Assembly: GCF_040958695.1 (NCBI RefSeq)
Contig: NZ_CP162599.1
Span: forward strand, 282,001-346,000
Direction of reading: 5' to 3'
DNA: 64,000 bases
Source of the DNA: Ornithinibacillus sp. 4-3
GTDB lineage: Bacteria > Bacillota > Bacilli > Bacillales > Amphibacillaceae
Shown: piece after piece, positions 1 through 64,000 of the stretch
Layout: every line of letters begins with the position of its first letter
How positions within the stretch are numbered: the stretch's first letter is position 1
Made by a program: the position numbers and the translations under genes
Notes under the pieces: generated by a model
Told to the model about the DNA's origin: nothing
Seen by the model: only the letters and a program-made list of their open reading frames with translations
Database searches by the model: none

Positions 1-351
1 GGAGACGAAGATATCCAAAAAGCACTAGAAAATAAACCAGAAACAATAGGAAAGGGTGAAGCAGACATGAAAAAAGAAGAAATTGAGAAGTTGCTTGACG
101 ATAAGTTAGCGCCAATCAATGAGCAACTAGAGAAGTTTGAAAAAGAGGACAATGTTGAGGACGAAGTAGAAGAATTAGAGGAATCTGATGTGATTAAGCA
201 ATTTGCTACAGTGCTTGATGAAAAGTTATCACCAATCAACAAACGTTTGGAGACTGTTGAAAAAGCAAGAGGTATCTCAAAACAGGCTGATGTTGATGAA
301 GAAGAAGGAAAAGAAATCGAGAAAGGTCACTACCTTAAAGGGTTTCTTTAA
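1..351 (+). CDS. C-terminal end of phage scaffold/prohead-protease protein (XkdF-like), 5' end missing
   Basis: The reading frame is open from the first base of the window, so this is the tail of a longer protein; the ATG at 67 lies in the same frame and is probably internal. The visible 116 residues are highly charged and carry two related coiled-coil units (LDDKLAPINEQLEKFEK and LDEKLSPINKRLETVEK), then a KARGISKQ segment. A charged coiled coil directly before the major capsid gene is the pattern of the scaffold part of XkdF-type proteins in PBSX-like phages. It should help assemble the procapsid and then be removed. The protease domain cannot be seen, so the family call rests on position and composition. 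Confidence 0.6.
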   Translation, partial: GDEDIQKALENKPETIGKGEADMKKEEIEKLLDDKLAPINEQLEKFEKEDNVEDEVEELEESDVIKQFATVLDEKLSPINKRLETVEKARGISKQADVDEEEGKEIEKGHYLKGFL

Positions 352-372
352 TCATAATAGGGAGGTAAGGAA

Positions 373-1296
373 ATGATGAAAAATCAACAAATCATGAAAG
401 ATACTATTACAACAGGAAGTATGACTTCGGGATTACTCAATCCTGAGCAGTCGAAAAGATTTATCCGTCAAACGTTTGAGAACACAGCATTGGGTGGATT
501 AATCCGTACCGAAATGCGTAGAGCAAAAACAGGAGAAATCGATAAAATTGGGATTGATTCTCGAATCCTAAGAGCAAAAACAGAAAACACTGATGATGGT
601 TACCGTGCTAAAGTAAAGCCAAGTGCGGTTGAATATGCGACAACTGCAGTACGTTTACCTTGGGAAATCACAGAGGAAACATTGCGTGAAAACATCGAAG
701 GTGAAAGCTATGAGGAAACAATTGAAACATTAATGACTACACAACTAGGTCTAGACTTAGAGGACTTATACATTAATGGGGATGTAGATACACCAGAAGA
801 TGATGAGGATTACAACTTTTTGAAGTTGAATGATGGCTGGTTAAAGCAACTAAAAACAGGTTCACATGTTGAGGACAGAACAGACAAGAACGCAGGGGCA
901 TTAAGCCTTGACGTTTGGTACGACGCTTTAAAACAAATGCCAAACAAGTTCAACAATGGAACTTTACGTTGGTTGGTTGCACCATCTTTATTACAAGATT
1001 GGGAAAAGTATTTATTAGACCTTTCTATTAAAAATGGTGGCGGTCTGTCTGATTCTATGATGAAGGCACCGGCGAGTATTCCTGCGTTACCAGTTCCAAG
1101 TGTTCCACATGGAAAAATCATTTTAACAAATCCGAAAAACCTTATTGTTGTGAACTCTTATAGTGTTAAAATCCGTAAGACAACAGAAGGTAAAGAAGCA
1201 ATTATGAAAGACAAGCGCTTCTATGTTACACATCTTGATTTTGACCCAATCATCGAAGAAAAAGACGCGGCAGTTTTAATTGAAGGGATACAGTAA
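373..1296 (+). CDS. xkdG: Phage major capsid protein (XkdG-like)
   Basis: A 307-residue protein that should form the icosahedral head shell. It has the features of the PBSX/skin capsid family: a short N-terminal arm, a segment around residues 60-75 (DKIGIDSRILR), the conserved 'ITEETLRENIEGESYEETIETLMTTQ' region split here as ITEETLRENIEG then a helix, and an acidic LEDLYINGD stretch. An AGGAGGT-like site (361-366) lies 6-9 bases before two adjacent ATG codons (373 and 376). It follows the scaffold gene and precedes connector genes, the standard head-gene order. Length fits the family. Assignment to head rather than tail is secure from context; the exact fold is inferred. Confidence 0.85.
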   Translation: MMKNQQIMKDTITTGSMTSGLLNPEQSKRFIRQTFENTALGGLIRTEMRRAKTGEIDKIGIDSRILRAKTENTDDGYRAKVKPSAVEYATTAVRLPWEITEETLRENIEGESYEETIETLMTTQLGLDLEDLYINGDVDTPEDDEDYNFLKLNDGWLKQLKTGSHVEDRTDKNAGALSLDVWYDALKQMPNKFNNGTLRWLVAPSLLQDWEKYLLDLSIKNGGGLSDSMMKAPASIPALPVPSVPHGKIILTNPKNLIVVNSYSVKIRKTTEGKEAIMKDKRFYVTHLDFDPIIEEKDAAVLIEGIQ

Positions 1297-1359
1297 TATG
1301 CCAAATGGACAAACAATTGATGTGTCAGGGCATTACAAGATTAATTCGGAGGTGATTAG

Positions 1360-1698
1360 ATGTCTATCAAATTAAAGCTAGTTAAAACGTTATCCTATAG
1401 CGGTATTGTGTCTGCTAATCACAAGCAACCTTATGTAACAGTTGAGGATCAAATGATAGCAATGAAGGCCGTATCAACAGGATATTTTGAAATTGTGAAA
1501 GAACCAGTGTCAGATGAATCTACAGGGCAAGTTGATAACAAAGAAGAACCAGAAACACCGAAGCACACTAAATCATCTATCAAGAAATTATCTGCAGATG
1601 AGCAACGTGCTTTGATTGAAGAACTTGGTGGGGATCCAGATAAGACCAACAATGAAGAAGAGCGTATTGAACTTATTTTAGCATCACAAGGGGAGTGA
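1360..1698 (+). CDS. Small phage protein with C-terminal HeH/LEM-like segment (YqbF-like)
   Basis: A 112-residue protein between the capsid and connector genes, preceded by GGAGGTGATTAG and an ATG. The first 50 residues form a compact beta-rich part. A charged, flexible linker follows (about 55-72). The last 35 residues (SIKKLSADEQRALIEELGGD and onward) resemble the HeH/LEM helix-extension-helix module seen in YqbF-type proteins of skin-like elements. Its role in the head is not known; the module is often linked to nucleic-acid binding. It overlaps the next frame at its stop. Family assignment is from pattern and position only. Confidence 0.6.
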   Translation: MSIKLKLVKTLSYSGIVSANHKQPYVTVEDQMIAMKAVSTGYFEIVKEPVSDESTGQVDNKEEPETPKHTKSSIKKLSADEQRALIEELGGDPDKTNNEEERIELILASQGE

Positions 1699-1703
1699 TT
1701 ATC

Positions 1704-2078
1704 GTGGCTATCACACCAAAGGATTTAAAAGATTACACTACATTCAAATCCGTTAAAAAACGGCCTGATGCACAGCTAGAAATGGACATCTTAGAAGCTA
1801 AGTCTTATATCAATAGTAAAATTGAAATCCCTTTAGATGATTATGATGAGCTACCTACTGAGCTAAAACTTGCTTGGTTGAAGGTAGCTCAATTTTATGC
1901 CCTGATTAATGGGGATGAATCAATGGCTAAAGGATATAAGTCAGAAAGAATGGGTGACTACTCCTATACCTTATCTGATGGTAGTAGCATGACCATGCCC
2001 GATATTTCTAGTTTAATAGACAAATTTCTCCCTGATGAAGAAAGAAGTGGATTTTTTATGAGGATTAGAGCGCTATGA
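1704..2078 (+). CDS. Head-tail connector-type protein (YqbG/DUF3199-like)
   Basis: About 124 residues beginning MAITPKDLKDYTTF, the typical opening of gp6-like head-tail connector proteins (a helical adaptor that sits below the portal). I chose the GTG at 1704 because GGGAG (1691-1695) lies 8 bases upstream; a GTG at 1695 in the same frame is possible. The middle contains the helix LEMDILEAKSYINSKIEI and a conserved 'LAWLKVAQFYAL' helix. It overlaps the next gene by four bases (ATGA), so the two are translationally coupled. Neighbours match the PBSX/skin connector block. Confidence 0.65.
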   Translation: MAITPKDLKDYTTFKSVKKRPDAQLEMDILEAKSYINSKIEIPLDDYDELPTELKLAWLKVAQFYALINGDESMAKGYKSERMGDYSYTLSDGSSMTMPDISSLIDKFLPDEERSGFFMRIRAL

Positions 2079-2428
2079 GTTACGATAATTTATTAACTGA
2101 TACGTGTGATATCTATCATTTGAAGTCTAGGGAATCAGGTGATAAGTGGGGTATTCCATCTAAGGATACACAGCAGGAACATTACTATAGCGATACACCA
2201 GATATAGAGGAAGAACCCTGTTATTTTGTCGAAAAGTCACAGAGCATAACACAGGGAGAACCAAACAATGAGATTTTCCAAACATTTCTGGTTCATTTTT
2301 CCATAGATACGGATATTCTTCTAAATGACAAAGTTATCTGGGATGGAATTACTCTGACAGCGCAAAAGCCACGTAAGATTAAAGATCATCATATCGAGGT
2401 CAACCTAGTAAGGAGAGTCAGCTTATGA
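2075..2428 (+). CDS. Head completion/stopper-type protein (YqbH/XkdH-like, DUF3599)
   Basis: A 117-residue protein starting MSYDNLLTDTCDIYHL. Proteins with the opening 'L.DTCDIYH' and a mainly beta fold are head-closure (stopper) proteins in PBSX/skin elements, bridging the connector ring and the tail. The C-terminal 'VIWDGITLTAQKPRKIKDHH' strand region supports this. It overlaps both neighbours by four bases, as expected within a tightly packed late operon. The role is inferred from order and family resemblance. Confidence 0.65.
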   Translation: MSYDNLLTDTCDIYHLKSRESGDKWGIPSKDTQQEHYYSDTPDIEEEPCYFVEKSQSITQGEPNNEIFQTFLVHFSIDTDILLNDKVIWDGITLTAQKPRKIKDHHIEVNLVRRVSL

Positions 2429-2931
2429 AAATGGAAATTGATGGATTGGACAATCTCATTAATAATCTTGACCAAGCAATTAATGGTGGTTTCAAAGAAC
2501 AGCTAGGTTTATGGCTTGAAGCGATGGGCATGGAATTCTTGGACCTTATCCAAGATGAGATTATCCGTACAAAAACCGTAGATACTAGAGCTCTTTTGAA
2601 CTCATTTCAAAAGGGTGACCGTGAGAATATGTGGTCCATATCATCTGGTGGTTTAACCCTAGATATTGGGACAAATTTACATTATGCCTCCTTCGTAAAT
2701 GATGGCCACTTTATCATTGATCCAAGCAAAGGTCTTGACCGTCGCTGGGTACCAGGGTATTGGCAAGGAGATCGTTTTGTCTATTCTCCAGGTCATGATG
2801 GAGGAATGTTACTAAAACAACAATGGATTGATGGTACAGGCTACTGGGATAATGCTTTAGCAATCTTTGACAGGATGTTTGAAAAAGCATTGGATCGTAA
2901 GTTACAAGAGTGGCTTGATTCTTTGTTTTAA
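2425..2931 (+). CDS. xkdI: Phage neck/tail-completion protein, HK97 gp10-like (XkdI-like)
   Basis: A 168-residue protein in the fourth position after the capsid, where HK97-gp10-like or tail-completion proteins normally lie. It starts MKMEIDGLDNLINNLD, a typical first strand and helix of the gp10 family. Tryptophan-rich central residues (LDRRWVPGYWQGDRFVYSPG) are characteristic of the XkdI/YqbI branch. It probably joins the contractile tail to the head. Start and stop overlap the previous gene by four bases. Confidence 0.65.
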   Translation: MKMEIDGLDNLINNLDQAINGGFKEQLGLWLEAMGMEFLDLIQDEIIRTKTVDTRALLNSFQKGDRENMWSISSGGLTLDIGTNLHYASFVNDGHFIIDPSKGLDRRWVPGYWQGDRFVYSPGHDGGMLLKQQWIDGTGYWDNALAIFDRMFEKALDRKLQEWLDSLF

Positions 2932-2949
2932 GAAGGTGGTGTTGCTAAT

Positions 2950-3390
2950 TTGAATCAAGAAATAGGTTCTATTATGGCGTATATGTATAGTTTATTCCCA
3001 GTGCAGATATACGATAAAGAATTACCGCAAGAATTTGAGGTACCGTCTATGTATTTTCCCTTGCCAACATCTTTTGGAAGCAATGACACAAATCAAACGT
3101 ATCTTAAGAGCTACACATTAAATATCAAAGTGTTTCATGATGATACAAATCAAGCCTATTATCAGGCAGAGAAGCTTGCTGATACGATTGCAAGTAACCG
3201 AGAGGTAATACCTATGGTGGATGTGGACGGAGCTGAAACAGGGGATTTTATAAGATTTAACAGGATAGAAACTAGAGACGGTAGTAATGGAGCGGCAATG
3301 CTTATCCTTAATTGGGATAGTCGCTACTATTATCATCGAGATGATGTACCAGCAATTGAATATGTTGATATTACAAGTGGGGTGAAATAA
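2950..3390 (+). CDS. xkdJ: Phage tail terminator-type protein (XkdJ/YqbJ-like)
   Basis: A 146-residue protein starting at a TTG preceded by AAGGTGGTG. The opening (MNQEIGSIMAYMYSLFP) and the strand pattern around LKSYTLNIKVFHDD resemble tail-terminator proteins, which cap the tail tube and join it to the head. The position, just before the small YqzN-like gene and the sheath gene, matches xkdJ in PBSX. No catalytic motif is present, which is expected for a structural protein. Confidence 0.6.
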   Translation: MNQEIGSIMAYMYSLFPVQIYDKELPQEFEVPSMYFPLPTSFGSNDTNQTYLKSYTLNIKVFHDDTNQAYYQAEKLADTIASNREVIPMVDVDGAETGDFIRFNRIETRDGSNGAAMLILNWDSRYYYHRDDVPAIEYVDITSGVK

Positions 3391-3633
3391 TTGAGCAATG
3401 CAAAAACGAATAAAAAAGTTATGGAATCTGAAAAAACTACTGTTACTGCAACTAAGACTATTAAAAAGGAAACAGAGTTTCCCTTGAATGAGTTAAAAAA
3501 GCACAGTCGAGAAATTTTTGGTGTAAAACCAGAAGTTCTCGATGGTGCTTTTTTTAATTTCAAAAATAAAAAGATGACTAAGAAACAAGCTGATAGCTTG
3601 ATTCAAGCCTATCTTAAGAAGGAGGTAAAGTAA
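3391..3633 (+). CDS. Small phage protein (YqzN/YkzM-like)
   Basis: An 80-residue lysine-rich protein starting with TTG directly after the previous stop codon. Its C-terminal half (FPLNELKKHSREIFGVKPE and FKNKKMTKKQADSLIQAYLK) resembles the YqzN/YkzM family that sits before the sheath gene in skin and PBSX. Function is unknown. The N-terminal 25 residues are low-complexity, rich in K, T and E. Its stop lies just before the sheath start, within the GGAGGTAAAG ribosome site used by that gene. Confidence 0.6.
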   Translation: MSNAKTNKKVMESEKTTVTATKTIKKETEFPLNELKKHSREIFGVKPEVLDGAFFNFKNKKMTKKQADSLIQAYLKKEVK

Positions 3634-3634
3634 T

Positions 3635-4960
3635 ATGAATGGTGGAACTTTCACACCGGGTGTAGAAAAACCACGTGCTGGAATCTATTTTAATTTTCAA
3701 GTGAAAGCTAATGATAGAATTACCACTGGTGATCGTGGACGAGCTGCTCTTCCACTTGTTTTAGGTTGGGGTAAGTCAAAAGAAATGATTGAAATCAGTG
3801 GTGAAAATGATGCTAGAAATCGTTTAGGAGTTGATATTTCAGACCCTTCAATGGCATTGTTACGTGAAGCAAAGAAGCGTAGTGCAACTGTGCTTGTATA
3901 TCGTATCAATGAAGGAGAGAAGGCAGCTGCTACATTGGGTGATTCTCAAACAGTAACTGCTGTTTATGGTGGTATCAAAGGTAATGACATTCACATTACA
4001 GTTAGTACAAACGTGCTTGAAGATACTAAAAAAGATGTAAAAACATTTTTCGGACTTCGAGAGGTAGACAAGCAGATTGTTTCTGCCTTTGAAGAATTGC
4101 AATCTAACGATTTTGTTGTATTTGAAGGTGCTGGGGACTTAGAAGATACTGCTGGGACAAATCTAACAGGTGGTTCCAACGGTACTACCACAAATGAAGA
4201 TTATATTGATTTTATTGGAGCAGCAGAATCAGAGTACTTTGATACTATTGGATTCCCTGTTGATGATGAAGCTCTTAAGGTTACTTTTGCATCATTTATT
4301 CATCGTTTACGAGATGAACAAGGTAGTAAAGTTCAAGGAGTTTTGCCAGATTATCCAGGTAACTATGAAGGAATCATTAATGTTACTAATTCTGTTGTAT
4401 TATCAAGCGGAGCTTTAACTATCCCTGAATCAGTGGCATGGGTTACAGGTGCTAGTGCTGGAGCTACATTACAACAGTCTCTCACTTTTATGGAGTATGA
4501 AGGAGCAATTGATGTTAATCCAAGGTTTGATAATGATGAGATTGTACAACGTCTTCAAAGAGGAGAGTTCCTGTTCACCTTTAACGCTCGAGACAAGAGT
4601 GTAACAGTTGAGCAAGATATTAACTCGCTTGGAGGCACTAATAAGTTACGAAAAAACAAGATTGTACGTATCTTAGATGCAATCCAAAATGACATTACTC
4701 GTAGCTTAAAAGAAACTATAAAAAACAGAAAAAATACAGGTCAAGATATTCCTGCGAATGCAGATGGTGTACAGATAGTGCAAACAGCGATAACAGTTTA
4801 TTTGAATGAACTTCAAGTAAATAATATCCTGCAGAACTTTGACCCAAGTGAAGATATTACTGTTCATTTAACATCTGCAGGAGATGGAATTGCAGCACAA
4901 ATTGGTGTACAACCTGTTGATAGTGCTGAGAAGTTTTACTTCACTGTCGTAGCCGAATAA
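3635..4960 (+). CDS. xkdK: Phage tail sheath protein (XkdK-like)
   Basis: A 441-residue contractile-tail sheath subunit. It begins GGTFTPGVEKPRAGIYFNF, the conserved opening of Firmicute sheath proteins. The C-terminal domain contains 'ARDKSVTVEQDINSLGG' followed by the K-rich linker and a C-terminal beta strand region (FYFTVVAE) typical of the Phage_sheath family. A strong GGAGGTAAAG site lies just upstream. The presence of sheath plus tube shows this is a myovirus-like or tailocin-like particle. A terminator hairpin follows at once (see 4974-5002). Confidence 0.9.
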   Translation: MNGGTFTPGVEKPRAGIYFNFQVKANDRITTGDRGRAALPLVLGWGKSKEMIEISGENDARNRLGVDISDPSMALLREAKKRSATVLVYRINEGEKAAATLGDSQTVTAVYGGIKGNDIHITVSTNVLEDTKKDVKTFFGLREVDKQIVSAFEELQSNDFVVFEGAGDLEDTAGTNLTGGSNGTTTNEDYIDFIGAAESEYFDTIGFPVDDEALKVTFASFIHRLRDEQGSKVQGVLPDYPGNYEGIINVTNSVVLSSGALTIPESVAWVTGASAGATLQQSLTFMEYEGAIDVNPRFDNDEIVQRLQRGEFLFTFNARDKSVTVEQDINSLGGTNKLRKNKIVRILDAIQNDITRSLKETIKNRKNTGQDIPANADGVQIVQTAITVYLNELQVNNILQNFDPSEDITVHLTSAGDGIAAQIGVQPVDSAEKFYFTVVAE

Positions 4961-4973
4961 TCAATTACTGCTA

Positions 4974-5002
4974 AAGAGATCCTTAGGGGTCTCTTTTTTC
5001 TA
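4974..5002 (+). terminator. Rho-independent terminator between sheath and tube genes
   Basis: AAAGAGATCC / GGGTCTCTTT form a nine-pair stem with a short TTAG loop, followed by a run of T. It lies inside the late operon, so it is more likely to attenuate than to end transcription. Confidence 0.75.
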
Positions 5003-5025
5003 TACAAAAAAAGGAGTGAAAATAC

Positions 5026-5472
5026 ATGGCATTACGATCTAGAGATGTAATAAGCGGAAAAGAAGGACGTTTATTTTTAGATGGAGAAGAGATGGCTCAC
5101 ATCAAAACTTTTGAAGCCACTGTAGAAAAAAATAAAGAAGAAGTACCGATTATGGGCCGTCGTATGATGGGTCATAAAACTAATGGAGGAAGTGGATCAG
5201 GCACAATGACTTTTCATAAAGTCACCTCTCAGTTTGTAAAGATCATGCATGGATACGTTAAAACTGGTATTGATCCATATTTTACAGTGCAGTCTGTGCT
5301 AGATGATAAAACATCAGGACGAGGCACAGAACGTGTGTCATTATTTGATGTTAACTTTGATAGTGCAAAAATTGCTGGATTAGATGTTGAGTCAGCAGCA
5401 CTTGAGGAAGAAGTTCCATTTACATTTGAAGATTTCGATATCCCAGAAGAATTGAAATCAGATTTCAATTAA
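5026..5472 (+). CDS. xkdM: Phage tail tube protein (XkdM-like)
   Basis: A 148-residue protein starting MALRSRDVISGKEGRLFLDG, the standard opening of XkdM-type tail tubes ('sG.eG.v.idG'). The inner tube is a stack of rings of this protein inside the sheath. The segment NKEEVPIMGRRMMGHKTNG and the final EEVPFTFEDFDIPE strand are typical. An AAAAAGGAGTG site precedes the ATG. It is flanked by a terminator hairpin on each side, which gives this highly expressed gene its own transcriptional segment. Confidence 0.9.
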   Translation: MALRSRDVISGKEGRLFLDGEEMAHIKTFEATVEKNKEEVPIMGRRMMGHKTNGGSGSGTMTFHKVTSQFVKIMHGYVKTGIDPYFTVQSVLDDKTSGRGTERVSLFDVNFDSAKIAGLDVESAALEEEVPFTFEDFDIPEELKSDFN

Positions 5473-5474
5473 TT

Positions 5475-5502
5475 AAGAGAGCGATTAGCGTCGCTCTTTT
5501 TC
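5475..5502 (+). terminator. Rho-independent terminator after tail tube gene
   Basis: AGAGCGA / TCGCTCT stem with loop TTAGCG, followed by TTTT. It sits three bases after the tube stop codon. Confidence 0.75.
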
Positions 5503-5532
5503 CAATTTATTAAACCAAGAGGAGAGATTTAA

Positions 5533-6012
5533 ATGACTGAAAACCATGAAAATACATTTGAAAATCAAGAAGAAAACAAGGTTGTAGCAAACGATATTAC
5601 TTTTTTTATGCCGGGGAATTTTGAAGAGGCAGAAGTTGTAGAATCTCCGATTTCTAAGAGATTTAAAGATAATGAAGGAAAAATTATTCCATTTCGTTTC
5701 AAACCACTTTCTACAGAACGAGTTGATGAAATCGAAGAATTAAACCAAAAAACAGTTAGACAGAAAGGCAAAATTCTTGGGAGAGAAACAGATTTTGCAC
5801 GCTTCATTGCTCATGTAGCAGTTGAAACTACTATTTACCCTAATTTTAAAGATGAAAAATTCCGTCAGGCATATGGAACGCAAGATCCTATTGAAATTGC
5901 TAAAAAAGTGCTAAATGTAGCTGGAGAATATAGTAATTGGATTGCAAAAATTAGTGAAGTAAATGGGTTTGATGATACTATCGACGAGCTTGAGGAAGCA
6001 GCAAAAAACTAA
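5533..6012 (+). CDS. xkdN: Tail assembly chaperone, short form (XkdN-like)
   Basis: A 159-residue protein that, with its frameshifted long form, should coat the tape measure during tail assembly (the gpG role of phage lambda). It carries the family segment IPFRFKPLSTERVDEIEELN near residue 55 and a C-terminal DTIDELEEAAKN just before the stop. The last codons contain the in-frame heptamer A AAA AAC (6003-6009). A GAGGAGAG site precedes the ATG. It lies between tube and tape measure, the invariant position of this gene. Confidence 0.85.
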   Translation: MTENHENTFENQEENKVVANDITFFMPGNFEEAEVVESPISKRFKDNEGKIIPFRFKPLSTERVDEIEELNQKTVRQKGKILGRETDFARFIAHVAVETTIYPNFKDEKFRQAYGTQDPIEIAKKVLNVAGEYSNWIAKISEVNGFDDTIDELEEAAKN

Positions 6013-6185
6013 TAAGAGAAGGAAATAAAGATGCTGTGTATTTGCATTATGCATTGCATGAGCTTCATTATTCACCTTCCGAATTGCTTGAACTGTACAA
6101 ATCATCAAGAAGATTAAAAGCATTTATTTATGGCTCCATCGACCTTCTTTTAGAAGAAAGAGCGAAAGATGCCAAGAAAAAATGA
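5533..6185 (+). CDS. Tail assembly chaperone, long form made by -1 frameshift
   Basis: If ribosomes slip back one base on A AAA AAC (6003-6009), translation continues through CTA at 6009 for 58 more codons to TGA at 6183-6185. The extension reads LIREGNKDAVYLHYALHEL, then YSPSELLELYKSS, then a KAFIYGSIDLLLEERAKDAK tail. This is the conserved T extension of gpG-GT-type chaperones: an HYAL helix, an SP.EL..LY turn and a charged C-terminus. No ATG and ribosome site serve this frame on their own. The heptamer and the extension are seen directly; the slip is inferred from known tail operons. Confidence 0.85.
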
Positions 6186-6218
6186 TAGAAGCACACGGAA
6201 GAAAGGGGGGAATAACTC

Positions 6219-9200
6219 ATGGCCAAACTGACGGCAAGATTTGACTTGCAAGATCGTATCACTAAAAAATTAAAAGCTATAAATGATAATGCCAAAAAGC
6301 TAGAAAAATCTAGATCTCAGCTTAATAAACCTATCACTTTAAAAGTGCGAGATCAGGCAACTAAAAACTTAACAAAAATTCATAGATTTGTTCTTAAAGA
6401 GATAGCAAAGAAACATACAATGCTTGTTACATTAAGAGATCAAGCGACTAAACCTTTAAATAAACTTAATACATTTTTGAAGCGGAAAATGCCGAGGACT
6501 CACGATTTAATAGTAAAGGCACAAGATAGAACGAAAACAGTTCTTGAAAAAATACGAAAATATTTAGGAAAAAATATATTAGGTATCCACATGCTCGAAG
6601 TAGTGGCACGTGATAAAGCAATGCCTACTTTGCATAAAATAGCTAATTATGCAAAGAGAGCTTTGTCTAAGGGTTATAACTTCTCTGTCCGAGCTATCGA
6701 CATAGCTACTAAAACAGTCGGTCGAATAGCTTCATTTGCACGAACATCCATACCCAAGTATCGTGACTTTTCCATAAGAGCTTTCGATAAAACTGCAAGA
6801 ATAATTGGATCAGTTAAAAGAGCCTTGTTTTCTATTCCTACCGTAATCACTGTAACATTGGCTGCAGTAGGAGTCAGTAAATTAAAAGATGCTACCCTTG
6901 GTGCTTCAATGAACTTTGAAGGATACCGTACATCGATGGAACATTGGCTTGGAGGTAATACAAAACAAGCTGATGAATTGGTTACATGGATGGGTCAGTT
7001 TGCAGATAAAACACCATTTAGCTCGCCTGATTTATTCCCAGCCTTAGCAAGAGGTGTTGGATTAGCAGGAGGAAATGTTTCAGAAGCTCAAAAATTACTA
7101 ACGATTGCAACGAATATGGCATCATTGACACCTGGTCGGACTGTAGAAGACGCCATGGAAGCACTTGGTGGTGCTCAAATGGGCGAATTTGAAATGCTCA
7201 AGGGTTATAACATTAAAATGAGCAAAGATAAATATGACAGTATAGGTGGATGGGATGGATTAGTTAAAGAAATAGACAGCAAATTTGAAGGTGGTGCTGA
7301 AAAGCTCTCCGCAACATCAGCTGGTATTCTTGCAACTTTAGCTGGATATCGTGGTTCTATTTTTCGTTCATTAGGTGATGGTCTTTTAGAGCCAATGAAA
7401 CCTAGATTAAATGCAATTAGTGATTGGTTAGATAATAACCAAGAAACATGGGGCAAATGGAAGAAAACAGTACAGAAGGCAGGAGAAGATGCATCTGAAT
7501 GGCTATTTTCCAAACTTGAAAATGCTTTCTCTCATATCCGCATTAATTATCTAGAAAATGATGACTTTAAAAAGCTGGATTTTGAAGGCAAGGTCAAATT
7601 TATCATGGATGACCTAAGTGTTTGGTGGGATAAAACTGGAAAACCGCTACTTCTTGATATATCAAAGAGTGTTGGAAAAGCTGTGTTCGATGGTGTTGTC
7701 TGGGGTATATCAGAAGGATTTAAAGGGTTAGGTAGTATGTGGGCCGATGCATTTAAGGATCCTAGTGTAGGAGGATTTACAAGTGCTGGGTTAGCTACTG
7801 CTGTTGCTGGTTCCATTCTTTCTTTAGTTTTAGGTCCATTATTTAGAGGAATAAGCGGTATATTTAAGGCTGGAAAATGGTTTTGGGATCAAGGTAAGAA
7901 GGTTGGTGGATTATTTAGTAAAGGCACTCGAAAAACACCACCAGTTGTAACTCCAGTACCTAAAGGCAAAGGCGGTAATATACCAAAAGGTGGTCCTATA
8001 GGAAAGAGAGGTAAGCCTGTTTATACACAGCCTTGGTTTGGTAAAGGAAATAAAGTTGACTTACCAAATGCTAATGATTTTAAAAATGTATCTAAACTAG
8101 GTGGCTTAGGAAAGGTTTTAGGAAAACTAAAAATACCTGTTATTGGTACAACGCTAGGTACACTATCCTTATTTGGTGCTGATAAAGGAGAGATACCAGG
8201 TATCCTTGGAGGTATGAGTGGAGGTATCGGTGGATCATCTCTAGGAGCAACAATAGGTACTGCTATAATGCCTGGTATTGGTACACTTATAGGTGGTTTA
8301 TTAGGTGGCGTATTTGGATCGTTTGGTGGTGAAGCAATCACTACTTGGGTAGCTGATAACTGGTCGAACATTACAACATTTGTATCAGATGCAGGTACTT
8401 TCATCAAAGATGGATTTAGCAAAACTACTGAACTTATATCAGATACTATTTTTAATGGGTCATGGTGGTCCGATAAATGGCAAGATATTAAAAAGAAAAC
8501 AGAAGGTACTGTGTTTGACGGTGCTTGGTGGACTGGCAAATGGGACAAAATTAAGGAGAAAACAGAAGGTACAATATTTGATGGATCATGGTGGAGTAGT
8601 AAGTGGGACGATACCAAAAATTGGGCATCAGAAAAATGGAGTAATGCTACCGATTTATGGAATAAAACAAAAGAAACCATAGGAAATACTTTATTTAGCG
8701 GAGACTGGTGGTCCAAAAAATGGAACAATGTAAAAGACTTTGCAACTTCTACTTTTTTAAGTGCCAGTTGGTGGGCTGAACAAGCTGGGTTTGTTTGGGG
8801 TTACCTTGAAGGTACAATATTTAGTGGAGAATGGTGGTCTGGTCATTGGGATAAAGTCAAGGAGCTTACCGAAGGAACTATTTTTGATGGAGCTTGGTGG
8901 AGTGAAAAATGGACTGCTGTAACTGACTGGGCTTCTGAAAAATGGGAAGGCGCTCAAGCAATATGGGATTCTATCACTACAAAAATTGGAGAAACTGTTT
9001 TTAACGGCGAGTGGTGGAGAGGTCACTGGGATTCTGTAAAAGCTTGGGGTCAGGAAAAATGGGACTCCGCCCAAGAAGTTTGGGATTCCGTTAAGGAAAG
9101 AATGAAAAATACCATCTTCAACGGCGAGTGGTGGCTAGGACATTGGGATTCTGTAAAAGCATGGGCTCAAAAGAAGTGGGACTCTGCACAGGAAATCTGG

Positions 9201-11333
9201 GATTCAGTCACTACTAAGATTAATGAAACTATCTTCAATGGTGAGTGGTGGAAAGGTCACTGGGACTCCGTAAAAGGTTGGGCACAATCCAAATGGGACG
9301 AGGCTCAGGTAATATGGGACTCAATTAAGGAAAAATGGGAAAAATCCATCTTTCATAAAGATTATTGGATAAAGAAATGGGATGACGTAACTGCTTGGAC
9401 CGCTGACAAGTGGGACAAAGCCAAGGAAATTTGGGAAAATGTAAAAGAAGGTTTAGGCAACACACTATTCAGTAAGGATTGGTGGGTTGATGGTTGGAAT
9501 GATGTAGTAGGCTGGACTCAGAAAACACTAGGTAAAGTAGGTGACTGGGTTGGCGGTCTAATTGATGGTGTTAAAGAAAGTTTTGCAACTGGTAGAGAAA
9601 AAGGAAAAAAGGCAGCTAAAGGAGAATCTAAACCATCTCCAAAACCGACAAGTAGTGGAATCGGAGTTGGAGCTATTTCAGGAATTTCACCTTCTAAACA
9701 ATATGCTAATGGAGGTATGATTAATCGTCCACATCTTGGATTAGTCGATGAAGCAGGACCTGAGATGATTATTCCTCTATCCGAAAGTCGTAGAAATAGA
9801 GCAATGGATCTCTATAACCAAACTGGAAAAATGTTAGGTGTTCGTCCTTATGCGGATGGCGGAAAAGTTGGAGGTTCTGTTGTTACTCCTAAAGCTCAAA
9901 CTTTAGAAGCGTCCGTTAATATTGGCTCGTTATCTGTTCGAAGTGTGAATAAAGAAGCTAAATTATATGGAGAAGCATTTACTGGTTCAGTTGCTAAAGG
10001 TATTAACAACAACATAATATCCTTGAACAATTGGAAGAAAAACAACATCGAAAATCCAATGCAAGGTGTTATTCAAGAAGCAGTAGGTTTCGGATCTAGT
10101 ACTGTTACCTCTTTTAGTCGTGGACAAAATACAACACCTACCAAAACTAATGCATACCTGGATAAACAAGTGAGAAATCCGTTTAAAGTTATTGAAGGTG
10201 GAGCTTCAGCTCATGGGTCTAGTACAATATCCAAATTCCGTGCTGGTCAAAACGCAACACAGACTGGAACAAGACTATATTTAGTATCTAATGTGCATAC
10301 TCCATTCGAGGAAACGAAAGCAAAAGGATCTGGATGGGGTTCTGGTGCAATCGGTGAATTTGTTGCTGGAATGAAGTCGAAAGCAGTTGATGTAGAAAAA
10401 ACAGCTAGTATACTAGCTGAATCAGTAGAACAAGCATTTCGGAGAAAGTTAGGTATTCATTCCCCATCAAGAGTTTTATATGGACTAGGGGTCGATTCAA
10501 ACCAAGGTTTTGTTAATGGATTGGGTGCAATTGATCTTGAGAAATTTGCAAATAAGCAAGTAAGTGGATTAATTGGTGTGTATGCTAGTCAAGCTCCTAA
10601 TTTTGGCTCAGCGTTTACCATGTCAAGTGGATTTGGTCCACGTAAGAGCCCTGGTGGTATTGGTTCGACGAATCACAAAGGTGTAGATTTTGCTGCTTCT
10701 ATGGGTACACCAATACCTGCACAAGCACCAGGAATGGTATCGTTTGCAGGGTGGCAAGGTGGATACGGTAATATAGTAAGAATTACTGGCATTGATGGTA
10801 TGGAATACCTGTATGCGCATAATTCGAAAAATCTTGTTACTAGAGGAGATATTGTATCAAAAGGACAAATCATAGGATTAGTCGGAAGCACAGGAAATAG
10901 CACTGGTCCTCATGTCCATTATGAAACACGAAGAAATGGCCAAGCTATTAATCCTATGGCGATGGCTGGATTATTTAATACTTCGAAGGTGAAAGGCTAT
11001 TGGACCGGAACAAGAGGACCATTGCGTAGTGGCCAAACTGCTTGGGTGGGTGAACGTGGTCCAGAACTGATTAACTTACCTAGAGGGTCTGAAGTTCTTT
11101 CAAATCGTGAAAGTAAACGTGTCTCATCTGATCACGTTGCAGCTGCTACAGGAGTGTCTAGAGGAAGGTCTTCTTCAGTGAAAAAAAGGGATATTGTTAT
11201 CCAGTTTAATGGAGATAACAACTTATACAATGATCAAGATACAGACAATTTTGTAGGTAAAGTGAAGAAAGCAGTTGAGGAAATATTAACTGATGAGTAC
11301 AACGAGGGAGGGGAACTGGTCATTAATGAGTAA
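6219..11333 (+). CDS. xkdO: Tail tape measure protein with Trp-rich repeats and M23 peptidase domain (XkdO-like)
   Basis: 1704 residues; it sets tail length and carries a murein hydrolase. Layout: residues about 45-205 hold six units of about 30 residues with a (V/I)(R/K)A.D.AT..(L/V).KI core; about 200-480 are the conserved tape-measure N-domain (GYRTSMEHWLGG onward); about 510-720 hold Gly-rich hydrophobic stretches; about 740-1090 hold 12 tryptophan units such as GEWWRGHWDSVK; about 1160-1210 contain ISPSKQYANGGMINRPHLG; about 1465-1590 form an M23 LytM domain with HKGVDF and HVHYE zinc ligands. The C-terminus repeats the 'GERGPELINLPRGSEV' type motif. GGGGGG precedes the ATG. It is longer than PBSX XkdO because of the repeats. 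Confidence 0.9.
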   Translation: MAKLTARFDLQDRITKKLKAINDNAKKLEKSRSQLNKPITLKVRDQATKNLTKIHRFVLKEIAKKHTMLVTLRDQATKPLNKLNTFLKRKMPRTHDLIVKAQDRTKTVLEKIRKYLGKNILGIHMLEVVARDKAMPTLHKIANYAKRALSKGYNFSVRAIDIATKTVGRIASFARTSIPKYRDFSIRAFDKTARIIGSVKRALFSIPTVITVTLAAVGVSKLKDATLGASMNFEGYRTSMEHWLGGNTKQADELVTWMGQFADKTPFSSPDLFPALARGVGLAGGNVSEAQKLLTIATNMASLTPGRTVEDAMEALGGAQMGEFEMLKGYNIKMSKDKYDSIGGWDGLVKEIDSKFEGGAEKLSATSAGILATLAGYRGSIFRSLGDGLLEPMKPRLNAISDWLDNNQETWGKWKKTVQKAGEDASEWLFSKLENAFSHIRINYLENDDFKKLDFEGKVKFIMDDLSVWWDKTGKPLLLDISKSVGKAVFDGVVWGISEGFKGLGSMWADAFKDPSVGGFTSAGLATAVAGSILSLVLGPLFRGISGIFKAGKWFWDQGKKVGGLFSKGTRKTPPVVTPVPKGKGGNIPKGGPIGKRGKPVYTQPWFGKGNKVDLPNANDFKNVSKLGGLGKVLGKLKIPVIGTTLGTLSLFGADKGEIPGILGGMSGGIGGSSLGATIGTAIMPGIGTLIGGLLGGVFGSFGGEAITTWVADNWSNITTFVSDAGTFIKDGFSKTTELISDTIFNGSWWSDKWQDIKKKTEGTVFDGAWWTGKWDKIKEKTEGTIFDGSWWSSKWDDTKNWASEKWSNATDLWNKTKETIGNTLFSGDWWSKKWNNVKDFATSTFLSASWWAEQAGFVWGYLEGTIFSGEWWSGHWDKVKELTEGTIFDGAWWSEKWTAVTDWASEKWEGAQAIWDSITTKIGETVFNGEWWRGHWDSVKAWGQEKWDSAQEVWDSVKERMKNTIFNGEWWLGHWDSVKAWAQKKWDSAQEIWDSVTTKINETIFNGEWWKGHWDSVKGWAQSKWDEAQVIWDSIKEKWEKSIFHKDYWIKKWDDVTAWTADKWDKAKEIWENVKEGLGNTLFSKDWWVDGWNDVVGWTQKTLGKVGDWVGGLIDGVKESFATGREKGKKAAKGESKPSPKPTSSGIGVGAISGISPSKQYANGGMINRPHLGLVDEAGPEMIIPLSESRRNRAMDLYNQTGKMLGVRPYADGGKVGGSVVTPKAQTLEASVNIGSLSVRSVNKEAKLYGEAFTGSVAKGINNNIISLNNWKKNNIENPMQGVIQEAVGFGSSTVTSFSRGQNTTPTKTNAYLDKQVRNPFKVIEGGASAHGSSTISKFRAGQNATQTGTRLYLVSNVHTPFEETKAKGSGWGSGAIGEFVAGMKSKAVDVEKTASILAESVEQAFRRKLGIHSPSRVLYGLGVDSNQGFVNGLGAIDLEKFANKQVSGLIGVYASQAPNFGSAFTMSSGFGPRKSPGGIGSTNHKGVDFAASMGTPIPAQAPGMVSFAGWQGGYGNIVRITGIDGMEYLYAHNSKNLVTRGDIVSKGQIIGLVGSTGNSTGPHVHYETRRNGQAINPMAMAGLFNTSKVKGYWTGTRGPLRSGQTAWVGERGPELINLPRGSEVLSNRESKRVSSDHVAAATGVSRGRSSSVKKRDIVIQFNGDNNLYNDQDTDNFVGKVKKAVEEILTDEYNEGGELVINE

Positions 11334-12003
11334 AAGTGTATATGAAATTTGGTTATCTACAGCCGACAATAAGGAAAGACTGCGCTTGCCAGTTCTTCCT
11401 TCGTCGGTTTCTTTGTCTATTGGAAATAAAAATGAATCGGTTGATATTTCTAATTTAGGTGAAATTACTATTATTCAGGATCCAGCACCTAAAACGATTC
11501 AGTTTTCATCATTTTTCCCTGCACACAAAACACCATTAGTGGAATACAACAATTTTCCAAAACCATGGGATGCTGTGCATAAATTAGAAAAGTGGCAGAA
11601 AGATAAAAAACCGCTTCGTATTGTTGTGACTAAAACTAAAATAAATATACCAGTATCTATTGAAAGTTTTGATTACAATGAAACTGCTGGTGCGGTTGGT
11701 GATATCTCTTATGATTTATCATTAAAAGAATTTAAGTTTATTTCTATTAGAAAAATAAAAGTAAAAGTTCAGAAGCCTAAAAAGCCAAAGCCTAAACGAC
11801 CTAATCCTAAACCAAAACCACGAACACATACAGTTAAGCGTGGAGACACGTTGTGGGATTTAGCAAGAAAATACTATGGAAACAGTCTAGAATGGCGAAA
11901 AATATGGAATGCCAATAAGGATATGATGGTTAAACGGGATAAAAGGAATCTAAAGCAGCCAGGTCATTGGATATTTCCAGGACAGAAGTTGAAGATACCA
12001 TGA
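11326..12003 (+). CDS. xkdP: LysM-domain tail hub protein (XkdP-like)
   Basis: 225 residues if the ATG at 11326 is used; GAGGGAGGGG lies about 12 bases upstream and the start overlaps the tape-measure stop. An in-frame ATG at 11293 would extend deep into the tape-measure gene and is less likely. The first 140 residues resemble the phage spike/hub part of XkdP. A K/P-rich linker follows (KPKKPKPKRPNPKPKPR). The last 60 residues are a LysM peptidoglycan-binding domain beginning HTVKRGDTLWDLARKYYG. It probably anchors the baseplate hub and guides the tail tip to the wall. Confidence 0.85.
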   Translation: MSKSVYEIWLSTADNKERLRLPVLPSSVSLSIGNKNESVDISNLGEITIIQDPAPKTIQFSSFFPAHKTPLVEYNNFPKPWDAVHKLEKWQKDKKPLRIVVTKTKINIPVSIESFDYNETAGAVGDISYDLSLKEFKFISIRKIKVKVQKPKKPKPKRPNPKPKPRTHTVKRGDTLWDLARKYYGNSLEWRKIWNANKDMMVKRDKRNLKQPGHWIFPGQKLKIP

Positions 12004-12971
12004 TTGAATTATACCTAGTAAAACCTAATGAAATGATTGAAATTCCTACTGAATCTATTACATGGACTGGTCAGCGATACAAGGCAGCTAGAAAAATCAT
12101 GGCTAATGTTCTATATACTGACAAAGGCGGTTTACAATACACGAAAGTGGAGGAAGGCAACACCGTTCTTTTTAAATGGAAAGGTAAAGAATTGTTCCGT
12201 GGAACTGTGTTTAGTAAGAATAAATCAAAAAGTGGTCTACTTAACCTTGTTGCCTATGACATGCTCCACTTTTTGCTTGTAAACAAGGATGTCTATGTAT
12301 TTAATAAGCGACGTGCTGATCAGATCATTACTCGTATTTGTCGAGATTTTCAGATTCCATATGCTTCAATCGCTAATACTGGTACTGTATTAAACGAAAT
12401 TCACACAAATGAAATGACATTATATGACATGGCTCTCAGTGCAATAATAAACACTGAAAAGCAGAGTGGGATAAGATATAACCTTCTTTCAGAAAAAGGA
12501 AAATTAATACTAGAAGAACAAAAGATACCTAGTGATCAATGGGTATTGGAAACAGGTGTTAATTTAATAGATTACAACTATTCCACATCGATTGAAGAAA
12601 CGGCAACACAAGTTAAATTAGTCAGTGGAGATGAGAAAACCCCTATATCGGTTACAGTGACTGATAGTGATGGTCAAAAGAAATTTGGTGTATTACAGCA
12701 TTTTGAGAAAGTGACTGATCAATTAAATAGAGCGCAGATGACAAGCAGGGCAAATACATTACTAAATCAAAAGAAGGGTATCCAAAAAGAGTTAGATACT
12801 ACTTCCTTGGGAATCCCTGAGATTATCAGCGGGAAGCCTATCTATGTTATTGAAAATGAAATAGGTGTCAAAGGCACTCATTATGTTGACGAGGATACCC
12901 ATACTTTCAAAGGGGAACATCACGAAATGCAATTGAAATTGATAACTCGAAATACAAGGGCGGTATTGTAA
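12000..12971 (+). CDS. xkdQ: Baseplate hub protein (XkdQ-like, gp27/gpD-type)
   Basis: 323 residues from the ATG at 12000, which overlaps the previous TGA as ATGA. XkdQ is about this length. The protein has the 'late control D/gp27' pattern: N-terminal beta domain ending in FKWKGKELFRGTVFSKNKS, then AYDMLHFLLVNKD and a helix DQIITRICRDFQIPY. It forms the ring under the tail tube to which the spike attaches. Its own stop overlaps the next ATG. Confidence 0.85.
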   Translation: MIELYLVKPNEMIEIPTESITWTGQRYKAARKIMANVLYTDKGGLQYTKVEEGNTVLFKWKGKELFRGTVFSKNKSKSGLLNLVAYDMLHFLLVNKDVYVFNKRRADQIITRICRDFQIPYASIANTGTVLNEIHTNEMTLYDMALSAIINTEKQSGIRYNLLSEKGKLILEEQKIPSDQWVLETGVNLIDYNYSTSIEETATQVKLVSGDEKTPISVTVTDSDGQKKFGVLQHFEKVTDQLNRAQMTSRANTLLNQKKGIQKELDTTSLGIPEIISGKPIYVIENEIGVKGTHYVDEDTHTFKGEHHEMQLKLITRNTRAVL

Positions 12972-13354
12972 TGGCTAGTTTAGGACAATTAATAAAAAAA
13001 ATGGCAAAAGAATCTATGGAAGCGGGAAAACCATTGCAACTTGTTGAAGGTGTGATTCAATCTACATCTCCTATCACATTAAAACTGAAACAAAATGAAA
13101 AGCTGATTATTCCCAGCGATTTTATTCTTGTAGCACATCATTTAAAAAGCCATACAAGAGTAGCAACAATATCAACTTCCAGTGTTGGCGAAACAATGAC
13201 AGAGGCAGGGGATCCAAATCATACACATAACATTCAATCGATAACATTGAACAATGCCCACATACAATTTGCAAGTGCATTACAAACAGGTGATAAAGTA
13301 ATGGTTGCTGTCATTCAAGGCGGGCAATCATTTTTTATTATCGATAAATTTTAG
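12971..13354 (+). CDS. xkdR: Baseplate spike-type protein (XkdR-like, DUF2577)
   Basis: 127 residues starting MASLGQLIKKMAKESMEAGKP, the standard opening of DUF2577. The central part (VEGVIQSTSPITLKLKQNE) is an OB-like fold, and the C-terminal half is rich in H, T and N (DPNHTHNIQ). By position it is the gp5/gpV-like spike counterpart. It overlaps the previous stop by one base (TAATG). Confidence 0.8.
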   Translation: MASLGQLIKKMAKESMEAGKPLQLVEGVIQSTSPITLKLKQNEKLIIPSDFILVAHHLKSHTRVATISTSSVGETMTEAGDPNHTHNIQSITLNNAHIQFASALQTGDKVMVAVIQGGQSFFIIDKF

Positions 13355-13370
13355 ATGGTGAGGTGGAAAA

Positions 13371-13781
13371 ATGCTGTCACCAGAAATTGAGATAGAAGAT
13401 TTTGATAGTGATGAATTGGAAGAAGAAACATCCAGAACATATCGAATTGATTGGGAAAAAGGGATCATCACCAATGAGTTGATATCTGGACAAGAAGCCA
13501 TATTGCAATACATTTATATTTCCTTAAGAACACCAAGGTTCGCTCATTCTATTTATTCAGATGAAACTGGGTCTGAATTGGATGAACTTCTATCAGATAA
13601 AGAAGTTTCTCCTGATTTCATAGAAATGGAGATTCCAAGGATAATTGAAGAGGCTCTTATTTTTGACGAACGTATAGATAGTGTTTCGGATTTTGAATTG
13701 AAGAGAATCGATGATGAATTGCATGTTAAGTTTACTGTTACCTCCATTGAAGGAGAATTGAACATAGAGGAGGTGCTTTAA
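13371..13781 (+). CDS. xkdS: Baseplate wedge protein (XkdS-like, DUF2634, gp25 role)
   Basis: 136 residues, acidic N-terminus, then TSRTYRIDWEKGIITNELISG, a signature stretch of DUF2634. It ends with a strand region DELHVKFTVTSIEGELNIE. In PBSX the gene lies just before xkdT and is thought to act like T4 gp25, tying the sheath to the baseplate. GGTGAGGTGG precedes the ATG. Confidence 0.8.
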   Translation: MLSPEIEIEDFDSDELEEETSRTYRIDWEKGIITNELISGQEAILQYIYISLRTPRFAHSIYSDETGSELDELLSDKEVSPDFIEMEIPRIIEEALIFDERIDSVSDFELKRIDDELHVKFTVTSIEGELNIEEVL

Positions 13782-13782
13782 T

Positions 13783-14877
13783 TTGGATGAAGAACAAAGT
13801 TATGAAGCTATATTAGAACGTATGCTTGAGAGAGTACCTGCAGACATCGATAAACGTGAGAATAGTGTAATATGGAATGCTTTAGCTCCAGAAGCAGCTG
13901 AATTGGCTATGGTCTATATTTGGATAAGGCAGATACTGAATTTAATATATGCAGATACAGCTGAAGGTGAATACCTAGAACGGCGAACTGCTGAATTCGG
14001 TACCAATCGTAAAAGAGCAACAGTAGCCATTAGAAGAGGATTATTTTTCGGAGAAGAGGAGATACCATTCGACATTCCTATAGGAAGTCGTTTTTTTATT
14101 GATAATTTATATTATGTGGCTACAGAAAGGTTATCATCTGGCCAATATACTCTTGCTTGTGAATCCCTAGGAGAACAAGGAAATAATCCCAGTGGTGAAC
14201 TTTTATCATTAAATACTATTCCAGGTCTAGAGAAAGCTATCATGACTGATATCATTGCTGCTGGCGAGGAAGAAGAAGCAGATGAATCTTTAAGAACACG
14301 CCATTATCAAATGGTTAATGAACCAGCATTTGGTGGTAACAAATCTGATTACCGTCATAAAATCAACGCTATTAACGGTGTGGGAGGAACAAAGGTTATA
14401 CCAACATGGAATGGTGGTGGAACTGTTAAATGTGTGTTGATTGGGGCTAATTTTTTAAAACCTGACCCAACGCTCATATCATCAATCCAAGAAATAATAG
14501 ACCCTGAAGGTAATCAAGGGCAAGGTATTGGTGTTGCTCCTATTGGTCATGTTGTAACCATAGAGGCGGTTGAAGAAGCTCCGATTGAAATTGAAACTTC
14601 TCTAACTTTAGAAAGTGGTGTATCTATTCGGAGTGTAGAAGATAACATCAAAGAAGTATGTGAGCAATATATGCATGATCTGCGGATAACATGGCAGGAT
14701 CGGGATGAGTTAGATTTAGTAGTAAGAATTAGTCAAATCGAGTCCCGAATACTAAATGTATCGGGTGTTTTGGATGTGGCTAATACACTATTAAATGGAC
14801 AAGGATCTAATATTGAAGTTAGCTCAGATAATATTCCTATTTTAGAAGGAGTGATATTGAGTGAATCGACTTCTTGA
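13783..14877 (+). CDS. xkdT: Baseplate J/gp47 family protein (XkdT-like)
   Basis: 364 residues from a TTG start; GAGGAGGTG lies upstream. It begins ESYEAILERMLERVPADIDK(R), typical of baseplate J proteins, and contains the family motifs YLERRTAEFGTNRKRAT and ADESLRTRHYQMVNEPAFGG, then NGVGGTKVIPTWNGGGTV. It forms the wedge arms that open the baseplate on contact. Length matches XkdT. It overlaps the next gene by 17 bases. Confidence 0.9.
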   Translation: MDEEQSYEAILERMLERVPADIDKRENSVIWNALAPEAAELAMVYIWIRQILNLIYADTAEGEYLERRTAEFGTNRKRATVAIRRGLFFGEEEIPFDIPIGSRFFIDNLYYVATERLSSGQYTLACESLGEQGNNPSGELLSLNTIPGLEKAIMTDIIAAGEEEEADESLRTRHYQMVNEPAFGGNKSDYRHKINAINGVGGTKVIPTWNGGGTVKCVLIGANFLKPDPTLISSIQEIIDPEGNQGQGIGVAPIGHVVTIEAVEEAPIEIETSLTLESGVSIRSVEDNIKEVCEQYMHDLRITWQDRDELDLVVRISQIESRILNVSGVLDVANTLLNGQGSNIEVSSDNIPILEGVILSESTS

Positions 14878-15448
14878 GAGACTACCTATTTTTCTTCATA
14901 ATCTTAGAGAATTTAAAGTTTCAACTGAGATAGGATCAAAAGAGTTTGATCAGTTAGAAGCGAAAATTAATCAAATACTTGATGATCAATTTATTGAAAC
15001 ATCTTCACTTGAAGCAATTGAACGTCGAGAAAATATGCTCAAAATCATTGCTGATCCATCAACAGAATCTTTAGAGAATAGACGGATAAGGGTACTAAAT
15101 CGATATCAAACAAAGCCACCATTTACTAAACGATATCTGCAGCAGCAATTAGATACGTTGCTTGGTATAGCCAGATCAAATGTAACAATAAACCCAGAAG
15201 CATTCATCTTAACTGTAACTACTAGTATAGATGATGCTTTTTTATTCAAAGAAATGGAGTACACCATAAATACCGTCAAACCTGCAAATATGCTCTATCA
15301 GCAAGAAACATCGCTTAGGGATAAGATCATCATAAAAGAGTCAGCCAAGAAACAGGTGCTTACTCGTAATACAAGGCTAGGTACGACATGGAAGCTTGGA
15401 AGAACACCGTGGGCTGATAGAGGAGAAGAGGTGGTCATATTTGATTAA
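14861..15448 (+). CDS. xkdU: Baseplate protein (XkdU-like, DUF2313)
   Basis: 195 residues from a GTG at 14861 with AGAAGGAG upstream. It contains ENMLKIIADPSTESLENRR and IRVLNRYQTKPPFTKRYLQQ, the signature of DUF2313 proteins, the P2 gpI counterpart of baseplates. The family forms part of the wedge next to gpJ. Its C-terminus (RNTRLGTTWKLGRTPWADRG) overlaps the next gene's ribosome site. Confidence 0.8.
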   Translation: MNRLLERLPIFLHNLREFKVSTEIGSKEFDQLEAKINQILDDQFIETSSLEAIERRENMLKIIADPSTESLENRRIRVLNRYQTKPPFTKRYLQQQLDTLLGIARSNVTINPEAFILTVTTSIDDAFLFKEMEYTINTVKPANMLYQQETSLRDKIIIKESAKKQVLTRNTRLGTTWKLGRTPWADRGEEVVIFD

Positions 15449-15722
15449 CCATTCATTTATAAATGATGTGGCAAATTATATTGAACAACGGATATCATCT
15501 GTTCGTCTAAACAATTCTTATATTATCGATCAATTTGTTGTTAAAGAATCTCAAAATTGTTGTGTGGCCATGGAGATATTAGTTCCGTATGGCAGTGTAG
15601 ATACAATTAATGTAATTGATTTGTTGGACGAAAACGGTGAGGTCATAAGTACAAACGATGTAGTAGTACCAATCACATCAGATACGGTAATATTACACGT
15701 ATTTGAAGTAGAGGAGGGATAA
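15441..15722 (+). CDS. Hypothetical phage protein before tail fibre gene
   Basis: 93 residues if it starts at the TTG at 15441, which has GAGGTGG 7 bases upstream. A start at 15396 in the same frame would overlap the previous gene by 53 bases without a ribosome site. The product (INHSFINDVANYIEQRISSV onward) is acidic and beta-rich. PBSX-type loci often have a small protein here that may help fibre assembly or attachment. I do not recognise the family. Confidence 0.6.
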   Translation: MINHSFINDVANYIEQRISSVRLNNSYIIDQFVVKESQNCCVAMEILVPYGSVDTINVIDLLDENGEVISTNDVVVPITSDTVILHVFEVEEG

Positions 15723-15723
15723 C

Positions 15724-17502
15724 GTGAGCTTCGAAAAGAAAGAATGGAGTTTTGATGATACACCAACTGAAGAAGATGCAAATCGTTGGGAAAAAGGGAT
15801 TGATGATGCACATCAATTGGTTGAAGAACATAAGGAAGATAAAGATAATCCTCACGGAGTTACTTCTGAACAAGTAAACTTACTCAAAAATCTCCCTGAA
15901 GAAGATATTCCTTTAAGTGGATATCCATTAGGTCTTTCAACCTTTGAAAGAAGTCAGACTATATCAGGTGTAGCCTATACTTATACCTTTAATGTCACTA
16001 AAACATCAGATACAAATGGATTGATGGAAATCTTTACTTTAGATAGTGAAGGTGGCAAGCGTAGAGTATTATACAGATGGGATAATGATAACCATAGTTG
16101 GGATTTAGGCACTATGGTGTATGACCAAAAAAATAAACCAAGTAAATCTGACGTTGGCCTTGGAAATGTACAAAACTATTCAATAGCTTCACAAGCTCAA
16201 GCAGAGGCAGGGACTTCTAGTACTGTATATATGAGCCCACTTAGGACAAAGCAGGCAATTGAAGCATTAGCGACAAGTTCACTTATAACTTATATTAATA
16301 CTATTCCTTTTGATGCTCCAGGCGATGAATATTCCCAAGGTATTACTTGTATGTATGCTGGGAATGGTTGGTCTACAGCATTATATAACGCTGTGGGAGC
16401 AGGAAATGTTATAAATATTGCAACTAATAATCAATATATTACTCAAATTTATTTACCTAAAAGTATAAACTCTTATAGTGATGCTCATGTTAGATATTTT
16501 GCATCTAGTCAAGAAGGAACATGGACAGAGTTTGAGCCAATTAATAAAGTCAAAAGTGTTAATGGAAAAACTGGGAATGTAACAATTAATAAACAAGATG
16601 TAGGTCTTGAAGGAGAAGGCGCAAAGAATGTGGTTTTAGGAGAGAACGCAGTTTCCTCAGCACAGGACACAGGGGTAGTGATAGGAACCGATGCCTCTAC
16701 CAACAAGCGTCGCTCCATAGCGATTGGCTTTCGTGCCCAATCATTATCCGTGAATGGCGTTGCTATCGGTACTGATTCCGCTGTAGGGGATTCCTCTGTG
16801 TCGAATAGGGGAAGTGTAGCTATCGGATACAAGGCAACTTCTGATGGAGCTGGTGTTTCCCTCGGCACAAACGCATTCTCTCAGATGAATGATTCTCTTG
16901 CTCTCGGCACAGATGCGCGTGCAGAAGGAGTTGGCTCTGTAGCGATCGGTCGCCTCTCATCGACCTTGAACAACGCCGAAGGAGTACTAGGTACAGCGAC
17001 AACCCCAGGAGTGAATAACTGGATTGTGCGGGGTAACCTCAATGTCAATGGCACTAAAAACTTTGAAATGCCACATCCTAAGCCAAGTAAAAGAGACACC
17101 CATGTAATAAGACATTCTGCAGTAGAATCTCCAACAGCAGGAGATAACTTATATCGCTATAAGGTTACAGCATCAACAGATAATGATATACAATACATTG
17201 ACTTACCAGATTACTTTGTACACCTAAACAAAGATGTGCAGATATTTGTGACTGGTCAAGGACATTTTGGTAATGGATATGGCTTGCTTAATCGAGAGAC
17301 AGAGCAATTAGAAATACATTGTCAATTACCAGGAGCATACAATGTACTTGCAATTGGTACTCGTAATGATGACCATCAATCTGTACAGGACTGGGATATT
17401 AAGGGTCTCGAGCGAGAGATAGGAGAATCATGGACAGGTGAAACGTATGTCTTTGAAGATAATGAAATCATATCAGATGAAGAAATTGTAGGAGGGTATT
17501 AA
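15724..17502 (+). CDS. Tail fibre protein with YadA-like head repeats
   Basis: 592 residues from a GTG with GAGGAGGG upstream. The N-terminus (EWSFDDTPTEEDANRWEKGI then DNPHGVT) is the usual base of Firmicute tail fibres that bind the baseplate. Residues about 310-435 are a run of trimeric-autotransporter head repeats of the S.AIG..A type (VVIGTDAS, IAIGFRAQ, VAIGTDSA, VAIGYKAT, VSLGTNAF, LALGTDAR, VAIGRLSS). The last 150 residues are a separate globular domain, probably receptor-binding. DNA of the repeat section (about 16,640-17,050) is visibly richer in G and C than its flanks, which suggests it was acquired as a module. Confidence 0.85.
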   Translation: MSFEKKEWSFDDTPTEEDANRWEKGIDDAHQLVEEHKEDKDNPHGVTSEQVNLLKNLPEEDIPLSGYPLGLSTFERSQTISGVAYTYTFNVTKTSDTNGLMEIFTLDSEGGKRRVLYRWDNDNHSWDLGTMVYDQKNKPSKSDVGLGNVQNYSIASQAQAEAGTSSTVYMSPLRTKQAIEALATSSLITYINTIPFDAPGDEYSQGITCMYAGNGWSTALYNAVGAGNVINIATNNQYITQIYLPKSINSYSDAHVRYFASSQEGTWTEFEPINKVKSVNGKTGNVTINKQDVGLEGEGAKNVVLGENAVSSAQDTGVVIGTDASTNKRRSIAIGFRAQSLSVNGVAIGTDSAVGDSSVSNRGSVAIGYKATSDGAGVSLGTNAFSQMNDSLALGTDARAEGVGSVAIGRLSSTLNNAEGVLGTATTPGVNNWIVRGNLNVNGTKNFEMPHPKPSKRDTHVIRHSAVESPTAGDNLYRYKVTASTDNDIQYIDLPDYFVHLNKDVQIFVTGQGHFGNGYGLLNRETEQLEIHCQLPGAYNVLAIGTRNDDHQSVQDWDIKGLEREIGESWTGETYVFEDNEIISDEEIVGGY

Positions 17503-17751
17503 ATGTCAAAAAATATTATTATAGAAAGAACAAGTATTCAATGGAAAAGTCCAGTTCCTGGAACACCCACTCGAAGAGTTCCAGATCATTATTATGGGCG
17601 TACTATCCATGCACTAGTAGACGGTGGAGAAAATGTTTATCGTTTAAAACCAGATGAAATTCCATTAGAAGCCACAGAAGAAGATATGATTAGTGTTATT
17701 GAACAACGGTTAATAGAGGAAGAACAAAATCAAGAAGAGCAACAAGAATGA
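17503..17751 (+). CDS. Hypothetical phage protein downstream of fibre (XkdW position)
   Basis: 82 residues, starting directly after the fibre stop codon with GGAGGG just upstream. It contains IQWKSPVPGTPTRRVPDHYY and ends in a Glu/Gln-rich tail. It occupies the place of xkdW in PBSX. Fibre-associated chaperones are often encoded here, but no recognisable motif supports that role. Confidence 0.6.
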   Translation: MSKNIIIERTSIQWKSPVPGTPTRRVPDHYYGRTIHALVDGGENVYRLKPDEIPLEATEEDMISVIEQRLIEEEQNQEEQQE

Positions 17752-17779
17752 GAGGAAAATGATCAGGAAAAAGAAGAAC

Positions 17780-17804
17780 AAGCCGAATAGGCTTATTTTT
17801 TATG
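17780..17804 (+). terminator. Weak terminator-like hairpin before lysis genes
   Basis: AAGCC / GGCTT form a five-pair stem with loop GAATA, followed by ATTTTTTAT. The stem is short, so activity is uncertain. Confidence 0.4.
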
Positions 17805-17824
17805 TCTAAAAACAGGAGGTAGAG

Positions 17825-18085
17825 ATGCCTTATACACCAGAACAAAAATTATTAATGGATATACACGATAAAGTAGCACGTATCGATGAAAAGGTTGGAC
17901 GATTAAGCGAAATTGAAAAAACAGCAGACGATGCATATCAAATTGCTAGAGATGCGAAAGCAAGTACTAGCTCAGCACATAAGCGACTAGATAAGGTAGA
18001 CAAAACTATCTTTTGGGTTACGACAACCTTTATAGGAGCAATGATATTGGGCGTTGTTAATTTATTATTTGCAGGAGGTAATTGA
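17825..18085 (+). CDS. xhlA: XhlA-type lysis/haemolysin protein
   Basis: 86 residues: a soluble helical N-terminus (ILLMDIHDKVARIDEKVGRL-like pattern, seen here as LMDIHDKVARIDEKVGRLSE), a coiled coil with SAHKRLDKVDKT, and one C-terminal membrane helix (IFWVTTTFIGAMILGVVNLL). XhlA acts with XhlB to release the endolysin in PBSX. GGAGGTAGAG precedes the ATG. The next gene starts two bases after its stop. Confidence 0.85.
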   Translation: MPYTPEQKLLMDIHDKVARIDEKVGRLSEIEKTADDAYQIARDAKASTSSAHKRLDKVDKTIFWVTTTFIGAMILGVVNLLFAGGN

Positions 18086-18086
18086 T

Positions 18087-18314
18087 ATGAAACAAGCAAT
18101 TACAAGGTTAGTAGTTTTAGTTATTTTACTAATTAACCAAGCACTTATTACGCTTGGTTGGAATCCACTACCATTTAGTGAAGAACAGGTTTATGAAGCT
18201 ATATCCTCTGTGGCAATGGTAGTTGTAGCTATCTGGACTTGGTGGAAGAATAACAACGTTACGAAAAAAGCAATTCGTAATGATCAACATTTAAAAGATA
18301 TGGGATTGAAATAA
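18087..18314 (+). CDS. xhlB: SPP1/XhlB-family holin
   Basis: 75 residues from the ATG at 18087, chosen because GGAGGT lies 7 bases upstream. An in-frame ATG at 18054 overlaps xhlA and lacks a site. It has a membrane helix (LVVLVILLINQALITLGW), the loop NPLPFSEEQVYEAISS, a second helix (VAMVVVAIWTWWKNN) and a basic tail. This is the XhlB/SPP1 holin layout, which makes the membrane hole for the endolysin. Confidence 0.88.
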   Translation: MKQAITRLVVLVILLINQALITLGWNPLPFSEEQVYEAISSVAMVVVAIWTWWKNNNVTKKAIRNDQHLKDMGLK

Positions 18315-18340
18315 GAGTGGCTTAACAGCTACTCTTATTT
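18309..18340 (+). terminator. Terminator-like hairpin overlapping holin stop codon
   Basis: AAATAAGAGT / ACTCTTATTT pair over ten bases with loop GGCTTAACAGCT, followed by AATTTATGG. The left arm contains the holin stop codon. It separates the holin and endolysin genes. Confidence 0.6.
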
Positions 18341-18362
18341 AATTTATGGGAGGTAATTAAGC

Positions 18363-19259
18363 ATGGTCAAAGTAATAGACAGACGTAAACAAGCTATGGG
18401 TGGTTATAGTAAACGATCAGTAGCTCAAATTAAAAATATAGCTGTACATTACAGCGCAACAACATCAGGTAATACATCAACGTTTGAGAAACATTGGAAA
18501 GGTGTACGAGGATGGCAAACAGGTGGTTATCATGAAGTAGTTTTACTAAACGGAGATGTCGAGCTTAACTATGACCCCACTGTTATTAGTAATGGCGTGT
18601 ATGGTCATAATACAGAGACTTATAATATCTGTTATGTTGGTACATCTCAACCAAATGATAAACAGCTTAAATCACTACGTCAACGTGTTAAACGTGCTAA
18701 GAGTGCGTATGGTATTAAGGATAATAATATTAAAGGTCATCGAGAGTTTAGTGGTCAATCTACATCCTGCCCTAAAGTAAATGTGGCAGCAGCTATTGTA
18801 GGGGCATTGGGTAGTACGATTGTACAAGATACGATTAATAAGGTTAAACCTAAGCCTAAACCGAATGTAGATGGTTATACTGCACGCATCCAACGTTGGT
18901 TAAATGGTTATAGCTTTAATAATATTGCTGTAGATGATAAGTATGGACCATCAACACATAAAGCGCTTGTTAAAGTGTATCAGTATGAGTTAAACAAGCA
19001 ATTTAATGCAAAATTAGTTGTTGATGGTATACCAGGAGCCAAAACAGATGCAGCTGCTGTTACAATCTGTAAGGGTGCTAAAGGTAACTTAACTTATGTA
19101 TTACAGGCATTTCTATTTGTTAAAGGGTATCAATTAAGTGTAGACGGTATTTTTGGAGATATTACTACAGAGATGGTAGGAGCATTTCAGCGTAATAACA
19201 AATTAACTGTTGACGGTGTGTCAGGTAAGGATACTTTTAAAAAGTTGATTAGGAGATAA
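18363..19259 (+). CDS. N-acetylmuramoyl-L-alanine amidase endolysin with peptidoglycan-binding repeats
   Basis: 298 residues. The N-terminal half is an Amidase_2 domain: IKNIAVHYSATT holds the first zinc histidine, and later residues KGHREFSGQSTSCPK hold the second histidine and the cysteine ligand. After a KPKPKPN linker (about residue 162) come two peptidoglycan-binding repeats, DKYGPSTHKALVKVYQ and VDGIFGDITTEMVGAFQRNN. It cleaves the amide bond between muramic acid and the stem peptide at lysis. The order XhlA-XhlB-amidase matches PBSX (XlyA). GGGAGGTAATT precedes the ATG. Confidence 0.9.
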   Translation: MVKVIDRRKQAMGGYSKRSVAQIKNIAVHYSATTSGNTSTFEKHWKGVRGWQTGGYHEVVLLNGDVELNYDPTVISNGVYGHNTETYNICYVGTSQPNDKQLKSLRQRVKRAKSAYGIKDNNIKGHREFSGQSTSCPKVNVAAAIVGALGSTIVQDTINKVKPKPKPNVDGYTARIQRWLNGYSFNNIAVDDKYGPSTHKALVKVYQYELNKQFNAKLVVDGIPGAKTDAAAVTICKGAKGNLTYVLQAFLFVKGYQLSVDGIFGDITTEMVGAFQRNNKLTVDGVSGKDTFKKLIRR

Positions 19260-19363
19260 AAATAAGAGCGCTATTGACGTGTTTAAGAAATGATTACCTT
19301 CCTAAAATGAGTAGTAGCCGCTTTACTTTTGTATTCATATAGTAAAGCATAGGAGGGGAGTAT

Positions 19364-20296
19364 GTGATTGTAGAATTAATTCAAGAGATGATGGTTCTTT
19401 ATGGTTTTGCAATAATAGGGTTTACTGCAATGAAATTTAATATATTAAATAAAAGTAGTATAGATGTTTTGTCAAAACTAATTTTGAATGTTACGCTACC
19501 ATGTCTTATAATTCACTCTTTGGATAAGACATTTACATTTACAATGTTAAAAGATTTTATTTGGTTATTGTTAATATCCTTGTACGTATTAGCCGTAGCC
19601 ACTTTATTGGCTCATTGGATGGGTAAGCGATTACAGCATAATAAGAATAAACGAGCAACATACGAAAGTTTGATAATTTTTGGAAACCAAGGATTTATAG
19701 GGTATGCAGTTGTTATGGCCTTATTTGGCGAAGAAGAGATTATTTATTTAGTTATATTTAATATATTTTATTTAATTTTAATTTGGACATATGGTATATA
19801 TTTATTCACAAAAAATAACGGAGAATTTACAATTAAAGGGTTATTGAACTCTGGATTAATGTCTACAATAATTGGTATTATTATATTATTACTTCCAATA
19901 AAGCTTAATTTTATAATATCAAAGACACTTGAAGAAGTGGGAAATATCACTGTCCCACTTTCAATGATATTTATTGGTAGCTTATTGGCGGTTGTGAAAT
20001 ATAAAGATTTATGTAGAATGATAAAAGATATTTATATTTGGTTAGCAACTATATTAAGATTAATAGCTATACCTATTCTAGTTTTACCTTTTTTATATTT
20101 ATCAATCCATCCTAAATTAATAATGATTGCTTTTATTGTATCTGGTATGCCATCGGCACCCACGACATCACTATACGCACAAAAATATGGTGGAGATATA
20201 CAATTCTCTTCAATAGGAGTACTACTTTCAACAGTTCTTAGTTTAATTACAATACCTTTATTAATATCGATAATTAAAACATTAATAAAGGTATAA
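19364..20296 (+). CDS. AEC-family (auxin efflux carrier-like) transporter
   Basis: 310 residues, about ten membrane helices, no signal peptide. The family features are visible: an N-terminal helix with GFTAMKFNILNKSSIDVLSK, then NVTLPCLIIHSL (conserved proline), a mid-protein FGNQGFIGYAVVMALFG, and a C-terminal repeat with VSGMPSAPTTSLYAQKYGGD. AEC proteins export or import small organic acids such as malate. Start is GTG with AGGAGGGGAG upstream. It lies just after the endolysin, in the usual position of lysogenic-conversion cargo. The substrate cannot be told from sequence. Confidence 0.8.
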   Translation: MIVELIQEMMVLYGFAIIGFTAMKFNILNKSSIDVLSKLILNVTLPCLIIHSLDKTFTFTMLKDFIWLLLISLYVLAVATLLAHWMGKRLQHNKNKRATYESLIIFGNQGFIGYAVVMALFGEEEIIYLVIFNIFYLILIWTYGIYLFTKNNGEFTIKGLLNSGLMSTIIGIIILLLPIKLNFIISKTLEEVGNITVPLSMIFIGSLLAVVKYKDLCRMIKDIYIWLATILRLIAIPILVLPFLYLSIHPKLIMIAFIVSGMPSAPTTSLYAQKYGGDIQFSSIGVLLSTVLSLITIPLLISIIKTLIKV

Positions 20297-20373
20297 TGTT
20301 TTTTCACACTTAGATTATTCCTAAATCTATTCTCGCTGTATAACACTCCAATCCCAGGCTATACTATACCCAA

Positions 20374-20420
20374 TAAAAGAGTCACTAATACTCTGATGGC
20401 AAAGACAAGTGACTCTTTTA
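20374..20420. terminator. Inverted repeat, likely bidirectional terminator
   Basis: A 13-base perfect inverted repeat, TAAAAGAGTCACT and AGTGACTCTTTTA, with a 21-base loop. It lies about 80 bases after the AEC stop. Confidence 0.65.
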
Positions 20421-20478
20421 TATACAGCCAAGCCTGCAACAATAAGATTAATCATCATAAGCTGTAGTGTGCGAAGTG

Positions 20479-20600
20479 GAGTTATTTAGTCGTAACTAGT
20501 CTCCTTTGTACGGTAAACTGTCTCTAAATCCATGTTACAGCTAAAATAATTTCATTTCTCACCATGACAAAGACCGCTCAATGGCGGTCTTGTTATTTTT
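20479..20600 (+). ncRNA. Small-RNA-like element, copy 1
   Basis: This intergenic stretch shares three blocks with 26,816-26,955: GTTATTTAGTCGTAACT at the start, a central GTTACAGCTAAAATAATTTC, and a 3' terminator hairpin AAGACCGC / GCGGTCTT followed by GTTATTTTT. The middle has diverged. No convincing open frame runs through it. The upstream sequence is a decayed version of the promoter found at copy 2, so this copy may be weak or silent. An IS200 element has inserted just after the terminator. Confidence 0.45.
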
Positions 20601-20604
20601 ATGA

Positions 20605-21345
20605 TTTTAGAAAACCCCTGGCTATGCCGGGGGTTCTAAAGAGCTTCAAGCGTGGGGTCAAAAAAAGCCTCTCTTCATGGTAAGCTAAGGTTGGTTTCCC
20701 GACCACCAAAACTCACCAAAGAAGGAGGCAAAGCCCTATGCAGGACAAGAATAGTTTAGCACATACAAAGTGGAGATGTAAGTATCATATAGTATTTGCT
20801 CCAAAATATAGAAGACAAGTGATTTATGGAAAATACAAACAAAGTATTGGAGAAATTATAAGAGAGCTTTGTGAAAGAAAAGAAGTTGATATACACGAGG
20901 CAAATGCGTGTAGAGATCATATTCATATGTTAGTGAGTATACCACCGAAATTAAGTGTATCTTCCTTCATGGGATACTTAAAAGGAAAAAGTAGCTTAAT
21001 GATATTTGATCGTCACGCGAATTTAAAGTACAGATACGGTAATCGAAAATTCTGGTGTCGAGGCTACTTTGTAGATACAGTGGGAAGAAATAAAAATCAA
21101 ATACAAGAATACATAAGAAATCAGCTTAAAGATGACTACATGAGTGATCAATTAACTTTATTCGAAGAATTTGATCCATTTACAGGGAAGAAAAATAAAA
21201 AGAAATAAGAGATTCTTTTAGAATCAGTGAGTAAGTGTGGTGCAAAAGGGAAACCCATTCAGTGGGCCTTTAAGGCCAAGGCCGGTAACAGAGGCTTCTA
21301 GCCGCAGAACAAACCACCAGTTCACACTGGTGGTTTTGATTTCTT
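20605..21345 (+). mobile_element. IS200/IS605-family element (IS200 type, tnpA only)
   Basis: The tnpA gene is bounded by subterminal hairpins. The left one is AACCCC..GGGGTT (20613-20635); the right one is AAACCACCAG / CTGGTGGTTT (21311-21336). Such imperfect end palindromes are how single-strand IS200 transposases recognise their ends. Exact cleavage sites cannot be set by eye. Confidence 0.75.
20738..21208 (+). CDS. tnpA: IS200/IS605 TnpA, Y1 HUH transposase
   Basis: 156 residues. The HUH motif is HIH at residues 61-63 (RDHIHMLVSIPP) and the catalytic tyrosine is Y125 in QIQEYIRNQL. Both are needed for single-strand cutting and joining, and both are present, so the enzyme looks intact. 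GAAGGAGGC lies upstream of the ATG. No tnpB is next to it; the tnpB at 57.5 kb is far away and separate. Confidence 0.9.
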   Translation: MQDKNSLAHTKWRCKYHIVFAPKYRRQVIYGKYKQSIGEIIRELCERKEVDIHEANACRDHIHMLVSIPPKLSVSSFMGYLKGKSSLMIFDRHANLKYRYGNRKFWCRGYFVDTVGRNKNQIQEYIRNQLKDDYMSDQLTLFEEFDPFTGKKNKKK

Positions 21346-21594
21346 AAACATATTTAAAATTATAGTGACGATTATAATCAAGATTATTGCACCTAATAGT
21401 GCTGGGATGATATAAAAATCACCAATTTCGGGTCCCCAAGAGCCTAACAGAAGTGATCCTAAATATCCACCTATAATACCTGCTAAGATATTACCAATAA
21501 TACCACCTGGGATATCTTTTCCTGTAATTAATCCTGCAAACCACCCAATGATACCACCAACAATTAATGTCCAAATAACACCCAGATAGATCAC
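21322..21594 (-). CDS. GlsB/YeaQ/YmgE-family stress membrane protein
   Basis: 90 residues with three hydrophobic helices and the glycine-rich family pattern GGIIGWFAGLITGKDIPGG, then IIGNILAGIIGGYLGSLLLG. These small proteins are induced in stationary phase or by stress in many bacteria; their molecular role is unsettled. It lies 36 bases after the csbD-like gene on the same strand and probably shares its sigma-B-type promoter. The 3' end abuts the IS200 right hairpin. Confidence 0.85.
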   Translation of the reverse strand: MIYLGVIWTLIVGGIIGWFAGLITGKDIPGGIIGNILAGIIGGYLGSLLLGSWGPEIGDFYIIPALLGAIILIIIVTIILNMFKKSKPPV

Positions 21595-21630
21595 ATCCTT
21601 TGTATGTTGTATAGGATTTGATTATTTTAA

Positions 21631-21804
21631 TTACTTGTCCAATTTGTCTTTTACATCACTAATTTTATCCTTAGCTTCGCCTTTTGCCTTATCTAATTTA
21701 CCTTCAGCAACTTTAGCTTTATCATCAGTCATTTTACCGTATAATTCTTTTGCTTCACCTTTTACCTTATCTTTAGCACTTTCCACTTTATCTTTGAAAC
21801 TCAT
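21631..21804 (-). CDS. CsbD-family stress protein
   Basis: A short 57-residue product: MSFKDKVESAKDKVKGEAKE, then LYGKMTDDKAKVAEGKLDKA, then KGEAKDKISD and a K/D-rich end. This is the CsbD pattern (K..KG..KE..GK.TDD....EGK.DK..G). CsbD is a sigma-B general-stress protein of unknown mechanism in Bacillus. A good GGAGTGATG site lies just before the ATG. Upstream is a sequence matching a sigma-B promoter (21837-21862). The gene is co-directional with the glsB-like gene. Confidence 0.85.
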   Translation of the reverse strand: MSFKDKVESAKDKVKGEAKELYGKMTDDKAKVAEGKLDKAKGEAKDKISDVKDKLDK

Positions 21805-21836
21805 TTAACATCACTCCTTTTGATATTTAAGGGTCT

Positions 21837-21862
21837 ATTCCCAATTATTTCTAAATATAAAC
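21837..21862 (-). promoter_or_regulatory. Sigma-B-type promoter of csbD-glsB
   Basis: On the minus strand GTTTAT, 14 bases, then GGGAAT. The Bacillus sigma-B consensus is GTTTAA, 12-14 bases, GGGTAT. It lies 33 bases before the csbD-like start codon. Confidence 0.65.
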
Positions 21863-21892
21863 ATTTTCCTGTAATAAAAAGTACCTACAGTT

Positions 21893-21963
21893 AATTGCAT
21901 TCTAGATCAAATAAGGATTGTTGAATATATGGATATGTTAAAGTGGTTTGATTAAGGTCTAGT
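21893..21963 (+). pseudogene. 3'-end remnant of a yolD-like gene
   Basis: About 71 bases match the end of the yolD-like gene at 27,599-27,668 with only a few substitutions and one extra T. The shared stretch runs from AATTGCA.TCTAGATCAAAT to AAGGTCTAGT. The rest of the gene is gone, and the extra T shifts the frame at the stop. It is the trace of a duplicated locus. Confidence 0.75.
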
Positions 21964-21969
21964 GATATA

Positions 21970-22006
21970 AATAAGCCTCTCACAATCAATGTGAAGGGCT
22001 TATTCC
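21970..22006. terminator. Terminator-like hairpin downstream of the 93-residue gene
   Basis: AATAAGCC..CTCACA and TGTGA..GGGCTTATT form an imperfect stem of about 13 pairs. It overlaps the stop-codon end of the minus-strand gene at 22,000. Confidence 0.55.
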
Positions 22007-22281
22007 AATAAATTATTCTCTTTTAGTATCTGAATATGTTTTTTGAAACGTTTTTGTTGGTTAGCTGAATAAAGTGTAACTATGCTATGTCCCTTTCCAC
22101 GGTGAGTAATAATAATTGTTGATAAATCTTTACTGATATACCCACCCTGTAATGCATTAAAATTATAGCCTAATTTATTAAAAATACTGTTTTTTGGGTT
22201 TTCTGAAATACCTTTTTTTATTCTGTATGCTTTATTATTCATTTTTAACATCATTCTCCTATTAGCATCTTTATTACTCAT
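22000..22281 (-). CDS. Hypothetical small basic protein
   Basis: 93 residues from the first ATG; the ATG at 22,251 has a better ribosome site (AGGAG 5 bases upstream) and would give 83. The product is basic, with SIFNKLGYNFNALQGGYISK, a strand pair IIITHRGKGHSIVTLYS, and a helix QQKRFKKHIQILKENN. I do not recognise the family. Its leader matches that of the zinc-ribbon gene at 26,938-27,108, but an IS3 element now separates it from its promoter (25,371-25,399), so expression may be lost or altered. Confidence 0.5.
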   Translation of the reverse strand: MSNKDANRRMMLKMNNKAYRIKKGISENPKNSIFNKLGYNFNALQGGYISKDLSTIIITHRGKGHSIVTLYSANQQKRFKKHIQILKENNLLE

Positions 22282-22397
22282 AAATAAACACTGCTTACCT
22301 ATTTAAAATGTACCCTATAAGATAGACACTTTAAAAAGTCTCTCTTATGGGGTACTTTTATTTATAATGAAAGAAATTGCGAATGGGGCGGATGAAA

Positions 22398-22808
22398 ATG
22401 TCGAAAATATTATTTACAGATCAAGAACAGTACTTATTGATGAAACATCCTTATGTAAAAGCGGTTAGTAAAAAGGCAATTACATACACGGATGAATTTA
22501 AAGCAATAGCTGTTAAAGAATATGGAGAAGGAAAATTTCCTCGTCAAATATTTGAAGATGCAGGATTTGATATTGAAATCGTTGGGATTGAACGCGCTAA
22601 ATCGGCTTTAAAAAGATGGCGTACTGCCTATCAAGAAAAGGGTTTGGAAGGGCTTGAGGATTCACGTAACTCTTCTTCAAGACGTCTTCTTGCGCGTGAA
22701 TTAAGTATAGAAGAAAAGTATGCTCGATTAGAAGCACAAAACGCATTATTACGCGCAGAAAATGAATTACTAAAAAAGATCGATCTAGCAGAAAGACTAA
22801 CTATATAA
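22398..22808 (+). pseudogene. IS3-family OrfA, 3' end altered by IS110 insertion
   Basis: The helix-turn-helix half of an IS3 transposase: MSKILFTDQEQYLLMKHPYV, ITYTDEFKAIAVKEYGEGKF, then a leucine-zipper tail (ARLEAQNALLRAENELLKKI). ATG at 22,398 follows GGGGCGG; earlier in-frame starts at 22,377-22,392 are possible. The -1 slip heptamer A AAA AAG lies at 22,772-22,778. The IS110 insertion after base 22,800 replaces the native end (..AERLKP) by ..AERLTI and removes the link to OrfB, so no full transposase can be made. Confidence 0.8.
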
Positions 22809-22897
22809 AGTCAAGTGGAAAAGTAAAGTGATTTTTAGAAAAATGTATGGAAAAAACTCATGTCAAATAAGCATCAGATAAGCTGCCTTTTTTTCGC

Positions 22898-24082
22898 TTA
22901 CTGACGAATTTCATAAGGTTCATTTTTAGTTAATATCGCATGAATGATGTAACAGAGTTTTCGAGACACGGCACCTATTGATGTGAGATGATGCTTTCCT
23001 TCAGACCGTTTTTTCTCATAAAAAGCTTTCAAAACAGGATCACTTCTTGAAGCGACAATGGCAGCTTGAAACAGTGCTTTTCTAAGATAAGGAGAGCCAC
23101 GCTTGCTCATGACATTATGGGTTGAGTCAAATTGGCCGGATTGTGATACAGATGCATCAATACCAGCATAAGCGACTAATTTTTTAGGATTAGAAAATTT
23201 GTGAATATCACCAATTTCTCCTAATATCGTTGCACCAATTACTGGACCGATACCTGGAATCGTTTCAATAACTGAGTCAATAGATGTCATCAATTGGTTT
23301 ATTTCTTCTTCTGTTTGTTTTATTTGCGTTTCTAGAAAATTGAGCTGTTCAATCATGGAGCGGAATTGGAAAGTAAATGCATCCTGTGCAAACCGAATTC
23401 CAAAGGAGTTTGAAGCTGCTTTCTTTAGCGCTTCGGCTTTAATTAACCCCACACGATTACGGCTTGCTAAACCGAGTGTTTCAGCAAGCATATCGGCTGT
23501 AATTTCATTAAATGCATCCGGTGTGGAATATTCAAGTAGAGCAGCTCTTGAAGCTTTCCCAAACACACCAACTTTAGAAAAAACGGTATCGTATTCGGGG
23601 AAGATTTGATCTAAAACAGCAATGATTTTACGTTTAAAATCACCAGCAGTTCCAACGAGGTAAGAACGATAACGCGTCAATTGACGTAAGGAGAACATAT
23701 CCTCATTCGCTAAGGTAGTGTCTTCAAATGAACCGTAACGAATAAGATCGGCTATTAATACCGAATCAATGATGTCAGTTTTTCGCTTTCGAATTTCAGT
23801 CCCTTTCCTCCAACCATCAGTTTGGATGGGGTTAATGACATGGACGAAATAATTGGCTTCTTCTAGGAAGGAAAAAAGAGCGAGCCAATAATGACCGGTC
23901 GCTTCCATTCCTGTAAGGAAATATGATGGATCATCTGAAATAGCATTTAAACGAGTGAGTAATGAGTGACCGCCTTCAAGTGTGTTAGGGAAAGAAAATC
24001 CTTTTAAGACTACTTTCCCTGCATCGTCCATAACAGAAGCAACATGTGTACGTTTACCAATATCAATACCAAGATAAAACAT
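22898..24082 (-). CDS. IS110-family DEDD transposase
   Basis: 394 residues from the ATG at 24,082, chosen because GAAGGTG lies 6 bases upstream; an in-frame ATG 33 codons earlier falls in the putative RNA region. The RuvC-like DEDD domain shows D7 (LGIDIGK), E60 (GMEATGHYW), D103 and D106 (KTDIIDS). The C-terminal Tnp20 domain has IPGIGPVIGATILGEIGD, then AYAGIDASVSQSGQFD and the catalytic-serine motif SKRGSPYLRKAL. All key residues are present, so the enzyme appears functional. It recombines donor and target DNA, probably guided by an RNA made from the element. Confidence 0.92.
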   Translation of the reverse strand: MFYLGIDIGKRTHVASVMDDAGKVVLKGFSFPNTLEGGHSLLTRLNAISDDPSYFLTGMEATGHYWLALFSFLEEANYFVHVINPIQTDGWRKGTEIRKRKTDIIDSVLIADLIRYGSFEDTTLANEDMFSLRQLTRYRSYLVGTAGDFKRKIIAVLDQIFPEYDTVFSKVGVFGKASRAALLEYSTPDAFNEITADMLAETLGLASRNRVGLIKAEALKKAASNSFGIRFAQDAFTFQFRSMIEQLNFLETQIKQTEEEINQLMTSIDSVIETIPGIGPVIGATILGEIGDIHKFSNPKKLVAYAGIDASVSQSGQFDSTHNVMSKRGSPYLRKALFQAAIVASRSDPVLKAFYEKKRSEGKHHLTSIGAVSRKLCYIIHAILTKNEPYEIRQ

Positions 24083-24099
24083 CGCTTCACCTTCTTTAC

Positions 24100-24360
24100 T
24101 TGTTTTGGATTGAATGCCACTCAACTGAAAAGCGTCACGACCTTGTGCTAAATACGGAGTAAGGCAATACGCCTTCAACATCTAACTCATTCGCAATCAG
24201 CTTAACAGAGAGAGGGATCAGTCTTTCGATAACGAGTTTTATCACCCAAGGTTGGAACGATCCACCTCTCAATCCATTAAGTATATTTTCTCAAATAATT
24301 GAGGAAATACCAACTTAGAAACAACTTAGGTTCATAAGGTTTTCCTTTCAAAGTCGGGAG
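24100..24360 (-). ncRNA. Probable bridge RNA region of the IS110 element
   Basis: This non-coding end on the transposase strand can form a stem GAGAG..GGATC / GATCCCTCTC (24,259-24,270 with 24,210-24,219). The enclosed loop carries GAAAGACT next to the 3' arm (24,220-24,227). The same 8 bases occur at the insertion site (22,791-22,798). A second loop toward the start codon contains AGTTAG (24,182-24,187), which matches the element's left end, and a segment matching its right end at 8 of 10 bases (near 24,135-24,145). Bridge RNAs of IS621-type elements carry exactly such target and donor guides. Boundaries are approximate. Confidence 0.6.
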
Positions 24361-24365
24361 ACTAA

Positions 24366-25323
24366 AACCTTAAATATAATATACAAGGTTGTTGATAAAG
24401 GAAAAGAAAAACTAACTGCGGAACAGAAATTTCAGTTAGTCCAATTCGTCATTGAAAAATACGGTTTAAATCGAATGGTGAGGTATCTTTGTGAATTAGT
24501 TGGCGTCTCTAGATCAGGTTATTATCGTTATTTTTCAGAAGAAGCACAACTGAATAGACAAGCACGAGATAAAGCAGATGAAGAAGTAAAGGCAATCATT
24601 TTAAAAGCGTTCAATTTCCGCCGTCGTAAGAAAGGTGCACGTCAAATCAAAATGACATTAGAACATCAGTATCACATTACCTATAACTTGAAACGCATTC
24701 GTCGTATCATGAAAAAGTTTCAAATTATTTGTCCCATTCGAAAAGCCAATCCTTATCGAAGAATCGCGAAAGCAACGAAAGAACATAGAACACTACCGAA
24801 CCTATTAAACCGTGAATTTAAACAAGGAATCGCTAGAAAAGTATTATTGACAGACATTACCTACTTGAGTTATGGAAAAGGAAAACGTGCTTACTTATCC
24901 ACTATCAAAGATGCCGAAACCAATGAAATTTTAGCCTATGAAACATCTGATAGAATCACCCTAGATATTGCATTAAATACAGTCAAGAAGTTAAAAAACA
25001 GTAAGATAAAGTTGGCTGAAGACGCATTCATTCACTCAGATCAAGGAGTTCACTATACGAACCCCCATTTTCAAAAGAAGGTGAAGGTAATGGGGCTAGG
25101 TCAGTCAATGTCCCGCCGTGGAAACTGTTGGGACAATGCCCCTCAAGAATCATTCTTTGGGCATTTTAAAGATGAAACAGACTTTAAATCGTGTGAAACA
25201 TTAGAAGAGGTAAAAAGAGAGATTAAGAGTTATATGATTTATTACAATCATTATCGAGGTCAATGGAACTTAAAAAAGATGACGCCTGCACAATACAGTC
25301 ATCATCTTCTTCAAGTTACTTAA
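24366..25323 (+). pseudogene. IS3-family OrfB (DDE integrase part), cut from OrfA
   Basis: The frame from 24,366 onward is OrfB: KEKLTAEQKFQLVQFVIEKY, then RYLCELVGVSRSGYYRYF, an HTH_21 region, and the rve catalytic core. The DDE residues are visible in LLTDITYLSYGKG, FIHSDQGVHYTNP and WDNAPQESFFGHF. In the rebuilt element this frame is -1 relative to OrfA and open across the slip site. With the IS110 insert between them the fusion cannot form. An ATG at 24,475 could give a 282-residue fragment without the N-terminal DNA-binding half. Confidence 0.85.
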
Positions 25324-25370
25324 TTCCCTAGAGTCTTTTTAAAAATGTCCTTTACAAAGGGTACACTTTA

Positions 25371-25399
25371 ATTGTATCAGATGGGATTTATAGTGTTAA
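25371..25399 (-). promoter_or_regulatory. Stranded promoter of the 93-residue gene
   Basis: On the minus strand TTAACA (25,394-25,399), 17 bases, TACAAT (25,371-25,376). The same boxes and spacing occur before the zinc-ribbon gene at 27,130-27,158. The IS3 element has landed at the downstream edge of the -10 box, so the promoter now points into the IS, antisense to OrfB. Confidence 0.7.
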
Positions 25400-25501
25400 G
25401 GTTGTGTGAAAATTAGTCCATTAAAAAGCACCTACAATTAAGTAAGTGTGGACCTATGTCAATATCTTGGACACAAATAGCTTAAGTTTTTAATGATATT
25501 T

Positions 25502-26317
25502 TCAGCTGATATTTCGGCAGATATTTTCTACCTCTTGTGGTGTCATATAATTTATACTCCCATGAATTCTTTTGCGATTATACCAACCTTCAATATACTG
25601 AAATAACGCTATTTTCGCTGAATATTCATCTAGATACTGAACATGATTGACTTCTTCCTTTTTTAAAATGGCATGGAACGATTCAATGCAAGCATTGTCA
25701 TAAGGGCTACCTTTATAGCTAAAAGAATGCTTTATGTTAAATTCGGTGATCAAAAATGCGAATTCATCGCTTGTATATTGACTACCAAGGTCTGAATGAA
25801 AGATAAGTTCTTCACAGGGTTGTTGCGTTTCATATGCATTTCGTAATGCGGTGCTTATTAATTCCGTTGTCATTGTGCGTCCAAAAGAATGGCCAACAAC
25901 CTTTCTTGAATGCAAATCCAAAACAGTTGCCAGATAGCACCAACCCTGCTTTAAGGTGTGGATATAAGTAATATCTCCAACCCATTTTTCATTGATTGTT
26001 TTCGTCTCAAAATCACGCTCTAAAATATTCTCACGTTCTATTATCTTTTCTTTACTCGGTGTCGGACGGAATTTCTTCGTTGTGATGGACCTGATATTTG
26101 CCTTTTTCATCAGGCGTTGCACACGTTTTAAACTTACATGATATCCGGCCAACTCTAATAAATGGTGGATTTTTGGTGCACCATAACGTTGTTTACTGTC
26201 GTTAAAAATTCGGATGATTTCTTTTGTTAGTTGTCGATTTTCCTGTTCTTGTTTTGAGATAGAAAACGTTAATGATTGATAGTACGTGCTCCTAGGAACA
26301 CCAAGCACTTCACACAA
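25502..26317 (-). CDS. IS3-family (IS150-like) OrfB, DDE transposase part
   Basis: 271 residues counted from the first in-frame start (MCEVLGVPRSTYYQSL); the frame stays open upstream to the OrfA slip site. It has the HTH_21 region (NDSKQRYGAPKIHHLLELAG), then the rve core with WVGDITYIHT, LIFHSDLGSQYTSDE and SPYDNACIESFHAILKKE, so all three DDE positions are present. The product is normally made as an OrfAB fusion by -1 frameshift at 26,380-26,386. The element looks intact. Confidence 0.9.
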   Translation of the reverse strand: MCEVLGVPRSTYYQSLTFSISKQEQENRQLTKEIIRIFNDSKQRYGAPKIHHLLELAGYHVSLKRVQRLMKKANIRSITTKKFRPTPSKEKIIERENILERDFETKTINEKWVGDITYIHTLKQGWCYLATVLDLHSRKVVGHSFGRTMTTELISTALRNAYETQQPCEELIFHSDLGSQYTSDEFAFLITEFNIKHSFSYKGSPYDNACIESFHAILKKEEVNHVQYLDEYSAKIALFQYIEGWYNRKRIHGSINYMTPQEVENICRNIS

Positions 26318-26376
26318 TGTATGAACAGGGTAATATTCTCTTTCTTGCTCGATGAAATCCGTAATATCGTTGTCGG

Positions 26377-26655
26377 TTACTTTTTTGCGAATATGGCCAT
26401 AGCTTTTTTTAATATTTCGTTCTCCTGTTGTAACTTAAGCATTTCTTTTTGCATCTTTGCGTAATCATCTGGTGTTACGGATGATCCATCTTCTAGCTCT
26501 ACTGGATTGAATTTTTTTATCCATGCATAAATAGTTACTTCTGAAACGCCATATTCACTGCTTAATTCCCTAGCTGATTGACCTGAACGATATAAATCAA
26601 CAACCATCTTCCTAAAATCATCATTGTAACGTTTACCATGTTTGTGATTTGCCAT
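26377..26655 (-). CDS. IS3-family (IS150-like) OrfA
   Basis: 92 residues from the ATG at 26,655 (MANHKHGKRYNDDFRKMVVD); a TTG three codons earlier is possible. It contains a helix-turn-helix (SARELSSEYGVSEVTIYAWI) and a leucine-zipper tail (EMLKLQQENEILKKAMAIFA). The end reads GC A AAA AAG TAA: the canonical heptamer at 26,380-26,386 lets ribosomes slip -1 into VTDNDITDFIEQEREYYP and on into OrfB. Confidence 0.88.
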   Translation of the reverse strand: MANHKHGKRYNDDFRKMVVDLYRSGQSARELSSEYGVSEVTIYAWIKKFNPVELEDGSSVTPDDYAKMQKEMLKLQQENEILKKAMAIFAKK

Positions 26656-26794
26656 TGGACACAACCCCCTAGTAATAATTTTAAAGACTTAACTAAGTTG
26701 TGTCCATGAAACTATACTAGCATCAGTGCTTGAATCGGATCTGAGTCAATATTTTGTCATATTATTATTTTAAAATTATAAACTTAGCCTTATA

Positions 26795-26803
26795 TGTTAT
26801 AAT
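26795..26803 (+). promoter_or_regulatory. Extended -10 promoter of sRNA-like copy 2
   Basis: TGTTATAAT is a perfect extended -10 element (TG, one base, TATAAT). No good -35 box lies upstream, which extended -10 promoters do not need. Transcription would start near 26,810. Confidence 0.6.
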
Positions 26804-26809
26804 ATGCTA

Positions 26810-26958
26810 TGGATTGAGATTATTTAGTCGTAACTGTATGCATCGACTACAAGAGATTGTTTAGTTACCTCCATGAAGCTAACTTTCTCTATATCCTGTG
26901 TTATAGCTAATATAATTTCATTCTAATGAAAGACCGCTTAATGGCGGTCTTGTTTCTT
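26810..26958 (+). ncRNA. Small-RNA-like element, copy 2
   Basis: About 145 bases run from an extended -10 promoter to the hairpin AAGACCGC / GCGGTCTT (26,930-26,951), which is followed by a T-rich tail. Two outer blocks and the hairpin match copy 1 at 20,479-20,600; the middle differs. The 3' end overlaps the last codons of a minus-strand zinc-ribbon gene, so the two transcripts would be complementary at their 3' ends. That is the geometry of antisense RNA regulators such as RatA, but no type I toxin is recognised here. Confidence 0.5.
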
Positions 26959-27108
26959 ATTATTTACTTTTACTTTATTTATGTAATTTAGAGTTTCTCT
27001 ACTTAACTGTAAATCTACAGTGTATTCTTCACACCATGGACAAAACCCATTCCCATTCTTCATTTTAGCAACAGCTACTTTTAACCCACAATTAATACAA
27101 TACCGCAT
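26938..27108 (-). CDS. 56-residue zinc-ribbon protein
   Basis: A small gene: MRYCINCGLKVAVAKMKNGN, GFCPWCEEYT, then a basic helix ending KVNNKKQDRH. CINC (residues 4-7) and CPWC (residues 23-26) form a four-cysteine zinc knuckle. AAGGTGATC lies 6 bases before the ATG, and a strong promoter (27,130-27,158) precedes it. The stop codon and last four codons lie in the terminator hairpin shared with the opposing sRNA-like element. Function unknown; a DNA- or RNA-binding role is possible. Confidence 0.7.
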   Translation of the reverse strand: MRYCINCGLKVAVAKMKNGNGFCPWCEEYTVDLQLSRETLNYINKVKVNNKKQDRH

Positions 27109-27129
27109 CTGATCACCTTCTTTTTACCT

Positions 27130-27158
27130 ATTGTATCAAATAGTATTCATAGTGTTAA
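27130..27158 (-). promoter_or_regulatory. Promoter of the zinc-ribbon gene
   Basis: On the minus strand TTAACA (27,153-27,158), exactly 17 bases, TACAAT (27,130-27,135). Near-identical to the stranded promoter at 25,371-25,399. Confidence 0.75.
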
Positions 27159-27192
27159 GGATGTGTATTTAATTATTCCCTAAAGATTCCAC

Positions 27193-27221
27193 TTGTGATT
27201 AAGAACAAATGTTCCTATAAT
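27193..27221 (+). promoter_or_regulatory. LexA (SOS) box in the yolD promoter
   Basis: TTGTGA (27,193-27,198), 17 bases, TATAAT (27,216-27,221). The spacer contains GAACAAATGTTC (27,203-27,214), which fits the Bacillus LexA core GAAC-N4-GTTC. LexA bound here would block the promoter until DNA damage. Confidence 0.75.
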
Positions 27222-27250
27222 AAAAGAAAATATTTGAAGGTGGGAGCACT

Positions 27251-27667
27251 ATGAGACAATTTTCAATACCAAAATATAATATTATAAGAGTGACCCCCGA
27301 ACAGTTTGGCTATAAGGACAGAGGAATACTGAAATGGCAGGGAATGATACTATCTGATCATACAGATGCGCTAAAAAGAGAAAAGCTAAACGAACATTTG
27401 TCAGAAGTTGAAGCAAAAGAGGGAATGTCAGAAGAAGGCATTTCAGAGGCTTTGTACAATGCATTTGTTACAGCTACACCAGTATTAATTCAAGCCAACG
27501 TTATAAATAATGGAAGATATTACAACGATTTAGAGTGCATAATCTTAGGTTATGAAGACAATCAAATTTATTTGAAATTAAAAGATGGCCGTACAACCAA
27601 TTGCACTCTAGATCAAATAAGAAATGTTGAATATATGGATATGTTAAAGTGGTTTGATAAGGTCTAG
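27251..27667 (+). CDS. YolD-like family protein
   Basis: 138 residues. The N-terminus carries the YolD signature: YKDRGILKWQGMILSDHTDA. The rest is a small beta-barrel-like region (VLIQANVINNGRYYNDLE, IYLKLKDGRTTNCTLDQI). YolD proteins are usually encoded beside UvrX-type Y-family polymerases in phages and are under LexA control; their mechanism is unknown. Here no uvrX is present, but the SOS box is. AAGGTGGGAG precedes the ATG. A truncated copy of its end lies at 21,893-21,963. Confidence 0.85.
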   Translation: MRQFSIPKYNIIRVTPEQFGYKDRGILKWQGMILSDHTDALKREKLNEHLSEVEAKEGMSEEGISEALYNAFVTATPVLIQANVINNGRYYNDLECIILGYEDNQIYLKLKDGRTTNCTLDQIRNVEYMDMLKWFDKV

Positions 27668-27670
27668 TAA

Positions 27671-27757
27671 AACTAGTTTCTTCTATTATATATAAAAAAT
27701 AAAGAGAGCTGATTTTTTGCTCTCTTTATTTGTGTGAACTAGTTTCTTCTATTATAT
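27671..27757 (+). repeat. 21-base direct repeat flanking a terminator
   Basis: AACTAGTTTCTTCTATTATAT occurs at 27,671-27,691 and again at 27,737-27,757. Between them is a hairpin AAATAAAGAGAG / CTCTCTTTATTT (about 27,698-27,732) with loop CTGATTTTTTG, the probable terminator of yolD. Confidence 0.75.
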
Positions 27758-27782
27758 GGAGATATAAAGAAAAAATTGTTAC

Positions 27783-27920
27783 AAGGGTGCCAGAAAGGTG
27801 CCAAAAAGTGTCATAAAGGTGATAACAGAACATTTTTATTTATTATTCTTGAAAATATAGTTATGACCATTAACTCGTAATGACAACAATTGAAAGTCAT
27901 TGAAAGTGCATGAAAGTATA
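27783..27920 (+). repeat. Phased short repeats next to att site (candidate integrase arm sites)
   Basis: TGAAAGT occurs at 27,891, 27,901 and 27,911, exactly one helical turn apart. A second cluster at 27,783-27,823 holds four AAAGGTGCC-like units about 11 bases apart. Such phased repeats beside an attachment core are typical of arm-type sites of tyrosine integrases. Confidence 0.55.
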
Positions 27921-27929
27921 GTCGAACTT

Positions 27930-27972
27930 CATGGTAAGGATGAGGTCATCGGTTCGATCCCGGTTGGGAGCT
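27930..27972 (+). other. Prophage attachment site: 3' half of tRNA-Thr(GGT)
   Basis: From ATGGTAAGGATGAGGTC through CATCGGTTCGATCCCG to GTTGGGAGCT the sequence is the anticodon loop (GGT), variable loop, T arm and acceptor strand of tRNA-Thr(GGT), but the 5' half is absent. A partial tRNA 3' end is the usual scar where a phage has integrated into a tRNA gene. The intact gene should be at the other prophage end, left of this window. Chromosomal genes resume directly after it. Confidence 0.75.
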
Positions 27973-27975
27973 CTT

Positions 27976-28014
27976 GCGCAAACGCTTGATACATAAGGTA
28001 TTGAGCGTTTTTTT
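27976..28014 (+). terminator. Terminator downstream of the tRNA half
   Basis: AACGCT..ATAC and GTAT..AGCGTT pair with a short loop, followed by a run of seven T. It was probably the native terminator of the tRNA gene. Confidence 0.7.
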
Positions 28015-28178
28015 ATTTAAGTCATTTTTTAGTAAGAAAGTACACAAAGGCTTTTATTGTTATTTAACATAATCAAATAGTCCATATCCAATTTAGTTGA
28101 ATCACTATGAAAACATTTAATTAGGGAGAAAAATAATTACCCTATTAGAATAAAATAATATTTTAAATTTCAGTATAG

Positions 28179-28228
28179 AACCAAAAAGAAGTAGCCTCCG
28201 AGTCAATGAAGGCTACTTCTTTTTGGTT
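28179..28228 (-). terminator. Terminator of the PfpI-like gene
   Basis: A 19-base perfect inverted repeat (AACCAAAAAGAAGTAGCCT and its complement) with a 12-base loop, ending five bases from the stop codon of the minus-strand gene. Confidence 0.85.
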
Positions 28229-28233
28229 GTTGA

Positions 28234-28749
28234 TTAACCAAGTACCTTAACAGATTCACGATTAAATGCAGGAAGGTCATCTGGTGTACGACTTGTTACT
28301 AATTGGTTTTGACAAACAACTACCTCTTTGTCTGCGTAGTCTGCGCCAGCGTATTCCATATCCACTTTGATTGATTTATAACCAGTTGCATCGCGGCCTT
28401 CTAATGTTTTGGCTGTAATAAGCAATTGTGGACCATGACAAATTGCCATAACCGGCTTTTTCTTGTCCATAAAATGTTTGGCAAATGCTACAAAGCGTTC
28501 ATCTGCACGTAATATATCCGGAGAAAAACCACCAGGAATAAACAAAGCATCAAAGTCTTCTGGTTTCACATCATCAATACCTTTATCAATGGTTACTTTT
28601 GTACCTTCTGATTTACCTGTTACCGTATTTCCTTTTTCTTTTTCGATAGTAACTAGCTCATGACCAGCTTCCTCTAATGCCTCTTTCGGACTTGTGAATT
28701 CTACGTCTTCAAATAAGTCTGTAATGACTGTTGCGACTTTTTTACCCAT
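28234..28749 (-). CDS. DJ-1/PfpI-family protein (YhbO/YraA-like)
   Basis: 171 residues of the class I glutamine-amidotransferase-like fold. The nucleophile elbow is AICHGPQLL with the cysteine at residue 104; a conserved glutamate lies near residue 14 (DLFEDVE), and HGP supplies the histidine. Bacterial members are stress proteins described as proteases, glyoxalases or deglycases; which applies here is not decidable. AAAGGAGTG precedes the ATG. It stands alone with its own strong terminator. Confidence 0.88.
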   Translation of the reverse strand: MGKKVATVITDLFEDVEFTSPKEALEEAGHELVTIEKEKGNTVTGKSEGTKVTIDKGIDDVKPEDFDALFIPGGFSPDILRADERFVAFAKHFMDKKKPVMAICHGPQLLITAKTLEGRDATGYKSIKVDMEYAGADYADKEVVVCQNQLVTSRTPDDLPAFNRESVKVLG

Positions 28750-28877
28750 GAATTGACACTCCTTTAAAAATGTTTACACTCACTATATTCCCCAAAAATA
28801 TTTTTTTAAAAATAAAATTTTAAATTCGTTCCGTAAATTAGAGCTCTATTCAAAAGCAAATAAAAATTTCCTCCAAG

Positions 28878-29873
28878 CTAAAGTATTGTTTCTGCCAATA
28901 AACGATAGGATTTTTTCTTCGCTTCAAAGTCAAAGATATTTGTAATAATCATAAATTCATCTGTTTGGTAGATTTTTTGTAAAGCTATTAATTTCTCTTT
29001 TACTAGATCTGGTGTTCCAATAATACATCGGTTGCGGTTCTGTTTGATTGTAGTTAAATCCTCTGGGCTAAATGTAGAGCTATTAATATCTTCTTTGGGC
29101 AATACTAATGTACCTAATCCTTTTCCAACGTTTAATAGCCATTTGTCCTGTGTTATTGCTAGTTCTTCCGCCTCTTCTTCTGTTTCTGCACAAATAACAA
29201 AGATGCAAACAATGGATTGTGCCTCGCTACCAGTTATAGAAGGGGAAAAATAGTCATGATATATTTTTAATGCTTCTATTCCCTGACTTGGATCAATAAA
29301 ATGACCAAATACGAAGCCTAATCCCATTTCTGCTGCTTGTCTAGCCGAACGTTCTGATAAACCTAACAACCAGAGAGGGGGTGGGTTTGCAATTCTCGGA
29401 CCAGCTTTGACTAGCCTAAATTCATGATCACGGGGTAAAGTATTATGTAAAAATCCTTGTAAATCTGCAACTTGCCTTGGGAAGTCATGAAGATTTTTAT
29501 TTTGGTTATCTGTTAACGCAGATCTCGTTAGCTGGGAACCACCTGGTGAGTTACCTACACCAATATCAATACGATCTGGAAAGAAAGCAGCTAATGTATT
29601 TGCGTTTTCAGCAATTTTATAGGGGCTATATTGTGGCAAAAGTATGCCACCTGAACCAACACGAATTTGATTAGTTACAGAAGCAATTCTTGTCATCATA
29701 ATTTCGGGAGAAGAGCTTGCAAGACCGTTACTGTTATGATGTTCAGCAACCCAATAACGATGATAGCCTAATTTTTCAGCCCATTGCGCTAACTCCAGTG
29801 TATGCTGCAATGTTAGTTCTGAAGTATCTCCTTTGGATATGGGAGCTTGATCTAATACACTTAATTTCATCAC
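28878..29873 (-). CDS. LLM-class flavin-dependent oxidoreductase (luciferase-like)
   Basis: 331 residues beginning MKLSVLDQAPISKGDTSELT, the typical start of the MsnO8-type luciferase-like monooxygenases. Other markers: LGYHRYWVAEHHN, ASVTNQIRVGSGGILLPQYS, FPDRIDIGVGNSPGG and WLLGLSERSARQAAEMGLGF. These enzymes use FMNH2 and oxygen on small organic substrates. It is divergent from the Zur-box methyltransferase gene; both starts lie within 190 bases. Substrate unknown. Confidence 0.85.
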   Translation of the reverse strand: MMKLSVLDQAPISKGDTSELTLQHTLELAQWAEKLGYHRYWVAEHHNSNGLASSSPEIMMTRIASVTNQIRVGSGGILLPQYSPYKIAENANTLAAFFPDRIDIGVGNSPGGSQLTRSALTDNQNKNLHDFPRQVADLQGFLHNTLPRDHEFRLVKAGPRIANPPPLWLLGLSERSARQAAEMGLGFVFGHFIDPSQGIEALKIYHDYFSPSITGSEAQSIVCIFVICAETEEEAEELAITQDKWLLNVGKGLGTLVLPKEDINSSTFSPEDLTTIKQNRNRCIIGTPDLVKEKLIALQKIYQTDEFMIITNIFDFEAKKKSYRLLAETIL

Positions 29874-29957
29874 TTATAACTCCTTTTCTCAGCAAATCTA
29901 TAAACGTATAGACAATTAAAAGGTACAACAATTTTTTATCAACAAAAATGCTTCTGA

Positions 29958-29986
29958 TTGTAAATCGTAATTCTTACGATTATAAT
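29958..29986 (+). promoter_or_regulatory. Zur-box promoter of the methyltransferase gene
   Basis: TTGTAA (29,958-29,963), 17 bases, TATAAT (29,981-29,986). The spacer carries AAATCGTAATTCTTACGATTA (29,962-29,982, given as AAATCGTAAT-T-CTTACGATTA), which differs from the Bacillus Zur consensus AAATCGTAAT-N-ATTACGATTT at two positions. Zinc-loaded Zur would repress this promoter. Confidence 0.75.
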
Positions 29987-30055
29987 GCGGTTAAGACCTG
30001 ATTCAATTAGAATACATTTACGGATTGATAGTGTAAAGAGAGGAGACATCTACAA

Positions 30056-30667
30056 ATGATAAATAATTCATGGGATGAACGTTTTAATAAACAGGAGTAT
30101 ATATACGGAAAAGAGCCCAATGTCTTTGTTAAATCAATGCTGCAAGACCACCCTAGTTGCGATGTACTGACCATAGCAGAGGGAGAAGGACGTAACGCAG
30201 TCTATGCAGCAGAATTAGGGCATCGTGTTACGGCTTGGGATTATTCGTCTGTAGGTTTAGACAAACTACATCAATTTGCTGATTCTAGAAACGTTAAGGT
30301 TAAAACAAAATTAGTTGATTTAGCTCAAGAAATCGATTTTAGAGAAAATCAATGGGATGTGGTTATGAATGTTTTTGGTCATATTGGAGATGCTTCTGTT
30401 CGTCAACGTTTAATGAAAGGAATCAAAACAATGCTCCGTCCAGGTGGAGTTTATATTATGGAAGTCTACTCCGATCGTCAACTCCCTTATCGTAGTGGGG
30501 GAGGAAAAGATATTCGTCTTTTATATACGCCATGTGAAGTGCTTCAGATTTTTGCTGACTGGCAAATCAAATATTTTTATTATGGTGAAGTGGAGCGATA
30601 TGAGGGAAAATTACACACGGGCTTAGGACATGTCATTCAACTCGCAGTTTATAAACCAACTGATTAA
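30056..30667 (+). CDS. Class I SAM-dependent methyltransferase (TehB-like)
   Basis: 203 residues. It opens SWDERFNKQEYIYGKEPNVF, as in TehB-like and related methyltransferases. The SAM-binding motif I is LTIAEGEGRNAVYAAELGH, followed by the acidic end VTAWDYS; later WDVVMNVFGHI and MLRPGGVYIMEVY are motifs IV-V. GAGGAG precedes the ATG. It is monocistronic, with a terminator overlapping its stop. Its promoter has a Zur box, so it is probably expressed when zinc is scarce. Substrate unknown. Confidence 0.85.
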   Translation: MINNSWDERFNKQEYIYGKEPNVFVKSMLQDHPSCDVLTIAEGEGRNAVYAAELGHRVTAWDYSSVGLDKLHQFADSRNVKVKTKLVDLAQEIDFRENQWDVVMNVFGHIGDASVRQRLMKGIKTMLRPGGVYIMEVYSDRQLPYRSGGGKDIRLLYTPCEVLQIFADWQIKYFYYGEVERYEGKLHTGLGHVIQLAVYKPTD

Positions 30668-30688
30668 ATTTTTCAGTTGGTTTTATTT
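30655..30688 (+). terminator. Terminator of the methyltransferase gene
   Basis: AACCAACTG / CAGTTGGTT stem of nine pairs over loop ATTAAATTTTT, followed by TTATTTG. The left arm lies in the end of the gene. Confidence 0.7.
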
Positions 30689-30732
30689 GTTACTAATAGA
30701 TAAAGGGGATGATGAAATAATTTTAGATTCCT

Positions 30733-30792
30733 GTTTCTAACCGATGACCACTCCTTACCATGGACATACTCTACCTATTGAACTATGTGAGC
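30733..30792 (-). pseudogene. Degenerate tRNA-Thr(GGT)-like sequence
   Basis: On the minus strand the sequence reads GCTCACATAGTTCAATAGG, TAGAG, then TCCATGGTAAGGA and GGTCATCGGTT, closely resembling tRNA-Thr(GGT): D arm, anticodon loop ATGGTAA and start of the T arm. The T loop and 3' acceptor strand are lost and the anticodon stem has mismatches. It is in reverse orientation to the att half-tRNA at 27,930. Probably an old integration or rearrangement scar. Confidence 0.55.
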
Positions 30793-30793
30793 C

Positions 30794-31176
30794 AGTTATC
30801 AAATAAAAATTTATTAAACTTCTTAGAAAAAAATTTACAAACAATAAAAAATAAGATAGAATATTAGGAATACACTAATATTTACGCTGGTCATTCCCAT
30901 TCTATTATTTAACTGAATTTTCTGTCCATAGACAACCCTCTTATCTTCAAGTTCTACCCACAATAAATGAAATAATAGCTAGTTCCGGTTAAATTTCCAT
31001 ACTCAAATTTAATTTCCATATATTTAGTTCTTTATTTGTTACATGATAATATACTAGTTGAAACTCTAAAGGAATCTGTAACTTAGTCACTACAATATAA
31101 ATAAAAGATAAGCGTTTATATTGAAAAGTCAACTAATGTTAGTTAATGCAATACAAACTATTAGGGAGGAATAAAT
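30794..31176. other. A/T-rich intergenic region before the first SBP gene
   Basis: No gene is seen. Near the downstream gene is a small palindrome AACTAATGTTAGTT (31,131-31,144) that could be an operator, and a GGGAGGA ribosome site before the ATG at 31,177. Confidence 0.4.
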
Positions 31177-32784
31177 ATGAAATTAATCAAAAGTATTTTA
31201 TTTATGATGTTTCTCATATTATTAACCACAATAGTGGGTTGCAGCTCAGATTCAACAAATAAGGATACACCAAATGATTCAGGAGATAATCAGAATGAAG
31301 AAGAAGAGACTCAAACAGGTGGGGTTTTAAAAATTGCGATTGATGCGGCTCCACCAACACTAGATCAACCAACAAGTACAACTACAGCTACAAGAGATGC
31401 ATCTCGATTAATTTTTGAAACACTTATAACAACAAACTCAGATTTCGAAGCGATTCCTATGTTAGCCGATTCTGTTGATATAAGTGATGATGGTAAAACA
31501 TACACATTCAATTTAAGGCAAGGCATTAAGTTTCACAATGGAAAAGAAATGATTGCTGAGGACGTTGTTGCTTCAATGGAACGTTGGTTAGAGAAATCTA
31601 CTATTACGGGCAATGTATTCAATGATTCAAAATGGACCATTGTCGATGATTATACAGTGAATTTAGAATTACAGGAACCGTCATCGATCACACTCGATAC
31701 AATGGCTTCTGCGAAAACAGCTCCTGCTATTATGCCAAAAGAGATCATTGATGCAGCACCAGAAGAAGGAGTAGATGAGTATATTGGTACAGGACCTTTT
31801 AAGCTCGTTGAGTGGAAGACTGATCAGTATATTCACTATGAAAAATTCGATGATTATTCCCCAGTTGATTTTGAAGCAGATGGTTTATCCGGTAAAAAAG
31901 AAGCGTTAGTTGACGAAATATTTATCTATATTGTTCCAGATACTTCTACACGTTTAGCGGGTCTACAAACAGGTGAGTATGATTTTGCTTATGGTGTTTC
32001 TTATGATAGTTATGATCAACTACAAGAGGATCCAAATCTGGAACCGATTTTAGCTCCAAGTGCTAATGCTGTTATCGTGTTTAATAAACAAAAAGGTATT
32101 GCCTCTGATGCAGCCTTTAGGAGAGCAGTGAATACTGCTTTAGACGCAGAAAAAGTCATGATGGGTGCTTTTCCAAATCCGGACTTTTTCTGGTTAGACG
32201 CCGGTTACATGGATATCAATATTAAGAGATGGGCAAGTCAAGCTGGAAGTGAGTTTTATAACCAAGCTGATCCAGAAAAAGCAAAACAGATGTTAGAGGA
32301 AATGGGATATAATGGTGAAGAGTTTAGACTGATGGCAACTCGTGATTATGATCATCATTATAACACAGCTGTTGTAATACATGAGCAGCTTCAACAAATT
32401 GGAATTAATTCAAAATTAGAGGTGTATGACTGGCCAACTGTTACAGAACGAAATGGTGATCCTGATGTTTGGGAAGCGTATATTACAACATTTTCTACAG
32501 TTAGTACACCACCACAGTTGCTTCATGTGAGTCCTAAAGCTAAAGGTAGTATTCCGGAACCGTATATGGATGATAGAATGCTGGCCCTTGAAACAGCTCC
32601 TACCGAAGAGGAAGGTTTTGCATTATGGGAAGAGATCCAGCAGTTTGCTTGGGAAGAATATGTACCAGTAGTTCAGTTTGGTGGGTTTAATAGCTTATAC
32701 GGAGTTAATAAAAAGGTAGAGGGAATTACTATTAATACAGGTCCAATCTTCTGGAATGTTACTGTATCAGAAGGAGCAGATTAA
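31177..32784 (+). CDS. Peptide-type ABC transporter substrate-binding lipoprotein
   Basis: 535 residues. A lipoprotein signal ends in TTIVGC with the lipidated cysteine at residue 22, followed by an acidic linker. The SBP_bac_5 (DppA/OppA) fold is marked by ETLITTNSDFEAIPMLADSV, DGKTYTFNLRQGIKFHNGKE, DEYIGTGPFKLVEWKTDQYI and VPDTSTRLAGLQTGEYDFAY. It should bind a peptide or a similar solute outside the membrane. No permease or ATPase gene follows; a terminator does. It is a close relative of the gene at 33,456. Confidence 0.88.
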   Translation: MKLIKSILFMMFLILLTTIVGCSSDSTNKDTPNDSGDNQNEEEETQTGGVLKIAIDAAPPTLDQPTSTTTATRDASRLIFETLITTNSDFEAIPMLADSVDISDDGKTYTFNLRQGIKFHNGKEMIAEDVVASMERWLEKSTITGNVFNDSKWTIVDDYTVNLELQEPSSITLDTMASAKTAPAIMPKEIIDAAPEEGVDEYIGTGPFKLVEWKTDQYIHYEKFDDYSPVDFEADGLSGKKEALVDEIFIYIVPDTSTRLAGLQTGEYDFAYGVSYDSYDQLQEDPNLEPILAPSANAVIVFNKQKGIASDAAFRRAVNTALDAEKVMMGAFPNPDFFWLDAGYMDINIKRWASQAGSEFYNQADPEKAKQMLEEMGYNGEEFRLMATRDYDHHYNTAVVIHEQLQQIGINSKLEVYDWPTVTERNGDPDVWEAYITTFSTVSTPPQLLHVSPKAKGSIPEPYMDDRMLALETAPTEEEGFALWEEIQQFAWEEYVPVVQFGGFNSLYGVNKKVEGITINTGPIFWNVTVSEGAD

Positions 32785-32790
32785 CTGTCT

Positions 32791-32829
32791 AATATGTTAA
32801 GGGTTTGGTAAAAGCCCTTAACATACTTT
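32791..32829 (+). terminator. Terminator of the first SBP gene
   Basis: TATGTTAAGGG / CCCTTAACATA, an 11-pair stem with loop TTTGGTAAAAG, followed by CTTTTT. Confidence 0.8.
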
Positions 32830-33455
32830 TTACCTAATTTATCGTGTATTTGATGACTCTAGTGGATACTATTTGGTAAAAGGCGTTAGAGTCATGATTA
32901 GTAGCGCGTCTACTTTTTGTACCCAATTTGATTTTTAAATCTATATATGGTATAGTATTTTGAAACGTATTTCGGAATGTATATTGAAATAAATTATTTT
33001 TTAGACTTATTCACACTGGCACAACTTAGGGGTTGTAAGGATGTATGAGAAGGTAGGGCATACATTGTTTGGGTTCATTAAATTAATACTACCGCGGCAA
33101 TTTATTTTAAAGATTCGAAGTATATAGCGCCCACGTGGCACTTTTTATAATGCGTCCTATTATGTAGGGCGTATTTTTTATGGTTATAAGATCCAGAGTT
33201 TCAAGAAATTTGAATCATAACATTTTCTTGGTTAAAATGCTTTAATAACAGGAAACTTTAGTAAAAGTAGCTGGATAATTTGTATGAATAGTTTATAATA
33301 GTAAGGTATTTCTTTTTTCGAGATATCGGAATATTTTAATTGATTATTTAAAGGTAGTTTGTACTTTAAATAGCTGACTCTTCTTTATAAAAACTTGGCT
33401 TGTTTTTATATAAATTTGAAGAAATAAGTAATTAAAAACGGGGGGTTAGATTTTT
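32830..33455. other. Intergenic region between the two SBP genes with leader-like elements
   Basis: No gene is seen. It holds a T-box-like core ACTACCGCGG (about 33,091-33,100), a terminator-like hairpin TGCGTCCTA / TAGGGCGTA with a T run (about 33,151-33,180), and a nine-pair hairpin TATTTAAAG / CTTTAAATA (about 33,345-33,372). Together they suggest a leader for the second SBP gene. A GGGGGTTAG site lies before its ATG. Confidence 0.45.
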
Positions 33456-35039
33456 ATGAAAATGAAAGTAGTTTATGCGATGGTTTTAGCATTTATGTTG
33501 TCTATGCTAGTCGCATGTAATTCAGAATCGGACGATGATAATTCTGCTGATGAATCAAATGGTGGAGCGGATAATCAAGAGGTAGTTGCTGGTGGAGAAA
33601 TGAGAGTAGCTGTACATGCTCAACCGCCTACTATTGACACGCATATTACAACTGCAACGATGGCACCATTTATTATGAGAAATGTATTTGAAACGCTTTT
33701 TACTCAAAACGAAACATTTCAGCCTACTCCAATGTTAGTTGATTCTTTTGACTTAAGTGATGATGGTAAAACATATACATTTCACCTAAGAGAAGGAGTT
33801 CAATTTCATAACGGAAACGAAATGACTGCAGACGATGTTGTTGCTTCAATGAATCGTTGGATTGAAGTAACGAATGTAGGGTTAGATGGAGCTGTATTCG
33901 AAAAAGTTGATGATTATACAGTAGAAATGATTTTAGAAGAACCAAAAATTGATACACTAGATATTCTTGCTGACCCTAGCTTACTAGCGGCTATTATGCC
34001 AAAGGATATTGTTGAAAATGCAGATAGCACAGGTGTGACTGAATTTATTGGAACAGGTCCATTTAAATTTACTGAATGGGTACAAGACCAACATATTCAA
34101 TTGTCTGCATTTGGAGATTATCAACCAGTTGATGCACCAACTGATGGTCTAAGTGGAGCGAAGGAAGCTTTACTAGATGATATCTATTTCGTGTTTGTAC
34201 CAGATGCTTCTACGCGAATTGCTGGGATACAGAGTGGTGAATATGATGTGATTACAAATGCGCCATATGATAATTATGATCAATTAATGGCTGCGGATAA
34301 TGTAGAAGTTATAACATTTGAATATGGAACTCAATGGGCAGTTTACAATAAGGCACAAGGTGTATTTGCTGACCCTAAAATGAGACAAGCTGTAAATGCA
34401 GCTTTTGATTTAGAAAGTGTAATGCATGCTGCTTTTGCAAATACTGATTTTTATGAGCTAGACCCAGGATATATGAATAATAGCTCAGAGAATTGGTATA
34501 GTGATGCTGGTTTAGATGCTTATAATCAAAATGATCCAGAAAAAGCAAAACAATTACTTGAAGAAGCTGGATATGATGGGGAATTAGTTCGAATTCTTAC
34601 CTCTCGTGATTATGATAGACAGTATAATGCAGCTGTAGTAATGAAGGAACAGTTAGATGCTATTGGTATGAATGTGGAGCTTGAAGTTTTTGATTGGCCA
34701 ACATTGACTGAACGTAGAGAAGATCCAGAAAACTGGGAGATTTTAACAGCATCTGGTCCTTTCTTTGCAACGCCAACAAAACATGTTTTATTAAATCCTA
34801 ATTGGGCTGGTTGGACAAGTGATCCATATATTACAGAGTCACTTCAAGAGTTAAATGTTGCAGCTTCTCAAGAGGAAGCTAAAGAAATTTGGAATGAAAT
34901 TGAAGGATTCTTATGGGATGAATATTTACCTGCTACTATTTTAGGTAAGTTTGATGAGATTGTTGCTACAACAGATAAAGTACAAGGATTTTCAGAGTTT
35001 CTAGGTGGTGTATTCTGGAATACATCTGTTAGTGAATAA
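33456..35039 (+). CDS. Second peptide-type ABC substrate-binding lipoprotein
   Basis: 527 residues, same architecture as the gene at 31,177: lipobox ending MLVAC (cysteine 21), acidic linker, then SBP_bac_5 with NVFETLFTQNETFQPTPMLV, DGKTYTFHLREGVQFHNGNE, TEFIGTGPFKFTEWVQDQHI and VPDASTRIAGIQSGEYDVIT. The two proteins align along their whole length, so they arose by duplication. Neither has transporter partners nearby, so they may feed a permease encoded elsewhere. It is followed by a 14-pair terminator. Confidence 0.88.
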   Translation: MKMKVVYAMVLAFMLSMLVACNSESDDDNSADESNGGADNQEVVAGGEMRVAVHAQPPTIDTHITTATMAPFIMRNVFETLFTQNETFQPTPMLVDSFDLSDDGKTYTFHLREGVQFHNGNEMTADDVVASMNRWIEVTNVGLDGAVFEKVDDYTVEMILEEPKIDTLDILADPSLLAAIMPKDIVENADSTGVTEFIGTGPFKFTEWVQDQHIQLSAFGDYQPVDAPTDGLSGAKEALLDDIYFVFVPDASTRIAGIQSGEYDVITNAPYDNYDQLMAADNVEVITFEYGTQWAVYNKAQGVFADPKMRQAVNAAFDLESVMHAAFANTDFYELDPGYMNNSSENWYSDAGLDAYNQNDPEKAKQLLEEAGYDGELVRILTSRDYDRQYNAAVVMKEQLDAIGMNVELEVFDWPTLTERREDPENWEILTASGPFFATPTKHVLLNPNWAGWTSDPYITESLQELNVAASQEEAKEIWNEIEGFLWDEYLPATILGKFDEIVATTDKVQGFSEFLGGVFWNTSVSE

Positions 35040-35092
35040 ATAGCATTAAAAAATATTCCGTGTAATGATTAGGAAAGAAAAATACTTTTGAG

Positions 35093-35130
35093 AGTCAGCT
35101 ATCGATTATTAATCGATAGCTGACTTTTTA
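35093..35130 (+). terminator. Terminator of the second SBP gene
   Basis: AGTCAGCTATCGAT / ATCGATAGCTGACT, a 14-pair perfect stem with loop TATTA and a TTTT tail. The abgT fragment begins right after it. Confidence 0.85.
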
Positions 35131-36104
35131 TTGCAGGGACGGATGTTTTATTAGCAGGTATTTCTACTGAGGCAGTTAGAATTCTTGATGATTCAATGGT
35201 TGTTAGTCCATTGTCAAACTGGTATTTCAATATAGTATCTGTTTTTGTTTTAACCGTTGTTGGTGGTCTGATTACCTCAAAATTTATTGAACCTCGTTTA
35301 GGGAAATACGAAGGCGATAAGGTGGAAGAGGATGATGTTGAGGACCATCCGAAAGCTGGAAAAGCATTGCGTAATGCAGTACTTGCAGGTGGAGGATATA
35401 TGTTACTAATTTTTGTAGTACTTATGCTTCCGAATAGTCCGTTAAGAAGTGAAACAGGTGGAATTGCAGACTCCCCATTTATTGATGGGATTGTTCCACT
35501 TATCTTAATATTATTCATTCTTGTGGGACTTGCTTATGGAATTACTGTAGAGAAGATCAAGTCTGGTAAAGACGTGAGTAAGTACATGGGAGAAGCAATT
35601 AAAGATATGTCAGGCTATATCGTTTTAGTATTTGCCATTGCACAATTTATTGCATATTTTAACTGGTCAAATATTGGGACATGGTTAGCTGTTAACGGTG
35701 CAGAATTTTTAACAAGTATTAACTTTACAGGATTACCATTGATTCTTGGTTATATTTTATTTACAGCATGTTTAAATTTCTTGATTACATCAGGATCAGC
35801 GAAATGGGCTATTGAAGCGCCGGTATTTATCCCAATGTTTATGCAGCTAGGATATCATCCAGGATTTATCCAGGTAGCATACAGAATTGCAGATTCATCG
35901 ACAAACATTGTTACACCTTTATATCCATTAATGATTATTATTTTAACATTAATGCAAAAATATGATAAAAAAGCTAATATTGGTACGTACATGGCATTGA
36001 TGATTCCATATTCTCTTGGATTTTTATTAACTTGGATTGTGCTAATTCTAATTTTCTATTTCACAGGTTTACCATTTGGACCTGGTGTATACACACATTT
36101 ATAA
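35124..36104 (+). pseudogene. abgT (p-aminobenzoyl-glutamate transporter), N-terminus deleted
   Basis: About 325 codons of an AbgT-family transporter; intact members have about 500. Homology starts abruptly inside the protein: AGTDVLLAGISTEAVRILDD, PLSNWYFNIVSVFVLTVVGG, LPLILGYILFTACLNFLITS and the GSAKWAIEAPVFIPMFMQLG motif. The first in-frame ATG is at 35,196, well inside the conserved region, with no ribosome site. The break coincides with the terminator hairpin of the previous gene, so a deletion joined the two. It is unlikely to work. Confidence 0.85.
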
Positions 36105-36110
36105 ATAAAA

Positions 36111-36192
36111 GAAAAAAGGTCTCGAGGTACTGTCTTCCAAAAAATAGAGGAATAAATCTAGTTTTTGGGAGGGTACCTAACGAGACCTTTTT
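36111..36192. terminator. Long hairpin between abgT fragment and fabI
   Basis: AAAAAGGTCTCG and CGAGACCTTTTT form the base of an interrupted stem of about 80 bases; inner arms CCAAAAA / TTTTTGG add to it. T runs on both strands suggest a bidirectional terminator. Confidence 0.7.
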
Positions 36193-36198
36193 ATATTT

Positions 36199-36972
36199 TT
36201 AACCGATAATATGAAAACCAGAGTCGACATGTAGTACTTCTCCAGTAATACCTCTTGAAAGGTCACTGATGAAGAATAATGTAGCATCTCCTACTTGGTC
36301 TTGATCTACATTTCTACGTAGTGGAGCTTTTTCTTCAATTACTGCATTAATTTCATTAAAGCCAGATACACCTTTTGCGGATAGTGTACGAATTGGTCCT
36401 GCAGAAATAGCATTTACGCGGATTCCATCTTTTCCTACATCTTCAGCTAAGTATCTTACACTTGCTTCAAGGGAAGCTTTAGCTACTCCCATCACGTTGT
36501 AATTTTTCACAACGCGTTCAGCTCCTATGTAAGACTGTGTTACGATGCTTCCGCCTTCAGTCATTAGTTTTCTAGCTTCTCTTGTAACTGCAACGAGTGA
36601 ATATGAACTAATATTCTGAGCTAATAAAAAGCCATCACGTGATGTATCAGCAAATGTGCCTTTTAAATCATCACGGCTTGCAAAAGCTACAGAATGAACT
36701 ACACCATGAATAATTCCTACTTTCTCTTTAATTTCAGAGAAAGCTTCAACTATACTTTCATCACTAGCTACATCACATGAAACTACGAGCTTAGGTGTGA
36801 TGCTATTATCTTCTAATAATTTTATTAATTTTTGTTGCGAACGTTCTTGTCTATTTGTGAAAATTAAGTTAGCACCTGCTTGATGCAGAGACTTCGTAAT
36901 CCCCCAGGCAATGCTTCGCTCATTAGCAACACCCATAACAACTATATTCTTTCCTTGTAATAAACCTGACAC
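36199..36972 (-). CDS. fabI: Enoyl-ACP reductase FabI
   Basis: 257 residues, a short-chain dehydrogenase that reduces trans-2-enoyl-ACP in the last step of fatty-acid elongation. Seen: MGVANERSIAWGITKSLHQA (cofactor motif of FabI), VVHSVAF, then the catalytic pair in SYIGAERVVKNYNVMGVAKA (Y..(6)..K spacing), and VNAISAGPIRTLSAKG. The C-terminus GITGEVLHVDSGFHIIG is typical. It is the target family of triclosan. It stands alone, with a GGAGGTG site upstream. Confidence 0.95.
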   Translation of the reverse strand: MSGLLQGKNIVVMGVANERSIAWGITKSLHQAGANLIFTNRQERSQQKLIKLLEDNSITPKLVVSCDVASDESIVEAFSEIKEKVGIIHGVVHSVAFASRDDLKGTFADTSRDGFLLAQNISSYSLVAVTREARKLMTEGGSIVTQSYIGAERVVKNYNVMGVAKASLEASVRYLAEDVGKDGIRVNAISAGPIRTLSAKGVSGFNEINAVIEEKAPLRRNVDQDQVGDATLFFISDLSRGITGEVLHVDSGFHIIG

Positions 36973-37110
36973 TTGAGCACCTCCAAGATAAATATGTATA
37001 ACATTATATCTTATTTGAAAGAATTTCGCGATGCTCTACTTTATTACTCTTAGCCTAATGTATGGATGATATGTATTTCGTTCATAATAAGTAATGAGGA
37101 GGTGATGGGT

Positions 37111-37266
37111 TTGGCACAGGATGTTCTTTGTGCAGTTTCAAGTTGCTTCTTCTGGGAAAATGGGAATAAATGTGGTGCAGATTCTATTTATGTAGTTAGT
37201 CAGCTTGGGAATGAAGCTTCTCATAGCTCAGAAACAGATTGTAAGACATTTGTTCCTAAATCATAA
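37111..37266 (+). CDS. DUF1540 small cysteine protein
   Basis: 51 residues from the TTG at 37,111, which lies 8 bases after AGGAGG; an ATG at 37,105 is too close to that site. It has the DUF1540 cysteine pattern: VLCAVSSCFFWENGNKCGAD and a C-terminal TDCKTFVPKS. These small proteins of spore-formers probably bind metal through the four cysteines. Function unknown. Confidence 0.8.
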   Translation: MAQDVLCAVSSCFFWENGNKCGADSIYVVSQLGNEASHSSETDCKTFVPKS

Positions 37267-37419
37267 GTTAAAACAGGCGTCTCTAGCTTAAAAAAGTGTG
37301 GAGACGCCGCTTTATGAGTATATGTAAAAAAACGTAAAAAAATTACTAGAAAATAGAAATATTCTCTTTACAAAACAGTTGAAGCTATATATAATAAATT
37401 TTGTTGGCTTTTTATACAT

Positions 37420-37491
37420 GGCCCGTTGGTCAAGCGGTTAAGACACCGCCCTTTCACGGCGGTAACACGGGTTCGAATCCCGTACGGGTCA
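37420..37491 (+). tRNA. tRNA-Glu (TTC)
   Basis: Acceptor GGCCCGT / ACGGGTC, anticodon stem CCGCC / GGCGG with loop CTTTCAC (anticodon TTC), T loop TTCGAAT. CCA is not encoded. Confidence 0.95.
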
Positions 37492-37525
37492 TAACCATTA
37501 TACTTATTTTTTAATAAGTATATGT

Positions 37526-37601
<76 letters not shown>

Positions 37602-37649
37602 TTTTTTTTATTTTAAATTGAATAAAATGAAAAATGTGGTTAATAATAC

Positions 37650-37731
37650 GGAGGGGTAGCGAAGTGGCTAAACGCGGCGGACTGTAAATCCGCTCCCATC
37701 GGGTTCGGCAGTTCGAATCTGCCCCCCTCCA
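37650..37731 (+). tRNA. tRNA-Tyr (GTA)
   Basis: Acceptor GGAGGGG / CCCCTCC, anticodon loop CTGTAAA with anticodon GTA, long variable arm GCTCCCATCGGGTTC typical of class II tRNAs. Confidence 0.95.
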
Positions 37732-37758
37732 TACTTTATATTATATTTTTTTCACAGT

Positions 37759-37833
37759 TGGGCTATAGCCAAGCGGTAAGGCAACGGGTTTTGGTCCCGT
37801 CACTCCAAGGTTCGAATCCTTGTAGCCCAGCCA
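37759..37833 (+). tRNA. tRNA-Gln (TTG)
   Basis: Acceptor TGGGCTA / TAGCCCA, anticodon stem ACGGG / CCCGT with loop TTTTGGT (anticodon TTG), CCA encoded. Confidence 0.95.
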
Positions 37834-37940
37834 TTTTTATGTCTATTTTTAAGTGAAGTATATATTTTTTGCATAAACAATCTAATGTAAGGTCTGTTTA
37901 GATGAACGCTGGATATCATGAAAGTAAGATTAACAAAAAT

Positions 37941-38013
37941 GAGCCATTAGCTCAGTTGGTAGAGCATCTGGCTTTTAACCAGAGAGTCGAAGGTTCGAGT
38001 CCTTCATGGCTCA
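37941..38013 (+). tRNA. tRNA-Lys (TTT)
   Basis: Acceptor GAGCCAT / ATGGCTC, anticodon arm CTGGCTTTTAACCAG with anticodon TTT, T loop TTCGAGT. Confidence 0.95.
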
Positions 38014-38525
38014 CTACATTTTTTAACAAAGAAGCACGACAAAAAGGATACTCTAGTATCACCGTTGTTCAAAGGTTATGATTGTAATCTATGTTAATGG
38101 TGTATAGCTAAGTCAAACCTTAGCCTTTATTGGCTGGGCTTGTCAAGTTTTCTTTAGATATGAATATGGAAAAAATGGTAAGCAAGGTGACTCTAGTAGG
38201 AGATAGCCTTGTTTATTTGCATTTTAGGTCATTCTTTTACATAATAGAAGCAGTAATTTTATTTCATTTTCTTTGAATTTAAAATGAAGAATTATGTTTA
38301 CTGTTTCTAAAGGGAGATACAAATTTATAGTCATACTAAAGGCGAATCCTTGATATTAACTAGTATGGCACTTTGCAGAGAATGAATTCGTGTAAAAATA
38401 ACTAGCTCTCTAGTGGATTATATGGAACTACGTATACATCATCCATTCTGAGACACGACAAATAAATGCTTAATTATAAGAATAACTTTAATTGATCTAT
38501 CTGAAAATATAAAGGATGCGATACC
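38014..38525. other. Intergenic region between tRNA-Lys and mvaA
   Basis: No gene is seen. A hairpin of the form GCAAGG / CCTTGT with T-rich tail (about 38,185-38,222) may end the tRNA transcript. The promoter of the mevalonate operon should lie in the last 150 bases; I could not fix its boxes with confidence. Confidence 0.4.
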
Positions 38526-39821
38526 ATGACAACTTCTAGAATTCCTGGTTTTTATAAAATGTCTATTGATGAACGTAGAGAGCTTATTGCTCAATTGCAT
38601 TCTTTTTCTGAAGAGGATGTTAAGGAGTTAGCTTCTAGAGAGACATTAGCTGTTGAGACAGCAGATAAGATGATTGAGAATGTCATTGGAACTTATCCGC
38701 TTCCACTTGGACTAGGACTTAACTTCCTCATTAATGATAAAGAATATGCAATTCCTATGGCTGTAGAGGAACCATCTATTGTTGCATCGGCAAGTTATAT
38801 TGCAAAAATTGTCCGTGACGCTGGAGGTTTTCAGACAGAGGCGACAGACAGAGTGATGATTGGGCAAATTCAAGTAGTAGGTTGTTCAGATTTTCATGCA
38901 GCGAAAGAGGCGTTAATGCGTGAAAAAGAATTTATTATAAAAGAAGCAAATAAAGCTTACCCAAGTATTGTTGCTAGGGGTGGCGGTGCGAATGATATTG
39001 ACATTCGAATTTTAAATGAGGATGCAGAATCTACTTACAATAAAATGTTAGTTCTGCATATTTATATCAATACATGTGATGCAATGGGTGCAAACATCAT
39101 TAATACGATGGTGGAATCTGTTGCGCCAGAAATAGAACGTATTGCAGAGGGAAAAGTATATTTACGAATTTTATCGAATTTAACTGATCGTTGCCTCGCA
39201 CGTGCAAAATGTGTGATTCCAACACATTTACTTGGTTCTGAAGGGTTCACAGGTGAAGAAGTAAGAGATGGAGTTATTCATGCATATGAATTTGCTGCTG
39301 CAGATCCATATCGTGCAGTGACACATAATAAAGGAATTATGAATGGTATTGATCCTGTAGTTATTGCAACCGGAAATGACTGGCGTGCAGTCGAAGCTGC
39401 GGCACATGCTTATGCAGCTAGAAGTGGGCAGTACAGTTCGATGACAAAATGGTATGCAGATGAAGCAGGGAATCTTGTTGGTGAACTGGAATTACCAATG
39501 TCTATAGGAATTGTTGGAGGCTCCATACGAGTTCATCCAATGGCAAAATTAGCACATAAAATTCTTGGTATTGAATCAGCAGGGCAACTAGCACAAATTA
39601 TTGTAGCAGTTGGATTAGCGCAAAATTTAGGTGCATTAAAGGCTTTGGTAACAGATGGTATCCAAAAGGGGCATATGGCGCTCCATTCTCGCTCTGTAGC
39701 GATTGCAGCAGGAGCGACAGGGGAATTAGTGGATATCATTGCTAATGAACTTGTTAAGCTGAAGGATATCCGTGTCGGAAAGGCTGAACAATTATTGGGA
39801 GAATACAAAAATGAGCATTGA
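38526..39821 (+). CDS. mvaA: Class II HMG-CoA reductase
   Basis: 431 residues. It reduces HMG-CoA to mevalonate. Class II features: ENVIGTYPLPLGLGLNFLIN, the catalytic glutamate in AVEEPSIVASASYIA (about residue 82), the lysine/aspartate region AVTHNKGIMNGIDPVVIATG, and the C-terminal catalytic histidine in KGHMALHSRSVAIAAGATGE. It resembles the bacterial (Staphylococcus/Listeria) form. It overlaps the mevalonate kinase gene by 11 bases, so the two are coupled. No HMG-CoA synthase gene lies in the window. Confidence 0.95.
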   Translation: MTTSRIPGFYKMSIDERRELIAQLHSFSEEDVKELASRETLAVETADKMIENVIGTYPLPLGLGLNFLINDKEYAIPMAVEEPSIVASASYIAKIVRDAGGFQTEATDRVMIGQIQVVGCSDFHAAKEALMREKEFIIKEANKAYPSIVARGGGANDIDIRILNEDAESTYNKMLVLHIYINTCDAMGANIINTMVESVAPEIERIAEGKVYLRILSNLTDRCLARAKCVIPTHLLGSEGFTGEEVRDGVIHAYEFAAADPYRAVTHNKGIMNGIDPVVIATGNDWRAVEAAAHAYAARSGQYSSMTKWYADEAGNLVGELELPMSIGIVGGSIRVHPMAKLAHKILGIESAGQLAQIIVAVGLAQNLGALKALVTDGIQKGHMALHSRSVAIAAGATGELVDIIANELVKLKDIRVGKAEQLLGEYKNEH

Positions 39822-40791
39822 AAAAATTAGAACTGAAAAAGTAGCTGTCGGTGTAGCTCATAGTAAGCTAATTTTAGTTGGTGAACATGCAGTAGTACAT
39901 GGTCAACCAGCAATTGCAGTTCCATTCCCGTTAGTGGGAGTAGAATCAGAAGTGGAATATGTTTTAGGTGCTGTGAAAATTGATAGTACATTTTATCACG
40001 GACCTATTGATTCAGCTCCAGCTTCTTTGGATGGAATTGTTGCATGTATTAAAGAAACACTGCGTGTACTAGACTTACCATGTCAGGATTTATTAATTCG
40101 CATCCGTTCATCTATCCCGCCAGGAAAAGGGTTAGGTTCTAGTGCATCTGTAGCGATAGCAGTTGTAAAATCTCTATTTTCTTATGTGGAACGGGAATAT
40201 ACAATGGATCAATTGCTTCATCTAGCAAATGTATCGGAAAAGCATGCCCATGGTTCCCCAAGTGGAATAGATTCATTAACAATTACATCTGATTGTCCTG
40301 TTTGGTTTGAGAAAGAGTCTCCTGTTGGATATATTAAACCGAAAAGTGATTTTCATTTTATAGTGGCAGACACAGGGAGAATGGCAGATACCCGTTCTGC
40401 AATTGACTCAGTGACAAGACTACTAAAGAAAGCACCTCAGAAAATTCAAGAAAAATTTGAGCGTTTAGGGGAAATTACACATCAAGTACGTGATGCGTTA
40501 GAGAAAGCAAGTAAACAATTATTAGGTCAGTTATTAAATGAAGCGCAGAAAGAGCTAGAAGCATTAGGAATAAGTGATGCTGGACTGAATCGTTTGATTT
40601 ATTATGCGCTCCAAGAAGGTGCATTAGGAGCTAAACTCACTGGTAGTGGTAATGGGGGCTGTATTATTGCGTTAGCAGAGAATGAGCTACATTCCCATCA
40701 ACTAATGGAGAAATTGAAAAAGCTTGGTGCTCATGCAGTTTGGTCATTCGTATTACGTAAAAAAGAGGAAAATGAAGAAGTAATGAAATAG
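39811..40791 (+). CDS. mvaK1: Mevalonate kinase
   Basis: 326 residues from the ATG at 39,811 (GGGAG upstream); an earlier in-frame start would run deep into mvaA. GHMP-kinase motifs: LILVGEHAVVHGQPAIAVPF at the N-terminus, the ATP loop PPGKGLGSSASVAIAVVKSL, a catalytic-site HGSPSGIDSLT, and GALGAKLTGSGNGGCIIALA near the end. It makes mevalonate-5-phosphate. It is the second gene of the operon mvaA-mvaK1-mvaD-mvaK2. Confidence 0.93.
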   Translation: MSIEKIRTEKVAVGVAHSKLILVGEHAVVHGQPAIAVPFPLVGVESEVEYVLGAVKIDSTFYHGPIDSAPASLDGIVACIKETLRVLDLPCQDLLIRIRSSIPPGKGLGSSASVAIAVVKSLFSYVEREYTMDQLLHLANVSEKHAHGSPSGIDSLTITSDCPVWFEKESPVGYIKPKSDFHFIVADTGRMADTRSAIDSVTRLLKKAPQKIQEKFERLGEITHQVRDALEKASKQLLGQLLNEAQKELEALGISDAGLNRLIYYALQEGALGAKLTGSGNGGCIIALAENELHSHQLMEKLKKLGAHAVWSFVLRKKEENEEVMK

Positions 40792-40807
40792 GTAAAAAGG
40801 GGATAGC

Positions 40808-41788
40808 ATGATGAAGGCAACAGCAAAGGCACATACGAATATTGCCTTAATCAAGTATTGGGGTAAAAGAAATGAAAAGCTTATCCTACCAACAAATAGC
40901 AGCTTATCTTTAACCTTAGATGGCTTTTATACAGAAACAACAGTTAATTTTAATGAAGAATTAACAGAGGATACTTTCTCATTAAATGGTACAACAATTA
41001 CTGGTAATCAATATGATCGTGTTTCAAAATTTTTACAGCTAATTCGTGATCATGCAGGGATACCGAATGTATATGCAGATGTTCATTCGATTAATCATGT
41101 GCCGACAGCTGCGGGCTTTGCATCCTCTGCATCTGGTTTTGCAGCATTAGCAGGAGCGGCTACTAAAGCATTAAATCTAGATATTAGTGATGAGGAACTT
41201 TCGAAAATTACTCGTCAAGGCTCAGGTTCAGCTTGTCGCTCGATTTATGGTGGCTTTGCGGAATGGCAAATGGGTGAGAAGGAAGACGGTTCTGATTCCT
41301 TTGCTGTTCCTATCGTGCCACCTGATCATTGGGATGTGCGAATGGCAGCGGTTGTTTTATCCGATACAATGAAAGACATTTCTAGTCGTGTTGGCATGAA
41401 GCGTACGGTTGATACTTCTGTGTTTTACGAAGGCTGGTTATCGGCTGTTCCACATGATTTAGCAGAAATAAAACAAGGAATTATCGTTAAAGATTTTGAA
41501 AAAGTTGGAGCAATTGCTGAATCGAACTGCTTGAAAATGCATGCCACAACATTAGGAGCAGACCCGCCATTTACTTATTGGTTAGATAAGACAATGAGAG
41601 TAATGCAAAAAGTTCGTGAAATCCGCGCAATGGGTATTCCAGCATATTTTACAATTGATGCTGGACCAAATGTCAAAGTACTTTATTTACCAGAATATGA
41701 ATCGAAAATAGAACAGATTCTACGTGAGATTCCTGGTGTATCCAATGTGACTTTGAGTAAACCTGGGCAAGGAATATCCTATTTGTAG
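40808..41788 (+). CDS. mvaD: Diphosphomevalonate decarboxylase
   Basis: 326 residues. Signature segments: ATAKAHTNIALIKYWGKRNE, LPTNSSLSLTLDGFYTET, the GHMP loop VPTAAGFASSASGFAALAGA, the SGSACRSIYGGFAEW motif, and TIDAGPNVKVLY with the catalytic aspartate. It converts diphosphomevalonate to isopentenyl diphosphate with loss of CO2. AAAAAGGGGAT precedes the ATG pair. It lies between the two kinase genes, as in staphylococci. Confidence 0.95.
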   Translation: MMKATAKAHTNIALIKYWGKRNEKLILPTNSSLSLTLDGFYTETTVNFNEELTEDTFSLNGTTITGNQYDRVSKFLQLIRDHAGIPNVYADVHSINHVPTAAGFASSASGFAALAGAATKALNLDISDEELSKITRQGSGSACRSIYGGFAEWQMGEKEDGSDSFAVPIVPPDHWDVRMAAVVLSDTMKDISSRVGMKRTVDTSVFYEGWLSAVPHDLAEIKQGIIVKDFEKVGAIAESNCLKMHATTLGADPPFTYWLDKTMRVMQKVREIRAMGIPAYFTIDAGPNVKVLYLPEYESKIEQILREIPGVSNVTLSKPGQGISYL

Positions 41789-41800
41789 GAGTTGAGGAAT

Positions 41801-42901
41801 TTGAAACCACAAGGGCGATTCTGTATAAAGGTTCCTGGGAAATTAATGCTGGCTGGTGAGTTTGCTGTATTGGAACCTCATCAGCCTTTAGTTGTAACAG
41901 CAGTAAATCGTTTTATTTATGTAACTTGCGAGACTAGCGAAGAAGGCTCTTTAACTTTAGAAAGTTTTCAGTTAGACCAATTAAACTGGAGTTATGCGAA
42001 TAAGCGTGTGACGGTGTTATCAGATGATAAGCGAATTCGTTTTGTACAAGAAGCAATGACAATAACATTGAATTATTTGCATGAGCAAAATATTAAAACC
42101 ACTCCATTTTCTTTAGCGGTTCGTAGTGAGTTAGATGATCGTCCAGGAGTTAAATATGGTCTCGGCTCAAGTGCGGCTGTTGTTACAGGTGTAGTTACGG
42201 CTATTCTAACAAAATTCTTACCAGGGGAACCGGCGAAGGATGTTATTTTTAAATTAGCAGCAATTACCCATTTTAGCATACAGGGAAATGGCTCTTGCGC
42301 TGATATAGCGGCTTCAACATATGGTGGATTGGTGAATTATTATGCCTTTGACGGAAATTGGTTATATCATGAAATTATACAGCTTGATTCAGTGCAGTCA
42401 CTTGTGAATAAGGAGTGGCCATGCTTACGGATAGAAACAATTGAAGTGCCAAAAACATTATTATTATGTGTTGGCTGGACAGGTTCGCCAGCTTCTACCT
42501 CTCATCTTGTAAAAAATGTAAAGAAGCTACAAACAGAAAATGAAACACAATATCAGAATTTCCTAAAGGAAAGTAAAATAGCTGTGGGGCTGTTTGCAAA
42601 AGGATTGAAAACAGAGGATATGTCTCTTGTGTTTCAAGGGATTAGGAAAAATCGTGCAGCTTTAGTTACATTAGGAAAGCATGCAAACACGGCGATTGAG
42701 ACTCCATTATTAGAAGAACTCGGAGATCGTGCAGAACAATTAGATGGAGCAGGGAAATCTTCTGGGGCTGGTGGCGGAGACTGCGGGATTGCCTTTGTTT
42801 CGACGGAGAATGAAGCTGATAGATTGAAAGAGTTATGGCAAGAAGCAGGAATCTTCCCATTAGAAATGAATATTTATCCACTAGGGGCACATGTAATTTA
42901 A
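41801..42901 (+). CDS. mvaK2: Phosphomevalonate kinase
   Basis: 366 residues from the TTG at 41,801 (AGGAG 9 bases upstream); a TTG at 41,792 would touch that site. GHMP features: VPGKLMLAGEFAVLEPHQPL at the N-terminus, VKYGLGSSAAVVTGVVTAIL as ATP loop, SCADIAASTYGGLVNY, and GAGKSSGAGGGDCGIAFV at the C-terminus. It phosphorylates mevalonate-5-phosphate. A terminator follows 28 bases later, closing the operon. Confidence 0.93.
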   Translation: MKPQGRFCIKVPGKLMLAGEFAVLEPHQPLVVTAVNRFIYVTCETSEEGSLTLESFQLDQLNWSYANKRVTVLSDDKRIRFVQEAMTITLNYLHEQNIKTTPFSLAVRSELDDRPGVKYGLGSSAAVVTGVVTAILTKFLPGEPAKDVIFKLAAITHFSIQGNGSCADIAASTYGGLVNYYAFDGNWLYHEIIQLDSVQSLVNKEWPCLRIETIEVPKTLLLCVGWTGSPASTSHLVKNVKKLQTENETQYQNFLKESKIAVGLFAKGLKTEDMSLVFQGIRKNRAALVTLGKHANTAIETPLLEELGDRAEQLDGAGKSSGAGGGDCGIAFVSTENEADRLKELWQEAGIFPLEMNIYPLGAHVI

Positions 42902-42928
42902 CATATATTCACCGATTTGAGCGTTAAG

Positions 42929-42974
42929 ACACTTGATAGGTCGTAGTTATTGCTACACTATCAAGTGTTTTTTA
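42929..42974 (+). terminator. Terminator of the mevalonate operon
   Basis: ACACTTGATAG / CTATCAAGTGT, an 11-pair stem with an 18-base loop, followed by TTTTTTATT. Confidence 0.85.
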
Positions 42975-43194
42975 TTATCTAAATAATCAAGTGAAATATT
43001 ATTTACAGCAATATTTCATGGGTTTAACCTCTTTCTAATTCACACGCTCGAAGTTAGGCAAGTTACAATGTGGTAAATGTTTAACACTCTCCATCAAGAA
43101 AAGAGAGTCATAATTTTTATCTTTCTTCTATAAAAGGAGTATAGAGGTATAATATGGAAAGAAGATAGGTAAAGATACAATAAGGAGCTGGAAC

Positions 43195-45312
43195 ATGATG
43201 AAAAAGATTGTTCATAGAATTACGAATAATGTTTCCACGATGAAAGGTGCATGGTTGACTGTTATTGCTTGGGTCGTTATTGCTATTTTATTAACATTAT
43301 TTTCACCCAACCCTAAGGATTATAAAGTATCTAGTCTCAGTACGTTACTCCCGGCAGATAAAGCTTCTGTGATTGCGGAGAAAAAAATAGAAGAGTATTT
43401 TGTAGATGTAGATGGTATACCAGCTATTCTTGTGTGGGAATCTGAGAATGGCGAAATAACAGCAGAAGAACTTGTACCGATTGTCACAGCAATTGAGGAA
43501 GCGAAAATTAAAGAAATCAAGGAAATAGTGCCACTAGCAAAATTACCGCCTGAAGCACTCGGCAATTTTCTATCTGAAGATAAGAAAGCTGGTTTTGTGC
43601 CGTTCACGCTAACGGCAGATTTAGATACAAAGGAAATTAAAGTAGTTTTAGAACATATTTACAATATTGCTGAAAAAGAATCCGATATTCCAATGTACAT
43701 TACGGGTCCGGCCGGTATTGCTGTAGACACATCGAATTTATTTAGCCGAGCAGATTTTGTGCTTTTATTTTCTACAGTAGGAATTATTCTTGTTCTATTA
43801 ATTTTCACCTATCGATCTCCATTATTAGCATTAATTCCATTGCTTGCAGCTGGATTTGTTTACCAGGTGGTTAATCAAACACTTGGTTTTATAGGCGTAG
43901 CTGGTATTGAATTAGCAAGTCAATCTTTATCGATTATGATGATTTTATTATTTGCGGTTATTATTGATTATTCTTTGTTTATTTTCTCTCGCTTTCAGGA
44001 AGAATTGAAGAAGCATGAGAATAAATACGAGGCGATGCGTCTAGCAATGCGTGAAATTGGTGTTCCTATTTTCTATTCAGGAACGACAATTTTATTAGCG
44101 ATGCTCATTTTATTTTTCGCTCAATTTGGCGATTACCGGAATTTTGGTCCTATTTTCAGTGTGGCAGTATTAATTGTTATGATAGCTGCCATCACCTTAG
44201 TTCCTGCTTTATTTACGATTTTCGGACGTACTTCCTTCTGGCCAAAAATTCCTCGTGTTGGTGATGAGCATATGAAGGCAAGTTCATTTTGGAGTAAGGT
44301 TGGCTCTTTGGTTGTTAGGAAGCCAGTAGGTTCTGTTATTATTGTGCTTGGGTTTTTATTGTTATCAGCATTTAATTTATTAAATATAAATAATGAATTT
44401 GATACGATGAAGTCTTTTCCAGAAGATATGCCTTCCCGTTTAGGTTATGAAGTTCTTGAGGAACGCTTTGATAAAGGAGACTTAGCTCCAACATCTGTGC
44501 TATGGGAGTCTGATAAGGCTATTTCCGAAGAAGACCGTCAGATCATCATGCAACAACTTCAAGAACAAGATTTAGTAAGTACAGTAAGTATTAATAATAT
44601 ATCGGAAGATGAGCAAGCTATATTGTATCGTTTAACCTTTGCAGAGGGTCCATATGATGTAGTCACAATAGATGCACTGCAATCCATCAGAGAAAAATCT
44701 AATGACATCATTAGTGATGCAGAATTAAAAGGTGAACTTCATTTTGCAGGAGAAACAGCTTATACATTGGATCAACGTTCTGTAAGTAATCGAGATTTAA
44801 TCCTTATTGTAGTTTTAGAAACAATATTAATTTTTAGTATGCTTATCTTTTTAACAAGGTCATTCCGAATTACTTTGTTTATGATGGGGACAATTTTATT
44901 CTCCTTTGGAGCTGCTTTAGGTTTAGGAATATTTTTGGTAAATATACTATTTGATATTGATACGATTAGCAATAGGGTACCTGTGTATGCCTTTGTCTTC
45001 CTTGTGGCTTTAGGGATTGATTATAATATATTTCTTGTATCACGTTATTTAGAGGAAAGAAGGCTTCATTCTGTTAAAGAAGCAGTACAGATTGCTGTTG
45101 CTCATACTGGAGGAGTAATTTCATCTGCTGGAATTGTTCTTGCCGCTACCTTTGCTGTATTGATGACACAGCCAGTCGAAGTACTTTTTGTATTTGGATT
45201 TATTGTTGCTTTAGGAATATTAATGGATACTTTCTTGATTCGAGGGATATTAATGCCAGGGTTATTGGTTCTTTTTGAAAAGGAGAACGAAAAGCGCAGA
45301 GCGTCCGGTTAA
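43195..45312 (+). CDS. MMPL-family RND transporter (YdfJ-like)
   Basis: 705 residues with about 12 membrane helices in two halves, each led by a large extracytoplasmic loop. MMPL features: VIAWVVIAILLTLFSPNP as first helix, the sterol-sensing-like region SLSIMMILLFAVIIDYSLFI with the DYSLF motif, and its counterpart AFVFLVALGIDYNIFLVSRY in the second half, where the IDY aspartate carries protons. Such pumps export lipids, drugs or siderophores. TAAGGAGCTGG precedes the ATGATG. Single gene; substrate unknown. Confidence 0.88.
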   Translation: MMKKIVHRITNNVSTMKGAWLTVIAWVVIAILLTLFSPNPKDYKVSSLSTLLPADKASVIAEKKIEEYFVDVDGIPAILVWESENGEITAEELVPIVTAIEEAKIKEIKEIVPLAKLPPEALGNFLSEDKKAGFVPFTLTADLDTKEIKVVLEHIYNIAEKESDIPMYITGPAGIAVDTSNLFSRADFVLLFSTVGIILVLLIFTYRSPLLALIPLLAAGFVYQVVNQTLGFIGVAGIELASQSLSIMMILLFAVIIDYSLFIFSRFQEELKKHENKYEAMRLAMREIGVPIFYSGTTILLAMLILFFAQFGDYRNFGPIFSVAVLIVMIAAITLVPALFTIFGRTSFWPKIPRVGDEHMKASSFWSKVGSLVVRKPVGSVIIVLGFLLLSAFNLLNINNEFDTMKSFPEDMPSRLGYEVLEERFDKGDLAPTSVLWESDKAISEEDRQIIMQQLQEQDLVSTVSINNISEDEQAILYRLTFAEGPYDVVTIDALQSIREKSNDIISDAELKGELHFAGETAYTLDQRSVSNRDLILIVVLETILIFSMLIFLTRSFRITLFMMGTILFSFGAALGLGIFLVNILFDIDTISNRVPVYAFVFLVALGIDYNIFLVSRYLEERRLHSVKEAVQIAVAHTGGVISSAGIVLAATFAVLMTQPVEVLFVFGFIVALGILMDTFLIRGILMPGLLVLFEKENEKRRASG

Positions 45313-45490
45313 AAACGTAGAGATTGGAGTGGCGCAACCGAGATAAAGGAAACACGGTGAGGTAACGAACCGATGTTGACTTATTGTAGGGCGTGACGCG
45401 AAATCTCTACGTTTTTGGCGCTCGAAGCTAGACAGCGCTAGCTCTGAATGAGAATAAATTTTTGCAAACTTTTATACTTTCTTATCCCAT
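45311..45490 (+). repeat. Dispersed intergenic repeat, copy 1
   Basis: AAAAACGTAGAGATT (45,311-45,325) and its exact complement AATCTCTACGTTTTT (45,402-45,416) enclose GAGATAAAGGAAACA and GGGCGTGACG. A tail GCTAGAC..GCTCTGAAT..TTTTATACTTTCTTA follows. The same blocks, in order, recur at 50,628-50,835. The palindrome may also act as a terminator for the MMPL gene. Confidence 0.75.
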
Positions 45491-45612
45491 AGAAAATAAA
45501 TCTGTTTTCTTGTCATTTCCCAGGAAATGATTGTATATATATGCAATGTTTTGTCGAGTTGAGTCAGCGACCCTTTATTAGGTAAAATAAGAGATATAGA
45601 GGGGAGGCTTTT

Positions 45613-46512
45613 ATGATGAAAAAAATTTCAATTATTGGAGTGCCGATGGATTTAGGCCAAAGTCGCCGTGGAGTAGATATGGGTCCTAGTGCGATTCGCT
45701 ATGCGGGATTGGTTGAAAGGTTAGAAAATTTAAATTATCAAATTGCCGATTTAGGAGATATTGCAATTTCTCGACCTGATTCTAAGGAAGAACAAAACAA
45801 GAAATTACGTAATTTAAATCAAGTAGCAGAAGCAAGTGAATTATTAGCGAAGATGGTGGATCAGGAAAAAGAGAAAGGCCATTTTCCACTTGTGTTAGGT
45901 GGAGACCATAGTATCGCGATAGGTACACTTGCTGGTGTTGCAAAGCATTATGATAATTTAGGTGTTATTTGGTATGATGCGCATGGTGATTTAAATACAG
46001 ATACAACATCACCAACTGGAAATATTCATGGGATGCCTTTAGCAGCAAATTTAGGTCTTGGTGATAAACATCTGACTAATGTATTAGGATATGCTCCAAA
46101 AATTAAGCCGGAAAACGTTGTTATTATTGGTGCACGTGCTCTAGACGAACCAGAAAAAGAGTTGATTGAAGAGATCGGAGTTCGTGTATATACGATGCAT
46201 GAAATTGATCGTATGGGAATGCCAAAAGTGATGGAGGAAGCTATCGAATTTTTGAAGGGACGTGTGGACGGTGTTCATCTAAGTCTTGATTTAGATGGAT
46301 TAGATCCTTCAGAAGCTCCAGGTGTTGGGACTCCTGTGTTAGGTGGAATGACTTATCGTGAAAGCCATTTGGCGATGGAAATGCTTGCAGAAGCAAACTT
46401 CCTCGTTTCAGCGGAGTTTGTAGAGGTTAACCCTATTTTAGATAATCGCAATAAAACTGCTACATTAGCTGTAGCATTAGTAGGCTCTTTATTTGGTGAA
46501 AAATTAAAATAA
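45613..46512 (+). CDS. rocF: Arginase RocF
   Basis: 299 residues; hydrolyses arginine to ornithine and urea with two Mn ions. The metal-binding motifs are all present: VLGGDHSIAIGTLAG, IWYDAHGDLNTDTTSPTGNI with the HGMPLAANLG loop, and LSLDLDGLDPSEAPGVGTPV. GGGGAGG precedes the start codons. In related Bacillaceae rocF also lies near sigW-cdaA. A hairpin follows the stop. Confidence 0.95.
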   Translation: MMKKISIIGVPMDLGQSRRGVDMGPSAIRYAGLVERLENLNYQIADLGDIAISRPDSKEEQNKKLRNLNQVAEASELLAKMVDQEKEKGHFPLVLGGDHSIAIGTLAGVAKHYDNLGVIWYDAHGDLNTDTTSPTGNIHGMPLAANLGLGDKHLTNVLGYAPKIKPENVVIIGARALDEPEKELIEEIGVRVYTMHEIDRMGMPKVMEEAIEFLKGRVDGVHLSLDLDGLDPSEAPGVGTPVLGGMTYRESHLAMEMLAEANFLVSAEFVEVNPILDNRNKTATLAVALVGSLFGEKLK

Positions 46513-46531
46513 ATAATTAATATTTTATGCC

Positions 46532-46555
46532 AGCTGCTGGGTAAGGAGCTGGTTT
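46532..46555 (+). terminator. Terminator of rocF
   Basis: CCAGCT / AGCTGG short stem with loop GCTGGGTAAGG and TTTATTA tail. A second hairpin GTCCCT / AGGGAC follows (46,581-46,622) and may serve both strands. Confidence 0.55.
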
Positions 46556-46661
46556 ATTACTTTTCCAAGAAAAACATAAGTCCCTAATCTTATTACCTTT
46601 TGATAAGTAAAAAATAAGGGACATTTGCTTTATTTGGAAAGCTATTTATAAATCTTTTGTT

Positions 46662-46847
46662 TTAAGAATTGATGTTACATTGTTTTGATTTATCTTCATT
46701 TTTTATAATATGCTGATACTCATTAATCAAACCATCAAGTCGTTTACTTGTTTGGAGGACAATTTCCGAGGACATTCCGTGTAAATCACTCAAAATCAAC
46801 ATTTCTTCCCGAACTTGTTCAATTTTTTTCAGTATGGATTTACGCAT
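46662..46847 (-). CDS. Spo0E-like aspartyl-phosphate phosphatase
   Basis: 61 residues, two helices: ILKKIEQVREEMLILSDLHG and VLQTSKRLDGLINEYQHIIK. This is the Spo0E pattern, with the S..LD.LI..Y signature in which the aspartate region removes phosphate from Spo0A~P. It would delay sporulation. GGAGGGG precedes the ATG. It sits between rocF and cdaA, on the opposite strand. Confidence 0.85.
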   Translation of the reverse strand: MRKSILKKIEQVREEMLILSDLHGMSSEIVLQTSKRLDGLINEYQHIIKNEDKSKQCNINS

Positions 46848-47086
46848 TGGTACCCCTCCTTTGAGAATATACTATGGAATTACCCAGCTAATTGCAACTA
46901 TAAACAATAGTTTTTTATATTATTTATGATTCAGAAATATTTTAAACATAAAAATCAAAATAAGAAACTACATTTTTAAATTAATATATTTCAACTGTAG
47001 TATTTCAGACGAAGTTGAGAATAGAATATGTTATAATATAGGATGATATAATTTAAAACGGACAGGGGAAGTAAGGATGTGTGAAC

Positions 47087-47908
47087 ATGCTTGATGGGGA
47101 TTTAAATATTTTAAATATTATTCGAATAGTTGTCGATGTTACTCTCGTCTGGTATGTTTTATATAAATTGATCATGTTGATCAGGGGAACGAAAGCAATT
47201 CAATTATTAAAAGGAATTGTTATTGTTCTAGGGGTAAGGATGGCTAGTGTCATTCTTGATTTACAAACCCTCCAATATATTACAAACCAAGCGATCCTAT
47301 GGGGATTCCTAGCAATCATCATTTTGTTCCAACCTGAATTACGACGTGCGCTAGAACAACTAGGTCGGGGAAGTATTTTTTCTAGAAGTCATAAATCCGT
47401 AGAAGAAATGTTAGAAAACACGATAGATGCTATTGTGGCTTCATGTAATTATATGGCCAAGCGTCGTATCGGTGCGATTATTACGATTGAACGTGAAACA
47501 GGAATAGATGATTATGCAGAGACAGGAATACCAATTAATGGTCAACTGACTCAGCAATTATTAACAAATATTTTTACACCAAACACACCTTTGCATGATG
47601 GAGCGGTAATTGTGAAAAACGATCAGATAGTTGCTGCGGCTTGCTATCTTCCATTATCAGAAAGCCCATTTATTTCTAAAGAATTAGGAACTAGACACCG
47701 GGCAGCAGTTGGGATTAGTGAAGTAACAGATGCATTAACAATAACTGTTTCTGAAGAGACAGGAAATATTTCTTGTACAAAAAATGGTGAGCTACGTAGA
47801 GAGTTAAATTTAGAACAGCTACGTGAATATTTAGTAACGAATTTATCAATAAGTGCGAAGACCCCTGAGAAAAAAATGTGGAATTGGAGGGGTAAAAATG
47901 ATGGATAA
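47087..47908 (+). CDS. cdaA: Diadenylate cyclase CdaA
   Basis: 273 residues from the ATG at 47,087; a GTG two codons earlier is possible. Three N-terminal membrane helices are followed by ELRRALEQLGRGSIFSRSHK and the DAC domain, with the catalytic DGA in PLHDGAVIVKND and RHR in GTRHRAAVGISEV. It makes the second messenger c-di-AMP, needed for potassium and wall balance. It overlaps cdaR by 11 bases and precedes glmM, the conserved c-di-AMP operon. sigW-rsiW, usually just upstream in Bacillus, are absent. Confidence 0.93.
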   Translation: MLDGDLNILNIIRIVVDVTLVWYVLYKLIMLIRGTKAIQLLKGIVIVLGVRMASVILDLQTLQYITNQAILWGFLAIIILFQPELRRALEQLGRGSIFSRSHKSVEEMLENTIDAIVASCNYMAKRRIGAIITIERETGIDDYAETGIPINGQLTQQLLTNIFTPNTPLHDGAVIVKNDQIVAAACYLPLSESPFISKELGTRHRAAVGISEVTDALTITVSEETGNISCTKNGELRRELNLEQLREYLVTNLSISAKTPEKKMWNWRGKNDG

Positions 47909-49124
47909 ATGGTTTAATAGTAAATGGTTTGTGCGTGCTGTATCTTTAGCTTTTGCAATACTTATCTATGTATTTGTAAATATTGAAGTAACAACATCAC
48001 AATCACAATCTGAATCCCGAATTCCATCTGCTTCTGAGGAAACACAAACTCTAAATGATATCCCGCTTGATATTCGTATTGATAGTGAAAAATATGTAGT
48101 TAGTGGTGTGCCAGAGTATGTTACAGTTTCTTTAGAAGGACCAACCGCAATACTTACTTCTACAGTAATGCAGCGGAACTTTGATGTCTTTGTAGATTTA
48201 ACTGACTTAGGTGAAGGAACACATACAGTAAACATAGAGCATTCGAGAATTTCTGAAGATATTAACGTGTATATTGATCCAAAAACAATTGTTATTCGAA
48301 TAGAAGAAAGAGCCATGGAAGAGTTTCCAGTGACAGTTGACTTTATTAATCAAGACCAATTGCCAACAGGCTATGAATTGGGCGAAGTAACAATTGAACC
48401 TGAAACAGTACAAATTATTAGTTCAAGAAGTGTAGTGGATCAAGTGGCAATGGTTAAAGCGTATATTGATGTATCTGGATTAAGAGAATCTGTAACGAAT
48501 AGAGAAGTGCCAGTAAATGTATATGATAGCCAAGGAAATGGTTTAAATGTACGAATTGAGCCGACTTCAGTAGTTGTTTCGGTAGATATTCAACAAAATA
48601 GCAAGACAGTGCCGATTGAAGTAAATACAACAGGTGAATTACCTGAAGGATTTGAACTAATTTCTGCAGAGGCTAGTGCAAATGAGGTAGAAGTATTTGG
48701 TTCAAGAGCAGCTTTAGCAGAAATTGAACAGATTAATACAGAGGAAATTGATTTATCAGAGCTGAATGAATCTGGTGAAATAGAGGTAAAACTAGATTTA
48801 CCAGAGAATACTGTGGTAAATGAAGAGAATATTGCCATCGATGTTGAATTAGCAAAGCCTAAACTATTTGAAGACATGGCAATTAGTGTAAAGAAAACGG
48901 ATGATCAGTCATTCGAATTCTTGGAACCTACAAATGAGAGAATTACTATTCGTGCAGTTGGAAGCGATAAGGTGATTGATGACTTATCAGCTGATCAAAT
49001 TAAAGTATCTGTAAATATTGAAGGATTAGTAGCAGGAGACCATCAGTTAGCAGTTGATATTGAGGGTCCAGATGATATGGAATATACATCAGAAGATGGA
49101 AAAGTAAGGGTAAGAGTGCAGTAA
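47898..49124 (+). CDS. cdaR: CdaA regulator CdaR (YbbR-domain protein)
   Basis: 408 residues from ATGATG at 47,898, with GGAGGGG 7 bases upstream. One N-terminal membrane helix (AVSLAFAILIYVFVNIEV) is followed by about four extracytoplasmic YbbR repeats, marked by recurring segments such as LPTGYELGEVTIEPETVQII and LPEGFELISAEASANEVEVF. It binds CdaA and adjusts c-di-AMP synthesis. It lies between cdaA and glmM as in other Firmicutes. Confidence 0.92.
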   Translation: MMDKWFNSKWFVRAVSLAFAILIYVFVNIEVTTSQSQSESRIPSASEETQTLNDIPLDIRIDSEKYVVSGVPEYVTVSLEGPTAILTSTVMQRNFDVFVDLTDLGEGTHTVNIEHSRISEDINVYIDPKTIVIRIEERAMEEFPVTVDFINQDQLPTGYELGEVTIEPETVQIISSRSVVDQVAMVKAYIDVSGLRESVTNREVPVNVYDSQGNGLNVRIEPTSVVVSVDIQQNSKTVPIEVNTTGELPEGFELISAEASANEVEVFGSRAALAEIEQINTEEIDLSELNESGEIEVKLDLPENTVVNEENIAIDVELAKPKLFEDMAISVKKTDDQSFEFLEPTNERITIRAVGSDKVIDDLSADQIKVSVNIEGLVAGDHQLAVDIEGPDDMEYTSEDGKVRVRVQ

Positions 49125-49189
49125 GTTTAAGAATAACAGGAATTTTTCTTACGTTCATCTTAGCCGCTGATTAAAAAGGAGAGGTATAA

Positions 49190-50539
49190 ATGGGCAAATA
49201 TTTTGGAACCGACGGAATAAGAGGAGTTGCCAATGAAGGGCTTACTCCAGAATTAGCTTTTAAGCTAGGCCGTGTTGGTGGATATGCCTTAACAAAGGAA
49301 GTTGAAAAGCCAAAAGTATTAATTGGCAGAGACACGAGAATTTCTGGTCATATGTTAGAAGGAGCGTTAATCGCTGGATTATTGTCTATTGGTGCAGAAG
49401 TAATGCGACTAGGGGTTATTTCAACCCCTGGTGTCGCTTATTTAACGAAAGCAAATAGTGCGAGTTTGGGAATAATGATTTCAGCATCCCATAATCCAGT
49501 AGGCGATAATGGAATTAAATTTTTCGGACCAGACGGCTTTAAGCTTTCTGATGAACAGGAATTGGAAATTGAAGCGCTATTAGACAGTGAAGAAGACAAT
49601 CTTCCACGTCCTACAGGAGAAGATGTAGGTGTTGCTAATGATTATTTTGAGGGTGCGCAGAAATATCTCTCTTATTTAAAAGACACGGCACCTAATGACT
49701 TTGAAGGGTTACATATTGCATTAGATTGTGCACATGGTGCAACTTCTGGTATTGCAACGCATTTGTTTGCAGATTTAGAAGCAGATATCTCAGCAATTGG
49801 TTCATCACCAAATGGATTAAATATCAATGATGGTGTTGGTTCCACGCATCCGGAGAAGCTACAAGAATTTGTTGTAGAAAAGAAGGCAGATATTGGACTA
49901 GCATTTGATGGTGATGGGGATCGTTTGATTGCTGTAGATGAAAAAGGAAATATTGTTGATGGCGATCAAATCATGTTTATTTGCGCAAAATACATGAATG
50001 AAAAAGGCTTTTTACACAAGCATTCTGTTGTTTCTACAGTGATGAGTAATTTGGGATTTTATAAGGCCTTAGAAGAAGCTGGAATAAAGAGTGAGAAAAC
50101 AGCTGTTGGTGATCGTTATGTAATGGAAGAAATGCGCAATGGCGGTTTCAACTTAGGTGGAGAACAGTCGGGGCATATTATTTTTCTTGACTTCAGCACA
50201 TGTGGAGATGGAATGTTAACTGCGATTCAGCTAGTTAATGTGATGAAAGTTACAGGTAAGCCTTTATCAGAATTAGCTAGTGAGATGACAGTATATCCGC
50301 AGGTATTAAAAAATGTCCGTGTAACAGATAAAGAAAGAGCATTGAATGATCCAACTATCCAAGCTAAAATTGCGGAAACGGAAGCGGAATTAGGAGATTC
50401 AGGCCGTATTCTTGTACGACCATCTGGAACAGAGCCATTAGTCAGAGTAATGGTTGAGGCTCCATCGCCAGAGGCGTGTGAAGACCATGCAGCCCAAATT
50501 GCTCAAGTAATTGATGATCTTCTAGGTATAAAAGAATAA
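49190..50539 (+). CDS. glmM: Phosphoglucosamine mutase GlmM
   Basis: 449 residues; converts glucosamine-6-P to glucosamine-1-P for peptidoglycan. Motifs: [20 protein letters not shown] at the start, the phosphoserine loop [18 protein letters not shown] near residue 100, the Mg site [16 protein letters not shown], the sugar loop [10 protein letters not shown], and the phosphate-binding [12 protein letters not shown] at the end. AGGAGAGG precedes the ATG. GlmM also binds CdaA in related bacteria, in keeping with the shared operon. Confidence 0.96.
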
Positions 50540-50627
50540 AGAACGAAAAATGAAAGTTACGCCCTTACAGGCTAAGAACGCGACGTCACGGGCACAACGT
50601 CCTGCACTAGCACGTCCTGTGCGTCGT

Positions 50628-50835
50628 AAAAACGTAGAGATTGCGCCCACGTTCTTTGGGGGCTTCGACGTTAGTCGAACTTCCTTTACCCTCGAGATAA
50701 AGGAAACATGCCCCCTTTAGGGGTATCCAAGTTGGGGTGTGACGTGAAATATCTTAGTTTTTGGCACTTGGAGCTAGACATGACTAACTCTGAATAAACA
50801 TTAATTTGCGTAAATTTTATATGCTTTCTTACTTA
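50628..50835 (+). repeat. Dispersed intergenic repeat, copy 2
   Basis: AAAAACGTAGAGATT (50,628-50,642), CTCGAGATAAAGGAAACA, GGTGTGACGTGAAAT and GAGCTAGACATGACTAACTC match copy 1 at 45,311 in order. The right arm has decayed (ATCTTAGTTTTT). A GC-rich unit with CGACGTCACGGGCACAACGT precedes it (about 50,577-50,625). Confidence 0.7.
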
Positions 50836-50837
50836 AT

Positions 50838-50872
50838 GATAAAAGCTCCTATTTTTGGATAGGAGCTTTTAT
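50838..50872. terminator. Terminator between glmM and tetR
   Basis: ATAAAAGCTCCTAT / ATAGGAGCTTTTAT perfect stem with loop TTTTGG. It can serve both converging genes. Confidence 0.8.
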
Positions 50873-50896
50873 GATGGATAAAATAATAAAAGTTAT

Positions 50897-51781
50897 TTAA
50901 TTTTTTCGATCTTCTATATATGCAAAAATATTTGTAATCAACTGTCTCATATCATATTGCAACGTTGTTTTTTCTGCAATGGTCCGAAGTGTTTTGGTAG
51001 TTGATTCGATTAAAATAAACCGTGGTTTCTCTGTACTTAGCTCCGTGATCAGGAATGAAAGTATTTCATTTCGCTGTTCTTGTAATTCATTCTTTGGTTT
51101 ATTTATGAGCTGTTGTATCTGAGAGATGATTTCTTCTTTTGTAGGGACAGTTTTCACATGAGCTTTTGCGAAAGCGCATGTTGGTAGAAAATGATCCTTT
51201 TCTTTAATCATATCGGCAAATAATGTATCCATTCTTCTTAGGGCAAAGGAGATAAGCTTGGGGAAATCAACTTTCTCTGTAGAAATTGCTTTACTCAAAC
51301 GAGCCATATTTTGAATAATACTATAAAATATTATAGCTCCATCATTGGCATAATCTTCTGCTTCTTTCCCATAAATATCAATGAAACGCTCACGTAACCA
51401 AGTTAAATACACAAGAAAACGACGTTCTACATATTCTTTTAGCTCAACTTCTTCTGAATGAAAAATAGCCTCAAATATAGACAATAGATTAAATTCACGA
51501 CTAATCTCAATTCGTAGGAGTATTTGCTTAGCAAAAATCTCCTTATTCTGTTTGTCCTTTCCAATCAGTAGTTCTTTTCTACGCCAGGTTTCTTCTTGAT
51601 CAGCATATTCAAGAAGGGCTTTTGAAAATTCATTTTTAGAAGAAAAATAATTATAAAATGTACCTTTAGAAATATTTGATGCTTCAATAATATCTTGTAT
51701 AGAAGTTGCTGCATATCCCTTTTTTTGGAATAAATTTAGCGCTGCAATAATAACTTGTTGTTTACGATTCTGCATTTTCAT
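50897..51781 (-). CDS. TetR/AcrR-family regulator
   Basis: 294 residues, longer than the usual 200. The N-terminal HTH is standard: RKQQVIIAALNLFQKKGYAA, TSIQDIIEASNISKGTFYNY and FSSKNEFSKALLEY. The ligand domain is extended by about 90 residues. It is divergent from the DHA2 exporter at 51,948, with 166 bases between them, so it probably represses that gene and itself. The intergenic region has AATATT repeats and two GGTATAAA copies that might be operators. Confidence 0.88.
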   Translation of the reverse strand: MKMQNRKQQVIIAALNLFQKKGYAATSIQDIIEASNISKGTFYNYFSSKNEFSKALLEYADQEETWRRKELLIGKDKQNKEIFAKQILLRIEISREFNLLSIFEAIFHSEEVELKEYVERRFLVYLTWLRERFIDIYGKEAEDYANDGAIIFYSIIQNMARLSKAISTEKVDFPKLISFALRRMDTLFADMIKEKDHFLPTCAFAKAHVKTVPTKEEIISQIQQLINKPKNELQEQRNEILSFLITELSTEKPRFILIESTTKTLRTIAEKTTLQYDMRQLITNIFAYIEDRKN

Positions 51782-51947
51782 CTTCCTTTTGGACTATAGG
51801 TATAAAGGTATTTTACATTTAAAATATTGTAATATCAATATTTTTTGCAATTTAGAATTAAGCTATTGATTTATTTGTACTAGAGGTATAAAATTTGTTA
51901 AGGAGTTTAAAATTTTAGGAACGATTTGTTTGAAAGAGGGATGATGG

Positions 51948-53462
51948 ATGGACATCAAAGAATTACAAAAGAATCCCCCATATGGAATGGTTTTCATTCT
52001 TTTTATTGGGGGATTTATTACTTTATTAAATAACACACTATTGAATATTGCATTGCCAACAATTATGGAAGAGTTTGATGTAAAGCCATCTATAGTTCAG
52101 TGGTTAACTACAGGATATATGTTGATTAATGGAATCTTAATACCGGCAAGTGCTTTTTTTGTCCAAAAATTTACGAATAGAAGTTTATTTATTATTGCAA
52201 TGACGTTATTCACGTTAGGAACTGCATTAGCTATTTTTGCACCTACATTTTGGTTAATTGTATTAGCACGTATGATTCAAGCTAGTGGATCTGCAATGAT
52301 TATGCCATTATTAATGAACATTATGCTAACGGTTTTCCCAGTGGAAAAACGAGGAACAGCAATGGGATTCTTCGGTCTAGTAATGTTCACAGCACCGGCA
52401 ATTGGTCCAACATTATCTGGTTGGATTATTGAGCATTATTCATGGCAAACATTATTTATGATTATTTTACCGTTTTCTATTGCCATCTTAGTGTTTGCTA
52501 TTTTTAAATTGAAAAATGTAACGCCAAACCGTGCTATCTCTTTAGATATTATTTCACTTATTCTATCTAGTATTGGATTTGGTGGAATGCTATATGGATT
52601 TAGTATGGCAGGTGAGCATGGCTGGACCAAGTTCTTTGTGTACGGGCCAATTATAATTGGAGCAATTTCCTTAACTGTGTTTATTCTTCGTCAGTTGAAA
52701 ATGGATGAACCAATGCTGGATTTTCGCATTTATAAACACCCGATGTTTGCTCTTTCATCTGTTATATCCATTGTATTGTCCATGGCGATGTTTTCAGGGA
52801 TGATTTTAACCCCGCTCTATGTACAAACAGTTCGTGAAATCTCACCTTTTCACTCGGGGATTTTAATGTTGCCTGGTGCAGTAATAATGGGGCTTATGTC
52901 GCCAATAACGGGAAGATTATTTGATAAATTTGGAGCAAGAGGATTAGCAGTTACCGGATTAGCCATTACACTTACTGCTACTTATTTATTAAGTAATTTA
53001 ACATTTGAATCAGGGTATTATTATTTAATGATGATTTATACAATCCGAATGCTTGGAATGGCTCTAGTTATGATGCCAGTAATGACAAATGGATTAAATC
53101 AATTACCAATGATGTCTAACCCACACGGTACAGCAATGAATAACACATTGCAGCAGATTTCAGGTGCAATTGGTTCTGCTTTATTATTAACCATCATGAC
53201 CAAAAAGTCTGAGCAAGTAGGGGAAACTTTATTTGCAGAAGCGCAAGCGGCAGGAGAAGTACCTACTGATGCAACAGAATTAATGGTGTTCAATATGGAT
53301 ATAGGCAAAACCGCAATGTTAGATGGAATTAATTTTTCATTTTTTATCGCTACACTTATCACAGCTGTCGCGTTAATCCTTGCATTCTTTATTAAACGGG
53401 TTAAACCACCAGAAATCCCGATCCAACCTTTTGCAGATGAAAAGGAAACAGAAAAAGAATAA
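51948..53462 (+). CDS. DHA2-family multidrug efflux MFS transporter (EmrB/LmrB-like)
   Basis: 504 residues, 14 predicted helices. DHA2 motifs: NNTLLNIALPTIMEEFDV after helix 1, WLTTGYMLINGILIPASAFF, ARMIQASGSAMIMPLLMNIM, and motif C-like GLVMFTAPAIGPTLSGWI. It exchanges protons for drugs. The paired, divergent TetR gene supports inducible export. GAGGGATG-type site precedes the ATG. A bidirectional terminator separates it from the serpin gene. Confidence 0.92.
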   Translation: MDIKELQKNPPYGMVFILFIGGFITLLNNTLLNIALPTIMEEFDVKPSIVQWLTTGYMLINGILIPASAFFVQKFTNRSLFIIAMTLFTLGTALAIFAPTFWLIVLARMIQASGSAMIMPLLMNIMLTVFPVEKRGTAMGFFGLVMFTAPAIGPTLSGWIIEHYSWQTLFMIILPFSIAILVFAIFKLKNVTPNRAISLDIISLILSSIGFGGMLYGFSMAGEHGWTKFFVYGPIIIGAISLTVFILRQLKMDEPMLDFRIYKHPMFALSSVISIVLSMAMFSGMILTPLYVQTVREISPFHSGILMLPGAVIMGLMSPITGRLFDKFGARGLAVTGLAITLTATYLLSNLTFESGYYYLMMIYTIRMLGMALVMMPVMTNGLNQLPMMSNPHGTAMNNTLQQISGAIGSALLLTIMTKKSEQVGETLFAEAQAAGEVPTDATELMVFNMDIGKTAMLDGINFSFFIATLITAVALILAFFIKRVKPPEIPIQPFADEKETEKE

Positions 53463-53464
53463 AT

Positions 53465-53500
53465 CAAAAGCTGGCATGATTAAGTTCATGCCAGCTTTTG
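53465..53500. terminator. Bidirectional terminator between MFS and serpin genes
   Basis: AAAAGCTGGCATGA / TCATGCCAGCTTTT, a 14-pair perfect stem with loop TTAAGT, between two converging genes. Confidence 0.88.
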
Positions 53501-53502
53501 AT

Positions 53503-54741
53503 TTACTCAGGCTGATAGATTGCTCCCATAAATAAAATAGCGTTCGTATCATCTGTAATCATTAGATAAAACGGTCGGTTAACTTCCATATAAAAAGGTC
53601 CATCTATTGGCATAGATGTTGTTTTTATTTCAGCTGAAGTTGCTCCAGCGGCTTCTGTACCTTTTTCATGGATATCTATAAATGTTTTCTGTTTGACTTG
53701 GCTTAACCAAAGCTCCTTATCTTCTTGTACCATGTTTGAGAAATTAGCTTGATTCGGGTCAAAAGCAGTAGTGATGCCTAATTCCTGTAATAGATCATTT
53801 AAAGTGATTTCATATTCTAAAGTGAATTTTGGTAAGAATAATGTACCTTCCTTTGATTCGAATTCTGTATCCCATGTTTCCCAGTTTTCTATTGTTAATT
53901 GTTCAGAAAATGTATCTAATCCCACCTCTTCTTTAGGGAGAAATATATTCATATTCATTTCCCCGTCACCATAAGGGATTTTTATTGCTTGAAAAAGGTC
54001 GTTCTCTAAATAAGGAAATTCCTTCGTCATTGTCATGAATGGAAGTTCCACTTCTTGATCCTCGTCTCCATAGAATGGATGTTCTGTTGTTAATGCTTCA
54101 TCGAAGGAATCTGTCCAAGCTCCGTTGAAATAAATAGTGTTGATTAAATAAGCGACCGTATCTTGGTCCAATGGTCCATCGATGATTTCTGATATTTTAT
54201 CATTTGTTGCATTAGCTACCCAATCATTAATTAGATCAGGAGTTTTCGCATCTAATACATCAATTTCCTCAAGTTCTGCCTGATAATAGCTTTCTATTTG
54301 TTCAGCGAATGCCTCTGTAAAATGAAAATCTTTATTTAACCAGATAGAGTTTGCGATATTTAGCTCTATTTCCTCTGATGCTTTTGTAAGCAAGTTCATT
54401 AGAGAAGCGTTTGCCTTATTTAATTCCTCTATCTGCATTTGTTTTTCTGTTAATAGATTTGCAATTTCTTCTTTCGTATCCCCATCTGCTCCGTTATAGA
54501 GCATAGATAAAGCAATCATTAAGCTTGTAGGAGAAATGAAAACATTATCCTGCTCCTTAGCTGTCAAATTATGGATCATTTGAAATCCGAGATTATTATT
54601 TGCGGAGATAAGTTTCATATAATCAGCCTTTTCAGCGTTTTGCTGTGTATTTTTATCTTCACCTGTGTTATTTTCTGTTGTTCCACAGGCTGTTGTAAAG
54701 GTCATAAGGATAATAAAAAGGATTCCTATTTTTTTCATCAT
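53503..54741 (-). CDS. Serpin (serine protease inhibitor), lipoprotein
   Basis: 412 residues. A lipoprotein signal ends FTTAC (cysteine 19), then an acidic linker, then a full serpin fold: NVFISPTSLMIALSMLYNGA, NSIWLNKDFHFTEAF, YLINTIYFNGAWTDSFDEAL, and the C-terminal NRPFYLMITDDTNAILFMG. The reactive-centre hinge reads EKGTEAAGATSAEIKTTSMP, close to the inhibitory consensus EEGTEAAAAT, so it should be inhibitory; the P1 residue is probably a threonine by count. It is anchored on the outer face of the membrane. AGGAGGC precedes the ATG. Confidence 0.92.
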   Translation of the reverse strand: MMKKIGILFIILMTFTTACGTTENNTGEDKNTQQNAEKADYMKLISANNNLGFQMIHNLTAKEQDNVFISPTSLMIALSMLYNGADGDTKEEIANLLTEKQMQIEELNKANASLMNLLTKASEEIELNIANSIWLNKDFHFTEAFAEQIESYYQAELEEIDVLDAKTPDLINDWVANATNDKISEIIDGPLDQDTVAYLINTIYFNGAWTDSFDEALTTEHPFYGDEDQEVELPFMTMTKEFPYLENDLFQAIKIPYGDGEMNMNIFLPKEEVGLDTFSEQLTIENWETWDTEFESKEGTLFLPKFTLEYEITLNDLLQELGITTAFDPNQANFSNMVQEDKELWLSQVKQKTFIDIHEKGTEAAGATSAEIKTTSMPIDGPFYMEVNRPFYLMITDDTNAILFMGAIYQPE

Positions 54742-54825
54742 ATTTGCCTCCTTACATAATTAGTCTAATTTCTTTTAAATAGGTTACACTTTTCTCTGCT
54801 TATTAAACCTATAGATATAAGAAAA

Positions 54826-54847
54826 CCCAACTGGATATCCAGTTGGG
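54826..54847 (-). terminator. Terminator of usp
   Basis: CCCAACTGGAT / ATCCAGTTGGG, a 22-base perfect palindrome followed on the minus strand by TTTTCTT. Confidence 0.75.
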
Positions 54848-54854
54848 CATATTT

Positions 54855-55274
54855 TTATTTCACAATAAGAGCAGGGCAGTTCACACGTTTCATTACTTTA
54901 TGACTGACACTACCAAGCACCATTTCCTGCAAGCTATTTAACCCTCTGCTTCCAATAACGACCAAATCCACAGCATTTTCATTCGCATATTTCACAATTT
55001 CAGGACCTGGTGTACCGTGTAAAATAGTTACTTTATAATTGATATTTGCATCAATGATAAGCTTTTCAACATTATAAATTTTCCTACGACGTTCGAGATG
55101 TAGTGCTTCATTGGAAGTAGTATGTAATATCTCAGATTTAACCTTTTGATAATCAGCAACATATACAATGTCTATGAGAGCTTCCTCATTATTTGAGGCA
55201 ATTTTTATCGCCTCTTTTGCTGCTCGAACAGCATTTTCTGAGCCTTCAGCTGCTAATAAAATATGATTATACAT
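54855..55274 (-). CDS. Universal stress protein UspA family
   Basis: 139 residues, one Usp domain: YNHILLAAEGSENAVRAAKE at the start and the ATP-binding G-2X-G-9X-G(S) motif in VVIGSRGLNSLQEMVLGSVS at the end. It starts 16 bases after the SulP gene and is co-transcribed with it. SulP-Usp pairs occur in several Firmicutes, where the Usp protein may sense nucleotide state for the transporter. Confidence 0.9.
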   Translation of the reverse strand: MYNHILLAAEGSENAVRAAKEAIKIASNNEEALIDIVYVADYQKVKSEILHTTSNEALHLERRRKIYNVEKLIIDANINYKVTILHGTPGPEIVKYANENAVDLVVIGSRGLNSLQEMVLGSVSHKVMKRVNCPALIVK

Positions 55275-55290
55275 ATTATCTCTCTCCCAT

Positions 55291-56724
55291 CTAATTTGAT
55301 GATGAAATACCTTCTAAGTGTTTCATGATTTTTTGACTAGAAGCATCCAATCCAGTAATATCTACATCAATGCCTTTTTCCCGTAGTAAATCCAATACTT
55401 TATATAAAGCTCCTACACCAGAATCATCCCAAATGCGACTATTAGAAAAATCAATGCTAATTTCAGAATTGCTAAATTCATTATTTTTAAAGTAATTAAT
55501 AAAACTTTCTGTAGATGCAAAGAATAGCTGACCTTCTATTTTATAGGTATTCCCATGAGGGTATATCTTTAATGTGGAAATTTTCATCACAAAGAAAATA
55601 GCACTTAAAACAACACCGGCAATAACCCCTTTGGATAAATCATGTGTATAGACAACAATAATGACTGTTGTCAGCATGACGATAGCGTCTGTTCGAGGAG
55701 CCCTTATTAAATATTTGAAAGAGCCCCAATCAAATGTACCGATACTAACCATAATCATAATTCCTACTAATACAGGCATTGGAATTTTGACAACCAAATC
55801 TCCGAGCACAATGATTAAAAACATAAGAAATGCCCCTGCGACTAAGGTGGATAGCCGTCCACGACCTCCGGATTTAACATTAATAACAGATTGACCAATC
55901 ATTGCACAACCAGCCATTCCCCCAAAAAATCCATTTACAAAGTTAGCGATTCCTTGCCCTCTTGCTTCTTTGTTTTTATCACTTTCTGTTGCTGTCATAT
56001 CATCTACAATTTGTGCTGTTAATAGAGATTCTAATAATCCAACAATAGATAATGCTAAGGCATAAGGAAAAATAATTTGTAATGTTTCAAATGTAAAAGG
56101 TACATTTGGAATCAAAAATGCTGGAAGTGATTTAGAAATTTCCCCTAGATCGCCAATGGTTCTTAATTCCACTCCGCTATAGATAGCAATAATACTTAAG
56201 GCAACAATAGCGATAAGTGGTGCTGGAATTACTTTAATAAATCTTGGTAATGTATAGACTAAAATTAAAGTGACACCGACGAAAACATAGGTCATTGTAG
56301 AAATTCCAAGAAAATGTGGAACCTGTGCTAAAAAGATTAAAATAGCTAATGAGTTTACAAAACCGATCATTACAGCCTTAGGAATAAACTTCATTAGCTT
56401 AGCCACTTTACATACACCGAAAATAATTTGAATGATTCCTGTTAAGATAGTAGCGGCTAGTAAATATTCAAGTCCATGCTCTTTTACTAATGGGAGCATT
56501 AATAGGGCCATAGCACCTGTTGCAGCTGAAATCATTCCTGGTCGTCCACCAACAAATGCTATAATTACAGCAATACAAAATGATGCATATAATCCAACCA
56601 TTGGATCAACACCTGCAATAATAGAAAAAGCTATTGCCTCAGGTATAAGAGCAAGGGCAACAACAATTCCAGATAGGATGTCACCTCGAATATTGCCAAA
56701 CCATTGTTGTTTTAAAGTTTGCAT
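55291..56724 (-). CDS. SulP-family anion transporter with STAS domain
   Basis: 477 residues from the ATG at 56,724, chosen for the GGAGATTATC site; an earlier in-frame ATG lacks one. The SulP core has [40 protein letters not shown], and [20 protein letters not shown], about ten helices. The C-terminus ([20 protein letters not shown] onward) is a STAS regulatory domain. Members carry sulfate, bicarbonate or other anions; which one is not clear. It is in an operon with usp. Confidence 0.9.
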
Positions 56725-56775
56725 GATAATCTCCTTCAATGTTAAGATTCTATGCATATTATTATAACACCGCGT

Positions 56776-56803
56776 TTCCCATAAAGGAACCTTTTTGGGA
56801 AAA
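56776..56803. terminator. Inverted repeat between sulP and the resolvase-like gene
   Basis: TTTCCCA / TGGGAAA with an inner AAAGG / CCTTT pair. It sits between divergent genes, so it is more likely an operator than a terminator. Confidence 0.35.
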
Positions 56804-56821
56804 TGGAAAGGAAGCGTTTTG

Positions 56822-57370
56822 GTGATTTATGGTTATGCAAGACCTTTATATGATGATAAAACATGTGAAAGACAGATAGAATTATTGTCTAATCGGTGCG
56901 ATACGATTTACGATGAAGCACATGGAAAGCCTAAAAAACGAATGAAGCTAGAAGAATTACTGATGGCCTTAAAACCAGGAGATACCATTGTGGTTGAAAG
57001 GATGTTTGTTTTAGCGGATACCATTCGACATCTTGATGAAATTGTAAGCGTATGTGAGAGGGATGAGGTATCCATTCATTTTCTTCAGGAGGATATTTAT
57101 AGTGATAAAGTATTCTCTAGATCCTTACAAGATATGTTGAAACACTTTATTCAACTGCAAACAGATCTTGCTAAGCAATCAGCAGAAAATGGCATTATAG
57201 ATGCTAAAGGAAGAGGAAAAGCGATTGGTAGACCAAAGAAACCAGATGTGAATATTCAAAAGGCAGTTTCCATGTATCATTCAGGTGATTACACATTACA
57301 TGATATTAAAAGTGAGACAAATATCAGCAAATCTACGCTATACCGATATTTGGAAATGCTTGAAGATTAG
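56822..57370 (+). CDS. Resolvase-like DNA-binding protein, catalytic serine absent
   Basis: 182 residues from the GTG at 56,822 (GGAAAGGAAG 7-8 bases upstream; a TTG at 56,795 is possible). It has a resolvase N-domain (MIYGYARPLYDDKTCERQIE, then ALKPGDTIVVERMFVLADTI) and a C-terminal HTH_7-like part (TLHDIKSETNISKSTLYRYL). In active enzymes the motif is YARVST..Q; here it is YARPLYDDKTCERQ, so the nucleophile serine is missing. The ER..VL..T region with Arg/Leu is also altered. It may bind DNA without recombining it. Confidence 0.75.
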   Translation: MIYGYARPLYDDKTCERQIELLSNRCDTIYDEAHGKPKKRMKLEELLMALKPGDTIVVERMFVLADTIRHLDEIVSVCERDEVSIHFLQEDIYSDKVFSRSLQDMLKHFIQLQTDLAKQSAENGIIDAKGRGKAIGRPKKPDVNIQKAVSMYHSGDYTLHDIKSETNISKSTLYRYLEMLED

Positions 57371-57540
57371 AAAGCTTAGATGATTCTTATGAAAAATTTA
57401 TCGTGTTTCCGACAGAAGACTCCCACTTCAAAGAACGAGAAGGGCAATAGCCCAGTGAGTAAGTAGGAGATGAATGTTGGTAAAACACGTGCTTTTGTGA
57501 TAAAATAGGAACATACATTCCTAATCTGTGAGGTGAGGTC

Positions 57541-58674
57541 ATGTTCGTTCACAAGGCATACAAATTCCGTATCTATCCAACCAAAGAACAGGAAATTCTA
57601 CTTGCTAAAACAATCGGATGCAGTCGTTTCGTATTTAATCACTTTTTAAGGCAATGGAACGAAACCTACAAAGAAACAGGCAAAGGATTAACGTATCATG
57701 CTTGTTCATCCGAATTAACCAAATTGAAAAAAGAATTGGTATGGCTGAAAGAAGTGGATAGTATTGCCCTTCAATCCTCCCTTAAAAATCTTGCTGATTC
57801 CTATACAAGATTCTTCAGGAAGCAAAATAAAGCACCACGCTTCAAGTCTAAAAAGAATGACGTACAATCCTACACAACGAAAGAAACAAATCATAACATT
57901 GCTATGGTAAACAATCGAATCAAGTTACCGAAACTTGGTCTTGTTCGCTTTGCCAAAAGCCGTGATGTAGAAGGTCGAATCCTAAATGCGACAATTAGAC
58001 GTAATCCTAGTGGCAAATACTTTGTGTCCATTCTAGCTGAAACAGAAGTGCAGCCATTGGAGAAAACAGATGCATCTATCGGTATAGACTTAGGCATCAC
58101 GGACTTTGCTATTTTTTCTGATGGTCGTAAGATGGACAATCATAAGTTCACCTCAAAAATGGAAAAGAAACTAAAACGTGAACAGCGAAAGCTTTCAAGA
58201 CGTGCATTACAGGCGAAGAAAAATGGCATGAACCTGCTTGATGCAAAAAACTATCAGAAACAAAAACGTAAAGTTGCTAGATTACACGAAAGAGTAATGA
58301 ACCAACGTGACGATTTCCTTAACAAGTTAAGTACAGACATCATCAAAAACCACGATATTATCTGTATCGAAGACTTGAATACCAAAGGAATGTTACGTAA
58401 TCACAAGTTAGCAAAATCAATCTCTGATGTATCATGGTCTGCTTTTGTATCGAAATTAGAATACAAAGCTAAATGGTACGGGAAAACCATCGTAAAAATA
58501 AGCAGATGGTTTCCGTCTAGTCAAATATGTTTCGCTTGTGGACATCAAGCTAACAAGAAAACACTTGACATGAGAAAATGGACTTGTCCTGTTTGTCATG
58601 CACAACACGATAGAGATATCAATGCGAGTAAAAATATCTTAGCGGAAGGTTTAAGCATCTTAAACTCCGCTTAA
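57541..58674 (+). CDS. tnpB: TnpB RNA-guided nuclease (IS605 OrfB)
   Basis: 377 residues. N-terminal HTH_OrfB region (KAYKFRIYPTKEQEILLAKT, then KAPRFKSKKNDVQSY) and a C-terminal RuvC-like nuclease. Catalytic residues: D183 in SIGIDLGITDFAIF, E277 in CIEDLNTKGM, D359 in HDRDINASKNI. Zinc cysteines 330, 333, 349 and 352 (SSQICFACGH, WTCPVCHA). All are intact, so it should cut DNA when loaded with a guide RNA made from the element's 3' end. TGAGGTGAGG precedes the ATG. Confidence 0.92.
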   Translation: MFVHKAYKFRIYPTKEQEILLAKTIGCSRFVFNHFLRQWNETYKETGKGLTYHACSSELTKLKKELVWLKEVDSIALQSSLKNLADSYTRFFRKQNKAPRFKSKKNDVQSYTTKETNHNIAMVNNRIKLPKLGLVRFAKSRDVEGRILNATIRRNPSGKYFVSILAETEVQPLEKTDASIGIDLGITDFAIFSDGRKMDNHKFTSKMEKKLKREQRKLSRRALQAKKNGMNLLDAKNYQKQKRKVARLHERVMNQRDDFLNKLSTDIIKNHDIICIEDLNTKGMLRNHKLAKSISDVSWSAFVSKLEYKAKWYGKTIVKISRWFPSSQICFACGHQANKKTLDMRKWTCPVCHAQHDRDINASKNILAEGLSILNSA

Positions 58675-58820
58675 ATGAAAGATAGAACCGTAGGAATTAC
58701 GGGGATAGCTTGGTTCATAAGAGAAACCGCTGTTGGCAAAGAAATAGGTCAACAAGTACGCTCTGTTCCCAAGAATCTCCCACTTCCATCAGATCGTGAG
58801 GTCGATAAGTGGGGGTAGTT
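58675..58820 (+). ncRNA. Probable omega/reRNA scaffold at the tnpB 3' end
   Basis: The 145 bases after the tnpB stop are hairpin-rich, with the right-end hairpin CCCACTTCC / GATAAGTGGG last. In TnpB systems the guide RNA scaffold comes from this end, and the guide is the host sequence just past it. Here that would begin near AATAAACGGAATTAGCAG, subject to the exact end. Confidence 0.5.
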
Positions 58821-58879
58821 TAATAAACGGAATTAGCAGAGTGGCTACATCAAGTTTAATTTGAAATTTAAAAAATAGC

Positions 58880-58916
58880 TTTACATTGTATTTTGTTTTA
58901 TGTATATTGAATATAC
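58880..58916 (+). promoter_or_regulatory. padR promoter with palindromic operator
   Basis: TTTACA (58,880-58,885), 17 bases, TATATT (58,903-58,908). The palindrome GTATATTGAATATAC (58,902-58,916) covers the -10 box, a likely binding site for the PadR protein itself. Confidence 0.6.
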
Positions 58917-58942
58917 CTAATAATTCTAGGTAGGTGAATAAA

Positions 58943-59275
58943 ATGTTTAATCGTGAACTTGTTAAAGGCAGTACATCCATCTTAGTATTACAGCTACTAG
59001 CTGAGCGAGATATGTATGGCTATGAGTTGGTTAAAGAAATTGAGCAACGCAGTGATAATCATATTCAGATGAAAGAAGGCACATTATATCCAGGTCTTCA
59101 TAAGCTGGAAAAACAAGGGTATATAGAGCATTATTGGCAGCAACAAGAAAAGGGACCAGGGCGTAAATATTACAGAATTACTGCAGAGGGTTGCGAGATG
59201 TTATCTGAGCGTACATCAGAGTGGCATCGTTATGTGCAAATTATGAATGGCTTAATTGGAAGAAATGAAGTATGA
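58943..59275 (+). CDS. PadR-family transcriptional regulator
   Basis: 110 residues from the ATG at 58,943 (GGTAGGTG 7 bases upstream; a GTG three codons earlier is less likely). The winged helix is standard: [20 protein letters not shown], then [20 protein letters not shown] and the wing [13 protein letters not shown]. It overlaps the next gene by four bases, the usual PadR-DUF1700 arrangement, in which PadR represses the pair. Inducer unknown. Confidence 0.92.
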
Positions 59276-59904
59276 ATCCAGATGGAGAGAAATTTCTTCA
59301 AGAGCTAGAAAAAGAAATTGGTAATCATCCAAACAAACAGGATATTATCGCAGAATATAAAGGGCATGTATATGAATTGCTGCAGGAAGTTTCTGATGAA
59401 GAGAAGCTTTTATATGATGAATTAATAAGTCGCCTAGGTACACCACAAGAAATCGCCAAGTTATGGAAGCAAGAAAGTGGCGTTACACCAAAGAAGGTTC
59501 AATGGTTGTTTGTCGTTTCTAATATTATTATTTTTGTCGGCGGTTCCTTGCTGACAATCGTGTACAATTTCTATAATTGGAGTTGGATTGAAAATATCTG
59601 GAATATGCTGACACAAGTACCAACCATTCTATTTATTGTGTACATATTATTCTGGGCATTGCTCGGCTATGAAATTGGCAAAGAGTTTGGGTATAAAGGT
59701 TATCGCATTTTACAAAAGACGTTTTTATTATCGATTATTCCTAATTTAGTGTTGATGTATTTGGTTATTTTTAAGATACTTCCACACGAATGGTTTCAAC
59801 CATTACTGAATATACCGTTTATCGTCATGTGTGTTTTGTTTACAGCAATACTTTATCCAATAAGCTTGTTAGGGTATTATTGGGGAAAGAAAGTTTCAGT
59901 CTAA
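59272..59904 (+). CDS. DUF1700/HAAS-domain membrane protein
   Basis: 210 residues. The first 80 are the soluble HAAS-type helical domain common beside PadR genes ([20 protein letters not shown], then [17 protein letters not shown]). Four to five membrane helices follow (about 88-205). It overlaps padR by ATGA, so translation is coupled. HAAS-type proteins are thought to be signalling partners of PadR regulators. Exact role unknown. Confidence 0.8.
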
Positions 59905-59924
59905 ATCAATGGAATAAAAAATCA

Positions 59925-59960
59925 ATAGGAACGACTAGACATTGTTCCTCGTTTTTTATA
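59925..59960 (+). terminator. Terminator after the DUF1700 gene
   Basis: AGGAAC / GTTCCT six-pair stem, loop GACTAGACATT, followed by CGTTTTTTATAA. Confidence 0.6.
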
Positions 59961-59963
59961 ATT

Positions 59964-59988
59964 ATATACATAGAATTTCTATGTATAT
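59964..59988 (+). promoter_or_regulatory. 25-base palindrome before the DUF4173 gene, candidate PadR operator
   Basis: ATATACATAGA and TCTATGTATAT are perfect 11-base arms around ATT. The arms share TATAC/GTATA with the padR operator at 58,902. It lies about 30 bases before the next start codon. Confidence 0.6.
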
Positions 59989-60015
59989 AGCATTTCTATG
60001 TTGGGAGGGTTAAAA

Positions 60016-61461
60016 ATGGAGATTAAAATTGAGAAGAGAGATATGCTGTTTTTATTGATTTGTTTAGGATTAGGATTATTAGCAGAGCTTACTTTTTTAC
60101 ACGGGGTTATAGGAATTGCGTATCCGATATTTATTCTTGGTTTTTATACTGTACTATTTATGAAGTTTCGTCTAAGATTTCATCACCGTCGCATAGGATT
60201 ATTATTTATGGCGGCAATTTGGATGCTAAGCATGAGTTTTGTATTGTATGATAATTTTCTGTTTTACCAGTTAAATATCTTGTTAATTCCAATCTTAGTA
60301 TTAGCACATATCGTTTTAATCACTAGCCCAAATACATACGAATGGAACACACCAAAATTTATTTTACTTGTTGCTGCAAAGCTTGGAAGAGGAATAGAGT
60401 ATAGTGCGAGCTTTGTAAAAGCAGCATTAAAGAAAGCTGGAAAGACGGAAGAAGGGTGGAAAACGTGGCGACTTGTTTTTATTGGTATATTAATTAGTAC
60501 ACCACTACTTGTGGTTATTTTAAGCTTATTAATGTCTGCAGATGCTGTATTTAATGATATGATGAGTCGTTTCTTTCCGTATATTTTCGAATTTACGTGG
60601 GTGGAAGATGCCTTTCGTATTGTTTATGTCATCATTGCAGGGATGCTGTTTTTTGGCGTATTTCAAGTGCTTACAAAGCAGTCGAGATTAATTAAAGCAG
60701 AGCCAGTAGAAAAGAAGGTGCATGAGTGGTCAAGTGTTATTGCAATTACGATTCTAGTCATGCTTAATGCTGTATTTGTTCTATTTGTTGCTATTCAGTT
60801 TACATACTTCTTTAATGAAAACCTAATCGAAGGATTTACTTATGCTGACTATGCACGTCGAGGATTTTTTGAATTAGTATTTGTAACGATGATTAATTTT
60901 TCTTTGTTAATATTATTTTTAAAGCTAGTAGTTACACCAAAAAAAGGTGAGAAGCTTACTTTAAAAATTCTATATTCTTTATTAGTTGTTGTGAGCGGAA
61001 TTATGCTTATTTCTGCATATCAGCGTTTGAGCTTGTATGAAGAAGCATATGGTTTTACCTTTGATCGCTTATTAGCACGCACCTTTATGATTTTCTTAAT
61101 TGTCATTTTTGCATATACCTTTATTCGCATTTGGTTAGAGCGTTTATCATTAATTCATTTCTACTTAATACTTGGTTTGTTTTATTATGCATTTTTGAAT
61201 GTGATTCATTTAGATCAAATTGTGGTGAATAAAAACTTAGAGCGCTATGAAGAGGTAGGGAAAATTGATATTTATTATTTAGAATCTCAATCCTATACCG
61301 GAATTGATGGATTGATGCGATTATATGAAAAAGATCCAGATTACCCTGAACTAAAGCAGCTCTTACAAAGGATTGAACTAGAAGAATTACCAAATTGGCA
61401 ATCCTATAATATTACAAAACATAAAGTAACGAAAAAATTTAATGAAATGACGTTTGAATAA
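60016..61461 (+). CDS. DUF4173-family integral membrane protein
   Basis: 481 residues from the ATG at 60,016 (GGGAGGG upstream). About 11 membrane helices. A central soluble loop AALKKAGKTEEGWKTWRLVF and later EEAYGFTFDRLLARTFMIFL with the final LNVIHLDQIVVNKNLERYEE are typical of DUF4153/DUF4173 proteins often found next to PadR genes. Function unknown. It lies 19 bases before the uppS-like gene, which it probably shares a transcript with. Confidence 0.75.
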   Translation: MEIKIEKRDMLFLLICLGLGLLAELTFLHGVIGIAYPIFILGFYTVLFMKFRLRFHHRRIGLLFMAAIWMLSMSFVLYDNFLFYQLNILLIPILVLAHIVLITSPNTYEWNTPKFILLVAAKLGRGIEYSASFVKAALKKAGKTEEGWKTWRLVFIGILISTPLLVVILSLLMSADAVFNDMMSRFFPYIFEFTWVEDAFRIVYVIIAGMLFFGVFQVLTKQSRLIKAEPVEKKVHEWSSVIAITILVMLNAVFVLFVAIQFTYFFNENLIEGFTYADYARRGFFELVFVTMINFSLLILFLKLVVTPKKGEKLTLKILYSLLVVVSGIMLISAYQRLSLYEEAYGFTFDRLLARTFMIFLIVIFAYTFIRIWLERLSLIHFYLILGLFYYAFLNVIHLDQIVVNKNLERYEEVGKIDIYYLESQSYTGIDGLMRLYEKDPDYPELKQLLQRIELEELPNWQSYNITKHKVTKKFNEMTFE

Positions 61462-61480
61462 TGAGAGGAGAAAAAAGCTC

Positions 61481-62203
61481 ATGAAAATTATTGCTCCACA
61501 ACATATTGCGATTACGATGGATGGAAATGGTCGATGGGGAAAAGAACGTGGAAAAACCCGTAGTGAAGGACATTATGCTGGTGCGCAAACAATGGAGCAC
61601 ATTATAGAAGCAAGTAGAGATCTAGGAATTAAAATTCTTACACTCTATGCATTCTCTTCAGAAAACTGGAAACGTCCATTAGAAGAAGTAAATTATTTAA
61701 TGTTTTTACCAATTAAGTTTTTCAAACAAAAGCTACCGATTTTTATGAAAAAAAATATTAGAATTATGATTTCAGGGGATTTAACCAAGGTTCCAAAGCG
61801 AACTCGAAATGCAATCACAAAAGCGATTGAAAAAACAAAACATAATACGGGAATTATTGTTAATTTTGCCTTTAATTATGGGGGACGTGATGAAATTCTC
61901 CAAGCCATGCGTCGAGTCATTCAAGAGGTGAGAGAGAATAAGGTGCACCCAGAGCAAATTGACGAAGAGCTAGTGCAGCAATTTCTCTATACCAGTGAAT
62001 TACCTGATCCTGATTTATTTATTCGTACAGGAGGGGAAAAGCGATTGAGTAATTTCTTGCTTTGGCAAGCAGCTGATGCGGAATTATATTTTACAGATCA
62101 ATATTTTCCGGATTTTACAAAGGATTTCTTACTCGAGGCCATTTATGAATGGCAACGCAGAAAAAATATCGATCAGTATGATGTGTTGAGAAATACAGTG
62201 TGA
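61481..62203 (+). CDS. Isoprenyl diphosphate synthase, UppS-like paralogue
   Basis: 240 residues from the ATG at 61,481 (GAGAGGAG about 10 bases upstream). UPP-synthase motifs: HIAITMDGNGRWGKERGKTR (catalytic aspartate and glycine loop), LTLYAFSSENWKRP, and RTGGEKRLSNFLLWQAADAE. The usual RTSGE is RTGGE here and QLAYAE is QAADAE, so it has diverged from the housekeeping UppS, which lies in rpsB-frr-cdsA clusters. It could make undecaprenyl-PP or another cis-polyprenyl. It is last in this membrane-protein operon. Confidence 0.85.
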   Translation: MKIIAPQHIAITMDGNGRWGKERGKTRSEGHYAGAQTMEHIIEASRDLGIKILTLYAFSSENWKRPLEEVNYLMFLPIKFFKQKLPIFMKKNIRIMISGDLTKVPKRTRNAITKAIEKTKHNTGIIVNFAFNYGGRDEILQAMRRVIQEVRENKVHPEQIDEELVQQFLYTSELPDPDLFIRTGGEKRLSNFLLWQAADAELYFTDQYFPDFTKDFLLEAIYEWQRRKNIDQYDVLRNTV

Positions 62204-62245
62204 TTGGAAGGGCATGGATTTAATTCCGTGCGTTTCTAAAAAGAT

Positions 62246-62292
62246 AAAGTGTTAAAGTACTTTAAACAAGAAGGAACTTTAACACTTTTTTA
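62246..62292. terminator. Bidirectional terminator after the uppS-like gene
   Basis: AAAGTGTTAAAGT / ACTTTAACACTTT, a 13-pair perfect stem, loop of 17 bases, with a T run on the plus strand. Confidence 0.8.
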
Positions 62293-62295
62293 ACA

Positions 62296-62814
62296 TCAAT
62301 CCTTGGGAGCTATACGATCGATGTTTTCACACATGGGGTTTTCATGATCCTGAAAAATGTAGCTTTCTTCTTGTGGTTCTTCTGCACCGCGATTCCAAAT
62401 AATTTTTAATGTAAATTGATCAAAACAGACTTCCTCTATTATTCTTTGTTGATCTAATTTGACTTGATATTCATCTTGATTTTGGGAAAAGATGGTTTTG
62501 TTCAACGGCGTTACAGTATATTTTATAGGATCACCATAAATCATTTCAAAATTAAAACCTATCGAATCATCGACTCCTTTTAGACGATTAAATCTAAAAA
62601 TATTTTCCTCCGTAAATATATGTTCTGTTTGATATTCTTTAAGATGTAATCTAACCTCCCAATTCTCTGATTTATCTTGGAATTTTTTTTCATATAATTC
62701 AACTTCCTCATTTTCTGACTCCATTTCTCCAACTTCTGGTCCAAGTTCTTTTAGACTGCAGGCGCTTATAACCAATAAAATTATAATGAACGGTAAGGCA
62801 ACCCTTTTTTTCAT
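62296..62814 (-). CDS. Small secreted lipoprotein, tandem paralogue A
   Basis: 172 residues from the ATG at 62,814 (AAAGGA upstream); in-frame starts further up have no site. The signal peptide MKKRVALPFIIILLVISAC is lipidated at cysteine 19. The mature protein contains SENWEVRLHLKEYQTEHIF, FEMIYGDPIKYTVTP and QRIIEEVCFDQFTLKIIWN, a beta-rich domain I do not recognise. It is 32-40% similar by eye to its neighbour at 62,921, so they arose by duplication. Function unknown. Confidence 0.75.
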   Translation of the reverse strand: MKKRVALPFIIILLVISACSLKELGPEVGEMESENEEVELYEKKFQDKSENWEVRLHLKEYQTEHIFTEENIFRFNRLKGVDDSIGFNFEMIYGDPIKYTVTPLNKTIFSQNQDEYQVKLDQQRIIEEVCFDQFTLKIIWNRGAEEPQEESYIFQDHENPMCENIDRIAPKD

Positions 62815-62920
62815 GAAAAGCATTCCTTTCGATGGGTTCTCTTCTTTAGCACTGAATCTTATATTAGAGGATTTTATTGAAGCATCAAAAATATGAAGAA
62901 TCCACACAGTTTAGTTGATG

Positions 62921-63469
62921 TCACCAGTTGAGATTACTTCTAGGGGCCATAATAACGATGTGTTCACACTGTGGATTTTGATCATCTTGAAAAACGAAGC
63001 TTTCCTCTTGTGACTCACCCTCCTGATCTTCCCAATGAATTTTTAAGGTCAATGTACCAAAACATACTTCTTCTATCATTCTTTGTTGAAATGCTGTGTC
63101 TATAAACTCTGCTTGATTCTGCAAGGTAATTCTATACCCTGCCCCTATACCTCCCCTCATAGGGTCTCCATAAATCCAATCATACTGAAAACCTAATCCT
63201 TCATCTATTTTTTTTAAATATTTAATGGTTAAAGTATCTTCTTCATAAGGTGCTTGGTTTCTTCTATAAGAGCTCCAAGTCTCGCTTAATTCTCTAAGAT
63301 GTAATTTAACCTCCCAGTTTTCTGATTGATCTATGAATTCCTTATCATATAATCCAACTTTTTCATCTTCTGGTTTCCTCTCTTCATCTTTTAAACCAAG
63401 TTCTTTTAGACTACAGGCGCTTATAAAAAATAAAATGATAATGAGCGGTAAAACAATCCTTTTTTTCAT
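62921..63469 (-). CDS. Small secreted lipoprotein, tandem paralogue B
   Basis: 182 residues from the ATG at 63,469 (GGAAAGGAATG upstream). Signal MKKRIVLPLIIILFFISAC, lipidated cysteine 19. The mature part repeats the pattern of paralogue A: SENWEVKLHLRELSE, FQYDWIYGDPMRGG, QRMIEEVCFGTLTLKIHWED and ESFVFQDDQNPQCEHI. The invariant W, YGD and CF positions suggest one fold. Both genes probably come from one upstream promoter shared with the partial gene at the right edge. Function unknown. Confidence 0.75.
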   Translation of the reverse strand: MKKRIVLPLIIILFFISACSLKELGLKDEERKPEDEKVGLYDKEFIDQSENWEVKLHLRELSETWSSYRRNQAPYEEDTLTIKYLKKIDEGLGFQYDWIYGDPMRGGIGAGYRITLQNQAEFIDTAFQQRMIEEVCFGTLTLKIHWEDQEGESQEESFVFQDDQNPQCEHIVIMAPRSNLNW

Positions 63470-63552
63470 GAGAAGCATTCCTTTCCATGAATTTTCTCAT
63501 TGGGTACTGAATTGTATATCGGGAGATTTTGTGGAATGTCTGTTGGAGTATT

Positions 63553-64000
63553 TTAAGAGTTATTTTCAATAATATCTTCTGCTAGTGCTTTAGCTTCTTC
63601 CTGAATATTATCAGATTGACCACGATTAAGATATTCTATACTATAACCTACATCGTCAAAATTTATAGTCATTATTACAAAATCAAAATCTCGTCCATCT
63701 CCTTTTTCATAGTATACGTATTGGACGTCGTGTCCTAAAATATCAATGACTTCTCCATCCTGCATATTAATTCCTTCAGGATATATTTCTATGAAAATAA
63801 TCCTACCTTCCAGATACATATCACCATATAGAAATTTTCTATTGAGAGGGTCATTTTCTTCAAATTCTTTTCTCATTTCTTCGTCTAACGTCTCTAACTC
63901 ATCCAAAGACTCAAAGTAACTTATGGTTGCTTTATGAGGTTCTTCATCTCTAACACCTTCGGGAAAATATTCCAATAACACGGTGCCAAGTTCATAATCT
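63553..64000 (-). CDS. Hypothetical protein, 5' end beyond window
   Basis: 149 codons are visible; the frame is open past the right edge (DYELGTVLLEYFPEG precedes the first possible GTG start at 63,981). It is acidic, with LETLDEEMRKEFEENDPLNR, IIFIEIYPEGINMQDGEV and a C-terminal helix QEEAKALAEDIIENNS. It may be the end of a third secreted or membrane protein of this cluster. Family not recognised. Confidence 0.6.
   Translation of the reverse strand, partial: DYELGTVLLEYFPEGVRDEEPHKATISYFESLDELETLDEEMRKEFEENDPLNRKFLYGDMYLEGRIIFIEIYPEGINMQDGEVIDILGHDVQYVYYEKGDGRDFDFVIMTINFDDVGYSIEYLNRGQSDNIQEEAKALAEDIIENNS

Follow-up and report, generated by a model that had tools for sequence, protein, structure and literature searches.

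A 1592-bp IS110-group element of Ornithinibacillus sp. 4-3, inserted into an IS3-family element, almost certainly carries in its 5′ end a guide-bearing bridge RNA that would direct exchange at a CT core into this IS3 target. The element lies within a 64,000-nucleotide stretch of contig NZ_CP162599.1, referred to here as the window, whose coordinates are used throughout. The mechanism is already known from IS621 and seekRNA systems; the interest of the present case lies in the target class and in a switch of guide. PMC11208160 and PMC11208158 describe the bridge RNAs of IS110 elements, with their guides, their handshake bases, the CT core and expression from a circle; the latter paper contains the handshake model of IS621. 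The following features were distinguished in the element and its host:

22304..25370, plus strand: IS3-family host element, 1475 bp when the insert is excluded (Pfam HTH_Tnp_2, rve and HTH_21)
22377-22808: orfA of the host IS3; orfA and orfB are both interrupted by the IS110 element
22794-22795: second copy of the CT core of the IS110 element
22796..24387, minus strand: IS110-family element, 1592 bp with one CT core, delimited by comparison of empty (L005-L007) and filled (L001-L003) copies
22809..22814, minus strand: −35 hexamer TTGACT at RE, brought together with the −10 hexamer only by circle formation
22898..24082, minus strand: IS110 recombinase, 394 aa (PF01548, E 5.4e-44; PF02371, E 9.5e-28)
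24378..24383, minus strand: −10 hexamer TATATT at LE

The recombinase is composed of a DEDD RuvC-like domain and a Transposase_20 domain (PF01548 and PF02371, both above cut-off), and is a distant relative of the IS621 protein (8wt6; E 1.3e-22, 83.8 bits). A longer ORF of 427 aa, starting at 24181, was taken as an artefact; its start falls within the donor loop. The initial annotation had pointed to the asymmetry of the non-coding ends, and these are indeed long and short, with lengths of 305 nt for LE (5′) and 102 nt for RE instead of the proposed 280 and 95. The element belongs to the IS110 group of the IS110 family. Membership of the IS1111 group was rejected, since a bridge RNA would then be expected in RE and is here found in LE.

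The Ornithinibacillus sp. 4-3 genome contains three identical 3067-bp IS3::IS110 composites and three intact, mutually identical 1475-bp IS3 copies. The intact copies show the site before insertion, CAACAAC-CT-TTCTGC, and thereby establish target, donor and core; the filled junctions are CAACAAC-CT-TGTATATT and ATAGTTAGT-CT-TTCTGC. Target and donor share CTT at the junctions; the recombination core lies within this triplet and was taken to be CT, as in IS621. The insertion point is the orfA/orfB overlap of IS3 in all three full copies.

Excision to a circle would join RE and LE and create the promoter TTGACT-17-TATATT, from which the bridge RNA would be transcribed. The pattern, with 17-bp spacing to an LE hexamer (TATAAT, TATGAT, TATATT or TATACT), was found, as a match to consensus, in 73 of 74 elements. 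The predicted RNA is organized as follows:

24106..24276, minus strand: bridge RNA, closing helix to closing helix, with putative ends (leave-out model match at 24123-24268)
24125..24200, minus strand: donor-binding loop (helices 4-6 of the pairing analysis)
24142..24146, minus strand: right donor guide ACAAG, complementary to the element's own LE
24182..24187, minus strand: left donor guide AGTTAG, equal to the element's own RE
24210..24270, minus strand: target-binding loop, containing the stem of the initial annotation (helices 1 and 2)
24220..24222, minus strand: ACT at the putative handshake position, pairing with the element's own AGT adjoining the core
24223..24227, minus strand: right target guide GAAAG, pairing with CTTTC of the target
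24249..24257, minus strand: left target guide TTCCAACCT, with CAACCT identical to the target and the next T (24248) also matching
24271..24276, minus strand: 5′ strand of the closing helix, TGGATT, pairing with 24106-24111

Relatives were drawn from genome contigs, whole genomes and viral contigs, and 33 five-prime regions were aligned; the element's ends and core, the structure of the RNA, the agreement of guides with target and donor and the Shine-Dalgarno enrichment reported here are shown by sequence. A leave-out covariance model (R1), built from 28 relatives without the window's element and its three closest relatives (L010, L011 and L054), matches the window at 136.1 bits (E 1.3e-29); the bridge RNA proposed in the initial annotation for the IS110 5′ region proved right in substance. 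In the genome of the host the model finds four places, three of them the three copies of the element, and at 1e-6 it matches in 13 of 156 genomes of the same family, this one included.

In the RNAalifold consensus a target loop precedes a donor loop, each with a stem, internal loop and terminal hairpin. The consensus pairs are formed in 96.4% of 976 alignment cells, against 36-51% for slid partners; changes on both sides occur in 18 of 30 pairs, and the covariation score was reached by none of 500 shuffles. Weak among the five pairing measures were the number of pairs with a double change (28/500 shuffles) and further pair types (390/500). The stem and loop lie where they had been placed beforehand, and covariance support for the stem, then named as a test, is provided by both the model and the pair counts: helices 1 and 2 are paired in 99.2 and 97.7% of cells, and all four pairs of helix 2 show compensatory double changes. 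The closing helix, absent from the RNAalifold consensus, encloses both loops. It occurs in the compensatory forms TGGATT/AATCCA, TTAGATA/TATCTAA and AGGATT/AATCCT (core pairings GGATT/AATCC, AGATA/TATCT and others), and its longest paired run averages 6.15 with the element's own tail versus 4.94 with tails from other 5′-strand types. When folded alone, the window RNA has a stability z of −2.6 (2 of 200 shuffles as good), and in its minimum-energy and centroid structures the left guide pairs with the GAGAGG strand and the target-loop stem is absent. Rfam returned no bridge-RNA family at gathering or permissive thresholds, and no match to the element above the gathering score.

Of 75 distinct insertions with both ends found, 69 could be scored for guide-target agreement with the left guide and 65 with the right. 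The window's left guide has six contiguous matches (seven with the next T) and one possible wobble, positions 2 and 3 of 9 being mismatched; no other guide group's target outscores its own. This CAACCT(T), at 24248-24254, is the AACCTT that had been doubted earlier as too short, and the permutation test speaks against that doubt: left guides agree with their own targets at 4.71 of 6 non-core positions versus a permuted mean of 3.21 (n = 69; 0 of 20,000 permutations as high), and at 4.46 versus 2.99 when grouped by the 25 distinct guides (again 0 of 20,000). For right guides the agreement is 3.46 of 5 versus 2.83 (n = 65; 0 of 20,000), and grouping by 12 guides left 2 of 20,000 permutations as high. 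Related elements enter the ungrouped counts as separate cases; the grouped tests are the more cautious. Some elements fit poorly at the non-core left positions (2.5-3 of 6 for L028, L029/L069 and L145), and in L044 a GAAAG guide faces the target CTTATT. The refuting condition named in the initial annotation, further copies at sites lacking the guide match, did not hold: each of the genome's three full copies occupies the same GAAAG-containing site, and relatives with another right guide are found at other sites: L068 (guide AAAAG) at CTTTT and L046 (ATTAAG) at CTTAAT, with CTTATT or CTTATA in five sister copies (L047-L051). By these sequence comparisons the two target guides fit the two strands of the insertion site and change together with it, and the relatives form a series of natural bridge RNAs whose targets and donors are known and whose guides follow the target. 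The 25 left guides may be of use in engineering bridge recombinases.

These counts were made after L034 (ambiguous LE, masked base) had been dropped. L156 and L157 (short left flank) were dropped from the guide-permutation, Shine-Dalgarno and rebuilt-site counts, L065, L073 and L136 (loop not parsed) from the guide permutation, and L016, L017, L024 and L148 (short right flank) from the right-guide test. Loci with non-fitting ends were uncounted, some being recovered by wider patterns. The definition of the clade therefore depends on the ends, with an RE pattern that includes one T of the target.

The initial annotation had presented an 8-base identity at the junction as the match to the target. 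The sequence GAAAGACT is present at 24220-24227, and the filled RE junction AGTTAGT-CT-TTCTGC contains its complement, AGTCTTTC. With the empty site being CAACAAC-CT-TTCTGC, and ACT matching the end of the element, guide pairing with the target is confined to the five bases GAAAG; ACT would pair with the element end as handshake bases do. The identity is weak as stand-alone evidence, given that 8.4% of 2,000 random window 15-mers reach at least 8 bases (best match anywhere in the 283-nt region, either strand). It is the comparative sequence evidence, not the identity, that makes the guide match real.

The donor guides follow the element's ends. The left guide equals the element's own RE in 72 of 73 elements (AGTTAG in 42, AGTTGG in 29, AGCTGG in one), in agreement with the terminus-matching AGTTAG noted earlier in the second loop (24182-24187). 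The right guide, of three types, is complementary to the element's own LE in 73 of 73, and both guides track natural end changes (AGTTAG/AGTTGG; ACAAG/ACGAG/ATAAG). These are raw, unpermuted counts from a search pattern that restricts the candidates; L073 was unparsed, and 19 of the 73 elements have a second, non-matching right-guide candidate. The donor-loop segment AGCACAAGGT does resemble the terminus, as had been claimed, at 7 rather than 8 of 10 positions; an 8/10 match exists in the target loop, and further ones lie outside the guides.

It is very improbable that the stem acts as a regulatory leader or attenuator in the recombinase mRNA, with merely coincidental matches to target and ends. 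The stem does lie directly upstream of the recombinase start, and an earlier proposal, mentioned in the part of PMC11208160 considered, gave the non-coding ends a role in regulating the recombinase, but the tracking of target and donor by guide positions across elements is not predicted by a regulatory role. For the bridge RNA, the mode of action would resemble that of IS621 (Durrant 2024, PMC11208160; Hiraizumi 2024, PMC11208158), which shares the recombinase family, an RNA in LE, the CT core, the order of target loop before donor loop, a left guide matching the top strand with a right guide pairing to it, and ncRNA expression from the circular form (here predicted from the promoter consensus). 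IS621 differs in targeting REP elements, and the proteins are only distantly similar (83.8 bits). In the target loop, CAACCT would pair with one strand and GAAAG with the other around the CT core, the donor loop (AGTTAG, ACAAG) would likewise pair with the joined element ends, and the recombinase would then exchange strands at CT.

To judge from their sequences, many relatives have guides directed at Shine-Dalgarno sites (CTCCTTTCT). Read on the gene strand, the string present before insertion was most often GAAAGGAG (32 of 73), followed by GAAAGGAA (10 of 73); these are Shine-Dalgarno-like, and an ATG often lies a few bases downstream. Under a strict rule (start codon 4-14 nt from AGG; an open frame of 40 codons or more, or of 15 or more where it runs off the contig), 48 of 72 insertions qualified, versus 69 of 219 control AAGGAG sites (31.5%) from the same loci (p 1.6e-7), a 4.3-fold enrichment in odds. 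The proportion was 1127/7256 for any AGG sites, and an ATG-only version gave 38/72 versus 43/219. The strict test was failed by 24 of the 72 insertions, including that of the window; the IS3 site (L001) as a Shine-Dalgarno sequence itself was accordingly rejected. One annotated case is on an Enterococcus casseliflavus plasmid, where a CDS begins at locus position 1483 and the LE core lies ten bases away, at 1493. Insertion left the longest Shine-Dalgarno match unchanged in 59 of 71 cases, the LE terminus rebuilding it, and shortened it in 11. Among the named hosts are Enterococcus, Amphibacillus, Peptoniphilus and Pectinatus (Bacillota) and Oceanivirga (Fusobacteriota), with the phylum looked up only for the last three.

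The target guides of these relatives resemble what we take to be the anti-Shine-Dalgarno sequence at the 3′ end of 16S rRNA. Several viral-contig relatives (within L154-L173) have left guides ACCACCTCCT or CCACCTCCCT, presumably also close to the 16S rRNA 3′ end, and targets such as TTCACCTCCT. We consider it likely that the target loop of this Bacillota/Fusobacteriota clade is a mimic of the 16S anti-Shine-Dalgarno, offering landing sites before genes genome-wide, with LE largely rebuilding the Shine-Dalgarno sequence, and that the window's element left this niche by one or a few left-guide base changes and is now a parasite of IS3, which may carry it. Survivorship, or a generic CCTTTC preference in place of a guide aimed at ribosome-binding sites, is a doubtful explanation of the excess: start-codon proximity is absent from any guide, the AAGGAG controls already reach 31.5% and 24 of the 72 insertions fail the strict test, but the guides spell CTCCT, CACCTCCT and similar sequences that vary with the local site, and the 4.3-fold enrichment is over those same controls. 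Selection and guide preference can both act on the excess.

IS900, a mycobacterial IS110-family element, inserts between the ribosome-binding site and the start codon (consensus with CNCCTT). By this target description it is like the present relatives an IS110-family element at ribosome-binding sites, differing in being mycobacterial; the literature searched for its target yielded no paper stating the IS900 insertion site. Resemblance of a guide to the anti-Shine-Dalgarno would suggest a molecular reason for the presence of some IS110 elements at ribosome-binding sites. No statement on Shine-Dalgarno targeting by IS110 elements was found in the literature searched, which included passages of PMC3196728, PMC7823733 and PMC11187229 and a word search of PMC11208160, most subscription journals lying outside it. 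More distant relatives have other targets (ACTCGCT/CTTTCC in L104 and L108). The sites of L104, L105 and L107-L109 (44-46% identity, same family) end in CGCT or CCCT followed by CTTTCC, and apparently lie in repeated non-coding DNA rather than in ribosome-binding sites.

The closest relatives of the window's element differ from it in the left guide, which is GTTTCATCCT in L010 and L054 (92% and 87% identical proteins) and GTTCACTCCT in L011 (90%), with targets ending in CATCCT and ACTCCT. The window's left guide is GTTCCAACCT and its target CAACAACCT; it reads CAACC where relatives have, e.g., TCTCC or CATCC, and L011 and L054 share its right guide, ATCGAAAG. The new site thus goes with a small change in the left guide, the direction of which is suggested by the majority of relatives. 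The L010 site passes the strict rule yet is not clearly a ribosome-binding site, and that of L054 fails it. Targeting of an IS3 gene and natural redirection are described for ISEc21 and ISMch6 in the parts of Siddiquee 2024 (PMC11187229) considered, where three guide bases are altered in a relative with a 72% identical transposase. These seekRNA systems are alike in targeting IS3-family transposase genes and in the circle promoter; ISEc21 hits codons around the second D of DDE, whereas the window's element hits the orfA/orfB overlap and many of its relatives target Shine-Dalgarno sites instead.

The three composites occupy separate loci, and all six IS3 copies, filled or empty, are flanked by perfect 3-bp repeats. 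The genome has 28 unoccupied CAACCTTTC sites, 3 in IS3 and 25 outside. If this 9-mer suffices, three of three copies in IS3 has a probability of 0.004 (31 candidate sites, 25 non-IS3), and guide choice alone therefore does not predict all three copies there. Three independent insertions are less likely than carriage by IS3 or a need for a longer site. We lean towards a history in which the bridge RNA is real and IS3 carried the IS110 element after one guided insertion, mobilised in trans by intact IS3; the guide would then account for a single event rather than three. In favour of this history are the composites, identical over 3067 bp, at three loci that all show flanking perfect 3-bp repeats, and the lack of a full copy at the 25 of 31 candidate sites outside IS3, but the empty IS3 copies are also mutually identical, leaving no marker that separates the histories, and the full site requirement is possibly longer than CAACCTTTC. 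Dating the insertions by IS3 differences was rejected as impossible, the copies being identical. A plasmid search revealed no near-identical element, and tblastn against phage records gave no match at 1e-60.

The L001 composite apparently lies inside another IS110 gene (L096/L091; genome positions 3038088-3038219 and 3041311-3042339), with aa 1-44 on one side (52% identical) and aa 52-393 on the other (46%), and this outer IS110 gene has a bridge-RNA match to itself at 3037905-3038039 (63.6 bits); the locus appears to consist of three nested insertion sequences. A truncated relative, with a short coding remnant and RE beside CTTTCTTATTGC, was found at L004 1465-1700 (genome positions 3053630-3053863), and the end pattern did not find its LE. 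By eye, the window also contains an IS200/IS605-type TnpA-like ORF (20738-21208) and, beside the host IS3, another IS3-like pair of orfA and orfB in minus orientation (25502-26664). Window positions 32991-33078 match BsrC in Rfam (73.8 bits).
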